Shown one piece after another: positions 1 to 45,319 of a stretch of 45,319 nt of DNA. Below the pieces are notes generated by a model. It was given only the letters and a program-made list of their open reading frames with translations. It did not search any database and was not told the DNA's origin. The translations under genes and the position numbers were made by a program. The first letter of the stretch is position 1, and each line of letters begins with the position of its first letter. The stretch is taken from positions 1-45,319 of the forward strand of contig CAMEJP010000001.1 in NCBI GenBank assembly GCA_945920185.1, in the 5' to 3' direction. The stretch comes from an uncultured Eubacterium sp. (lineage in GTDB: Bacteria > Bacillota > Clostridia > Lachnospirales > Lachnospiraceae).

Positions 1-162
1 GGAATTTCAGGGTTGTTTTTCTATTCAATTCTCAAGGTGCTTTTCGCTTCGCTTTCTTTGAAGCAACCGGCTTAATACTTCATCCGATTAGCCTCGCTTT
101 GTGCGACAGCGAGCTTCACATTTGTGCGACAGCGAGCTTCACATTTATGCGACAGCTTATTT
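1..162 (-). other. Leader region of a probable rRNA operon (continues off the left edge)
   Basis: Read on the minus strand, this segment follows a strong promoter and contains the motif CACCTTGAGAATTGAATAG (about 22-40), which resembles the CTTTGAAAACTGAA-type sequence found in leaders and spacers of Firmicutes rRNA operons. No rRNA sequence is itself present, so the identification is an inference. Just downstream of the promoter lie about 2.4 tandem copies of a 23-bp unit (starting at 101, 124 and 147). No protein-coding gene is visible in 1-271. Confidence 0.5.
101..156. repeat. 23-bp tandem repeat in the leader, about 2.4 copies
   Basis: Two exact copies of a 23-bp unit beginning GTGCGACAGCGAGC lie at 101-123 and 124-146, with a partial third copy at 147-156. 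They fall directly after the expected transcription start of the leftward promoter, so they would be transcribed as the first part of the leader RNA. There are no unique spacers, so this is not a CRISPR array. Confidence 0.85.
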
Positions 163-191
163 ATAATACTACATACTTTTTGGTTTGTCAA
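163..191 (-). promoter_or_regulatory. Strong sigma-A promoter reading left, probably of an rRNA operon
   Basis: On the minus strand TTGACA (186-191) is separated by 17 bp from TATTAT (163-168), close to the ideal vegetative promoter. A-rich sequence lies upstream, as is common for rRNA promoters. Transcription would start near 156 and run off the left edge. Confidence 0.75.
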
Positions 192-271
192 CAAGTTTTT
201 TCAAAAAATTATTTTTTTTGACATTTTAAGAAAATCAGATGCCAATACGTCTATTTTAAGACTCACAAAAC

Positions 272-1012
272 TTATTCTTCAACAAACTCATCTATCACTA
301 TGTATCTCGTATCTTTGCTGCTTGAAGTAGTAAGACGCATACCCGAAACAGCAGTACCTTCATCTATGCAGAATACTATGGCAACTTTATATGATGTACC
401 TGCCGATATGGTCTTTGACTTTAGCGAAGATATTTCATTTATAAGACCGCTTGTATAGTTACGGTACTGCCTGTCACCCACAAAAAGTCGGTAACTGTCA
501 TTCTGTGTAATCTTAATATCAGACTCAGCAGTATTTGTCAGATTCAATTCCACCACAAGAAACTGCTTACCCGGGTCCGCCTTTATGTAAAACATATTGT
601 CAGATGAATAGTAGTCTGTCACAACAGTCCTCAACCAATCCGCCTTTATGCCATCAATATTAATAAGTTCCGAATAGGTTATGATACTGTCAAAAGGTTT
701 ATTGTCATCCGGAGATGTAGTATTGCCCGTTGCATCTTCTGTATTTTTCTCAATTTCCGTACTATTCTGAGTGTTATCATGCTTAGTTGGCTTTTCGGTA
801 GTTTCTTCCTTTGTCGAAGGTTCCTGATATTCGGAAGTATTTTCCTTCTTATATGCGTATCTGTCTTCATTAACATATGCATGATCAATTAATATGCCTG
901 CTGCATATTCTGCTATAAGATTATATTTTTCTTCAGTAAGTTCTTCTTTGCTGCCACAGCCTGTTAAAATCACAAGTGCCAAAACAGCGGCTATCATTAC
1001 ATTTTTTTTCAA
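272..1012 (-). CDS. Lipoprotein with Thr/Glu-rich linker and DUF4352-like C-terminal domain
   Basis: The protein (246 aa from the chosen start) has a short basic N-terminus, a hydrophobic segment and a lipobox LTGC with the lipidated cysteine near residue 19, so it should be anchored on the outer face of the membrane. Residues about 45-110 are rich in Thr, Glu, Asn and Asp and look like a flexible linker. The C-terminal half (VVELNLTNTAESDIKI and following) resembles the immunoglobulin-like DUF4352 fold. A TTG start at 1010-1012 is chosen because GGAGG lies 7 nt upstream of it; the ATG two codons earlier directly abuts that Shine-Dalgarno sequence. It lies 74 bp downstream of the histidine kinase on the same strand and may belong to that operon as an accessory. 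Its exact role is unknown. Confidence 0.8.
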   Translation of the reverse strand: MKKNVMIAAVLALVILTGCGSKEELTEEKYNLIAEYAAGILIDHAYVNEDRYAYKKENTSEYQEPSTKEETTEKPTKHDNTQNSTEIEKNTEDATGNTTSPDDNKPFDSIITYSELINIDGIKADWLRTVVTDYYSSDNMFYIKADPGKQFLVVELNLTNTAESDIKITQNDSYRLFVGDRQYRNYTSGLINEISSLKSKTISAGTSYKVAIVFCIDEGTAVSGMRLTTSSSKDTRYIVIDEFVEE

Positions 1013-1086
1013 TGTCATTCCTCCATACAGTCTGTATAACAGGCTGCAGATTTGATAAAAACTGATTTCAGGTCTTTAACATTATA

Positions 1087-2580
1087 TCATCTTTCAAGTT
1101 TCGTATCAAGTTCAAACCAGAATTCCACGCCATCCTCTACATTTTTGACACCGTAATCCTTATTATGCAATTCCATTATTGCCTTTACAATTGAAAGTCC
1201 TATGCCGTTTCCTCCATAACTTCTTGTTCTGGCTTTATCAACTTTGTAAAATTTTTCCCATATTCTTTCTATATCTTCTTCAGGAATATTTTTTCCTGTA
1301 TTTTTAACGGTTATTCTGACCACATCACCTTTTTCAACGCTGTCAATGGTAATTATCTTTTCACCTTCGCAGTGGTTAATGGCATTGGTAACATAATTGG
1401 TAACTACCTCTTCTATCTTGAATTCATCTGCCCATACTATTATAGGCTTATTGATTTTAACATCAATAGAGATACCGTTCTGAGAAGCCCTGAGTGCATT
1501 TGATTCGGCTATGGAATTAATAAGCTCGGTAACATTAAATTTTTCCATAACAATATGGTCGTTCTTTGACTCTAACTGATTGAGTGACAAAAGCTGCTTT
1601 ACCATATCATTCATTTTTTTAGCTTCATCAACTATAACGTCACAGTAATACTCCGCATTTTCTTTAGAGTCATAAATTTCCTCCTTAAGTCCTTCTGCAT
1701 AGCCTTGTATGAGTGCTATCGGGGTCTTAAGTTCGTGTGAAACATTCGCTATAAAATCTATTCTCGACTCTTCCTGCTTCTGCTTATTTTCTATATCATT
1801 TTTAAGTTCATTATTGGCAGTTTTCAACTCCGAAATAGTTATATCAAGCTTATCGGCAAGCTTATTAAGACTTTCGCCCAAAATACCTATTTCATCATTA
1901 TCGTTTCCTGAATATCTCTCATCAAATTTTATCTCTGTCATCCTCTCAGCTACGGCTGACAGTCTTTTTATAGGCTTAGCCAGACGTGTGGCAAGCACCC
2001 ATGCACTTAAAGAAGCAATAACTATAAAAAGCACACCAACCTGAAGGATAAACTTATTAGACAGTTTAACGCTGTCTTTAATACTTTTCACGGGAATACG
2101 AAGCAATAGAGAGTTATCGCTTCCTACGTATCCGAATATTTCAAAGTATTCCCCCTCCATGTCCGCATCATATACCTTTTGAAGGGTATACTCGTCAGTA
2201 GAAAGGATTATATTATTCTTGTTCTGCTGTCCGAGAAGATTTTGTGCCATTCTCTCTTTCATCAGTTTGGTATCATTTGCAGTAGCATACACTGCAGCCC
2301 AGTCAGAACGAAGTATTATGGCAGAAATGTTGTTAGGCGCACAAAGCCTTTCAATATAATTCTCAAATTCTTCCTTTTCTATATTTCCATCGTCATAATC
2401 CTCAAGAGCACGTCCAAGTCTTATATATGAACTGACAAGCTGTTTCTGTTTGCTTTTAACATAGAATTTTTCAAAAAATAATGTATTAAAAAAGCAAATA
2501 AGAATGATTATGGCAGTAACATCAAGAATAAGCATTGCCGTTATCTTAAATCTTATGGAATGAGTTATCTTACGCTTCAA
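1087..2580 (-). CDS. Two-component sensor histidine kinase
   Basis: This 497-residue membrane histidine kinase has a transmembrane segment near residues 13-35, an extracellular sensor region to about 175, a second transmembrane segment near 177-199, a HAMP domain, and a HisKA dimerisation domain with H-box FIANVSHELKTP (phosphorylated His about 282). The C-terminal HATPase domain contains the N-box (NYVTNAINH) and glycine-rich motifs (GGNGIGLSIVK). Translation appears to start at a TTG (2578-2580), which overlaps the last 11 bases of the response regulator gene, with GGGG upstream; this suggests translational coupling. The stimulus cannot be told from sequence. The downstream lipoprotein could be an input or an output. 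Confidence 0.95.
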   Translation of the reverse strand: MKRKITHSIRFKITAMLILDVTAIIILICFFNTLFFEKFYVKSKQKQLVSSYIRLGRALEDYDDGNIEKEEFENYIERLCAPNNISAIILRSDWAAVYATANDTKLMKERMAQNLLGQQNKNNIILSTDEYTLQKVYDADMEGEYFEIFGYVGSDNSLLLRIPVKSIKDSVKLSNKFILQVGVLFIVIASLSAWVLATRLAKPIKRLSAVAERMTEIKFDERYSGNDNDEIGILGESLNKLADKLDITISELKTANNELKNDIENKQKQEESRIDFIANVSHELKTPIALIQGYAEGLKEEIYDSKENAEYYCDVIVDEAKKMNDMVKQLLSLNQLESKNDHIVMEKFNVTELINSIAESNALRASQNGISIDVKINKPIIVWADEFKIEEVVTNYVTNAINHCEGEKIITIDSVEKGDVVRITVKNTGKNIPEEDIERIWEKFYKVDKARTRSYGGNGIGLSIVKAIMELHNKDYGVKNVEDGVEFWFELDTKLER

Positions 2581-3244
2581 ACTTATACCCCATTCCCCAG
2601 ATAGTCTTTATATAATCGCCCTTGTCGCCCATTTTGCTTCTGAGCTTTTTAACATGGGTATCTATTGTTCTTGCATCGCCAAAATAATCATAATTCCATA
2701 CATTGTTAAGTATCTTTTCACGCGACAATGCAATTCCTTTATTCTCAACAAAATATGTCAAAAGCTCAAATTCTTTGAAACTTAGCTCTACCACTTTACC
2801 GTCAATCGTAACAATGTGAGCCTGCTTGTCTATCTTTATGCCGCTTACTTCAATAACACCGTCGTTTCCTATGGCATTTGTCCTTCTCAATATGGCATCT
2901 ACCCTTGCAGTCAGAATCTTAGGGCTGAACGGCTTGGTTATATACTCGTCCGCACCTGTGTCAAAGCCAAGCAGTTCGTCACGTTCCTCAGATTTTGCAG
3001 TAAGCATAATGATAGGCACTTTAGATTCCTTTCGTATCTCCTTGCACACGGATATTCCGTCACGTTTTGGCATCATAAGATCAAGTATTACTAACGCTAT
3101 ATCCTTAGTGGAAAAGAAGACATCCAACGCCTCATCGCCGTCTCCGGCTTCAATTACTTCAAAATCTTTCTTTACAAGAAAATCCTTAACAAGCTTTCTC
3201 ATTCTTTCTTCATCATCTACAACTAAAATTTTGAGTTTGTCCAT
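2570..3244 (-). CDS. OmpR/PhoB-family response regulator
   Basis: An N-terminal receiver domain carries the acidic pocket VVDDEE (Asp10, Asp11), the phosphoacceptor Asp55 in LVILDLMMP, and the conserved Thr and Lys (MLTAKS, ITKPF). A C-terminal winged-helix DNA-binding domain of the OmpR type follows (LSFKEFELL, RTIDTHVKKLRSKM, GMGYKFEA). The second ATG (3242-3244) is chosen because GGAG lies 6 nt upstream, and that GGAG is itself formed by the first ATG and the following codon. It is the first gene of an operon with the kinase, which it overlaps by 11 bp. Confidence 0.95.
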   Translation of the reverse strand: MDKLKILVVDDEERMRKLVKDFLVKKDFEVIEAGDGDEALDVFFSTKDIALVILDLMMPKRDGISVCKEIRKESKVPIIMLTAKSEERDELLGFDTGADEYITKPFSPKILTARVDAILRRTNAIGNDGVIEVSGIKIDKQAHIVTIDGKVVELSFKEFELLTYFVENKGIALSREKILNNVWNYDYFGDARTIDTHVKKLRSKMGDKGDYIKTIWGMGYKFEA

Positions 3245-3343
3245 ACTGTTCTCCATTCCATAACATTCTGTAATACATCATCTGCAATCGCGCAGATAAT
3301 AGGTCTTCCATACATTTTTTGTTATTATAAAACACATATATGA

Positions 3344-4027
3344 TTATTTTGTGAACATATTTAATGGCAGACTTTCTTCCCGCTCATTAAGTTCTCTTTC
3401 CCGACTTTCAAGTTCCTCCGCCCACGAAGAATATTTGTTCAAAAGTTTCTCTTCGTAGTTAAGCACCGTAGGATTATCCTTACTTGCAGCAATAAAGAAC
3501 AAAATTATGATAACAGCCACAAGCACTATGTTAAGAATAAGAGAAATGTGAAATCTTTCCCTGTATTTATTTTCTTTGGCATCAATATCTTTATTAGCAC
3601 GGCTCTTTTCCTTCTTTTTTGCTGTCTTTGCGATATCTGAAATCTTTTCGGTACCTGAAGCGTCCATAGCATTTTTTCTTCTAAAGTCTTCAGTGGAAAC
3701 ATTTTCCTTTTTATTTTCATGCTGTCTGTTTTTTCTTTCGACAGGCTTAAAACCCTTTTTATTTCCTAAAGGTTCTTCCTCAACAAGTTCTATCTCTTCT
3801 TCCTCTATAATGGGAATCGCTTTAATAAGACTTCTGTCCACGCCGTTAGAAAGAAGGTATTCCTGAAGTTCCCTAAGATATTCTGTTCCCACCTTTGTTC
3901 TGAATATTCTGCCCTCCACCATCCTGTTGTATACATTGAGCACAATTTTAGGGTCAGTCATATCATTGTTTTCTTTTAAATATTTGATGCCCTCAAGTTC
4001 TTTCTTTTCTTCAAGAGAATCTGGCAT
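3344..4027 (-). CDS. Unknown protein with one transmembrane helix and a C-terminal coiled coil
   Basis: I do not recognise a family. The 227-residue product has a charged N-terminal region (about 1-75) that looks helical, a Lys/Glu-rich low-complexity stretch (about 75-155), a transmembrane helix near 159-182 (ISLILNIVLVAVIIILFFIA), and a short coiled-coil tail rich in Glu and Arg (EELESRERELNEREES). The start at 4025-4027 is preceded by AGGAG at 7 nt; a longer reading frame exists but has no ribosome binding site. It lies between the tmRNA terminator and the response regulator, all leftward. A structural or scaffolding membrane role is possible but unsupported. Confidence 0.7.
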   Translation of the reverse strand: MPDSLEEKKELEGIKYLKENNDMTDPKIVLNVYNRMVEGRIFRTKVGTEYLRELQEYLLSNGVDRSLIKAIPIIEEEEIELVEEEPLGNKKGFKPVERKNRQHENKKENVSTEDFRRKNAMDASGTEKISDIAKTAKKKEKSRANKDIDAKENKYRERFHISLILNIVLVAVIIILFFIAASKDNPTVLNYEEKLLNKYSSWAEELESRERELNEREESLPLNMFTK

Positions 4028-4099
4028 AAAATCACTCCTAATATTTGTTATTGTAAAGCAAAACTTTGCAATCCGATTTGTCCCTTGCCTGTATCTGTT

Positions 4100-4126
4100 C
4101 AAAAAAGCACCGCCATACAGCAGTGC
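4100..4126 (-). terminator. Rho-independent terminator of tmRNA
   Basis: In the minus-strand RNA, GCACUGC and GCGGUGC (one G-U pair) form a hairpin at 4107-4126, followed by six U residues (4101-4106). It lies just after the mature 3' end of tmRNA. Confidence 0.9.
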
Positions 4127-4133
4127 TTAAAAG

Positions 4134-4472
4134 TGGACCTGAGGAGAATCGAACTCCTGTCCGAAGTATCTTTAATTCAGGCATCTTCCATCACAGTCAT
4201 CTTTTTAACATTCCCTCAGACAACCGCCAAATGACGGGCTGTTACCCTTGGTAGCTTCATATTGCTTTTGCTGCCTCAAAGCTTTGGCAACAAAGTTCCT
4301 CGCAAAGTCGACGCCAGTTACTTAAGCAGCGAGTGACCTAAGGCTGACGGCTGCCATTAGGCAGCTAATGCAAAATTATCTTCTGCGTTTAATTTTAAGT
4401 TGAGCTGATGACGCGTGCCCACACGGATGGCTTCCCAAACCTCAAATACCCCGTCGAAACCAGTACAAGCCC
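4134..4472 (-). ncRNA. ssrA: Transfer-messenger RNA (tmRNA)
   Basis: tmRNA frees ribosomes stalled on mRNAs lacking a stop codon and tags the unfinished protein for proteolysis. The 5' end GGGCUUG (4466-4472) pairs with CAGGUCC at the 3' end (4135-4141), closing the tRNA-like acceptor stem, with A4134 as discriminator; CCA is not encoded. The 5' region carries the conserved block CTGGTTTCGACGGG and the 3' region the T-arm GGAGTTCGATTCTCC. The open frame resumes at GCA and encodes the tag AEDNFALAA before TAA (about 4360-4388). It sits directly downstream of smpB, whose product it needs, and has its own promoter and terminator. Confidence 0.97.
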
Positions 4473-4493
4473 ATAATCAATACTTGTATGGTA

Positions 4494-4522
4494 AATATAA
4501 CGTAATTTATCTTAAAAGTCAA
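4494..4522 (-). promoter_or_regulatory. Sigma-A promoter of ssrA
   Basis: TTGACT (4517-4522) and TATATT (4494-4499) on the minus strand are 17 bp apart. The -35 box overlaps the stop-codon end of smpB, so tmRNA can be made independently of the upstream genes. Transcription would start about 15 nt before the mature 5' end, consistent with RNase P processing. Confidence 0.75.
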
Positions 4523-4986
4523 TAGAGATTTCTGACTTTAAATTCTTTTTCCGCCTCACGTCTTTGGTCCTTTTTAGCTATATCTTCACGCTTATCGTAA
4601 AGTTTTTTACCGCGTGCAACGCCTATCTCCATCTTTGCAAGGCTTCCCTTAAAGTATACACTCAGAGGAACCAATGTGTAACCCTTTTGGGCTACTATTC
4701 CAAGAAGCTTATTAATCTCCTGCTTTTTTATCAGCAGCTTCTTTGGCCTTAAAGGGTCTTTATTAAATATATTTCCCTTTTCATAGGGACTTATGTGCAT
4801 ATTGTAAATGTATACTTCGCCCTTTTCAATGCGTATGGTTGCTTCCTTTATGCTGCACTGACCCATTCTTAGAGACTTTACCTCCGTGCCGTGAAGCACT
4901 ATTCCTGCTTCTATTTTGTCCTCAATAAAATAGTCAAATGTAGCCTTTTTATTATTTGCAACTAATTTATAGTTATCCTTTGACAT
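4519..4986 (-). CDS. smpB: SsrA-binding protein SmpB
   Basis: SmpB binds the tRNA-like part of tmRNA and brings it to stalled ribosomes. The 155-residue protein has the usual length and family motifs: [40 protein letters not shown], the ISPYEKGN segment, [12 protein letters not shown], and the basic tail [17 protein letters not shown] that enters the mRNA channel. A clear GGAGG precedes the ATG. It follows rnr by 22 bp and is followed immediately by ssrA, a common arrangement in Firmicutes. Confidence 0.98.
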
Positions 4987-5008
4987 ATTTCCTCCATTCC
5001 GAAATATT

Positions 5009-7129
5009 TTACACTATCTCAAAATCAATTGTTTTAAGAAGTTTATCGGTTGCCGTAAGTCTTACCTTAACCTTCTGACCCAGAACATATTTGTTATGGC
5101 TTCTCTCACCTATAAGTTCATAGGTATTCTCAAAGAACTCATAGTAATCGTCCTTAAGACTGTTGATGTGAACAAGCCCTTCTACGGTATTCGGAAGTTC
5201 CACATAAATTCCAAACGCTGTTATTCCCGAAACTACTCCGTCAAATTCTTCGCCAATCCTATCCTCCATATACTCTACCTTTTTAAGCTTTTCTGTTTCG
5301 CGTTCTGCCTCATCGGCACGCCTTTCGGTAGTGCTTGAATGATGTGCTACATCAGACAATATGGCATCGTAATGTAACAAACGTTTTGCGTTTAATCTGC
5401 CCTTTAAGCTTTCCTTTATAATTCTGTGAATCTGCAAATCAGGGTATCTTCTTATAGGCGACGTAAAATGACAGTAATATCTCGCAGCCAGTCCAAAATG
5501 TCCTGTGCATTCCGTCGTATACTGTGCCCTTTTCATGGAGCGAAGCGTCAGTCTGCTTATCATATTTTCCTCTTCACTTCCCGTAATATTGTCAAGAAGC
5601 TTCTGAAGCTCCTTAGGATGTATCTCATCCCTGCCAATTTTGATATCATATCCAAAATTATTGATAAAGGTTCCAAGTCTTATAATCTTTTCCGGGTCAG
5701 GCTTGTCATGCGTTCTGTATACAAACGGAAGTTCCTTCCAGTACATATCCTCAGCCACGGTTTCATTTGCCGCAAGCATAAAATCTTCTATAATCTTTGT
5801 AGCCACATTTCTCTCATAAGGCTTTATATCAATGGGATGTCCTTCCTTGTCCAGTATAATTTTGCTTTCCGGAAAATCAAAATCTATGGAGCCTCTCTTA
5901 TATCTTTTGGTGCGAATTATTGAAGACAGTTCCTGCATCAGCTTAAACATCGGTACAAGTTCCTTATATTCTTCTATCTCGTCCTTATCCTCATCCGCCA
6001 GAATTTTCTTTACGCTTGTATATGTCATTCTTCTGTCGACATTTATAACAGTTTCCAAAATCTGATGGTCGATAATCTCACCTTTTGCGTTGATTCGCAT
6101 AATACAGCTTAATGCCAGTCTGTCACAGCCCTGATTAAGGGAACATATTCCGTTTGAAAGCTTGTGCGGCAGCATAGGTATTACCCTATCTACAAGATAT
6201 ACGCTTGTACCTCTGTTTAACGCCTCTTTGTCAAGCGGTGAGTGTTCCTTTACATAGTGTGATACATCCGCTATGTGTACTCCGAGAAGATAATCTTCTC
6301 CTTCTTTGCTCAGCGTTATGGCATCATCAAGATCCTTGGCATCCTCTCCGTCTATGGTAACTGTCTGCCAGCTTCTGATGTCAAGCCTTCCCTCCTTGTC
6401 GCTTTCTAAAACCTCGTCCGGCTGAGTTTCAAGACTTTTCATAACATCCTTTGGAAATTCCATAGGTATGTTATATGCTCTTATAATTGACAAAATGTCA
6501 ACACCCGGGTCATTTACATGACCAAGTATTTCCGTGACAACACCTTCTGCCGATTTATTGCCCTGCGGATATTTTGTGATTTTTACAACTACCTTATGAC
6601 CTGAAACGGCACCCATAGACTTGTCCTTGGGTATAAAAATGTCCTCGCCAATCTTTTGATTATCACATACTACAAAGCCAAATTTCTCGTTTTTTTCAAA
6701 TGTTCCTACCACTTCGGTAACAGCATGCTCTAATATCTTTATGACCTTTCCTTCCCTGCGTCTTCCCGAAACGGCGGGTGTTGTAATAATCACGGCAACC
6801 CTATCTCCATACATGGCGTCAAGAGTGTCCTTTTCGTTAATATATATATCCTGTTCTTCGCCTTCTACCGAAACAAATCCAAAACCCTTCTGTGTGCTTT
6901 CAAATGTACCTGTAACGGCATTGTTTTCAAGCTTACCGTACTTTCCCTTTGTGGATACGCTTATTTTCCCTTCACGAACCAAAGCATCAAGAACATCATT
7001 TAATTCCTCCCTGTTCTCTTTTGGAATCTGAAGCAGCATAGCTATTTCCTTAGCCTTCATAGGCGAATAAGCAGGATCATTTATCAGTTCATATATAACC
7101 TGTTTTCTTTGAATAAATTTCTCGTTCAC
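5009..7129 (-). CDS. rnr: Ribonuclease R
   Basis: RNase R is a processive 3'-to-5' exoribonuclease that degrades structured RNA and takes part in tmRNA-linked decay of defective mRNAs. The 706-residue protein shows an N-terminal winged-helix region, two cold-shock-like OB domains ([10 protein letters not shown] near 80; FGFVVCD near 150), the catalytic RNB domain starting with the acidic cluster [12 protein letters not shown] (about 258-269) and containing [14 protein letters not shown], and a C-terminal S1 domain ([19 protein letters not shown]). The start is GTG (7127-7129) with AAGGAG 7 nt upstream. Position between secG and smpB matches the typical secG-rnr-smpB-ssrA order; a terminator separates it from secG. 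Confidence 0.97.
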
Positions 7130-7189
7130 TTTCTTCTCCTTTACACAAGCGAAAACATCTCATCAACACTGCATTGACAGCACTCATCA

Positions 7190-7225
7190 ATAAGAAAACA
7201 CTCTCATCATAACGATAAGAGTGTT
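7190..7225 (-). terminator. Terminator downstream of secG
   Basis: A 12-bp stem (7197-7208 with 7214-7225; one pair is G-U in the minus-strand RNA and would be a C-A mismatch in the plus-strand RNA) with a 5-nt loop is followed by TTTTCTTATT in the minus direction. The strand bias of the pairing supports function in the leftward transcript. Confidence 0.8.
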
Positions 7226-7234
7226 CATTAGTAG

Positions 7235-7477
7235 TTAAAATTTGTTAATATTTAGTATAATCGACATAAGAATAAAAAGAACAACCAAAAGCTTTGTAAA
7301 TTTCTCAAGCTTGCCCTCCATTGAACGGCCCTTGTTCTTTCCCCAGTATGTTTCAGCCATACCATTAATTGAACCGGATAAGCCTGCTGACTTACCTTCC
7401 TGTAATAATATAATCAAAGTTAAAGCTAAACAAATTACAATAAATATTACTGTTAAAACTAATCTAAGAGTTCCCAC
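7235..7477 (-). CDS. secG: Preprotein translocase subunit SecG
   Basis: SecG is the small accessory subunit of the SecYEG channel and helps SecA-driven export. The 80-residue protein has two transmembrane helices (about 3-25 and 56-77) around the conserved cytoplasmic loop LLQEGKSAGLSGSINGMAETYWGK... with the Gly/Ser-rich motif of the family. The GTG at 7475-7477 is chosen because AGGAGG lies 8 nt upstream; an earlier in-frame GTG overlaps that Shine-Dalgarno sequence. It has its own promoter at 7509-7537 and its own terminator. Confidence 0.95.
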   Translation of the reverse strand: MGTLRLVLTVIFIVICLALTLIILLQEGKSAGLSGSINGMAETYWGKNKGRSMEGKLEKFTKLLVVLFILMSIILNINKF

Positions 7478-7508
7478 TTTTTGCACCTCCTACGTTAACA
7501 CGAGTACT

Positions 7509-7537
7509 ATTGTAACATACGCCGGACAAAATATCAA
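7509..7537 (-). promoter_or_regulatory. Sigma-A promoter of secG
   Basis: TTGATA (7532-7537) and TACAAT (7509-7514) on the minus strand are 17 bp apart. The box lies in the short gap between gpmI and secG, so secG need not depend on the glycolytic operon. Confidence 0.75.
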
Positions 7538-7545
7538 CAATAATT

Positions 7546-9090
7546 TTATTTTCTTACAAGAAGAGAATGACCTGTCATTTCCTTTGGCTGTTCCATACCC
7601 ATAAGCTCTATAAGAGTAGGCACTATGTCAGCAAGACAGCCGCCCTCTGCAAGGGTATATGATTCGTCAGCATTTACAAGAATAAACGGAACAGGGTTAG
7701 TCGTGTGAGCCGTAAAGCTCTCGCCTGTCTCATAATCAATAAGCTGCTCGACATTTCCATGGTCAGCACAGATGAATAACTGTCCGTCCACTTCTTTTAT
7801 AAACTGCACTACCTCGCCGACACACTCGTCGATTACTTCCACAGCCTTAACGGCAGCTTTCATAACGCCTGTATGTCCCACCATATCAGGATTTGCAAAG
7901 TTGCATATAATCACATCATATTTTCCGCCTGTAATAGCCTTGCAAAGTTCATCACATACGGTATATGCGCTCATTCTAGGCTTCTTATCGTATGTCGGAA
8001 CATACTTAGGAGAATCTACCAGTATTCTTGTCTCATCCTTATTCGGCTCCTCAACGCCTCCGTTAAAGAAGAAAGTAACGTGTGCATACTTTTCCGTTTC
8101 GGCAATTCTTGCCTGTGTCTTTCCGTTTGCAGCAAGATATTCACCAAATGTATTATCAAGCGACACCTTTTTAAACGCTATCGTCTTGTTTGGAATGGTT
8201 ACATCATACTCTGTAAAGCATACAAATGTAACATCTTTTCTGTTTCCTCTGTCAAATCCGGTAAAATCATCCGAACAGAAAGCTCTTGTCATTTCTCTTG
8301 CCCTGTCAGGTCTGAAATTAAAGAATATCACAGAATCCTTGTCTCCTACGGTACCTACCGGTTTTCCATCCTTTGTTATCACAACGGGAACAACAAATTC
8401 ATCATTCACATCTTTTGCATAGGAATCAGCAACAGCCGCAACAGGGTCAGCAGCCTTTTCGCCTTCACCCATTGCAATAGCTCTATATGCCTTTTCAACT
8501 CTGTCCCAGTTGTTATCTCTGTCCATGGCATAATAACGTCCTGATATGGAAGCAACTTCTCCGACGCCAATTTCTTTCATCTTTTCACAAAGTTCTTCAA
8601 CAAAACCTTTTCCTGATGTAGGTGCCGTATCTCTTCCGTCAAGAAATGCATGTACATACACCTTGTCAAGTCCGTTTCTCTTGGCAAGCTCAAGCAATCC
8701 GTAAAGATGTGTATTGTGGCTGTGAACACCTCCGTCTGACAAAAGTCCGAACATATGAAGTGCCGAACCGTTTGCCTTACAGTTGTTAACAGCTTCCATA
8801 AGGGCTTCGTTTTCAAAGAAATCTCCGTCATTTATAGACTTTGTAATTCTCGTAAGTTCCTGATACACAATTCTGCCCGCACCCATATTCATATGACCTA
8901 CCTCAGAATTTCCCATCTGTCCGTCAGGAAGTCCTACTGCCATACCGCTGGCATATCCCTTAACAAAAGGATATTCCTTCATCAGTCTGTCCATTACGGG
9001 TGTCTTTGCATTTGCTATTGCATTTCCCTCCGTCTTATCATTTAAACCATATCCGTCAAGTATCAATAAAACCGTAGGTTTCTTACTCAT
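7546..9090 (-). CDS. gpmI: 2,3-bisphosphoglycerate-independent phosphoglycerate mutase
   Basis: GpmI interconverts 3- and 2-phosphoglycerate in glycolysis using two manganese ions and a phosphoserine intermediate. The 514-residue protein is of standard length and belongs to the alkaline phosphatase superfamily: metal ligand in LLILDGYGL, nucleophile Ser in GQMGNSEVGHMN, DGRDTAP, SGRYYAMDRD, FNFRPDRARE, NFANPDMVGHTG, and CADHGNVEQL. The ATG at 9088-9090 has GGAG 6 nt upstream; earlier in-frame ATGs lack one. It closes the gap-pgk-tpiA-gpmI cluster. Confidence 0.98.
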   Translation of the reverse strand: MSKKPTVLLILDGYGLNDKTEGNAIANAKTPVMDRLMKEYPFVKGYASGMAVGLPDGQMGNSEVGHMNMGAGRIVYQELTRITKSINDGDFFENEALMEAVNNCKANGSALHMFGLLSDGGVHSHNTHLYGLLELAKRNGLDKVYVHAFLDGRDTAPTSGKGFVEELCEKMKEIGVGEVASISGRYYAMDRDNNWDRVEKAYRAIAMGEGEKAADPVAAVADSYAKDVNDEFVVPVVITKDGKPVGTVGDKDSVIFFNFRPDRAREMTRAFCSDDFTGFDRGNRKDVTFVCFTEYDVTIPNKTIAFKKVSLDNTFGEYLAANGKTQARIAETEKYAHVTFFFNGGVEEPNKDETRILVDSPKYVPTYDKKPRMSAYTVCDELCKAITGGKYDVIICNFANPDMVGHTGVMKAAVKAVEVIDECVGEVVQFIKEVDGQLFICADHGNVEQLIDYETGESFTAHTTNPVPFILVNADESYTLAEGGCLADIVPTLIELMGMEQPKEMTGHSLLVRK

Positions 9091-9156
9091 TTCTTTCTCC
9101 ATTCTAAGGTGACGCCGCACCTGTTTTCTTTCTTCTTTTTAAATTAAGGCATACTT

Positions 9157-9339
9157 TTACATTTGTTTTCTTACAATCCTGTATTCATCATCAAGACTGT
9201 AATATGGGCAGTTATCAAAGCTAAAGCCAAGAAATTTTGCCATTTCATCCTCGTCAAGTGAAGCCTCGCAGGTATAGTTTTCGTAATCCTCGTCGTACAC
9301 ATAATTGACGCAGGTATCACAGTTAGATTGCTGTTTCAT
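9157..9339 (-). CDS. DUF6472 family small Cys-rich protein
   Basis: A 60-residue acidic protein with four cysteines (Cys7, Cys10, Cys24, Cys44), arranged as CxxC, then two single cysteines in YTCEA and DNCPYY; this suggests a bound metal ion such as zinc. The sequence matches the family I know as DUF6472, small proteins common in Lachnospiraceae. AAGGA precedes the ATG by a normal distance. It lies between tpiA and gpmI, 12 bp from tpiA, so it is co-transcribed with glycolytic enzymes, but its function is unknown. Confidence 0.8.
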   Translation of the reverse strand: MKQQSNCDTCVNYVYDEDYENYTCEASLDEDEMAKFLGFSFDNCPYYSLDDEYRIVRKQM

Positions 9340-9351
9340 AATAATCCTTCT

Positions 9352-10101
9352 CTATTTGTCATAATTGACTATCTTTCCAAAATCAGGTTTGAGCGACGCT
9401 CCTCCCACCAGACCTCCGTCAATATTAGGCTGTTCAAATATTTCCTTTGCGCTGGCAGCGGTAACGCTTCCGCCATACTGGATTCTAACGATATCTGCCA
9501 CAGCTTCACCGTATGTTTCTTTTATAACATTACGGATGTATGCACATACTTCTTCAGCCTGTGCACTTGTAGCTACCTTACCTGTTCCGATTGCCCATAT
9601 AGGTTCGTATGCTATAATACATTTTTCCACGTTTTCTGCTGATATATCCTTAAGAGCTGCCTTTACCTGTCTTTCCACAACACTTAAAGTAACACCTGTC
9701 TCACGCTGTCCCAGAGTTTCGCCACAGCAAATGATAGGTATAAGCTTATGCTCTATCGCCTTTGCTACCTTTTTGCCTATCATATCATCTGTTTCATTGA
9801 AGTAGCCTCTTCTCTCGGAATGTCCCAAGATGACATATTTTACTCCGATTTCGGTAAGCATTGAAGGAGATATCTCGCCTGTGAAAGCACCGCTTTCCTC
9901 AAAATACATATTTTGAGCGCCTATAGCTATATCCGTTCCTTTGACAGCTTCTACAGCAACCATCAGAGATACTGCCGGAACACAGAACACCACATCTACA
10001 TCATCATTTTTAACCAGTGGTTTCAACTCTTCAATAAGCTTTACTGCTTCACTCGGAGTCTTATTCATTTTCCAGTTACCTGCTATAATTTTTCTTCGCA
10101 T
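9352..10101 (-). CDS. tpiA: Triosephosphate isomerase
   Basis: TpiA interconverts dihydroxyacetone phosphate and glyceraldehyde 3-phosphate. The 249-residue TIM barrel has all active-site elements: NWKMNKT (catalytic Lys and Asn), LGHSERR (catalytic His), [11 protein letters not shown] (catalytic Glu and the flexible loop), and the phosphate-binding QYGGSV and GGLVGGASL. The start [10 protein letters not shown] is chosen by family alignment; the ATG four codons upstream is possible, since AGGA lies near it and no Shine-Dalgarno directly precedes the chosen ATG. Confidence 0.97.
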
Positions 10102-10189
10102 ACCCAACACCATCCTGTCCTTAAAATTTCATCCAAAGCCAAACACATCAGCTTATAAGTTCTTCCGTCCCATAAAACCCTTTTATGCA

Positions 10190-10227
10190 AAATATGTCAT
10201 TTCAAGAAGCCTCAAAATGACATATTT
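10190..10227. terminator. 13-bp inverted repeat between pgk and tpiA, possible terminator or processing hairpin
   Basis: AAATATGTCATTT (10190-10202) is repeated in inverse at 10215-10227 with a 12-nt loop. In the pgk transcript it is followed by only a short U-run, so it may be a partial terminator or a stabilising hairpin that adjusts pgk versus tpiA expression. A second small hairpin (CATAAAA/TTTTATG, about 10171-10187) follows. Confidence 0.5.
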
Positions 10228-10237
10228 CAATCATATT

Positions 10238-11443
10238 TTACTTATCGTTAGCTGCCACTACTCCAGGAAGCTCTTTGCCCTCAAGGAACTCAAGAGAAGC
10301 ACCGCCGCCTGTTGAAATGTGTGTCATCTTATCGCCGAAGCCCAATGTATTAACCGCAGCAGCAGAATCACCGCCACCGATAATTGTAGTTGCATCTGTT
10401 TCTGCCAATGCCTTAGCTACCGCAATGGTACCTTTAGCAAGAATAGGATTCTCGAATACACCCATAGGTCCGTTCCATACTACTGTCTTAGCACTCTTGA
10501 CAGCCTCTGCATAGAGTTCTGCCGTCTTAGGTCCTATATCGCATGCTTCCTTAGACGCATCCATCTTGTCGGCATCACATACCGTTGTCTCAACAGGTGC
10601 ATCAATTGGATTAGGAAAATCTGATATCATAACCGAATCTACCGGAAGAAGAAGCTTCTTGCCAAGTTTTTCAGCCTTCTCCATCATTTCCTTACAGTAA
10701 TCAATCTTAGTATCATCAACAAGTGACTTACCTATTTCATATCCCTTAGCCTTTAAGAATGTATATGCCATACCACCGCCGATAATAAGTGTATCGCACT
10801 TTTCAAGAAGATTTGAAATAACATTTAACTTATCTGCAACCTTCGCACCGCCAAGAATGGCAACAAAAGGTCTTACAGGATTGTTGACTGCATTTCCGAG
10901 GAAATCTATCTCTTTCTGCATAAGATAACCTACAACAGATGTCTTAACAAACTTTGTAACACCCTCTGTTGAGCAGTGAGCTCTGTGAGCAGCACCAAAT
11001 GCGTCATTTACATATATATCGCAAAGAGAGGCAAGTTCCTTAGAGAAAGTCTCATCATTCTTTGTTTCTTCTTTTCTGAAACGTGTATTCTGAAGAAGAA
11101 CAACATCTCCGTCCTTCATAGCCTCTACCGCAGCTCTTGCATTTGGTCCTACAACTTCATCGTCAGCAGCAAATACAACTTCCTTTCCAAGATGCTCAGA
11201 AAGTCTTTTTGCAACAGGTGCCAAAGACTCGTCTTCATTAGGACCGTTCTTAACTTTTCCAAGATGTGAGCAGAGAATAACCTTGCCGCCATCATTGATA
11301 AGCTTCTTAATTGTCGGAAGAGCAGCCACGATTCTGTTCTCGTCTGTGATAACGCCAGCCTTTAAAGGTACGTTAAAATCACATCTTACCAATACTCTTT
11401 TGCCCTTTACATTGATGTCATCAACTGTCATTTTATTTAACAT
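10238..11443 (-). CDS. pgk: Phosphoglycerate kinase
   Basis: Pgk transfers phosphate from 1,3-bisphosphoglycerate to ADP, the first ATP-forming step of glycolysis. The 401-residue protein has the substrate-binding N-domain ([24 protein letters not shown]) and the nucleotide-binding C-domain ([44 protein letters not shown]). A GAGG lies 8 nt before the ATG. It is second in the operon after gap. A TATAAT at 11459-11464 with an off-spaced TTGTCA upstream might be a weak internal promoter. Confidence 0.98.
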
Positions 11444-11532
11444 ATCAAAAACCTCACTATTATAAATTGTGTCAGTAACATTTTGACAAATGTATACCGC
11501 ATTCAGAAATATTATGCCTCTCTTTTAAGAAG

Positions 11533-11573
11533 CCCTATATGCAAATAGGGTCCGGTCCACAAAGACCGGACCC
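11533..11573 (-). repeat. Two mutually exclusive hairpins between gap and pgk
   Basis: In the minus-strand RNA a GC-rich 10-bp hairpin (GGGUCCGGUC with GACCGGACCC; 11548-11573, 6-nt loop) shares its last CCC-side bases with a second hairpin (CCCUAU with AUAGGG; 11533-11550). Only one can form fully. There is no U-tract after the strong hairpin, so it is more likely an mRNA-stability or processing element than a terminator. Confidence 0.6.
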
Positions 11574-11588
11574 ATCTTGAGTCTGAAA

Positions 11589-12599
11589 TTAGATTTCTGC
11601 AAAGTACTTAATTGTTCTAACCATCTGGCTTGTGTATGAGTTCTCGTTATCATACCAAGAAACAACCTGTACATGTGTATTTCCGTCTTCCATCGGAGCT
11701 ACCATTGTCTGTGTAGCATCAAATAATGAACCGTATCTCATACCGATAACATCGCTTGAAACGATTTCATCTGTGTTGTAACCGAAGCTCTCTGTCTGAG
11801 CAGCCTTCATAGCCTCGTTTACCTGCTCCTTTGTTACCTGACCCTTAACAACTGCAACAAGAATTGTTGTAGAACCTGTAGGTGTAGGAACTCTCTGAGC
11901 AGAACCGATTAACTTACCGTTTAACTCAGGGATAACAAGACCGATAGCCTTAGCAGCACCTGTTGAGTTAGGAACGATGTTCTGAGCACCTGCTCTTGAT
12001 CTTCTCTTGTCGCCCTTTCTCTGTGGTCCGTCAAGAATCATCTGGTCGCCTGTATAAGCATGAACTGTTGTCATAATACCTGACTGGATAGGAGCCAAAT
12101 CATTAAGAGCCTTAGCCATAGGTGCCAGACAGTTTGTTGTACATGAAGCTGCTGAAATAATCTTGTCGTCCTTTGTTAATGTATTGTGGTTAACATTGTA
12201 AACGATTGTTGGAAGGTCATTGCCTGCCGGAGCTGAAATAACTACCTTCTTAGCACCTGCATCAATGTGTGCCTGTGCCTTAGCCTTGCTTGTATAGAAA
12301 CCTGTACACTCAAGTACAACGTCTACATCAAGCTCGCCCCAAGGAAGCTCTGCTGCGTTAGCCTTAGCATAAATTGTAATTTCCTTACCGTTTACCGTGA
12401 TTGAATTCTCGCCATAAGATACAGTACTTGCATACTTGTATGTTCCCTGTGCCGTATCATACTTTAATAAGTGTGCCAACATTTCAGGGCTTGTTAAATC
12501 GTTGATTGCAACTACTTCATAACCTTCTGCATCAAACATCTGTCTGAATGCAAGACGTCCGATACGTCCGAATCCATTGATTGCTACTTTTACTGACAT
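11589..12599 (-). CDS. gap: Glyceraldehyde-3-phosphate dehydrogenase, type I
   Basis: This enzyme oxidises glyceraldehyde 3-phosphate with NAD and phosphate to 1,3-bisphosphoglycerate. The 336-residue protein has the Rossmann motif [11 protein letters not shown], Asp in AINDL favouring NAD over NADP, the catalytic [13 protein letters not shown] (Cys153), HAYTGDQ, the [20 protein letters not shown] loop, and the C-terminal [20 protein letters not shown] lies 10 nt upstream of the ATG. It is the first gene of the glycolytic operon, with a promoter and possible operator at 12691-12726. Confidence 0.98.
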
Positions 12600-12690
12600 T
12601 TTTTAAAATCCTCCTAATGTTAATAAGATTTATAATATACTGCCACCGGCAGCTATTAACGAGTTAGCAAATGATTGTTAAAATTTCAAC

Positions 12691-12726
12691 TAGGTATATT
12701 TTACCTAATTTAATACAAAAATTCAA
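12691..12726 (-). promoter_or_regulatory. gap operon promoter with overlapping inverted-repeat operator
   Basis: TTGAAT (12721-12726) and TAAAAT (12698-12703) on the minus strand are 17 bp apart. The palindrome TAGGTA-N5-TACCTA (12691-12707) covers the -10 box, the place where a repressor would block RNA polymerase. The leader also has a small hairpin, CUGCC-GGU-GGCAG (12641-12653). The regulator is not identifiable from this window. Confidence 0.65.
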
Positions 12727-12808
12727 GAGAAAAATTTTTTAATTGTTATTTTTATGCCATTTAACCAAAAACACTATGATTTACAGCGTGTTTTCGGTCA
12801 ATTTTGCA

Positions 12809-12837
12809 TTGTTATTCATATCCCTGTCTGATATAAT
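12809..12837 (+). promoter_or_regulatory. Sigma-A promoter of the PHP phosphatase gene
   Basis: TTGTTA (12809-12814), 17 bp, TATAAT (12832-12837). The gene start follows about 50 bp later. The promoter diverges from that of gap. Confidence 0.65.
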
Positions 12838-12888
12838 AAAAATGATTTTTAGTTTTCGTCTAATTCAGAATCAGAAAAGAGGTTTTTT

Positions 12889-13701
12889 ATGCTTTCGGAT
12901 TATCATATACATTCACATTTTTCTTCTGACAGTGAAGAAAAGCTTGAAAACATTGCAAATACCGCGCTTTCCCTCGGAATGTCTTCCATATGTCTTACCG
13001 ACCATATGGACTACGACTACCCAATTTCGCCTGATGAGCCGGATATGACATTTTTCCTTGACATACCGGAATACGCAAAGGCACTTGGTGCCCTGCGTAT
13101 GCAATATGCAGGCAGACTTGACATCAGGACTGGCATTGAGCTTGGAATACAGCCTCATATAGCAGATGAAAATTATAAAATTTCAAAAAGCCATCCTTTT
13201 GATTTCATCATAGCCTCCACACATATTGTAGACAAAAAAGAACCGTTCTACCCTTCTTTTTGGGATGGGCAAAACATAGACGACTGCCTTGCAGAATATT
13301 TTTCCGATATGCTTGATTCCCTAAAAAAATTCGACAACTATGATGTATGCGGTCACTTAGATTATATAATCCGATACATTCCTGATAAGAGTTTTGCCTT
13401 TTCTTATAAGGATTATTCAGACATTATTGATGAAATTCTTTACGAAATAATCAGCAAGGGCAAGGGCATAGAGATAAATACCGCAGGATACAGATACTCT
13501 CTTAACTCTCCTAACCCTTGTACAGACATTATAAAGCGATACAAAGAACTTGGCGGAAAAATCATAACTGTCGGTTCTGACGCCCACTTTGCAAAAGATG
13601 TAGGTTCCGGCTTTGACAAAGCACGCAATGTACTGCTTGCCTGCGGCTTTGACAGCTATTATACCTTTAAAGAAAGAACCCCTTACAGACACAGCCTGTA
13701 A
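12889..13701 (+). CDS. hisJ: PHP-domain histidinol-phosphatase (HisJ/HisK family)
   Basis: The 270-residue protein has the ordered metal-binding motifs of the PHP superfamily: DYHIHSHFSSD (residues 4-14), LTDHMDY (about 43), GIELGIQPH (about 84), IASTHIVD (about 108), GHLDYI (about 158) and GSDAHFAKDVG near the C-terminus, as in the polymerase-and-histidinol-phosphatase family that dephosphorylates L-histidinol phosphate with a trinuclear metal site. AGAGG lies 6 nt before the ATG. No other his gene is nearby, so the substrate rests on family resemblance, and another phosphoester substrate is possible. Confidence 0.85.
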   Translation: MLSDYHIHSHFSSDSEEKLENIANTALSLGMSSICLTDHMDYDYPISPDEPDMTFFLDIPEYAKALGALRMQYAGRLDIRTGIELGIQPHIADENYKISKSHPFDFIIASTHIVDKKEPFYPSFWDGQNIDDCLAEYFSDMLDSLKKFDNYDVCGHLDYIIRYIPDKSFAFSYKDYSDIIDEILYEIISKGKGIEINTAGYRYSLNSPNPCTDIIKRYKELGGKIITVGSDAHFAKDVGSGFDKARNVLLACGFDSYYTFKERTPYRHSL

Positions 13702-13705
13702 GGGG
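13679..13705. terminator. Bidirectional terminator spanning the hisJ stop codon
   Basis: CCCCTTACAG (13679-13688) pairs with CTGTAAGGGG (13696-13705), a 10-bp perfect stem with a 7-nt loop. The TAA stop of the rightward gene is inside the right arm. T-rich runs lie on both sides, so it can end both hisJ and the convergent metY transcript. Confidence 0.85.
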
Positions 13706-13744
13706 CTTTGATATTTTTCACATTTTCCAAAGACTTTCGTCAAA

Positions 13745-15049
13745 TTATATCTGGTCAAATGCTTCTGACAAATCCTCAATAATATCATCAATATTTTCCG
13801 TACCTATTGAAAGACGGATAGTGTTCTGCTTGATGCCCTGATCAGCAAGCTCCTCGTCATTAAGCTGTGAGTGAGTTGTTGAAGCAGGATGAATTACAAG
13901 CGACTTTACATCTGCTACATTTGCAAGAAGTGAGAAAAGTTCAAGATTGTCAATAAACTTCTTAGCTTCCTGGGCACCGCCTTTTATCTCAAAAGTAAAT
14001 ATAGAACCGCCGCCGTTCGGGAAGTACTTCCTGTAAAGTGCCTGCTGCTTTGGATCATCAGATACAGCCGGATGATTTACTTTCTCAACCTTTGGATGAT
14101 TTTTAAGGAATTCCACTACCTTAAGAGCATTTTCCACATGTCTTTCTACTCGGAGTGACAGTGTTTCAAGTCCCTGAAGGAATATAAACGCATGGAACGG
14201 GCTGAGTGTAGCACCTGTATCACGGAGAAGAATTGCTCTTATCTTTGTGACAAATGCTGCTGCGCCGACTGCCTTTGTAAAGCTGATGCCATGGTAGCTT
14301 GGATTAGGCTCTGTAAGTGAAGGGAACTTTCCGCTTGCTTCCCAGTCAAATTTTCCGCTGTCTACAATAACACCGCCGATGGTAGTTCCGTGTCCGCCGA
14401 TAAATTTTGTAGCTGAATGAACAACTATATCAGCACCATATTCTATCGGTCTTACAAGGTAAGGTGTTGCAAATGTATTATCGACTACAAGAGGTATCTT
14501 GTGTGCGTGTGCTATATTTGCGAGTCTTTCAATATCAACCACGTCTGAGTTAGGATTTCCCAAAGTTTCAATGTGTATAGCCTTTGTATTCTCTTTAATT
14601 GCTGCCTCAACCTCGTCGTAGTTGAACGGATCAACAAATGTAGTCGTAATACCATACTCCGGTAAAGTATGAGCGAGGAGATTGTATGTTCCTCCGTAAA
14701 TATTTTTAGCTGCCACTATATGATCTCCTGCATGAGCAAGATTTTCAAATGTGTAAGCAATAGCTGCTGCGCCTGAGGCTACGGCAAGAGCTGCCACGCC
14801 TCCTTCAAGGGCTGCTATTCTCTTTTCAAAAACATCCTCGGTAGGATTTGTAAGTCTGCCGTAAATATTTCCCGGATCACTGAGTCCGAATCTTGCGGCC
14901 GCATGCTCGCTGTTTCTGAATACAAATGAAGATGTCTGATAAATAGGTACTGCTCTTGCATCTGTTACCGGATCAGGCTGCTCCTGTCCTACATGTAACT
15001 GCAATGTTTCAAATTTTAAATTTCTCTCTGCATATGTTTTCTTACTCAT
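13745..15049 (-). CDS. metY: O-acetylhomoserine sulfhydrylase (aminocarboxypropyltransferase)
   Basis: MetY makes homocysteine directly from O-acetylhomoserine and sulfide using pyridoxal phosphate. The 434-residue length is typical of the O-acetylhomoserine branch of the Cys/Met-metabolism PLP family (cystathionine enzymes are about 380-400). Visible are the PLP-stacking region (SGAAAIAYT, NIYGGTYNLL), ETLGNPNSDVVDIERLA, VVDNTFATPYL, the Schiff-base lysine in HSATKFIGGHGT (Lys215), and the C-terminal SLVIHPASTTHSQL and IRLSIGTENIDDI. It matches MetA in this window, predicted to make its substrate. The upstream region has unusual repeats. Confidence 0.95.
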   Translation of the reverse strand: MSKKTYAERNLKFETLQLHVGQEQPDPVTDARAVPIYQTSSFVFRNSEHAAARFGLSDPGNIYGRLTNPTEDVFEKRIAALEGGVAALAVASGAAAIAYTFENLAHAGDHIVAAKNIYGGTYNLLAHTLPEYGITTTFVDPFNYDEVEAAIKENTKAIHIETLGNPNSDVVDIERLANIAHAHKIPLVVDNTFATPYLVRPIEYGADIVVHSATKFIGGHGTTIGGVIVDSGKFDWEASGKFPSLTEPNPSYHGISFTKAVGAAAFVTKIRAILLRDTGATLSPFHAFIFLQGLETLSLRVERHVENALKVVEFLKNHPKVEKVNHPAVSDDPKQQALYRKYFPNGGGSIFTFEIKGGAQEAKKFIDNLELFSLLANVADVKSLVIHPASTTHSQLNDEELADQGIKQNTIRLSIGTENIDDIIEDLSEAFDQI

Positions 15050-15088
15050 AATAGACCTTCTTTCCGTGCATATGGCACTTTTTTATTT

Positions 15089-15131
15089 TGTGTTATTATT
15101 TCCTATCTGATTACAAGGAAATAATAACACA
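15089..15131. repeat. 16-bp perfect inverted repeat upstream of metY
   Basis: TGTGTTATTATTTCCT (15089-15104) and its exact reverse complement (15116-15131) flank an 11-nt loop, starting 39 bp upstream of the metY ATG. In the metY transcript it would fold into a long A/U-rich hairpin; neither side carries a terminator-like U-tract. Function unknown; operator or RNA processing element. Confidence 0.8.
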
Positions 15132-15171
15132 GCATATTATTACTGTCTAATATGTAAAACATTTAATCAGT

Positions 15172-15209
15172 TATAGTTTTTGCCTATATCCATTTATTTA
15201 TGCCTATAT
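15172..15209. promoter_or_regulatory. Candidate regulator-binding repeats upstream of metY
   Basis: TGCCTATAT occurs at 15181-15189 and 15201-15209, exactly 20 bp (two helical turns) apart. The first copy is part of the dyad TATAG-N7-CTATA (15172-15188), similar in shape to LysR-type sites described for methionine and cysteine genes in streptococci. A weak promoter candidate for metY lies between these repeats and the 16-bp hairpin. Binding by a regulator is inferred. Confidence 0.4.
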
Positions 15210-15234
15210 GGATTTTTTTCTGAAAAAAAGCAAC

Positions 15235-15271
15235 AAAAAACCCGCCAAATAGGAGGTAAGACGGGTTTTTT
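15235..15271. terminator. Terminator downstream of the CAP-domain gene
   Basis: AAAAAACCCG (15235-15244) pairs with CGGGTTTTTT (15262-15271) around a 17-nt loop. The A/T ends make it usable in both directions; it ends the leftward CAP-domain transcript. Confidence 0.75.
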
Positions 15272-15302
15272 GCAAATATATTAAGTTAAGAAAATAAGTA
15301 AG

Positions 15303-16181
15303 TTATCTTGAGAATACTGCTGTCCAGTAATAATCACCGTCAGCATTTACCGCTACGCCAACACCTATACGTGTATATGTCTCGTTAAGCATAAGCGCAT
15401 TGTGAGCTTCTGAATACTTCCAGCCATACTCACCTAAAACCACCTCACTTGGAGATGTTTGATATCGTCCCATATTCTCGGCATATGAGCCATACATTCC
15501 GTATACCGTGAATACTGAACTCGCTTTCTGACCATTCGGTCTGATGTGATGACTTCTGCCATCAACTACCTGCACGTCAAAACAGTCAACCCATGCATTC
15601 TCTGTTGAGCGGTGCATAGCTACCGTTACCAAAGAATCATCATATGCAAGAGGGGCTAAACCGTTCTCTGCTCTGTATGAATTAACAAGGTCAGCTACTT
15701 CTAAAGCAAGTGCTCCGTACTGCTCCCTGTTTTCTGCTGCTAAAATCTTTGTCTGCTCATCAGTAAGCACTACACCCTTTATCGGCTCAGGAAGAGTTGC
15801 TTCATAGCTTTCCAAAACCGTATCACTGTAGTCTGCTTCTGTTTCTTCTGTCTCTGCCTCTGTGGCAATCTCTTTACTTTCAATGTTCTCCTCTGTAACA
15901 GTCGGCGCATCACCCTGTTCTGCATAAGCCTCCTCAGCTTCCAAAACATCATACTGAGCTTCAACCGCAACAGGTGCTTCAAACTCTTCTGCCGCCGTAA
16001 TGTCTGCTTCAACCTTCTGCACTTCAACGGTCTCACTAATTTTTACCGTATCAGCAGCAACAGAAAAATTCTCAGCGGCTCTTGAATCTGAATTATCTAA
16101 AAACAAAATTCCTGTTCCTATTAAGCAAATGCTTAAAACAAAAACTCCTGTGATTTTCAAAATTCTTTTTCGTAACATCAT
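15303..16181 (-). CDS. Secreted CAP-domain (SCP/PR1, YkwD-like) protein
   Basis: The 292-residue protein has a Sec signal sequence (basic MLRKRILK, hydrophobic core to about 28, likely cleavage after an A-A near 36), a Glu/Ala/Val/Thr-rich linker (about 40-140) and a C-terminal CAP domain (about 150-292) with family motifs: VADLVNSYRAENGLAPL, AMHRSTENAW, YAENMGRYQTSP, YSEAHNALMLNETYTRIGVG, and YYWTAVFS. CAP proteins are extracellular; the role of bacterial members is mostly unknown, with binding or surface remodelling proposed. AAGGAGG lies 7 nt before the first ATG. The leader of about 195 nt contains a c-di-GMP-I riboswitch and a terminator, so expression should answer to c-di-GMP. Confidence 0.92.
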   Translation of the reverse strand: MMLRKRILKITGVFVLSICLIGTGILFLDNSDSRAAENFSVAADTVKISETVEVQKVEADITAAEEFEAPVAVEAQYDVLEAEEAYAEQGDAPTVTEENIESKEIATEAETEETEADYSDTVLESYEATLPEPIKGVVLTDEQTKILAAENREQYGALALEVADLVNSYRAENGLAPLAYDDSLVTVAMHRSTENAWVDCFDVQVVDGRSHHIRPNGQKASSVFTVYGMYGSYAENMGRYQTSPSEVVLGEYGWKYSEAHNALMLNETYTRIGVGVAVNADGDYYWTAVFSR

Positions 16182-16225
16182 AGCAATTCCTCCTTAAAAT
16201 GCTATATGCCGAATACTAATGTATT

Positions 16226-16258
16226 AAAAAAGCACCCGACCTGTTACCTGCCGGATGC
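16226..16258 (-). terminator. Regulated terminator of the c-di-GMP riboswitch
   Basis: In the leftward RNA GCAUCCGGC pairs with GUCGGGUGC (9 bp, two G-U pairs, 9-nt loop; 16232-16258), followed by six U residues. Its CCGGC can alternatively pair with GCCGG at the 3' edge of the aptamer (16280-16284), giving an antiterminator. Confidence 0.85.
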
Positions 16259-16273
16259 CATAAATCATAATGA

Positions 16274-16354
16274 TTGCAACCGGCTGTCATTACACATTAA
16301 AAATGTGGTTAGACCCTTGGCTTTGCGTCCTTGCGTTTCCACAAGTTTGCCTAA
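16274..16354 (-). promoter_or_regulatory. Cyclic di-GMP-I (GEMM-I) riboswitch aptamer
   Basis: The minus-strand RNA shows the signature of the class I c-di-GMP riboswitch: GGCAAAC, a hairpin capped by a GAAA tetraloop (CUUGUG-GAAA-CGCAAG), the conserved GGACGCAAAGCC, then AAGGGUCUAA with a second hairpin (CACAUU/AAUGUG) and the closing AUGACAGCCGGUUGC. The GAAA loop and the opposite helix are the known tetraloop-receptor pair. The aptamer is followed by a terminator whose stem competes with the aptamer edge, suggesting that ligand binding turns transcription off. It controls the CAP-domain gene only, as far as visible here. Confidence 0.93.
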
Positions 16355-16382
16355 TATTCAAATTTTCTTAACCTATGCGTTT

Positions 16383-16411
16383 ATGTTATCATATAGTTGT
16401 AGCTCTGTCAA
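16383..16411 (-). promoter_or_regulatory. Sigma-A promoter of the riboswitch and CAP-domain gene
   Basis: TTGACA (16406-16411) and TAACAT (16383-16388) on the minus strand are 17 bp apart. Transcription would start near 16376, about 22 nt before the aptamer core. Confidence 0.8.
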
Positions 16412-16424
16412 CTGTTTTTTAATT

Positions 16425-17351
16425 TTATGTATCCGAAAGTTTGGCACGGTTCTCGTCAATTATCCGCTGCCCTCTTGCCCATAAAACCTCCGAGCCGTCC
16501 TTTACAAGCGAAAATCTTTTGCACACTTTATCGTAAGTCACCTCATGTTCTTCCCACGACTTGCATTGTGTCGCTCCGTTAAGAAGCATTGGCTGCATAC
16601 GGTCAAGTGAATTGGCATATTTTGCCTCCATGCTCTGTCCGAGTTCAAATTCCTCCCACAAGCCTTTAAGATACTCTCCCTGATTTTCAGGAAGTATCCC
16701 GAATATCCTGTCTGCCGCCGCACGCTCTCTTGCCGCTTTGGTAATATAGCCTTCTTCATCATAGGCGTATGTGTCTCCGGCGTCTATTTCCACCATATCG
16801 TGAATAAGCACCATAAGCATAACCTTTTCCAGATTCACGTCAGCATTTGCATATTCTTTTAAAAGATAAGCCATAAGCGCAAGATGCCACGAATGTTCCG
16901 CATCATTTTCCTTGCGTTCTCCGCTTGCTATATAAGTCTGGCGGAATATGCTTTTTATCCTGTCTGCCTCAAGGATAAAATTAATCTGGCGTTCCAGCCT
17001 GTCAGAAGATTCATCCGGCGTACTAATCATGGCTTCTATTCTGTTCCAGTTGACATTTATATCCTCGCCTGAAAGGTCACATGCATATCTTAGATATTCC
17101 CTGTAAATGTGCATTGCCTTATTCCGACTCTTGTGAAGCTTTCTCAAGGAAGATGCCATAACCTTTTCAAGCACGTTTACATTTTCCTTACACAGAAACT
17201 CTTCGCTTCCCTTTTGTCCGCAAAATGCAAACTCGGCCTCTTCATCCCTGAATTCATTTGCTATAAAAAGCTCCTGAACAGTCCTCTTTGAAGTACCTCG
17301 TATAGAATATTCCTTTGCAAAGCGTTCCCCGCTTTCTTTTATAGTTACCAT
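16425..17351 (-). CDS. HD-domain hydrolase (HD_3/YfbR-like) with an unusual N-terminal half
   Basis: Residues about 115-305 form an HD domain of the 5'-nucleotidase-like HD_3 type: EADRIKSIFRQTYI, the metal-binding ENDAEHSWHLALMAYLL and LMVLIHDMVEIDAGDTYAYD, and a later HD-family DRMQPMLLN. Members act on nucleotides or other phosphate esters. The first 110 residues (VTIKESGERFAKEYSIRGTS onward) do not match a domain I recognise; most relatives I know are about 190 residues, so this looks like a fusion or extended form. GGAG lies 7 nt before the ATG. It follows mnmA by 22 bp on the same strand. Confidence 0.8.
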   Translation of the reverse strand: MVTIKESGERFAKEYSIRGTSKRTVQELFIANEFRDEEAEFAFCGQKGSEEFLCKENVNVLEKVMASSLRKLHKSRNKAMHIYREYLRYACDLSGEDINVNWNRIEAMISTPDESSDRLERQINFILEADRIKSIFRQTYIASGERKENDAEHSWHLALMAYLLKEYANADVNLEKVMLMVLIHDMVEIDAGDTYAYDEEGYITKAARERAAADRIFGILPENQGEYLKGLWEEFELGQSMEAKYANSLDRMQPMLLNGATQCKSWEEHEVTYDKVCKRFSLVKDGSEVLWARGQRIIDENRAKLSDT

Positions 17352-17373
17352 AACAGTTCTCCGTTTCTAAACT

Positions 17374-18441
17374 TCAGATGATAATGCCTCCGCCATACAC
17401 ATAATTTTCCTTGTAAAACACGACAGCCTGTCCGGGTGTAACCGCTCTTACCGGAGAATCAAAGTTACATTTTACCGTATCTTTATCTACCTTTTCTATG
17501 GTACATGGGCTTCCCTGATGGCTGTAACGTATCTTTGCCATAACCTTCTCCTTACCTACGAGGTCTTCAACTGCCATAAAATTCAGCCTGTTACAATACA
17601 TGGTATCCGTAAATGTTTCATCATTTTCTCCTATTACCACCTCGTTTGTATCGGGGCGTATGGCAAGTACAAACACAGGATGTCCCATAGACAGTCCCAA
17701 TCCCTTTCGCTGCCCTACCGTATAATGGGTTATGCCCTTATGTCTTCCGAGTACATTTCCCTTAAGGTCAACAAAATTTCCTTCTTCTATTCTTGCATCA
17801 GTATGTGCACTTATATATGAAGCATAATCATTGTCAGGAACAAAGCATATGTCCTGACTGTCAGGCTTATTTGCCACGGGCAGATTATTGTCTGCTGCTA
17901 TCTTTCTTATTTCATCTTTTGTATACTGTCCGATTGGCATAAGCGTATGGGCTAAATGCTCCTGCGTAAGATTAAACAGTGCGTATGTCTGATCCTTGCT
18001 TGACTGTGCAGTCTTAAACGTATATCTTCCGTTTGGCAGCCTCATTATATTTGCATAATGTCCCGTAGCCATATATTCGGCTCCTATTTCAAGGCTTCTT
18101 TTAAGGAGTGCCTCCCACTTTATCCGCCTATTACACACAATACACGGATTAGGTGTTCTTCCGCAAAGATACTCGCTTAAAAAGTTATCTATAACCTCTG
18201 CCTTAAATTCCTTTCTGAAATCCATCACATAATAAGGTATACCAAGCACATCCGCAACACGCCTTGCATCCTCAACGGCAGACAGTCCGCAGCATCCTCC
18301 GTTATCTATGCTGCAACTGTCTTCCTCCTGCCATATTTTCATGGTAACTCCGATTACATCATATCCCTGTTCTTTTAAAAGATATGCCGCTACGGACGAG
18401 TCCACTCCGCCGGACATACCCACAACTACTTTCTGTTTCAT
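17374..18441 (-). CDS. mnmA: tRNA-specific 2-thiouridylase MnmA
   Basis: MnmA thiolates C2 of wobble U34 in tRNA-Lys, tRNA-Glu and tRNA-Gln. The 355-residue protein has the ATP-binding PP-loop GMSGGVDSSVAAYLL, the first catalytic cysteine in TPNPCIVCNRRIKW, TGHYANI, the second catalytic cysteine in DSQDICFVPD, and C-terminal barrels (HYTVGQRKGLG, VKCNFDSPVRAVTPGQAVVFY). GAGG lies 5 nt before the ATG. It sits 35 bp after a cysteine desulfurase gene, its expected sulfur donor. Confidence 0.98.
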   Translation of the reverse strand: MKQKVVVGMSGGVDSSVAAYLLKEQGYDVIGVTMKIWQEEDSCSIDNGGCCGLSAVEDARRVADVLGIPYYVMDFRKEFKAEVIDNFLSEYLCGRTPNPCIVCNRRIKWEALLKRSLEIGAEYMATGHYANIMRLPNGRYTFKTAQSSKDQTYALFNLTQEHLAHTLMPIGQYTKDEIRKIAADNNLPVANKPDSQDICFVPDNDYASYISAHTDARIEEGNFVDLKGNVLGRHKGITHYTVGQRKGLGLSMGHPVFVLAIRPDTNEVVIGENDETFTDTMYCNRLNFMAVEDLVGKEKVMAKIRYSHQGSPCTIEKVDKDTVKCNFDSPVRAVTPGQAVVFYKENYVYGGGIII

Positions 18442-18476
18442 ATTACCTCACATTCCGAAACACTGTAAAATGTGTA

Positions 18477-19649
18477 TCATCTTCTTCTCATAAGGCTATT
18501 GTACATGGATGATTTGCTCCTGAGCTCGGCAACCACCTCTTTAATAGCCTCAACCGCCGTATCTATATCATTTTTTGTCGTATCTTCACTTATGGTCAGC
18601 CTCACAGCGCTGTATGCCATATCCTGCGGCACGCCTATTGCACTTAATACATATGAAGGATTTGTATCTCCCTGACTGCAGGCTGAACCTGATGATACGC
18701 TTATTCCCTTTAAATCAAGCAATATTACAAGGGATTCTCCTTCCACAAACTGGAAAGAAAAATTTGCATTTGACGGCAGACGGTTAGTCGGATGTCCGTT
18801 AAGCCTCACAAAAGGTACCTCTGACATAATTCTGCTGATGAGATAATTTCTAAGGTACAGTATTCTTCTGATACGTTCATTGTAGCCGTCTATGCTAAGC
18901 TTCGCAGCCTTTGCAAAGCCCACTATTCCCGGTACGTTTTCCGTTCCGGCGCGCGCTCCGTTTTCCTGCATACCGCCATAAATCATCGGTTTCATTTTAA
19001 CACGTTCACCCGCATATAGCAAGCCTACACCTTTTGGTCCGTGCAGTTTGTGGGCGCATGCGCTGAGCATATCTATATTCATTTCCCTGACATTTATGTG
19101 TATCTGAGCAAATGCCTGAACCGCATCTGTATGAAACAGAATGTCATTTGCCCTTGCTATCCTGCCTATACGTTCAATAGGTTCAATAGTGCCTATTTCA
19201 TTGTTGGCAGTCATCACGGATATAAGTATGGTGTCCTTTCTTATGGCTTTAATGAGTTCGTTGAGTTTAACAACACCCCACTCGTCTACATCTATTACGG
19301 ATATATCATAGCCCTTTTCCTTCATTGCCTCACACTTTCTCAGTATGGCATGATGCTCTATTCTGCTTATTATAATATGCTTTCCCTTTTTGTTGCAGGC
19401 TGCCAGTTCAATAGCCCAGTTGTCCGATTCACTTCCTCCGGAGGTGAAATATATATCTTCAGGTCTGGCATTTATCACATTTGCCAAAGTCTGTCTGCTC
19501 TCCGATACCGCCTGAGCTGCCGTGGTGCCATAGTTATGAATACTTGAAGGATTACCGAATTCCTTTGAATAGTAAGGCAGCATGGCATCTATAACCTCCT
19601 GCCTGACAGCCGTTGTGGCCGCATTGTCAAAATATATTCTCTCATTCAT
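18477..19649 (-). CDS. Cysteine desulfurase (NifS/IscS family)
   Basis: This PLP enzyme removes sulfur from cysteine and carries it as a persulfide. The 390-residue protein begins with YFDNAATTAVR, has the PLP-binding SGGSESDNWAIELA, TANNEIGTIEPI, DAVQAFAQ, the Schiff-base lysine in SACAHKLHGPKGVG, and the persulfide cysteine loop SSGSACSQGDTNPS. The loop is NifS/IscS-like. Adjacent mnmA suggests that tRNA thiolation is a main use; no iscU-like scaffold gene is nearby. The gene diverges from the flippase gene. Confidence 0.95.
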   Translation of the reverse strand: MNERIYFDNAATTAVRQEVIDAMLPYYSKEFGNPSSIHNYGTTAAQAVSESRQTLANVINARPEDIYFTSGGSESDNWAIELAACNKKGKHIIISRIEHHAILRKCEAMKEKGYDISVIDVDEWGVVKLNELIKAIRKDTILISVMTANNEIGTIEPIERIGRIARANDILFHTDAVQAFAQIHINVREMNIDMLSACAHKLHGPKGVGLLYAGERVKMKPMIYGGMQENGARAGTENVPGIVGFAKAAKLSIDGYNERIRRILYLRNYLISRIMSEVPFVRLNGHPTNRLPSNANFSFQFVEGESLVILLDLKGISVSSGSACSQGDTNPSYVLSAIGVPQDMAYSAVRLTISEDTTKNDIDTAVEAIKEVVAELRSKSSMYNSLMRRR

Positions 19650-19715
19650 TTTGCTATTGCCCCTTCTATTTTTTATTAAAATGCATAATATATATAAAAA
19701 GTCTTAGGAAAAACC

Positions 19716-21251
19716 TTGAAAAGCAATTATATCTCTAAAATCAACAAACATCCTCTGATAAAGGGTACCCTTCTTTTAACAGGTGCCGGAATCATTAACA
19801 GAATTTTAGGCTTTGTATACAGAATATTTGTGTCCAGATATATGGGGTCGGAAGGCATGGGCCTTTTTCAGCTTGTTATGCCGATATCAGCCATCAGTAT
19901 ATGCCTTTGCGTATCAGGCATAAAGACCATAATATCAAAACTTGTGGCTGAATATCATGCCAAAAATGATATGCGTACTTCCCATAGCCTTATGACTGCA
20001 AGTCTTTCCTATACATTATTTCTCTCGATTTTTATATCTGTTATAATATATGCAGCCGCTCCCTTTATTTCCACAAAAATACTGGGTGACTTACAGTGTA
20101 TAAAACTCATTAAAATTCTCTCTTTTTTCATACCCTTATCATGCGTTCATATACTGTTTGAAGCTTATTTTATAGGCACATCTGACACAAAAATCTGTGC
20201 TGTTTCCGGGCTGGTTGAACAGATTGCAAAGATGGCATTTGTATTCTCATTATGCAAAGTATGGCTTGCAAAGGGTATGGTGCTTAAGCCGGAAATTATG
20301 ACAGCCGGTCTCATAGCAGGTGAAACTGTGTCCATTTTATACTCCGTTGCAATGATAAAACGAATCAAAAGGCATCACGAAAAATCAGTTTTGAAAATTA
20401 TGCACACAGAATTAAAAAAGCTTTTAACCCTGTCATTGCCGCTAACCGCTTCGCGAATGCTTATGAGCATTTTCCAAAGCGTCGAGATTGTTCTGATTCC
20501 CATTATGCTTCGTGCAAACGGCTACAGCAATGCCGAGGCACTAAGTATGCTTGGCGTGCTTACGGGTATGGCACTTCCGATTATACTTTTCCCAGCTTCC
20601 CTTATTTCCTCTTACGCCACTATGCTGCTTCCTAAAATTTCAACCTATGCCGCTGACAAAAACAAAGAAGAAATGTCCTATATCATAAACAGCACCGTAA
20701 GATTTTGCCTTATATTAGGCGTATTCTGTCTGTTTGGTTTTCTCCTTTACGGAGCAAATATAGGTGCCGTACTTTTTTCCTCACCGCTTGTGGCACCATA
20801 TATAAAAACCCTCGCATTTTTATGCCCTTTTATGTACATATCCATAACCTTCGGAAGCATATTAAACGGCTTATGTCTTACGCGCTCCTATCTGATTCAC
20901 AGTATCATAAGCCTGTCTATACGCATAACAGGCGTAATATTCTTCTTAAAAATATATGGCATACAAAGCTATCTGGCAGCACTGCTTTTAAGTGAGCTTA
21001 CGCTTTCACTTCTTCATTTTATCAAAATAAAATCGGTCACAAAGGTAAACATTCCTCTTGGAAGTTACATAATTGAAACAGTCTTTGCGGCACTTATATC
21101 CTTTGGATGTTCGTACCTTGTATATGACATCGTAAAAAAAGCCACCGGTCTTAACTTTGTAAGTCTTGTGACCGGTGGAGGTATAGCTGGTGTTATTTAC
21201 TTTTTCCTTCTTACCATTCGTAAGGAGTGTTCTGATAAACATAATAATTGA
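19716..21251 (+). CDS. Polysaccharide flippase, SpoVB/MurJ-like (MOP superfamily)
   Basis: The 511-residue protein has about 14 hydrophobic segments and the N-terminal family pattern [35 protein letters not shown], as in SpoVB and related lipid-linked oligosaccharide flippases of Firmicutes. SpoVB acts in spore cortex formation and relatives flip cell-wall precursors; which applies here cannot be decided. The start is TTG (19716) with AGGA 6 nt upstream. Its last 41 bp overlap the end of metA on the opposite strand. Confidence 0.88.
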
Positions 21252-22116
21252 GCCAGTTGGTGTAAAAACTGTTGGCATGACAGCGCCATGAAAGTACAGG
21301 TCTTTGCGAAGGGTCGTCATTAGGATAATAATTTTTGGGAATATCTATGTCGAGTCCCTTTGCAAGGTCTCTCTTGTACTCTTTGTCAAGAGTTATTCTG
21401 TCATATTCCGGATGTCCTGTAACAAATATTCTCTTGCCTTCTTCGGCAAGTATAAGAAAAACGCCTGCCTCATCTGACTCAGCCAGAATAGTAAGCTTGT
21501 CATTTTTCATTATATCTTCTTTTGTTATAGTGGTATGTCTTGAATGCGGTGCAAGAAACACATCATCAAAGCCTCTTACAAGCGGAACTTTCCTGTCAAG
21601 CACCTTATGTTCAAATATGCCGAACACCTTGCTGCTAAGAAGCGACTTTTGTATTCCGTAGTGATAGTATAGTCCTGCCTGAGCACCCCAACAGATATGA
21701 AGCGTTGAGGTTACATGCTTATCAGACCATTCCATAATGGTCTTAAGCTCTTCCCAGTACGTTACTTCCTCAAAATTTATCTGCTCAACAGGAGCACCTG
21801 TTATAATCATTCCGTCATATTTGTTGTCCTTTATGTCCGTAAAAGTCAGATAAAACTGATTAAGATGAGTGGCAGAAGTATTCTTGGATATATGTGTTTC
21901 AAGCTGTAAAAACGTTATATCTATCTGCAAAGGCGTGTTTGACAGTGAACGCAACAGCGCAACCTCAGTATCCTCCTTCAAAGGCATCAGATTAAGTATA
22001 AGTATCTTAAGAGGTCTTATATCCTGTGACACAGCCCTCTTTTCATCCATTATAAATATATTTTCAGCCTCAAGTATGCACTTGGCAGGCAAATCATTTT
22101 GTATTCTTATAGGCAT
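21211..22116 (-). CDS. metAA: Homoserine O-acetyltransferase (MetA family)
   Basis: MetA activates homoserine in methionine synthesis. The 301-residue protein starts [11 protein letters not shown] like its family and has the nucleophile Cys142 in [14 protein letters not shown]-like [14 protein letters not shown], and the His/Glu pair of GHPEYDR. Residue 111 in [11 protein letters not shown] is Glu; family studies tie Glu at this position to acetyl-CoA and Gly to succinyl-CoA, so the product should be O-acetylhomoserine. The chosen start gives exactly this numbering; a longer frame exists upstream. metY in this window uses that product. Confidence 0.95.
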
Positions 22117-22189
22117 AAACCACCATCTCCGTTCCGAAGTTCTAAAGTCCCCCTGCACACATCAGGGCAATACTCTGATAACAAGTAAC

Positions 22190-22218
22190 AGTGTAGCATT
22201 ATTCTGTCCTAAAATCAA
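22190..22218 (-). promoter_or_regulatory. Sigma-A promoter of metA
   Basis: TTGATT (22213-22218) and TACACT (22190-22195) on the minus strand are 17 bp apart. The leader contains a small hairpin (CCCTG/CAGGG near 22150-22166) but no recognisable S-box or T-box. Confidence 0.65.
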
Positions 22219-22284
22219 TATGCTTATTTATGGCAATATGTCAGTTTAACCGGTCATACATCTGAGTAACAATATTTAATAAGC

Positions 22285-24249
22285 CTAAGGCAGCATCTTT
22301 AAAAATTCTTCCTCGGAAATTATAGGCACGCCCAGCTTTTGTGCCGTCTTATTCTTTGACGAAGTACTGTTCACGTCATTATTTATCAGATAACTTGTGT
22401 TGCCTGTGACACTTCCGGTCACTTTTCCTCCATAGCTTTCAATCTTATCCTTGAGTTCGTTCCTGTTGGCAAAATGCTCTACCGCTCCGGTTATGACAAA
22501 TACCTTTCCTTCAAGTATATTTTCATTCTCGCTTATTTCATTTACAATATTTATCTCAGAGAGCAAATCATCAAGAATTTTGTTATTTCTTTCGTCTTCA
22601 AAAAACTTTACGAAAGAGCCGGCTATGACATCTCCTATTCCTTCAATATCCGAAAGACCCGATACGTCAGTGCGTCTAAGGCTGTCAAGACTGTAATCGT
22701 AAGCCTTGCATATCATTTTAGCATTGGTAAGTCCCACATTCGGTATGCCAAGACTGTATATAAGCTGCGGGAGATTTACTGTTCTTGCTTTATCCGCCGC
22801 ACTTATAAGATTGTCATAGGACTTTTTTCCAAATCCTTCAAGTCCCACTATCTCATTCTCGTACCTGTTCAGCTTATAAATATCGGCATATTCCTTTATG
22901 AAGCCGTGTGCGACAAACTTTTCAAGAGTATTTTCCGACAATCCGTCTATATTCATGGCATCCCTGCTGACAAAATGCGACAGGCTCTTTATATGCTTTG
23001 CCATACACTGTGCGTTGTCGCAGAACAGGGTTTTGGTACCGTTATCATTCCTTACGACGGTAGGTTCTCCGCATGCAGGACAGACCTTTGGCACATCAAG
23101 TCTTCCGCTTCTGGTCTTATTATCTGCAATTTGCGGTATAATCATATTCGCCTTATACACGCTTATGGTATCGCCTATTCCAAGTTCAAGACTTTCCATA
23201 ATGCTCAGATTGTGAACACTGGCACGGCTTACCGTAGTTCCTTCAAGCTCTACGGGCGAAAATATGGCAACAGGGTTTATAAGTCCCGTTCTTGACGGGC
23301 TCCACTCTATTTCCAGAAGTGTTGTATCCGCCACCTCGTCAGCCCACTTAAACGCAATGGAATCTTTCGGAAACTTTGCGGTTCTTCCCAAAGACCTTCC
23401 ATACTCTATGTCATCATACAAAAGCACCAGACCATCTGACGGAAAATCATAAGACTCTATCCTTTGGGCAAAATCTTTCACTGCCTCTTCCATATTCTGT
23501 GCCGTCACCACGGTATACTCAACCGTCCTGAAGCCTTGCGACATAAGCCACTTTAATTGTTCTTCTCTGGAATTTTTAAAGTCCACATCCGGAGCAGACA
23601 CCAGCGAAAATGCAAAGAAATTCACATTTCTTTTTGCAGTTATCTCATTGTTCAGCTGCCTTACCGAACCCGAACAAAGATTTCTCGGATTCTTATATTT
23701 TTCATCGGCATCCGTGATACCTTCATTAATCTTTTCAAAATCGGCATAGCTTATGACAGCTTCTCCACGTATGATAAGCGTACCCTTATAAGGTATAACC
23801 AGAGGCAGATTTTTAAATGTCTTTGCGTTATTAGTAATGACCTCGCCCACCTCTCCGTTTCCTCTTGTCACGGCTTTCTTAAGCGTGCCGTTCTCATAGG
23901 TAAGAACTATGGTAAGTCCGTCCATCTTCCACGAAAGAAGTGCCTTATGGTTTCCCGCAAAAGCTTCCAAAGCCGCTACTTCCTTTGTCTTATCAAGACT
24001 CAGCATAGGCTGCTCATGCCTTTCTTTCGGGAGTTCACTCAGAACCTCATATCCCACACGAACGGTCGGACTATCTGCATTAACTATTCCTGTTTTCTTT
24101 TCAAGAGATGCCAGTTCATCATAAAGAGCGTCATACTCATAGTTACTCATAATTTCCTTATCGGTGCTGTAATAAGCTCTCGCTGCTTCATTCAATATGT
24201 CCGTCAGTTCCCTCATACGGGCAAGCTGTCTGTCTTTCTCCGTTTTCAC
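22285..24249 (-). CDS. ligA: NAD-dependent DNA ligase, divergent form
   Basis: LigA seals nicks in DNA with NAD. The 654-residue protein has the Ia domain (YYSTDKEIMSNYEYDALYDEL), the adenylated lysine in SWKMDGLTI, TRGNGEVGEVITNNAKT, RGEAVISY, NPRNLCSGSVRQLN, the second core lysine region SIAFKWADE, an OB fold (SRTGLINPVAIFSPVELEGT), a zinc finger (CPACG, CDNAQC), helix-hairpin-helix repeats and a C-terminal BRCT domain. The usual motif DGVVIKVN is DGLVLLYDD, so a lysine conserved in E. coli LigA (K290) is missing. The start is GTG (24247-24249), 8 nt after AAGGAGG; the longer frame contains that Shine-Dalgarno sequence. Confidence 0.92.
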   Translation of the reverse strand: MKTEKDRQLARMRELTDILNEAARAYYSTDKEIMSNYEYDALYDELASLEKKTGIVNADSPTVRVGYEVLSELPKERHEQPMLSLDKTKEVAALEAFAGNHKALLSWKMDGLTIVLTYENGTLKKAVTRGNGEVGEVITNNAKTFKNLPLVIPYKGTLIIRGEAVISYADFEKINEGITDADEKYKNPRNLCSGSVRQLNNEITAKRNVNFFAFSLVSAPDVDFKNSREEQLKWLMSQGFRTVEYTVVTAQNMEEAVKDFAQRIESYDFPSDGLVLLYDDIEYGRSLGRTAKFPKDSIAFKWADEVADTTLLEIEWSPSRTGLINPVAIFSPVELEGTTVSRASVHNLSIMESLELGIGDTISVYKANMIIPQIADNKTRSGRLDVPKVCPACGEPTVVRNDNGTKTLFCDNAQCMAKHIKSLSHFVSRDAMNIDGLSENTLEKFVAHGFIKEYADIYKLNRYENEIVGLEGFGKKSYDNLISAADKARTVNLPQLIYSLGIPNVGLTNAKMICKAYDYSLDSLRRTDVSGLSDIEGIGDVIAGSFVKFFEDERNNKILDDLLSEINIVNEISENENILEGKVFVITGAVEHFANRNELKDKIESYGGKVTGSVTGNTSYLINNDVNSTSSKNKTAQKLGVPIISEEEFLKMLP

Positions 24250-24307
24250 CAAAAGTTCCTCCTTCAATGCCGCTTTTTATAAATATTTTCTGCCGTTTTA
24301 CGCCATA

Positions 24308-25006
24308 TCACATTCCAAGCTGTCTCAAAAGCTCTGCAAGTTCTTCCTTCTCCACACGCCTGTAAGTTCCCACGGCAAGTCCGCCAAGCTTTATATTCAT
24401 AATTCTTATCCTTTTTAACTTAACCACACTGTAGCCGAAATATCCGCACATACGTCGTATCTGCCTGTTAAGTCCCTGCATAAGAACTATGTGGAAGGTT
24501 CTTTCATCTGTTTTCCATATTCTGCACTTTCTTGTGACTTTTCCAAGTATGGGAACGCCTTTAGCCATACCGTCAATAAATTCCTGCGTTACAGGCTTAT
24601 TTACAGTAACCACATACTCTTTTTCATGGTCATTTGACACTTTTAATATCCGATTTGTCATTTCACCGTCATTTGTCAGAAGAATAAGACCCTGTGAATC
24701 CTTATCAAGTCTGCCCACAGGGTATATTCTCTCACCGTAATTTATATAATCCACTATATTGTCTTTATCTTCGCTGCTTGCGGTACATGTAACTCCCACA
24801 GGCTTGTTGAAAGCAAGCACTACCCTGTCGGTCTTAGGGCAGACCACTTCTCCGCAAAATATCACCACATTGCCTTCAGTGACCTTAGAGCCTTTTGTAG
24901 CCGTTATGCCGTCGATAAGCACTTTACCCTCGTCTATGTAGGTGTCTGCCGCTCGTCTTGAGCACACACCTGCTTCACTCAAATACCTGTTAATCCTGAC
25001 TTCCAT
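24308..25006 (-). CDS. rluF: 23S rRNA/tRNA pseudouridine synthase, RluF/RsuA family
   Basis: The 232-residue protein has an N-terminal S4 RNA-binding domain (INRYLSEAGVCSRRAADTYI) and a pseudouridine synthase domain with the catalytic Asp in YPVGRLDKDSQGLILLTNDG and the C-terminal MQGLNRQIRRMCGYFGYSV. Overall form resembles RluF, which modifies 23S rRNA U2604 and in some species tRNA-Tyr, but RsuA, RluB and RluF are hard to separate by eye. The ATG at 25004-25006 has GAGGA 5 nt upstream. It diverges from tRNA-Arg and is followed by ligA after 58 bp. Confidence 0.88.
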   Translation of the reverse strand: MEVRINRYLSEAGVCSRRAADTYIDEGKVLIDGITATKGSKVTEGNVVIFCGEVVCPKTDRVVLAFNKPVGVTCTASSEDKDNIVDYINYGERIYPVGRLDKDSQGLILLTNDGEMTNRILKVSNDHEKEYVVTVNKPVTQEFIDGMAKGVPILGKVTRKCRIWKTDERTFHIVLMQGLNRQIRRMCGYFGYSVVKLKRIRIMNIKLGGLAVGTYRRVEKEELAELLRQLGM

Positions 25007-25103
25007 AATAATCCTCATTCATTCTAAAACACAAACGCATTGTCTTACGTTGTCATCTTAGAGTATTTTATCAAATTTGTGGTATGTAATCAAGGTATTT
25101 TGC

Positions 25104-25132
25104 TTGCTAATAACGTCAAAATGTTGTATTAT
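25104..25132 (+). promoter_or_regulatory. Sigma-A promoter of tRNA-Arg
   Basis: TTGCTA (25104-25109), 17 bp, TATTAT (25127-25132). Transcription would begin within a few bases of the mature tRNA 5' end. Confidence 0.6.
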
Positions 25133-25140
25133 ACTGATAT

Positions 25141-25214
25141 GCACCTGTAGCTCAGTGGATAGAGCACCGGTTTCCGGAGCCGGGTTAGCGGAAGTTCGAC
25201 TCTTCTCAGGTGCA
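25141..25214 (+). tRNA. tRNA-Arg, anticodon CCG
   Basis: A complete cloverleaf: acceptor GCACCTG (25141-25147) pairs with CAGGTGC (25207-25213), discriminator A25214, D-arm GCTCAGTGGATAGAGC, anticodon stem CCGGT/GCCGG with loop TTCCGGA (anticodon CCG, reading CGG), and T-arm GGAAGTTCGACTCTTC. CCA is not encoded. It stands alone, just 3 bp before the end of the convergent DUF5688 gene. Confidence 0.97.
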
Positions 25215-25217
25215 TTT

Positions 25218-26135
25218 TTATATTATGCGGTTTGAAGCATAATCATATTCGTATACATTTTCAGAAAGAACCTCTGACGGATGAACCTCAGTTGAATTTA
25301 TCTCATTTACCATAAGACTCAGGTCCTCTTTTTTATATTCTTCCTCCTTCGGAATGATGATCACCTCATGAATACTTGACGGCAGGATATAAAGATTCCT
25401 TTCCATTTTTTTTGCAAATTCATAAAGAATGTCCGTGTAAAGAACACTTACTGCTCCAAGGTTTTTCCTGTCATTCGTAAGCACATACATATCTATTCCG
25501 CAGCCCATATTAAGCATCTCAACCGTCTCTTCATATATCTGTCTGTTGCTTCCCGCCTGTTCAAAAAGAATATCCTTTATAATATCATCCATTCGTCTTA
25601 TGGAAGCACCTAATACGCGTCTCGTATTCTCATACGCCAGCCTATATATATCTTCCTCCGTAACGCCCCATCTCTCCATATGATTGGTATAGATAAGACT
25701 TGTTATACTGCCATCCTCAAACTCATCAAAAAGTATATAATATACTATCTCAAGGTCAAGTATCGGTCTGTGCACAAGCCTGGAAAGCAGCTTAGTGTTC
25801 TTTTTTGAATTGACAAGCTTGAACATTATCCTGCCTTTCACGGCTTCAAAATCATAGATATCGGACGGTTTAATGTCTATCCGGTCCTTATTCTGCTCGT
25901 AAGCCAGCATAATCTCCATGACAATACTGTCAATATCCTTTCCTTCCCTGTACTCTTCATAGTAATAGTCCAGATATATGGTAGGTGAAATGTAATCATC
26001 CTTATCCAGTATCACTATGCCGTCATACTCCATATCATTATTCTTGATGATATGAGTCAGCTCTACTTTCTTCTCCTTTCCTGCTATTCTCTTTGTCTGC
26101 TTTTTAATATAGTCTACAAATTCCTTGTACTCCAT
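25218..26135 (-). CDS. DUF5688 family protein
   Basis: The 305-residue protein is soluble, acidic and without signal peptide. The pattern FVDYIKKQTKRIAGKEKKVE, then GIVILDKDDYISPTIYLDYYYEEYREG, YDFEAVKGRIMFKLVN and NLYILPSSIHEVIIIPKEE matches the family I know as DUF5688, abundant in Lachnospiraceae, often in several copies per genome, with no known function. AAGGAGG lies upstream of the ATG, and a near-ideal promoter is 115 bp upstream, so it is a single-gene unit probably well expressed. Confidence 0.85.
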   Translation of the reverse strand: MEYKEFVDYIKKQTKRIAGKEKKVELTHIIKNNDMEYDGIVILDKDDYISPTIYLDYYYEEYREGKDIDSIVMEIMLAYEQNKDRIDIKPSDIYDFEAVKGRIMFKLVNSKKNTKLLSRLVHRPILDLEIVYYILFDEFEDGSITSLIYTNHMERWGVTEEDIYRLAYENTRRVLGASIRRMDDIIKDILFEQAGSNRQIYEETVEMLNMGCGIDMYVLTNDRKNLGAVSVLYTDILYEFAKKMERNLYILPSSIHEVIIIPKEEEYKKEDLSLMVNEINSTEVHPSEVLSENVYEYDYASNRII

Positions 26136-26248
26136 ATATTAATTCGCCTCCTTCAAAAAAATTTTTAAAAAATATGTCCCTTTTTTTCTGTTTAGGGAGT
26201 TATATAGTTGAAAGAGGTCTTTTATAGTCATATTTTTATCTTATGTAA

Positions 26249-26277
26249 ATTATATGTGATATTGAAAATAAAGTCAA
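26249..26277 (-). promoter_or_regulatory. Sigma-A promoter of the DUF5688 gene
   Basis: TTGACT (26272-26277) and TATAAT (26249-26254) on the minus strand are 17 bp apart. An A/T-rich leader of about 105 nt follows, with no recognised riboswitch. The remainder of 26136-26417 holds only this leader and the efp terminator. Confidence 0.75.
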
Positions 26278-26343
26278 GAACTTTTTAAAAGTATTTTTAC
26301 TTATTTGCAGATAAGCATATTTATATGGTCTTATTCATTTTCA

Positions 26344-26382
26344 CAAAAATAAGCTGCCGCACCAAATCCGGTGTGACAGCTT
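26344..26382 (-). terminator. Terminator of efp
   Basis: In the minus-strand RNA a 13-position stem with one mismatch (26351-26382) is followed by AUUUUUG. It lies 36 bp after the efp stop codon. Confidence 0.85.
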
Positions 26383-26417
26383 GTCTTTGAAAATATTTAT
26401 ATCTGGCTGCTATACGA

Positions 26418-26975
26418 CTATGCTCTTGAAAGATACTCGCCTGTTCTTGTATCAATCTTAATCTTCTCGCCCTGCTCTACAAACAGAGGAACCATAACCT
26501 TAGCACCTGTCTCAACGATGGCTGGCTTTGTAGCGCCTGTTGCAGTATTGCCCTTGATGCCCGGCTCAGACTCAGTGATGACAAGTTCAACAAACAAAGG
26601 TGGCTCGATTGCAAACACGCTTCCGCCGTGTGAAAGAAGCTTTACGTTCTCGTTCTCCTTAACAAACTGTAATGCATCTCCTACTGTATCAGAATCAAGA
26701 GAAATCTGCTCGTATGTATTAACATCCATAAAGTTGTACATATCGCCTTCTCTGTAAAGATACTGATACTCAGACTTGTCGATGTGTGCCTGTGGCATCT
26801 TCTCAGTAGGTCTGAATGTTGTCTCCACAACGCCGCCGTTCTTAATATTCTTTAACTTTGTTCTAACAAACGGAGAACCCTTTCCAGGCTTTACGTGCTG
26901 GAACTCTATAACCTGATAAACCTGTCCGTCCATTTCGATTGTCAAACCGTTTCTAAAATCACTTGCTTGTACCAT
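26418..26975 (-). CDS. efp: Translation elongation factor P
   Basis: EF-P binds between the P and E sites and relieves stalling on consecutive prolines. The 185-residue protein has the KOW-like N-domain with the tip loop VKPGKGSPF (Lys32, the residue modified in Bacillus EF-P), and two OB domains ending in the signature [31 protein letters not shown]. No EpmA/EpmB-type gene is present here. It has its own promoter and terminator. Confidence 0.98.
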
Positions 26976-27008
26976 ACGTGGTATACCTCCTAAACGTTAT
27001 CTCTTAAT

Positions 27009-27037
27009 ATTCTATAATAAAATATACTATATTTCAA
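27009..27037 (-). promoter_or_regulatory. Sigma-A promoter of efp
   Basis: TTGAAA (27032-27037) and TAGAAT (27009-27014) on the minus strand are 17 bp apart, followed by AGGAGG before the efp ATG. Confidence 0.6.
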
Positions 27038-27077
27038 CTACTTTTTCAACAAAATTGTGCATATATCTTCACAAAAG

Positions 27078-27596
27078 CTAAACCGCATCACACTGCTTTA
27101 AAAATTCAAGAAGCTTCTCCACAACCTCTGAAGGCAAAAGACTGTCTGTATCAAGCACAAAATCGGCAGCTTCTTCATATATCCGGCTTCGCTTCTCCAT
27201 AAGGCTTTCTATGCGCTGTCTCAAATCATCACCCTTTAAAAGCGGTCTTGTGGTGTCTCCGCCAAGCCTTTTACACAAACTGTCCACTGTCGCCCTAAGA
27301 TATATCGTAACAGCGTTTTGCTTCATATAAGTTCTGTTTTCATCCCTTACGGGGAGTCCTCCACCAACCGATATCACTGTTCTGTCCATAGTATTGGCGA
27401 TTTCCTTTATGACAGCGGTCTCCAAATCCCTGAAGTACTCTTCTCCGTCCGTTGCAAATATATCATTTATCTTTCTTTTCTCGCGTAGCTCTATAAGCTC
27501 GTCAGTATCTGTAAATCGGTATCCCGCTGCCCCGGAGAGCATTTTGCCTATGGTTGTCTTTCCCGACCCCATAAATCCTATAAGTATCACATTCAT
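27078..27596 (-). CDS. aroK: Shikimate kinase
   Basis: AroK phosphorylates shikimate in aromatic amino acid synthesis. The 172-residue protein has the Walker A motif GFMGSGKTTIGK, shikimate-binding TDTDELIE and GGGLPVR, the Arg-containing DLETAVIKE segment, and the LID region GGDTTRPLL. The ATG at 27594-27596 overlaps the aroE stop in an ATGA arrangement, so the two are probably translationally coupled; a longer frame would run inside aroE. Confidence 0.95.
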   Translation of the reverse strand: MNVILIGFMGSGKTTIGKMLSGAAGYRFTDTDELIELREKRKINDIFATDGEEYFRDLETAVIKEIANTMDRTVISVGGGLPVRDENRTYMKQNAVTIYLRATVDSLCKRLGGDTTRPLLKGDDLRQRIESLMEKRSRIYEEAADFVLDTDSLLPSEVVEKLLEFLKQCDAV

Positions 27597-28459
27597 TTTC
27601 TCTTTAAAAGTTCTCCTTGCAAATCGTTGTAAACTTTGTCTATGACATCGGCAGGCACACTTACCTCCTGCCACAGTTCAAATGCCGCAACCGCCTGATA
27701 CAAAAGCATCTTAAGTCCGTTGTAAGCAGGCTTTCCTGCCTCTTTCATAAGCTGCATAAATCTCGTCTCAAAAGGATTGTAGATAATATCCACTCCGCAT
27801 TTTGCATTTTCAAAAAATGTTCTGTCTGAAATCGGTGAATCGGATACATTCGGATAAAGTCCGACGCTTGTCGTCTGAATAACCACATAATCCTTCTCAG
27901 CTATCTTTGAATGGTCGCTTATGCCAAGAGGAAAGATATTATCATAATCACAGGCTTTCTTAACCGACTCACTTATGTTCTCTGCCTTCTCAAGAGTCCT
28001 GTTCAAAATATAAATTTTGTCTGCACCGCTTATAGCCATAAGAACCGCTATGGAACGCGCCGCACCTCCTGCGCCGAGAATAACGACTGTGTTGTCCTTT
28101 ATGACAACGCCCTCTTCCATAAGCTCTCTTTTAATGCCCAGAATATCCGTATTATAGCCGATATATCCGCCATCACTTCTCACAAGCGTGTTTACTGCGC
28201 CTATTTTCTTTGCCGCTTCATCTATTCCCGAAAGTGCCTGCATAACGCCCTCTTTCCATGGGACGGTCACATTCAGTCCCAGAATATTAAGTTCATATGC
28301 GCCTTTCACTGCAGATACAATATCATTCTCAACTTTAAAAGTAACATACGCCATATCTGTTCCCATTGCCTCGGAAAGCTTATTGTGAATAAACGGGGAC
28401 AGCGAATGTCCTACCGGATTTCCTATAAGTCCGCATACTCTTGTTGTTCCTTTTATCAT
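27593..28459 (-). CDS. aroE: Shikimate dehydrogenase
   Basis: AroE reduces 3-dehydroshikimate to shikimate with NADPH. The 288-residue protein has GLIGNPVGHSLSPFIHNKL (shikimate binding), LNVTVPWKEGVM with the catalytic Lys, GAVNTLVR, GYNTDILGI, the nucleotide-binding GAGGAARSIAV, and a C-terminal GLKMLLYQAVAAFELW. The ATG at 28457-28459 has GGAG 6 nt upstream. It is directly followed by aroK. Confidence 0.96.
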   Translation of the reverse strand: MIKGTTRVCGLIGNPVGHSLSPFIHNKLSEAMGTDMAYVTFKVENDIVSAVKGAYELNILGLNVTVPWKEGVMQALSGIDEAAKKIGAVNTLVRSDGGYIGYNTDILGIKRELMEEGVVIKDNTVVILGAGGAARSIAVLMAISGADKIYILNRTLEKAENISESVKKACDYDNIFPLGISDHSKIAEKDYVVIQTTSVGLYPNVSDSPISDRTFFENAKCGVDIIYNPFETRFMQLMKEAGKPAYNGLKMLLYQAVAAFELWQEVSVPADVIDKVYNDLQGELLKRK

Positions 28460-28578
28460 AATTTTCTCCAATCCAAAACCTTTAACAAAGTGTGCGCCGC
28501 AAATATTGTCTTTGCAGCTTAAATATCAGATGTCTGTGGTTTCTTAACACGAACTTATTGCTTGAAAATCATCCTTTG

Positions 28579-29088
28579 TCACAGGCTTACATACTTTTTG
28601 CTCTTCTTATAAAAATACAGAACCAGCTTTTCAGGAATTCTCTTTAAGATTATCTGTATTTCTTCTTTCGGATTGATGGGCTTCACAAGTATACTGTGTA
28701 TCCCTGACCTGTTTGCACCCCACACATCCGTAAAAAGCTGGTCTCCCACAAAAAATGTGTTTCCGATATCAGATCCCATCTTTTCCATAGCCGCAACATA
28801 GCCCTTCTTTGAAGGCTTATCCGCTTTAAAAACATACTCACAGTCGACGTCATGTGCGAAATCTGCAACTCTTGGTTCTTTATTGTTTGACACAACGCAC
28901 ATTTTGTAGCCAATGCGCCTTAATTTATCAAAAAGTTCCTTTGCCTTAAGCGTTGCAGGCTCATTATGTTTAACAAGGGTATTGTCTATATCATAGATAA
29001 TAGCACGATACCCTTTTTTGTAATATTTTTCGTAATCAATGTCATATGCAGAGGAAATGTCCTCGCTTGGGTAAAAACATTTAAACAT
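28579..29088 (-). CDS. yqeG: YqeG family HAD phosphatase
   Basis: The 169-residue protein is a haloacid dehalogenase of subfamily IIIA: nucleophile motif YDIDNTLVKHN, motif II CVVSNN, motif III lysine region KADKPSKKGY, and motif IV FVGDQLFTDVWGANRSG. YqeG proteins are widespread in Firmicutes; the physiological substrate is not well established, and relatives include phosphatidylglycerophosphatase (GEP4-like). The start at 29086-29088 leaves 19 bp after nrdR, avoiding overlap; the longer frame extends into it. Confidence 0.9.
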   Translation of the reverse strand: MFKCFYPSEDISSAYDIDYEKYYKKGYRAIIYDIDNTLVKHNEPATLKAKELFDKLRRIGYKMCVVSNNKEPRVADFAHDVDCEYVFKADKPSKKGYVAAMEKMGSDIGNTFFVGDQLFTDVWGANRSGIHSILVKPINPKEEIQIILKRIPEKLVLYFYKKSKKYVSL

Positions 29089-29107
29089 ATTCTCTATTCT
29101 TCCAACC

Positions 29108-29560
29108 TTAATTTTTAAGGAGCTTTTTAAGCTCATCCATAAATGTGTTTACATCCTTAAACTCTCTGTATACAGAGGCAAATCTGACATATGCGACGGC
29201 ATCAATATCCTTAAGCTTATCCATGACAATGCTTCCTATTGTGCTTGTAGGTATTTCCTTTTCCTCAAGATTAAAGATAACCGTTTCTATATCGTCAACT
29301 ATTTCCTTTATCTTATCAGCTGACACCGGTCTTTTATGGCATGAACGTATAATACCTGACTCTATCTTATCCCTGTCATAAGGTTCTCTGTTGTTATCCT
29401 TCTTTATGACGATGAGCGGTATCGTTTCCACCTTTTCATATGTTGTAAATCTTTTTCCGCAGACATCACATTCTCTTCTTCGCCTTATGGAATTGTTATC
29501 TTCAGCAGGTCTTGAATCTATAACCTTTGTGTTTTCTGCCTGACAAAATGGACATTTCAT
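29108..29560 (-). CDS. nrdR: Transcriptional repressor NrdR
   Basis: NrdR senses ATP/dATP and represses ribonucleotide reductase genes. The 150-residue protein has the N-terminal zinc ribbon (MKCPFCQ, ECDVCGKRFTTYE) and an ATP-cone (PLIVIKKDNNREPYDRDKIESG). The ATG at 29558-29560 has AAGGAGG 8 nt upstream; an earlier ATG is only 2 nt from it. No ribonucleotide reductase gene is in the window. Location beside ylmC and the sporulation sigma genes is typical of Clostridia. Confidence 0.97.
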   Translation of the reverse strand: MKCPFCQAENTKVIDSRPAEDNNSIRRRRECDVCGKRFTTYEKVETIPLIVIKKDNNREPYDRDKIESGIIRSCHKRPVSADKIKEIVDDIETVIFNLEEKEIPTSTIGSIVMDKLKDIDAVAYVRFASVYREFKDVNTFMDELKKLLKN

Positions 29561-29603
29561 TCTCATTTCCTCCTTGCATCTTATAACCATATTTTACCAC
29601 ATA

Positions 29604-29861
29604 CTAAAGGCATGGGGCAAGCACCTTTTCAGGACATACATCTACAAGTATTGCATCAGGTCCTATTTTGACCACACATTTGAATGGTATCACATATTCT
29701 TTATCTCTTCCGAACATTCCGCACAGCTTAGCAGGTCCCGGAACTATAATCGCCACGACACATCCTGTACATATGTCAAAATCAATGTCGTCAACAAACC
29801 CCAAAATAGTGCAGTCCTTTACGTTTATAACTTCCTTGTCCTTAAGATTGCATATTTTCAT
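29604..29861 (-). CDS. ylmC: YlmC/YmxH family PRC-barrel protein
   Basis: The 85-residue protein is a PRC-barrel-like small protein (MKICNLKDKEVINVKDCTIL, GFVDDIDFDICTGCV, YVIPFKCVVKIGPDAILVDV). Members are found in spore-forming Firmicutes next to sigE/sigG and are usually annotated as sporulation proteins with unknown role. The ATG at 29859-29861 has GGAGG 5 nt upstream. It lies 16 bp after the VanZ-like gene. Confidence 0.9.
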   Translation of the reverse strand: MKICNLKDKEVINVKDCTILGFVDDIDFDICTGCVVAIIVPGPAKLCGMFGRDKEYVIPFKCVVKIGPDAILVDVCPEKVLAPCL

Positions 29862-29876
29862 ACTGCCCTCCAAGCG

Positions 29877-30338
29877 TTAACTCTCTTTATTTATGATATG
29901 CCGCTTAAATATATGTGATACAGCAATATACAATAAAAGTCCGCAAAATGCCCCTACACCGTCAAACAGCACGTCCTTATAAGCGCCGCATCTGCCCGGA
30001 ACGAAAAGCTGATGAATCTCGTCCGTAACCGCATAAAGCACGCAGAACACATATGATAATATATACCGGAATTTATCTTTTATCCACGAAAATGCCCACA
30101 TTGCAGTTACAAAAAGTACGCCGTACTCCGTCATATGTGCAAGCTTTCTTATCGGAATGTGAAGCGTTTTATAGCTGACACTTATGCCTATCTGATTAAG
30201 GATTTCCGAAATACATTTTGCAATCTTAATACTAAGCGACCCGGAGGCTTCTCCGTCCGCTCCCGAAAAGCCGAATATAAGCGTCATCATCACAATAAGA
30301 GGCAGTGCCAGAATAAATCTTTTGAATATTTTTTTCAT
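29877..30338 (-). CDS. VanZ-like integral membrane protein
   Basis: The 153-residue protein has about four transmembrane segments and the family motifs LAHMTEYGVLFVTAMWAF and YAVTDEIHQLFVPGR, followed by DVLFDGVGAFCGLLLY. VanZ proteins are linked to low-level teicoplanin resistance and cell-envelope changes in a few species, but most have no defined role. It is inserted between ylmC and sigG, which are neighbours in many Clostridia, and diverges from sigG. Confidence 0.88.
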   Translation of the reverse strand: MKKIFKRFILALPLIVMMTLIFGFSGADGEASGSLSIKIAKCISEILNQIGISVSYKTLHIPIRKLAHMTEYGVLFVTAMWAFSWIKDKFRYILSYVFCVLYAVTDEIHQLFVPGRCGAYKDVLFDGVGAFCGLLLYIAVSHIFKRHIINKES

Positions 30339-30393
30339 AAATTTTTGCCCTTTCTCACCTCAAAATATTATCGTATTTTACCTGTATTTACAA

Positions 30394-30423
30394 GTATATT
30401 TTGACAGATATGCGGCAATCTTA
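30394..30423 (+). promoter_or_regulatory. Candidate sigma-F promoter of sigG
   Basis: GTATA (30394-30398), 15 bp, GGCAATCTTA (30414-30423) fits the sigma-F consensus GYATA-N15-GGNNANANTR with one mismatch. SigmaF-dependent sigG transcription is established in Bacillus. An overlapping TTGACA (30401-30406) has no well-spaced -10, so a sigma-A promoter is less likely. The expected start is near 30430. Confidence 0.5.
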
Positions 30424-30442
30424 ATAGGGATATAAAATATTA

Positions 30443-30596
30443 TCGGAATGCGAGGTAAGAGTGAGCAATTTCCTTTATAGGCAAATTGTTCACTCACCGA
30501 GTTTGTGCCGAAGCGTCACAAACATCGGACATCGCAGCCGCAAATCTGAAATTTGCGGCGCGTGCCATACGTTTACGCTTCGGAATGCGAGGTAAG
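30443..30596 (+). repeat. 17-bp direct repeat of the sigG ribosome binding site with three hairpins between
   Basis: TCGGAATGCGAGGTAAG occurs exactly at 30443-30459 and 30580-30596. Between the copies are a 13-bp hairpin (30459-30495), a 7-bp hairpin GTTTGTG/CACAAAC (30501-30523) with a 9-nt loop, and a 9-bp hairpin (30537-30559). The middle loop CCGAAGCGT (30508-30516) is the exact complement of ACGCTTCGG (30575-30583), so a pseudoknot next to the second ribosome binding site is possible. A 14-nt stretch TGAAATTTGCGGCG occurs in the leader (30547-30560) and in sigG itself (30615-30628). Confidence 0.85.
30461..30595 (+). CDS. Possible 44-codon upstream ORF coupled to sigG
   Basis: A GTG at 30461 lies 5 nt after the first copy of GAGG and opens a 44-residue frame (MSNFLYRQIV... 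ending TLRNAR). Its TAA (30593-30595) lies within the second ribosome binding site, 2 nt before the sigG ATG, which would couple the two. Its first residues MSN and the later SEICG recall the sigG N-terminus (MSNYKVEICG), so it may instead be a relic of a partial duplication of the sigG start. No family is recognised and its translation is unproven. Confidence 0.4.
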   Translation: MSNFLYRQIVHSPSLCRSVTNIGHRSRKSEICGACHTFTLRNAR

Positions 30597-30597
30597 T

Positions 30598-31377
30598 ATG
30601 TCTAATTATAAGGTTGAAATTTGCGGCGTAAATACCGCCACTCTGCCTCTTCTCAATGAGGAGGAGAAAATTCTTCTTTTTGAAAAAATCAAATCGGGTG
30701 ATGCTGCCGCCCGTGAATTATATATAAAATGTAACCTGAGACTTGTATTAAGCGTCATAAAGCGTTTTGCAGGCAGCAATGAAAATATGGACGATTTATT
30801 CCAGATAGGCTGCGTCGGACTCATAAAAGCCATAGACAATTTTGACACTACACAAAACGTAAAATTCAGCACTTACGCCGTTCCTATGATTTTAGGAGAG
30901 GTAAGAAGATTTCTTCGCGACGACAATTCTATAAGAGTAAGCCGTTCTTTAAAGGACACCGCTTACAAGGCAATATATATGAAGGAGGCTCTTCTAAAAC
31001 AAACATCCAAAGAACCTACCATAAGTGAAATTGCGAAGGAAATAGGTGTGTCTCCCGAGGAGGTCACTATGGCTCTCGACGCCATAGCAACTCCAATATC
31101 ACTTCACGAGCCTGTATTTAATGACGGCGGAGACACCCTGTACGTTATGGACCAGATAAGTGACAAGAAAAATGTGGAGGAAAACTGGGTCAACAATATC
31201 GCGCTCAACGACGCTATCAAAAGACTTCCTCCGCGCGAAAAAGAAATCATAAGGCTGCGTTTCTTTGAGTGTAAAACTCAGGTGGAGGTTTCCAACGAGA
31301 TAGGCATTTCACAGGCACAGGTAAGCCGCCTTGAAAAGAATGCCTTAAAAAGCATGCGCTATTATCTGCGCGATTGA
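30598..31377 (+). CDS. sigG: RNA polymerase sporulation sigma factor SigG
   Basis: SigmaG directs late forespore transcription. The 259-residue protein starts MSNYKVEICGVNTATLPLL, matching the conserved sigmaG N-terminus, then shows region 2 (NLRLVLSVIKRF, DDLFQIGCVGLIKAIDNFD, FSTYAVPMILGEVRRFLRDDN), region 3 (TISEIAKEIGVSPEEV) and region 4 (RLPPREKEIIRLRFFECKTQVEVSNEIGISQAQVSRLEKNAL). GAGG lies 5 nt before the ATG. In most spore formers sigG follows spoIIGA-sigE on the same strand; here it faces sigE. The leader is unusual. The 130 bp between sigG and sigE hold only a small inverted repeat (31434-31466). Confidence 0.96.
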   Translation: MSNYKVEICGVNTATLPLLNEEEKILLFEKIKSGDAAARELYIKCNLRLVLSVIKRFAGSNENMDDLFQIGCVGLIKAIDNFDTTQNVKFSTYAVPMILGEVRRFLRDDNSIRVSRSLKDTAYKAIYMKEALLKQTSKEPTISEIAKEIGVSPEEVTMALDAIATPISLHEPVFNDGGDTLYVMDQISDKKNVEENWVNNIALNDAIKRLPPREKEIIRLRFFECKTQVEVSNEIGISQAQVSRLEKNALKSMRYYLRD

Positions 31378-31507
31378 TGAGTCATCAGCTTTATGCTTTA
31401 TAATTCGCCTTCTAAAAGTTGCATATTGTCAAAACACCGGAACTCGTTTTTGGCGAATCCCGGTGTCTGTCAAATGCATCATCTAATATTACAGGCAGAT
31501 ACGCAAA

Positions 31508-32254
31508 TTATCTGCATTCATACTTTAATATTTCCTTTTTCAGCTTTTTTATTATTTTCTTTTCAAGCCTTGATATGTATGACTGGGAAATATTGAGCAT
31601 ATCTGCCACCTCTTTTTGCGTGAGTTCGTTACCGTCGCGTGAGCTTAAACCAAACCTCAAATCCACTATGGTTCGTTCTCTCTCCGTCAGCTTGCTTATC
31701 GCCTTATTAAGAAGTTTCTTTTCTACCTCATCCTCAATATTCTTGTATATAATATCCTCATCCGTGCCCAAAATATCCGATAAAAGCAATTCGTTTCCAT
31801 CCCAGTCCACATTTAACGGCTCGTCAATAGACACTTCAAGTCTTGTCTTGTTATTTCTGCGAAGATACATAAGAATCTCATTTTCTATACATCTTGAAGC
31901 GTATGTGGCAAGCTTTATGTTTTTATCCGGTTTGAATGAGTTTATCGCCTTAATCAGACCAATGGTTCCTATTGATATAAGATCTTCAACTCCCACTGAG
32001 GTATTGTCAAATTTCTTAGAAATATATACCACAAGGCGAAGGTTATGTTCTATAAGCAGGGCTTTTGCCTCTGCATCCTCTTCACTGTCAAGCTTTTCAA
32101 TAGCCGCTCTCTCATCCTCTGCACTTAGGGGCGGCGGTAATACCTCTGCTCCACCTATATAATGCACATCCTGTTGATTTAAGAGTAATAAGCTCCTTAT
32201 GGTAGGCACCATTTTAAATTTAAACTTATTTGGAACTGTAATTTTTATAAGCAC
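31508..32254 (-). CDS. sigE: RNA polymerase sporulation sigma factor SigE precursor
   Basis: SigmaE runs early mother-cell transcription after its pro-sequence is removed by SpoIIGA. The 248-residue protein has an N-terminal pro-region (about 1-30), [14 protein letters not shown], region 2 ([60 protein letters not shown]) and region 4 ([43 protein letters not shown]). The start is GTG, overlapping the spoIIGA stop by one base (TAGTG), with a G-rich ribosome binding site. The stop codon lies in a small hairpin. Confidence 0.96.
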
Positions 32255-33129
32255 TATAATCCCCCCTGCTGTCTTTCAAATATTGTAGAATTGAGGAGCA
32301 GTTCATAATTATCATCACCTGACAGCTTTCCCTCATAAAGCCCAAGCAACGCTCCTTCAATAACTATTTGTGCCTTTTCTTTTTGTATTTTCATTGTTTT
32401 TACCTCAATTACTTCTATGATCCCGTCAGGCATGCCTAACGATTTAAATGGTACGATATGATATTTGCATTTTGTCGGTTCCTCAATATTTCTACCTTCT
32501 CCGAATAACGCTGTTTTTTCAATTATGGATATGCATCTGTTATAAAATGGGTCAGACAATGTATTTCCGCTGTCATACAAAGCCTTAATTTCTATAGTTC
32601 TGTCCTGAAATTCTATAAGCACATCATATATTTTATTACCATATACCTTATATGCCTTTACCATAGACATCACGGCAACAATAATACTTTTTGAAATAAT
32701 TATGGCTATCAGTAAAAATATTATTCCGAAGCCGCTCTTTTCTATCATATAACCTACAACCGTATTGTAGTAGATTACATTTGCAGTTCCGCCGAAAAGA
32801 AAGCACACGGCGATATATATGATGTATTCCCGTATAAGATTTTTTATGTTCTGCTTCCTGTCAATGATAAAAAGCATCAGTATTACAACAACACCGTATG
32901 TAAATATATTCTGTATAATGGTATTGCCAATTCCAAGAACTATTACCACTATCGGCCATGCAGCAAGAAACAGTCCTGCCATAACCTGCCGTATAAGACT
33001 TGTCCGTATATGCAGTATCCATACTGTTACCCTGACTGCGAAATAATCCATTATAAAATTTACAGCAAACAGAACGTCAAGATAAAGTATGTATTCTATG
33101 TTCCACCTCCAATGTTTAATAAATTGCAA
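32254..33129 (-). CDS. spoIIGA: Sigma-E processing peptidase SpoIIGA
   Basis: SpoIIGA is a membrane aspartic protease that cleaves pro-SigmaE. The N-terminal half has about five transmembrane segments ([15 protein letters not shown] onward), and the C-terminal half has the catalytic motif [13 protein letters not shown] and [13 protein letters not shown]. The coordinates use a TTG at 33127-33129, the only standard start codon available upstream of the homologous region, but it lacks a Shine-Dalgarno. GGAGG (33106-33110) lies 6 nt before an ATA at 33097-33099, the position where homologues begin (MKIYLDV-like), so an AUA start is likely. The upstream promoter has Spo0A boxes. Confidence 0.92.
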
Positions 33130-33171
33130 ATATCATTGTAATCTTGCATATTGCAATAGACTACGCCTCAA

Positions 33172-33247
33172 ATAATACCAAAAGCATTTCTTGTTTTTTG
33201 TCAAATTAAGGTAATAATCTTCAAGAAGTTTTCGACATTTTTCGACA
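33172..33247 (-). promoter_or_regulatory. spoIIG promoter with Spo0A boxes
   Basis: On the minus strand TTGACA (33199-33204) and TATTAT (33172-33177) are 21 bp apart, longer than the usual 17. Two exact Spo0A boxes TGTCGAA lie upstream at 33231-33237 and 33241-33247, 10 bp apart in direct orientation, and an inverted box with one mismatch (TTTGACA) overlaps the -35. The Bacillus subtilis spoIIG promoter has the same design: consensus boxes with a stretched spacer, activated by phosphorylated Spo0A. Confidence 0.85.
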
Positions 33248-33275
33248 AAGAAAGGTGTGCAAATGCACACCTTTC
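33246..33275 (-). terminator. Terminator of codY
   Basis: GAAAGGTGTGC (33250-33260) pairs perfectly with 33265-33275 around a 4-nt loop. In the leftward direction it is followed by only three consecutive U residues, so its efficiency is uncertain. The second spoIIG Spo0A box borders its edge. Confidence 0.7.
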
Positions 33276-33309
33276 AATTTTCAAGTCATATATTTTATCT
33301 TTTTGTTCC

Positions 33310-34083
33310 TTAATTATGGCTAATCGTTGCCAATTCATCATAAATAGCATCATTTATCACCCTGATATATGTCCCTTTCATTCCTGAAGAATGAGCTTCT
33401 ATAACTCCTGCACTTTCAAACTTTCTCAAAGCATTGACTATTACGGAGCGCGTAATGCCGACCTTATCAGCTATACGACTTGCCACAAGCACACCCTCGC
33501 TGCCTCCGAGTTCCTTAAAGATATAGCTTACCGCTTCCAGTTCAGAATACGAAAGTGTACTGATTGCCGAACGTACAAGAGCCACCTTTCTTTCCCTATC
33601 CGCATTCTCTTCATTGACGGAACGCAGCATTTCCAGACTGACCACAGTTGTACCATACTCACAAAGTATTATATCATCAATTCCGTAAGAAGAATTATAT
33701 TTGTACATAAAAAGTGTTCCAAGTCTTTCGCCTGCAATGTCAACCGGAATGACTATTCCCTGACATCCTGCCACGTTTTCCTCGTCAAAGCCCAGTGTGA
33801 CAAGATTGATATTCTCCTTTGTTGACAATATGCTAAGAAGTCTCTCATTGAGCATACTGTCAATATAGCCACCAACATCATCAGTTATAAGTCCTGACAA
33901 CTTACGTGAGCTTTCAGGCTCATATACGCCAAGCACCTTGCCCTTTCTGCTTATAACCATAACGCTCGATTCAAGTATCTGGGCCAAAACTCTGCATATA
34001 TCATTAAAAACTACCTTATGCGAGTTATTATTATGCAATAATTGATTGATTTTTCTTGTTTTATCCAATAATTGTACACTCAT
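33310..34083 (-). CDS. codY: GTP- and branched-chain-amino-acid-sensing repressor CodY
   Basis: CodY represses stationary-phase and nutrient-uptake genes when GTP and Ile/Leu/Val are abundant. The 257-residue protein has the N-terminal GAF domain (LLDKTRKINQLLHNN, ICRVLAQILESSVMVISRKGKVLG, GIVIPVDIAGERLGTLFMYK) and the C-terminal winged helix (SEGVLVASRIADKVGITRS, RKFESAGVIEAHSSGMKGTYIRV). The ATG at 34081-34083 has GAGG 5 nt upstream; a longer frame lacks one. It ends a run of comM-dprA-topA-codY, as in other Firmicutes but without trmFO, xerC and hslUV. Confidence 0.97.
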   Translation of the reverse strand: MSVQLLDKTRKINQLLHNNNSHKVVFNDICRVLAQILESSVMVISRKGKVLGVYEPESSRKLSGLITDDVGGYIDSMLNERLLSILSTKENINLVTLGFDEENVAGCQGIVIPVDIAGERLGTLFMYKYNSSYGIDDIILCEYGTTVVSLEMLRSVNEENADRERKVALVRSAISTLSYSELEAVSYIFKELGGSEGVLVASRIADKVGITRSVIVNALRKFESAGVIEAHSSGMKGTYIRVINDAIYDELATISHN

Positions 34084-34133
34084 AGCTACCTCACTTCTGC
34101 ATATTAGCACGAATATTTTTAGTATCTGTGATT

Positions 34134-34162
34134 ATTGTACCACATTTTCGTTAAAAAAACAA
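34134..34162 (-). promoter_or_regulatory. Promoter of codY
   Basis: TTGTTT (34157-34162) and TACAAT (34134-34139) on the minus strand are 17 bp apart, in the gap after topA. No clear CodY-box-like palindrome overlaps it. Confidence 0.6.
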
Positions 34163-34192
34163 CAATTATCTGACATAAGTTTTTGCTGACTC

Positions 34193-36169
34193 CTACTCTG
34201 CCTTTGGCTTCTGCCAGGTCATATATTCACATTCCGGATAGCCTTCGCAACCATAATATCTTCTGCCTTTTTTGGTCTTTCTCACGACAAGCTCCCTGCC
34301 ACACTCAGGACACTTTACTCCAATCTTTTCAAGATAAGTTTTTGTGTTCTTGCACTCCGGAAAACCGGGGCATGCCAAAAACTTTCCATGCGGTCCGTAT
34401 TTTATAACCATATTTCGTCCACACAGTTCACATATCTCGTCTGTAACTTCGTCGGCAATTTTAACTGTCTCAAGTTCCTTCTGAGCCTCATTTACCGCTT
34501 CATCAAGGTCAGGATAGAAATTCCTTACAATTGTTTTCCACGGTATAAGACCTTCTTCTACTTTATCAAGAAGTGCTTCCATATTTGCCGTAAAATTCAC
34601 ATCCACAATACTTGGGAATGCTTTTACCATAATATCGTTTACAGCCTCACCAAGCTCCGTAACATACAGCGACTTGTTTTCTTTTATAATATAGCGTCTT
34701 GCAAGGATTGTAGTTATCGTAGGTGCATACGTACTCGGACGTCCTATTCCAAGTTCCTCCAACGCTTTTACAAGTGATGCTTCCGTAAAATGTGCAGGTG
34801 GCTGGGTAAAATGCTGTGCGTGTTCAAACTCATTAAGCGACAGAACTGCTCCTTCGGTCAGTGAATTGAGTACTGCATTATTTTCCTCTTTTTCTTCATC
34901 ACTTTCTACATAAACTGACATAAAACCTTCAAATGACAGTTTAGACGAATTGGCTGTAAATATATACTTACCGCCAGATATTTTTACCTGCGTCGTTTCA
35001 TATACGGCTGACGCCATCTGAGAAGCCACAAATCTTTTCCATATAAGCTGATAAAGTCTGAACTCATCTCTGCTCAGGGAATCTTTTACCATACTTGGCG
35101 TAAGTGTAATATCAGTAGGTCTGATAGCTTCATGAGCGTCCTGTATCTTCTGGGTAGTCTCTTTCTTCTTTGCTCCTGCGGTTGCATACTTCTCTCCATA
35201 ATTTTCAACTATATAGCTGTGTGCGGCCGCCACTGCCTCGTCAGCTACTCTTGTGGAATCGGTACGGAGGTATGTGATAATACCTATCTGTCCCACTCCC
35301 TTTATATCCACGCCTTCATATAACTGCTGCGCCGTACGCATAGTCTTCTGAGTGGTAAAATTGAGTACCTTTGAAGCCTCCTGCTGAAGCGTACTTGTTG
35401 TAAACGGAAGCGGAGCCTTTCTGACACGCTCTCCTTTTTTTATATCACTTATAACAAACTCAGCCTTATTAAGCTTCTTTAAAATATCATTCAGTTCTTT
35501 CTCTCCTGTTATATTAATCTTTCCGTTATCATCACCATAAAATTTGGCAACAACAGGTTTTTTTATGCCCTTTGCAGTGAAGGAAGCATCAAGAGTCCAG
35601 TATTCCTCCGGTACAAATGCATTTATCTCATTCTCGCGGTCACATATGATTCTTAAAGCAACAGACTGAACTCGTCCTGCTGAAAGTCCTCTCTTTACCT
35701 TTTCCCATAAAAGCGGGCTTATCTTATAACCCACCATTCTGTCAAGTATTCTTCTTGACTGCTGTGCATCTACAAGATTCATATCTATCTTTCTTGGCTT
35801 TTTCAGGGACTCCTTTACTGCATTTTTGGTAATCTCGTTAAAGCTGATTCTGTTGATATCCTTGTCCTCAAGTTTAAGTGCTTTTGACAGATGCCAGCTT
35901 ATAGCCTCTCCTTCGCGGTCGGGGTCGGTTGCAAGATACACTTTATCTGCCTTCTTTGCCTCTTTTCTGAGATTGGCAAGCACATCGCCCTTTCCCCTTA
36001 TGGTTATATAATGTGGTTCAAAATCATCCTCCGGTCCTATACCCATGGTACTCTTAGGCAAATCTCTGACATGTCCGTTAGAAGCTGCCACTTCATAATT
36101 AGAACCTAAAAATTTCTTGATAGTCTTAACCTTTGCAGGTGACTCCACGATTACCAAATATTTGCTCAT
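34193..36169 (-). CDS. topA: DNA topoisomerase I
   Basis: TopA relaxes negative supercoils by single-strand passage. The 658-residue protein has the Toprim domain (YLVIVESPAKVKTIKKFLG, ATDPDREGEAISWHL), the catalytic tyrosine region GIITYLRTDSTRVADEA, DAHEAIRPT, and ELGIGRPSTYAPTI, then two C-terminal zinc ribbons (CELCGRNMVIKYGPHGKFLACPGFPEC split over about 580-610, and CPECG...CEGYPEC at the end). It has two zinc ribbons, fewer than E. coli TopA. It lies between dprA (24 bp) and codY. Confidence 0.98.
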   Translation of the reverse strand: MSKYLVIVESPAKVKTIKKFLGSNYEVAASNGHVRDLPKSTMGIGPEDDFEPHYITIRGKGDVLANLRKEAKKADKVYLATDPDREGEAISWHLSKALKLEDKDINRISFNEITKNAVKESLKKPRKIDMNLVDAQQSRRILDRMVGYKISPLLWEKVKRGLSAGRVQSVALRIICDRENEINAFVPEEYWTLDASFTAKGIKKPVVAKFYGDDNGKINITGEKELNDILKKLNKAEFVISDIKKGERVRKAPLPFTTSTLQQEASKVLNFTTQKTMRTAQQLYEGVDIKGVGQIGIITYLRTDSTRVADEAVAAAHSYIVENYGEKYATAGAKKKETTQKIQDAHEAIRPTDITLTPSMVKDSLSRDEFRLYQLIWKRFVASQMASAVYETTQVKISGGKYIFTANSSKLSFEGFMSVYVESDEEKEENNAVLNSLTEGAVLSLNEFEHAQHFTQPPAHFTEASLVKALEELGIGRPSTYAPTITTILARRYIIKENKSLYVTELGEAVNDIMVKAFPSIVDVNFTANMEALLDKVEEGLIPWKTIVRNFYPDLDEAVNEAQKELETVKIADEVTDEICELCGRNMVIKYGPHGKFLACPGFPECKNTKTYLEKIGVKCPECGRELVVRKTKKGRRYYGCEGYPECEYMTWQKPKAE

Positions 36170-36193
36170 ATCGTTCTCCTGTTCAAAATATCT

Positions 36194-37282
36194 TTATTCT
36201 ATGACTTTAACGTAATAATTTTTCATTGTTTCTTTCACTATTCCTAAGAGTTCAAGTCTCAAAAGTATATTCATAACGCAAGCTGTATCCATATCAAGCT
36301 GAGTCACAATTTCCGACAGACTCTTAGGTAACAAATCGAGAACACTATACACTATTTTTTCTTCACTTGCAAGCATTATCTTATTTTTTACGTTTTTTTT
36401 CACATTTATATGATGAATATTTTGAAAATATTCGACCACATCGGAGACATCGGTTAATATATTTGCACCCGATTTTATAAGATTATTGCATCCCTTTGAC
36501 AAGTTGTCCGTAACTCTTCCAGGAAGGACAAAAACTTCTCTTCCCTGTTCCAATGCCTGGTCTACCGTTATCAGGGAGCCGCTTTTTTCCTTTGCCTCCG
36601 CCAGTATTACGACATCCGACAAGCCACTTATAATTCTATTTCGCATGGGAAACTGCCATGCCAAAGGCTTACTATCCGGTAAGTATTCAGATATTATACC
36701 ACCTCCGCTTTCTAATATTTTGGTATATGTTTCAATATTTTCTCTCGGATAGCACACATCAACGCCACATCCAAGAACCGCATATGTTTTTCCGCCAAAA
36801 GCCAGCGCACCTTTATGAGCACTGTTGTCAATTCCTCTTGCCATACCACTTATCACATCTATTCCACATCCTGAAAGTTCTTTTGAGAGCTTATATGACA
36901 TCTGCAATCCGTATTCTGTGGCATCCCTTGCACCTACTATGGCTACGCCGGGATTTTCAGACGGTATGTTTCCCTTTATAAATAATCCATATGGCTTATC
37001 GGGAATGTTGTGAAGCTTTGGGGGATATCCTGGAGAATGATGATGAATGAACTGAATTCCTGACAGATACATTTTTTCTATAAAAGCATTTACATTATTT
37101 TTCTGATTGTAAAGATGATTGGCATTTTCTGCCGACATAAAGCCTCTTTCAACGGCTTCTTTTTCACTTATATGAAGTATTTGACCTATATCCGCAAGCC
37201 GTTCCTCAAGTGACAGTACCACACTATTCCTCAAATTTCCAAGTTTGAACCATAGATATATAAAATCGTATTCTTCCATCAT
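36194..37282 (-). CDS. dprA: DNA-processing protein DprA
   Basis: DprA protects incoming single-stranded DNA and loads RecA during transformation. The 362-residue protein has the Rossmann-like core: AIVGARDATEYGLQMSYKLS, GIDVISGMARGIDNSAHKGAL, TYAVLGCGVDVCYPRENIE, GGIISEYLPDSKP, FPMRNRIISGLSDVVILAEAKEKSGSLITVDQALEQGREVFVLPG, and a C-terminal winged-helix-like tail. It overlaps comM by 4 bp (ATGA), so the two are probably translated together. Many non-transforming species keep dprA, so it does not prove competence. Confidence 0.97.
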   Translation of the reverse strand: MMEEYDFIYLWFKLGNLRNSVVLSLEERLADIGQILHISEKEAVERGFMSAENANHLYNQKNNVNAFIEKMYLSGIQFIHHHSPGYPPKLHNIPDKPYGLFIKGNIPSENPGVAIVGARDATEYGLQMSYKLSKELSGCGIDVISGMARGIDNSAHKGALAFGGKTYAVLGCGVDVCYPRENIETYTKILESGGGIISEYLPDSKPLAWQFPMRNRIISGLSDVVILAEAKEKSGSLITVDQALEQGREVFVLPGRVTDNLSKGCNNLIKSGANILTDVSDVVEYFQNIHHINVKKNVKNKIMLASEEKIVYSVLDLLPKSLSEIVTQLDMDTACVMNILLRLELLGIVKETMKNYYVKVIE

Positions 37283-38784
37283 ACCGCCTCACTTATTCTG
37301 TATCCTACGGCCTCGGCAATATGTTCCTCGCTTATAACGTCACAATCTTCAATATCTGCTATGCTTCTTGCAACCTTTATAATCTTGTTATATGCCCTGA
37401 CACTTAATGACATTTTTTCAAAAACGGTATCCAAAAGTTCCTTGGCAGTCGGACTCATGTGACAGTATTTTGATATAAGCGTGTTGTTGAGTTCTGAATT
37501 GCTGTATATATCCTCATCCTTATATCTGTGACTCTGCCGCTTTGCTGCATTTGATACCATATCCCTCATATCCTCCAAAGAATATGTCTTTCTCTTTTCC
37601 CGTAACATATCTATGGGTATATTGGGAACTTCCACGGATATGTCTATTCTGTCAAGCAGAGGCTTATCAAGCCTTCCGTAATATCTGCTGATATCCTTAC
37701 GGCTGCATGTGCATCTGCTTCTGTCCGGATAATATCCGCAGGCACAGGGATTCATGGCAGCAGCAAGCATAAAATTCGCCGGAAATGTATGCGTGGAATT
37801 AAGGCGGTTTACGGATACTTTCCTCTCCTCCAACGGGATTCTCAAGGCAGTAAGTATCTGATTGTCAAAAAGCGGTATTTCATCCATAAAAAGTATTCCA
37901 AAGCTGGCTAAACTTACCTCACCCGGAACAGGATATTTTCCTCCTCCAAGAAACGATACAGGCGTAATCTTGCTGTGAGGTGTGCGAAACGGTCTTGTGC
38001 GTACAAGTCCTTCTTTTTCATCAATAAGCCCACGCACACTGTATACTTTTGACAGTTCTATGCTTTCCTCGAGTGTAAGCGGAGGCATAATGGCAGGTAT
38101 AACTTTAGCCAGCATACTCTTTCCGACTCCCGGTGGTCCTATGTAAAGAATATTATGCCTTCCCGCAGCAGCTATAACACTGGCTCTTTTAGCCGGTTCC
38201 TGCCCTATAATCTCATCCTCCGAATGTATATATTCCTTTGCTTTATATTGTCTGTGGGGATAATGTATGCTGCATCTGCCTGTCAGATACTCAACAGCTT
38301 CCTTAAGGCTCTTTACGGGGATCAACTCTATTCCCTCTATATAGCTTGCCTCTACTGCGTTATCCCTGGGAATAATCACTCTTTTAATATCTGCCTGCCT
38401 TGCCATACACACAATAGGTAATATGCCCTCTACCCTGTTGACCGCTCCGTCAAGGCTAAGTTCCCCTACTATAAGTGTATCTCTTACCATATCATGATTG
38501 ACAAATCCCATAGTTCCAAGAACACCTATCGCTATCGGAAGGTCAAGAAGTGTTCCTGCCTTGCGTACATTTGCCGGCGATATATTAACGGTTATCCTGC
38601 CCGGCATTATAATGTATCCCGTATTCTTCGCGGCTATCTTAACCCGCTCACGCGCTTCCTTTACCTCTGTTGCAAGACTTCCTGTCATATCAAATACCGG
38701 AAGCCCCTGAGAAGTATCTATCTCAACATTTACCATAACAGCCTCTATACCTGATATGACTGCACTGATTACCTTATAAAACAT
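37279..38784 (-). CDS. comM: YifB/ComM-family AAA+ ATPase
   Basis: ComM is a helicase that promotes branch migration during natural transformation. The 501-residue protein has the N-terminal Lon-like fold (VISGIEAVMVNVEIDTSQGLP), the Mg-chelatase-like AAA core with Walker A IGPPGVGKSMLAKVIPAI, Walker B ILFMDEIPLF, the zinc-like cysteine set AAMNPCACGYYPDRSRCTCS, and the C-terminal SVRAYNKIIKVARSIADIE. It heads the comM-dprA-topA cluster and diverges from the nitroreductase gene. Confidence 0.96.
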   Translation of the reverse strand: MFYKVISAVISGIEAVMVNVEIDTSQGLPVFDMTGSLATEVKEARERVKIAAKNTGYIIMPGRITVNISPANVRKAGTLLDLPIAIGVLGTMGFVNHDMVRDTLIVGELSLDGAVNRVEGILPIVCMARQADIKRVIIPRDNAVEASYIEGIELIPVKSLKEAVEYLTGRCSIHYPHRQYKAKEYIHSEDEIIGQEPAKRASVIAAAGRHNILYIGPPGVGKSMLAKVIPAIMPPLTLEESIELSKVYSVRGLIDEKEGLVRTRPFRTPHSKITPVSFLGGGKYPVPGEVSLASFGILFMDEIPLFDNQILTALRIPLEERKVSVNRLNSTHTFPANFMLAAAMNPCACGYYPDRSRCTCSRKDISRYYGRLDKPLLDRIDISVEVPNIPIDMLREKRKTYSLEDMRDMVSNAAKRQSHRYKDEDIYSNSELNNTLISKYCHMSPTAKELLDTVFEKMSLSVRAYNKIIKVARSIADIEDCDVISEEHIAEAVGYRISEAV

Positions 38785-38861
38785 AGTACCTCCTATTTAC
38801 ATAATTTCACTTTTCTATACACTAACATATTATTCGTATTATGTCAATAAAATTTTATCTG

Positions 38862-38890
38862 TTTAAACCAATTCAGATATATGATATACT
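38862..38890 (+). promoter_or_regulatory. Promoter of the nitroreductase gene
   Basis: TTTAAA (38862-38867), 17 bp, TATACT (38885-38890). AAGGA precedes the ATG about 45 bp later. Confidence 0.5.
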
Positions 38891-38932
38891 ATATTTACTA
38901 ATCGCTATTGCAAGACAGAAAGGATTGATAAA

Positions 38933-39511
38933 ATGTTTGATGAACTGAAAAATTTAGTTATGACAAACAGGTCTTATCGAAGATTTGACAATACCGTTAA
39001 AATTTCCGATGACACTGTTAAAGCTCTTATTGAGCTTGCGAGAAATACGCCAAGTGCCGCTAACAAACAGCCCTTAAGATACGCCTACTCTGTTGAAAGT
39101 GAATTAAATGAGAAAATCTATACCACGCTCAAATGGGCCGGATATCTTTCCGATTGGGACGGACCCGAAAATAATGAACGCCCGACAGCATACATTATAC
39201 TGCTCACTCCAAATGACATTACCACTGCTTCAATGCATGACGAGGGCATCGTATGCCAGACTATCCTGCTTGGGGCAAGAGCTTTAGGTCTTGGCGGATG
39301 TATTCTTGGAAATGTTGACAGGGCTTCCCTAAAAAATATTATGAATATTCCTGATGAATACAGTATAAAGCTTGTCATAGCTCTTGGAAAGCCGGTTGAA
39401 AATATTGTTTTAAAAGACATTTCTTCAGGTGATGATATAAAATATTACAGGGATGAAAATAAAACTCACTATGTTCCTAAGATAAAACTTGATGATATTA
39501 TATTAAAGTAA
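38933..39511 (+). CDS. Nitroreductase family flavoprotein
   Basis: The 192-residue protein belongs to the FMN-dependent nitroreductase family: MTNRSYRRFDNTVKIS with the FMN-contacting Arg-Ser-Arg-Arg-like RSYRRF, ARNTPSAANKQPLRYA, DEGIVCQTILLGARALGLGGCILGNVDR, and VIALGKPVENIVL. Members reduce quinones, nitroaromatics or flavins with NAD(P)H; the natural substrate is unknown. It is a single-gene unit with its own promoter and terminator. Confidence 0.93.
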   Translation: MFDELKNLVMTNRSYRRFDNTVKISDDTVKALIELARNTPSAANKQPLRYAYSVESELNEKIYTTLKWAGYLSDWDGPENNERPTAYIILLTPNDITTASMHDEGIVCQTILLGARALGLGGCILGNVDRASLKNIMNIPDEYSIKLVIALGKPVENIVLKDISSGDDIKYYRDENKTHYVPKIKLDDIILK

Positions 39512-39523
39512 GATGGTAATATT

Positions 39524-39562
39524 AAAACAGCACTGCGATTTGATTCACAGTGCTGTTTTTTA
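39524..39562. terminator. Bidirectional terminator between nitroreductase and DUF5057 genes
   Basis: AAAACAGCACTG (39524-39535) pairs with CAGTGCTGTTTT (39548-39559) around a 12-nt loop, followed by T residues in the plus direction and UUUU in the minus RNA. It separates two convergent genes. Confidence 0.85.
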
Positions 39563-39598
39563 CTTTTAATATTTTATCATTGTACTAATCCGAAACCT

Positions 39599-42500
39599 TT
39601 AATCCAGTTCATATAATTCGATTGCCTTTACCTTGACAGTTGTTGCGCCGGTAGCACCCTTTGCGTCAGTAGCCTGTATCGTAATGTAAATACAAGACTC
39701 ACCATAAGAATTCTTATTACCTGCAATAAGGTCTGCAAGGCTGGTATCTATAGCCACGGCTGTTTTTGTAGCAGATACATTTGAACCTTCTCTTACAAAG
39801 GTAGTACACGTACCGTCTGACGGCGGTATCTGAACTGAGTTGTAGTTTACATCAAACTTATCATTTCTGATGGCACCTACATACTCATCAAGCACTATAT
39901 CATCCGTTCCGCATACTCCATCGCCGTTCTTATCCCAGAATACCTTTGTATTTCTTATAGGAGTTCCTGAAATAAGGTCGATGTCCTGAACAACAAAGTT
40001 GATATTGCATGATGTATCATCCTCTGCCACATAGTATACCCAGTTGCAGTCACTTGTCTTACTCTTTGACGCATTCGTAACCGTTACCGTAGGTGCATGA
40101 TTACCAATTCTGATAGCAGAAATAATGGTATTTATGAAAAGTCGCATCTCATCTTCGGTAATATTTTTAAAATCTCTATGACCGGCACCGGTATATGTGA
40201 TATTATCCTTTGTGTACACATAGTAGTTATTGTAAGCATCGTTCTTAGTATAGTTATAAATATCAGCCGTATTAACCAACGGTTTACTTGTGTCTTTTGT
40301 TACATATGTCTTACCTGCAAGAGTATACCATACAGTTACATTTTCATCCTCAAGATTTAACTGAAAAAACTGCATATGTGTATCATTAACAGATATGTTC
40401 TCGCCTAAATGGAATGGATACTCCGTAATAGCTCCTCTGTTAAGCTGGATTGTTCTCTTTACAATCATGTTTTCCTTGTAATCATTTGTAAAGCCAGACC
40501 AAGGGAAGGTAACACCCGTACCCTGTGCAAACTTAGTTAATATAGGTGTTGTAAATGATGAAAACTTAAGTTTATCTTTTGAATATACTCCGCTGAAAGT
40601 AAATCCGCTTCCGGAAGGAGTTGCGAGAGAATATCCTTCACTGTCAAAAATTCCTTTTCTGTCATCAACAAACTGACTCATATATCCGAATCTGTCCTGA
40701 CCAGCCAAATCCCTGAATACCTTTGTAAACTCTCTGTTATATGAACCATACGCTGCCTTATAGTTATCCTTGTCATTTTCTACTGAAGATTCATATCTTA
40801 AGTCATAACAAAGCACATCATGTGCAAGCATCATACTATGTCCGGTCTTGACAAAATCATACAGATTGTACACAGAATTACCGTTGTTAGTGAAACCTGT
40901 TTTACCGAAGTTATCACCAAATCCCACAATTACCATATCAAACACATCCGTAAGGTAATCGTAAGCCTGCGGATTATCCCTGTCATAAGGATGTGCCGGC
41001 AATGTAACTTTAAGAAGTGTACTGCCGTCTGTGCTCCTCTTATAATAAGTAGCAGTACCGGAATTATTGTACCAGCTTTCAAATTCGTTAACAGTCATTG
41101 AAACAATCTTAACATTATAATCGCTTGCCTGGCTAAGGTAATTCTGGAATTGCTGCTCTTTTTCCGTTGAAGGTGTCTTATTAAGATTAGCAAGGTCAAA
41201 TTCACTGTTTCCGTTAGGTTTTATCTGCAATACAAAGATTCCCTTTTTAGAAGAAGGCTCACATACGGTATAGCCTATCTGTGATTTTGAATTTCCTTCA
41301 TTGCCTACTTCGACAATTTTTAACTTCCATGGCACTATACCTGAAGCATTATCAGGAAGGTCAAAAGAAATATTGTTGCTCTTGCAGTAACCTGAACTGT
41401 TGGTTGTGTATATATCTGATACAAGTACTTCCTCTGTTTCATCCGTACCTGACATATAGTCGACAAAACGACCGTCGCCATTGATATCAAGATATACATA
41501 AGCTTTGTACTCTTTGTTTGGAGCACCCTTTATATCAAATGTAAAGCTGTATCTGAATATATCTATCTTATTTCCTGTATTGGTGTCAATCTTACTTGAA
41601 TATGGTGTAAGCTTAACATACTCAGGAGTTCTGCCTTCAACATAATACTCAACAGGATAACCGCCCGTAGCAAACTCAAGCTCCGGCGTAACTGCCGACC
41701 TTGCAAACGCATTTACAAGACCTGTTCCTTCATTTGCTTCATTTACGACAGTCTTGCTTCCCGCCATCTTATCCATCAAAGTATACATTACAGAGTTCTT
41801 ATCTATCTTTGTTGTATTCTTTGTATAGATTGACTCTGCAAGCATAAGAACCTTCTTTGAATCCACAAAATCATCGAGATTGTCAGCCATCCAGGTTGTT
41901 ATGTCATTTCCTGCATATGGAGCTTTTCCTTTACCATTCTTATATGATTCAGGGAAGGCGGCCATACCGTAGTTATTTGTATTGTTAAACGGAGTCTCAA
42001 CACCTAACAGACGATATACCATATCTCCTGCAAGGTTACCCTTTCTGTCTCCGATAAAGATAAATTCAAAATCTGAAATATCGCCTTTGTAGCCTGCAAA
42101 AGCTGCCGAATACATTGTAACGACTTCAACATTTTCAATACTCTTCTGGGTAGGAAGATATCCCATAGCCACAAGAAGTTCTCTTACTTCTGCATCATTT
42201 CTCTTATACTGATATACGCTTGACGTATCGGCAAGAACAGCATACTTAAAGTCAATAGAAGGCTCAACTTCAAGGATCTGTATCTTGTGTCTCAGTGCGG
42301 TTGATGAATTAAGGTTCAGAAGATACTTAAGAACTGCAGCATTTGTTATTCTGTCCGCTGTAACTATTTCATCAAGATTATCGATAACCTCCGTAAAGTT
42401 CTTTGAATCTCCGAAAAGCACATACTTAAATCTGTCACCGAGAGATATGTCTTCGCCCTTAAAGAGGAATACATTATCTACAAGGTTATCCATACGTGCA

Positions 42501-43744
42501 CCATCGCCAACTATATATGACTTATATATTACATTGCCGTATCTGTCAAGAAGCGGATTACCGTTCTCGTCAACCTCATACTCTTCACTTCTGTTTGAAT
42601 AGGTATAACCGTTAGTGTTGAGATAATAATTTTCAAAGCTTGATAAGTCCCATGTTACCGTAGATGTTCTTTTATTACCCGGATTCCACATATCATCATA
42701 AGTGTATGTGTAGTTTAAAGCACCCGTAGTATGGTCAATGGCGTCATATAGCGGCTTAAGGGTCGTATATGGCATAACTCTGAGCAGAAGATACAATCTC
42801 TTCAGATTGGTACTTGATGTGCTATGCAATGATGAGTCAAACATTATAGGCTTTTTAAGCTTTCCTGCGTACTCATACAGTGCTTCTATCGTAGCCCACT
42901 TGAAATCGTTAGTCTGGTATGTGGCATTCTCATTATGAGAGCCGTTGTATTTGTATTGATTTGTAATCTTTTCCAAGTGTCCGTAACTGCCCTTCTCTAC
43001 ACAAAGAAGGTCTACCGTAAGAAGATAATCCTTATCCTCAGCAATCTTAGCATCAAGCTGAGCCGGAGTCATTGTTACAAACTCAATCTGCTCTGTTTCA
43101 ATCTTTTCTTTTACCTTATAGCGGATAAGTTCTCCTGACTCGTCCTTCTTTGCCTTAAAATACTTGTTGTCATAATCCTTAAGGTAATCGCCGTTATCAT
43201 CCGGCTGATATGAAGCATTATATCTGTAAACATCCTTGGTAACATTAGCTCCGGCAGCAGGATCCCAGTAAGTCATTCTTTCTGTCTTGAACTCAACGTA
43301 GTTTCCATGCTCGTCAATAGCATAGTTACCGTTCTCATTAAGCTCGTAACCGTTAAATACATAACCTAAAAAGTCATTTTTGTTCGTCCATGTGGAATCG
43401 GCTTCATTAAAGACTATGTTGGCAAATTTCTCCATATCAGAGTAATTTGTTATCCTCTTTCTGACATTTACATCATCAGAGTATAAAATATCCGCAATAG
43501 GTTCCTGCCCTTTTACAAGATATGCAAACTGTGCCTGACATTCATCCGGTACAATCTCCAATACTCTTAATTTTCCGCCGTCTGCGAGCTTCTCCTCAAG
43601 CTCTGTGTTGGCAGCCTGTGTTTTGTTACCGCTTGAAAACACTATAATCAATACTACTGCAATAAGTGCCAATACAGGTATGCTGAATAAAGCTGTTTTC
43701 TTTAGTGACTTTGAATTAAATGTTTTCTTTAACTTAACTATCAT
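39599..43744 (-). CDS. Giant membrane-anchored surface protein with DUF5057
   Basis: The 1381-residue protein has a basic N-terminus and one transmembrane anchor (about 19-37) with almost all of the chain expected outside. From about 57, KLRVLEIVPDECQAQFAYL matches the start of DUF5057, seen in large surface proteins of Lachnospiraceae. A central segment (MVIVGFGDNFGKTG, HSMMLAHDVLCYD) recalls a glutamine-amidotransferase-like fold. Two EF-hand-like calcium loops are visible: DINGDGRFVDY (753-763) and DKNGDGVCGTDD (1271-1282). The C-terminus from about 1195 (HAPTVTVTNAS onward) looks like an immunoglobulin or cadherin-type domain. It has no prepilin signal, yet it is the last gene after two pseudopilin genes. 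A pilus-associated adhesin or tip protein is possible. Confidence 0.85.
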   Translation of the reverse strand: MIVKLKKTFNSKSLKKTALFSIPVLALIAVVLIIVFSSGNKTQAANTELEEKLADGGKLRVLEIVPDECQAQFAYLVKGQEPIADILYSDDVNVRKRITNYSDMEKFANIVFNEADSTWTNKNDFLGYVFNGYELNENGNYAIDEHGNYVEFKTERMTYWDPAAGANVTKDVYRYNASYQPDDNGDYLKDYDNKYFKAKKDESGELIRYKVKEKIETEQIEFVTMTPAQLDAKIAEDKDYLLTVDLLCVEKGSYGHLEKITNQYKYNGSHNENATYQTNDFKWATIEALYEYAGKLKKPIMFDSSLHSTSSTNLKRLYLLLRVMPYTTLKPLYDAIDHTTGALNYTYTYDDMWNPGNKRTSTVTWDLSSFENYYLNTNGYTYSNRSEEYEVDENGNPLLDRYGNVIYKSYIVGDGARMDNLVDNVFLFKGEDISLGDRFKYVLFGDSKNFTEVIDNLDEIVTADRITNAAVLKYLLNLNSSTALRHKIQILEVEPSIDFKYAVLADTSSVYQYKRNDAEVRELLVAMGYLPTQKSIENVEVVTMYSAAFAGYKGDISDFEFIFIGDRKGNLAGDMVYRLLGVETPFNNTNNYGMAAFPESYKNGKGKAPYAGNDITTWMADNLDDFVDSKKVLMLAESIYTKNTTKIDKNSVMYTLMDKMAGSKTVVNEANEGTGLVNAFARSAVTPELEFATGGYPVEYYVEGRTPEYVKLTPYSSKIDTNTGNKIDIFRYSFTFDIKGAPNKEYKAYVYLDINGDGRFVDYMSGTDETEEVLVSDIYTTNSSGYCKSNNISFDLPDNASGIVPWKLKIVEVGNEGNSKSQIGYTVCEPSSKKGIFVLQIKPNGNSEFDLANLNKTPSTEKEQQFQNYLSQASDYNVKIVSMTVNEFESWYNNSGTATYYKRSTDGSTLLKVTLPAHPYDRDNPQAYDYLTDVFDMVIVGFGDNFGKTGFTNNGNSVYNLYDFVKTGHSMMLAHDVLCYDLRYESSVENDKDNYKAAYGSYNREFTKVFRDLAGQDRFGYMSQFVDDRKGIFDSEGYSLATPSGSGFTFSGVYSKDKLKFSSFTTPILTKFAQGTGVTFPWSGFTNDYKENMIVKRTIQLNRGAITEYPFHLGENISVNDTHMQFFQLNLEDENVTVWYTLAGKTYVTKDTSKPLVNTADIYNYTKNDAYNNYYVYTKDNITYTGAGHRDFKNITEDEMRLFINTIISAIRIGNHAPTVTVTNASKSKTSDCNWVYYVAEDDTSCNINFVVQDIDLISGTPIRNTKVFWDKNGDGVCGTDDIVLDEYVGAIRNDKFDVNYNSVQIPPSDGTCTTFVREGSNVSATKTAVAIDTSLADLIAGNKNSYGESCIYITIQATDAKGATGATTVKVKAIELYELD

Positions 43745-43770
43745 CTTAACTTTCTCCTTTACCTATATTC

Positions 43771-44349
43771 TTACTTGACATTATACGTTGTACCGTCAAC
43801 TACTACCTTCTGCATTTTATCGCGTACAACAAATGCCTGTTCCACTGACACACTTTGACCTCGCATTTCAATCGTGATACTGACGTTGAGCTTAATCGGA
43901 TTATTCAGGGTAAGACCTGACATATCATCTTTATCTTTGCACGATTCATCAAGAGATATCGAATAGCTCTTGATATATGAACCAAAAAGATATGCTTCCT
44001 TATTACTTCCCATTGAAGGTTTTGATGCCATATAAAGTTTCTTTGACGACGCTTCATACGATATAAGTTTTCCCACTTTATCCATAAATGCGCCATCCTT
44101 CACTTCAGAAGTCTTCAATTGTGTTCCGTCCATTTCTATAATCTTTGCTTCCATAATGGCATCACCCAGTTTATTCATAATCATCTGGGCATTATTTTGA
44201 ATCTCTGCTTTTGTATTTTCTTTTGTGTAGCTTTTGTAACATGACACAATTATGGAAGCTAACATTGCCATAACTATACCGCTGATAGCTAATGCCACAA
44301 TAAGTTCGATGAGCGTCAGCCCTTTTTTCTTTTTTAATTTGACTTTCAT
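43771..44349 (-). CDS. Type IV pilin-like protein (PulJ/PilW-type minor pseudopilin)
   Basis: The 192-residue protein has a class III prepilin signal KKKKGLTLIELIVALAISG, cleaved after Gly by a PilD-type peptidase, with the conserved Glu at position +5 and a hydrophobic helix. The rest (SCYKSYTKENTKAEIQNNAQ, MNKLGDAIMEAKII) fits minor pseudopilins of the PulJ/PilW group. AGGAGGG lies before the ATG. It follows the GspH-like gene by 16 bp and precedes the DUF5057 gene by 26 bp. Confidence 0.92.
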   Translation of the reverse strand: MKVKLKKKKGLTLIELIVALAISGIVMAMLASIIVSCYKSYTKENTKAEIQNNAQMIMNKLGDAIMEAKIIEMDGTQLKTSEVKDGAFMDKVGKLISYEASSKKLYMASKPSMGSNKEAYLFGSYIKSYSISLDESCKDKDDMSGLTLNNPIKLNVSITIEMRGQSVSVEQAFVVRDKMQKVVVDGTTYNVK

Positions 44350-44365
44350 AGAACGCTCCCTCCTA

Positions 44366-44950
44366 TCAGTTTATAGTAGCATTTTCATAATACAATTTAA
44401 AACTTCTTGTCTTATCGGGAGACCATTTTGAAAGGTGTACGGTAAATGTTCCATATGAGGATTCACCGTACTTAAGCTGTGCGTCAAGGCTGCCGCCTCC
44501 CTCAAGTGCCATGGTGGTTTTAACTTCCGTTACCTTTCCCGAACGCTTATCAAAATATACGCACAGACTTTTTGTTTTTGTTACCGTAGTCTTTGAACCT
44601 TTATCATCAGCAAATTCAAGCACGACATTCTTACCTATCAACTCACTATACTTTGAAATGTAAGGTGAAGATTCATCATCTTTATATTCAATCACAGCTA
44701 CAAGATTATCCGACGAATCGACATAAAACCTTATCCTAGTTCTCGCCTTATCATGAGATGTAACAAAACCTTTGGCTCTCATAAGTTCTGTCTGCAAATC
44801 CTTCTTGGCACCGTTAAGACTTGCTTTTCTGGATAAATACACACTTCCAAAAGACATAGTGGTAACAATGGCCATAATTGCAATTACTACAAGCAATTCC
44901 ATTAATGAAAAACCTTTATTTGATTTTCTTTTACTGTTTTTAATAGCCAT
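44366..44950 (-). CDS. Type IV pilin-like protein (GspH/FimT-type minor pseudopilin)
   Basis: The 194-residue protein has the prepilin signal SNKGFSLMELLVVIAIMAIV, cleaved between Gly and Phe, with Glu at +5, and a body like GspH/FimT (SLNGAKKDLQTELMRAKGFVTSHDKARTRIRFYV). FimT proteins can bind DNA in transformable species, but no such surface motif can be claimed here. Its ATG overlaps the stop of the upstream partial gene by one base. Confidence 0.92.
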   Translation of the reverse strand: MAIKNSKRKSNKGFSLMELLVVIAIMAIVTTMSFGSVYLSRKASLNGAKKDLQTELMRAKGFVTSHDKARTRIRFYVDSSDNLVAVIEYKDDESSPYISKYSELIGKNVVLEFADDKGSKTTVTKTKSLCVYFDKRSGKVTEVKTTMALEGGGSLDAQLKYGESSYGTFTVHLSKWSPDKTRSFKLYYENATIN

Positions 44951-45319
44951 TATTCTCCCTCCGTCTTTCTCCAGTTTGAATATGTTACCAAATCAGTATA
45001 CTTTAATTTGCTTATTTTATTATTGTTTTCGTTGTCTTCATCCTCGTATCCGCCAAAGCCGAATTCTCCCTGACAAGGAATGAAATACTGAACAAGCTTT
45101 CCACCGTTTGATTTTTCGATATAATCAACCGTATCAGCATATCCGTCAATATCTTTTGTCAATGCACATTTTTTTGTAACATTTATGACACTGTCTGAAA
45201 TGATAATTCCTGCGAAATCAGAAGATACAGTAACGGTTCCCGTAGCTACAACCACACCGTACTTAGCAGTTTCGGGCACCGATACATTGCCGTCGCCTAC
45301 CCAGACGTATTCTCCGTCT
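44950..45319 (-). CDS. C-terminal part of a protein of the pilin operon (truncated by the window edge)
   Basis: The last 122 residues are visible; the frame stays open to the right edge, so the start is outside. The segment AKYGVVVATGTVTVSS followed by DFAGIIISDSVINV is repetitive and beta-strand-like, resembling the C-terminal domain of PilX-like or polymer-forming surface proteins, followed by an acidic, Asn-rich tail (EDEDNENNNK). Family not certain. The stop codon overlaps the ATG of the next gene (TAATG), showing a tightly packed operon. Confidence 0.75.
   Translation of the reverse strand, partial: DGEYVWVGDGNVSVPETAKYGVVVATGTVTVSSDFAGIIISDSVINVTKKCALTKDIDGYADTVDYIEKSNGGKLVQYFIPCQGEFGFGGYEDEDNENNNKISKLKYTDLVTYSNWRKTEGE

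Follow-up and report, generated by a model that had tools for sequence, protein, structure and literature searches.

A predicted c-di-GMP-I OFF riboswitch upstream of a gene for a putatively exported CAP protein

Introduction

To our knowledge, no agreed role has been assigned to bacterial CAP proteins. In the 45,319-nt stretch of DNA analyzed here (the window), a 243-nt gap separates an HD-domain gene (16425-17351, minus strand) from a CAP gene, and this gap is the site of an aptamer of the c-di-GMP-I class. The locus raises the question of whether c-di-GMP controls the CAP gene and, if so, in which direction. Earlier work has described riboswitches of this class with both ON and OFF platforms and in tandem (PMC9262584, PMC9481103, PMC12452182), including tandem c-di-GMP-I aptamers before transglutaminase-like genes in Bacillota (PMC12452182). 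We conclude that the leader most probably acts, with a probability of roughly 85%, as a c-di-GMP-I riboswitch of the transcriptional OFF type that controls the gene for a predicted exported CAP protein.

Results

On the minus strand, a promoter, the c-di-GMP-I aptamer, an intrinsic terminator, a ribosome-binding site, and the CAP gene follow one another in this order (Table 1). An earlier note on this DNA had placed a promoter, an aptamer, and a terminator ahead of the CAP gene at 16226-16411; we found each element on that strand and in that place, and the coordinates were exact. The aptamer lies 91 nt from the CAP gene, whose ATG is preceded by AGGAGG as the ribosome-binding site. The promoter has TTGACA at 16411-16406 and a TAACAT ending at 16383, agrees with the consensus at 10 of 12 bases, and would be expected to start the RNA at about 16376. 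Across the whole promoter scan there were 6 promoter-like sites compared with 5.0 in shuffles; thus, this promoter call has positional value only. The terminator was missed by a simple terminator scan, owing to its loop. MnmA, a neighbor of the CAP locus, had best matches in a contig search that were mostly named Lachnospiraceae, at 65-69% identity, in agreement with an origin of the window in that family. The window also carries a tmRNA gene at 4131-4472 on the minus strand (RF00023, 148.5 bits).

Table 1. Features of the CAP leader and gene in window coordinates
Feature	Position	Strand	Details
Promoter	16383..16411	-	TTGACA, 17-nt spacer, TAACAT, extended -10 TG; upstream position adjoining the aptamer
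c-di-GMP-I (GEMM-I) aptamer	16272..16361	-	RF01051; P2 GAAA tetraloop, P3, ligand-pocket G and C conserved
Switching strand A, GCCGGUUGC	16276..16284	-	Aptamer 3' strand; contains the presumed ligand-pairing C (16276)
Intrinsic terminator	16226..16260	-	Hairpin 16260-16232, about -15.5 kcal/mol, then U6 at 16231-16226
Strand T, GCAUCCGGC	16250..16258	-	Terminator 5' arm; pairs with strand A to form the antiterminator
CAP gene	15303..16181	-	PF00188, 292 aa; ATG at 16181

The aptamer matched the RF01051 covariance model over positions 1-87 of 87, with 66.7 bits (cut-off, 35) and an E value of 5e-11. The Rfam check that had been proposed for it thus gave a full-length match far above the cut-off, and the GAAA tetraloop claimed for it is indeed the GNRA tetraloop of P2. 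The pocket G in AGGCAAAC and the C in GGUUGC, residues whose roles in GEMM-I have been described (PMC9262584), align to the RF01051 consensus. By analogy with C87 of Cd1 (PMC9262584), the C at 16276 would be expected to pair with the ligand. These conserved residues suggest that the aptamer would bind c-di-GMP, whose presence in the cell is plausible because the same genome has 15 GGDEF domain matches and 3 flagellin-like matches. There is no obvious P1 helix, and so the affinity may be low. Some GEMM-I aptamers sense cGAMP, with the preference set by one pocket base (PMC9262584, PMC9481103), and this base is an A in some tandem leaders of the family. However, the window aptamer has a G within AGGCAAAC at the position of Cd1 G11 and Vc2 G20. 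This base and the GGDEF domains argue against another cyclic dinucleotide, such as cGAMP, as the ligand, and we regard that alternative as extremely unlikely.

The tandem leaders with the A are a triple (L085, 727-987) and a double (L086, G263:C86:69725-69930), in which the aptamers directly adjoin one another with no intervening terminator and several of them carry the A. Translational control or cGAMP sensing is possible at these two loci.

The CAP protein consists of an N-terminal signal-like segment, a low-complexity acidic stretch, and, as had been claimed from the sequence, a CAP domain (PF00188 at residues 164-290, 54.8 bits compared with a gathering cut-off of 21.1). Read by eye, the N terminus has a positively charged start followed by a hydrophobic stretch; on the basis of this segment the protein is predicted to be exported, and the segment may be a membrane anchor. 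Against the YkwD family (NCBIfam TIGR02909) the protein scored 56.1 bits, short of the cut-off of 171. A single-sequence search returned no solved-structure match, and a contig search with the protein as the query returned no relatives; the CAP alignment was too variable for use as a search query. A motility link of the CAP gene is plausible, given the GGDEF domains and flagellin-like matches of the genome.

How could the aptamer act on the terminator? The earlier note had pointed to a pairing of GCCGG with CCGGC. This pairing is real and longer than stated: strand A and strand T (GCCGGUUGC:GCAUCCGGC) pair at 8 of 9 positions to give an antiterminator. The terminator itself starts 12 nt past the aptamer match and has no base in common with the aptamer; thus, the two can coexist. 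The sole competing pairing that we found at this platform opens the aptamer. When the RNA was folded by transcript length, three phases were distinguished. Before strand T emerges, a closed aptamer costs little; at transcript ends 16250-16238, the antiterminator beats the closed apo aptamer by 8.3-9.0 kcal/mol; and when the 3' arm of the terminator is complete, aptamer plus terminator are ahead by 2-3 kcal/mol, all of these being folding energies that ignore tertiary contacts and kinetics. Since the antiterminator is favored in midtranscription and the terminator once it is complete, termination would follow if a ligand kept the aptamer shut during the middle phase. The cost of a closed aptamer base was 8.9 kcal/mol, compared with 2.3 ± 1.8 kcal/mol in dinucleotide shuffles of the platform, none of which was as high (0/200). 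A second, independent measure of the antiterminator gave 1/60.

In the mechanism that we propose, the terminator 5' arm (16258-16250) would capture the aptamer 3' strand (16284-16276) when c-di-GMP is low, terminator formation would come too late, and transcription would continue into the CAP gene. At high c-di-GMP, ligand binding would lock 16284-16276 into the aptamer, the terminator would fold, and transcription would stop at about 16226. A Cd1-like arrangement, in which terminator and aptamer are compatible and the aptamer 3' strand is drawn into the antiterminator, implies that the switch is OFF at high c-di-GMP. The OFF-switch layout that had been claimed is thus upheld by the compatibility of terminator and aptamer, the excess of the antiterminator over shuffles, and the arrangement of Cd1. 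The aptamer family, the order of promoter, aptamer, terminator, and gene, and the mutually exclusive pairings with their statistical excess are evidenced directly; that the sign in the cell is OFF at high c-di-GMP is what we infer. With this sign, production of the CAP protein would belong to the motile-type state, in which c-di-GMP is low.

The opposite sign, with termination blocked by the bound ligand as it is in pilM, has precedents close at hand. Within the family the ON layout is frequent (43 of the 150 listed aptamers), and the other three c-di-GMP-I matches of the same genome have it, with terminators that use 10-11 nt of the aptamer 3' end. However, the separation of the window terminator from the aptamer and the opening of the aptamer by the competing pairing speak against an ON switch, and no terminator stem that includes aptamer 3' bases, the pilM-type feature, was found at the window platform. 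We therefore consider an ON switch very unlikely. It is also conceivable that the terminator is not regulated by a ligand at all but is a constitutive attenuator with a decayed aptamer; among 69 aptamers followed by a separate terminator, 54 had no significant antiterminator by our strict measure. However, the window aptamer retains all conserved elements, the pairing of strands A and T lies above every shuffle, and this pairing recurs in another genome (G017). Decay thus seems quite improbable, and the OFF switch is the reading that we retain.

The three matches elsewhere in the genome, L074 (G000:C14:31401-31504), L075 (G000:C39:4224-4339), and L076 (G000:C46:2153-2258), are all opposite in layout to the window riboswitch; one of them is weak and degenerate (29.6 bits, under the cut-off). 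An S41 peptidase lies downstream of one, a 541-aa protein downstream of L076, and no clear gene close by downstream of the third. The 541-aa protein (2328-3950, plus strand) has no confident Pfam or NCBIfam match, and an ABC/FtsX gene follows it. In a different genome (L093; G130:C29, about 2.2-8.9 kb), three near-alike c-di-GMP-I aptamers lie in a 7-kb stretch, each with a small gene behind it, and 2 of the 3 have a clear ON-type platform. A recent cassette expansion is possible there.

We then considered whether the link to CAP genes recurs. The sample was 299 genomes of the same family as the window, most likely the Lachnospiraceae, and c-di-GMP-I matches were present in 109 of them. Downstream genes were inspected for the 150 matches listed, which are the higher-scoring ones. 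Among these 150, 12 aptamers at 8 loci lie directly before CAP genes in 7 genomes (G000, G017, G047, G052, G078, G081, and G260, the last with two loci). The survey of genes behind this riboswitch class that the earlier note had suggested therefore favors a CAP link that recurs across the family. When 90 downstream proteins were scanned with Pfam, CAP matches outnumbered those of any other family (7/90), with CAP-adjacent loci having been fetched first and all lying inside the 150 listed. From a background of 53 CAP matches in 60 genomes, and assuming about 2,700 genes per genome, about 0.05 CAP genes would be expected by chance in 138 genes, compared with 7 observed besides the window; this figure is rough, as it counts tandem aptamers and related genomes as independent and draws on the 150 listed, higher-scoring matches.

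Two aptamers in tandem were found in four CAP leaders (G017, G081, and both loci of G260). In G017, the first aptamer has its own window-like terminator; behind the second, no clear terminator was seen. Tandem aptamers before CAP genes in related genomes are at loci L078, L080, L081, and L082.

Of 29 CAP loci retrieved because their proteins resemble the window CAP protein, only 3 had a riboswitch; thus, it is confined to a minority of CAP genes. In the CAP tree the riboswitch label was clustered (2 changes compared with 7.3 in shuffles), and the proteins of the window, G017, and G047 formed one group (96/84). A single origin of the CAP-linked riboswitch was not rejected (AU p 0.23).

Does the OFF sign hold across these leaders? 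The ON layout was seen in 0 of 12 CAP-linked aptamers compared with 43 of 138 others (Fisher p 0.02), and a significant antiterminator in 5 of 8 CAP-linked terminators compared with 10 of 61 others (p 0.01), both p values treating related leaders as independent. The G017 leader has the same platform as the window leader (GCAUCCGGU...CGGGUGC; 1/200 shuffles). Antiterminators also rose above shuffles in G081 (1/200) and at three aptamers of G260 (0/200, 0/200, and 7/200). The G047 leader had no antiterminator, with 128 of 200 shuffles as good, and that of the G052 leader was not significant; thus, the evidence for the OFF sign does not extend to every CAP leader. No terminator was in reach in the G078 leader. 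A duplex-energy classifier of ON and OFF layouts was dropped as too permissive and replaced by the stricter platform measures.

Discussion

Among the closest known systems is Cd1 of the C. difficile flagellar operon (PMC9262584), a measured OFF switch in which the antiterminator pairs the ligand-contacting C and binding is lost. The window switch, which is predicted, resembles it in aptamer class, the lack of an obvious P1, OFF logic, a terminator that follows the aptamer and can form alongside it, and an antiterminator that unpairs the ligand-pocket C. However, Cd1 acts on flagellar genes and not on a CAP gene, and the platform sequences differ. The pilM GEMM-I RNA of Geobacter (PMC9262584) shares the aptamer fold, and its layout is that of L074-L076; it is an ON switch with cGAMP as the ligand, whereas the window terminator uses no aptamer bases.

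Two further c-di-GMP-I riboswitches precede genes for exported proteins. The "Cap" behind the Bc2 RNA of Bacillus thuringiensis (PMC4933901) is a collagen adhesion protein unrelated to CAP (PF00188), and the name is a coincidence. The C. difficile ppep-1 (zmp1) product is made at low c-di-GMP (PMC11477304), as predicted for the window CAP protein, but belongs to the metalloproteases; the entries consulted in that paper's table of C. difficile c-di-GMP targets include no CAP protein. COG2340 (CAP group) is absent from the main text of PMC12452182, and a literature search of partial coverage found nothing that links CAP (PF00188) genes to a c-di-GMP-I riboswitch. Only the recurrent CAP link is likely to be new, the switch itself being of a known kind.

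Whether CAP proteins of this family, most likely the Lachnospiraceae, are recurrent, unreported c-di-GMP-I targets, often behind tandem aptamers and built as OFF switches, so that they would act at low c-di-GMP in motility or dispersal, we regard as evenly poised. A direct RNA link to c-di-GMP, recurring ahead of CAP genes across seven genomes of the family, would indicate when some CAP proteins should be made. Moreover, within one genome a single aptamer class apparently works with opposite signs on distinct exported or envelope functions.
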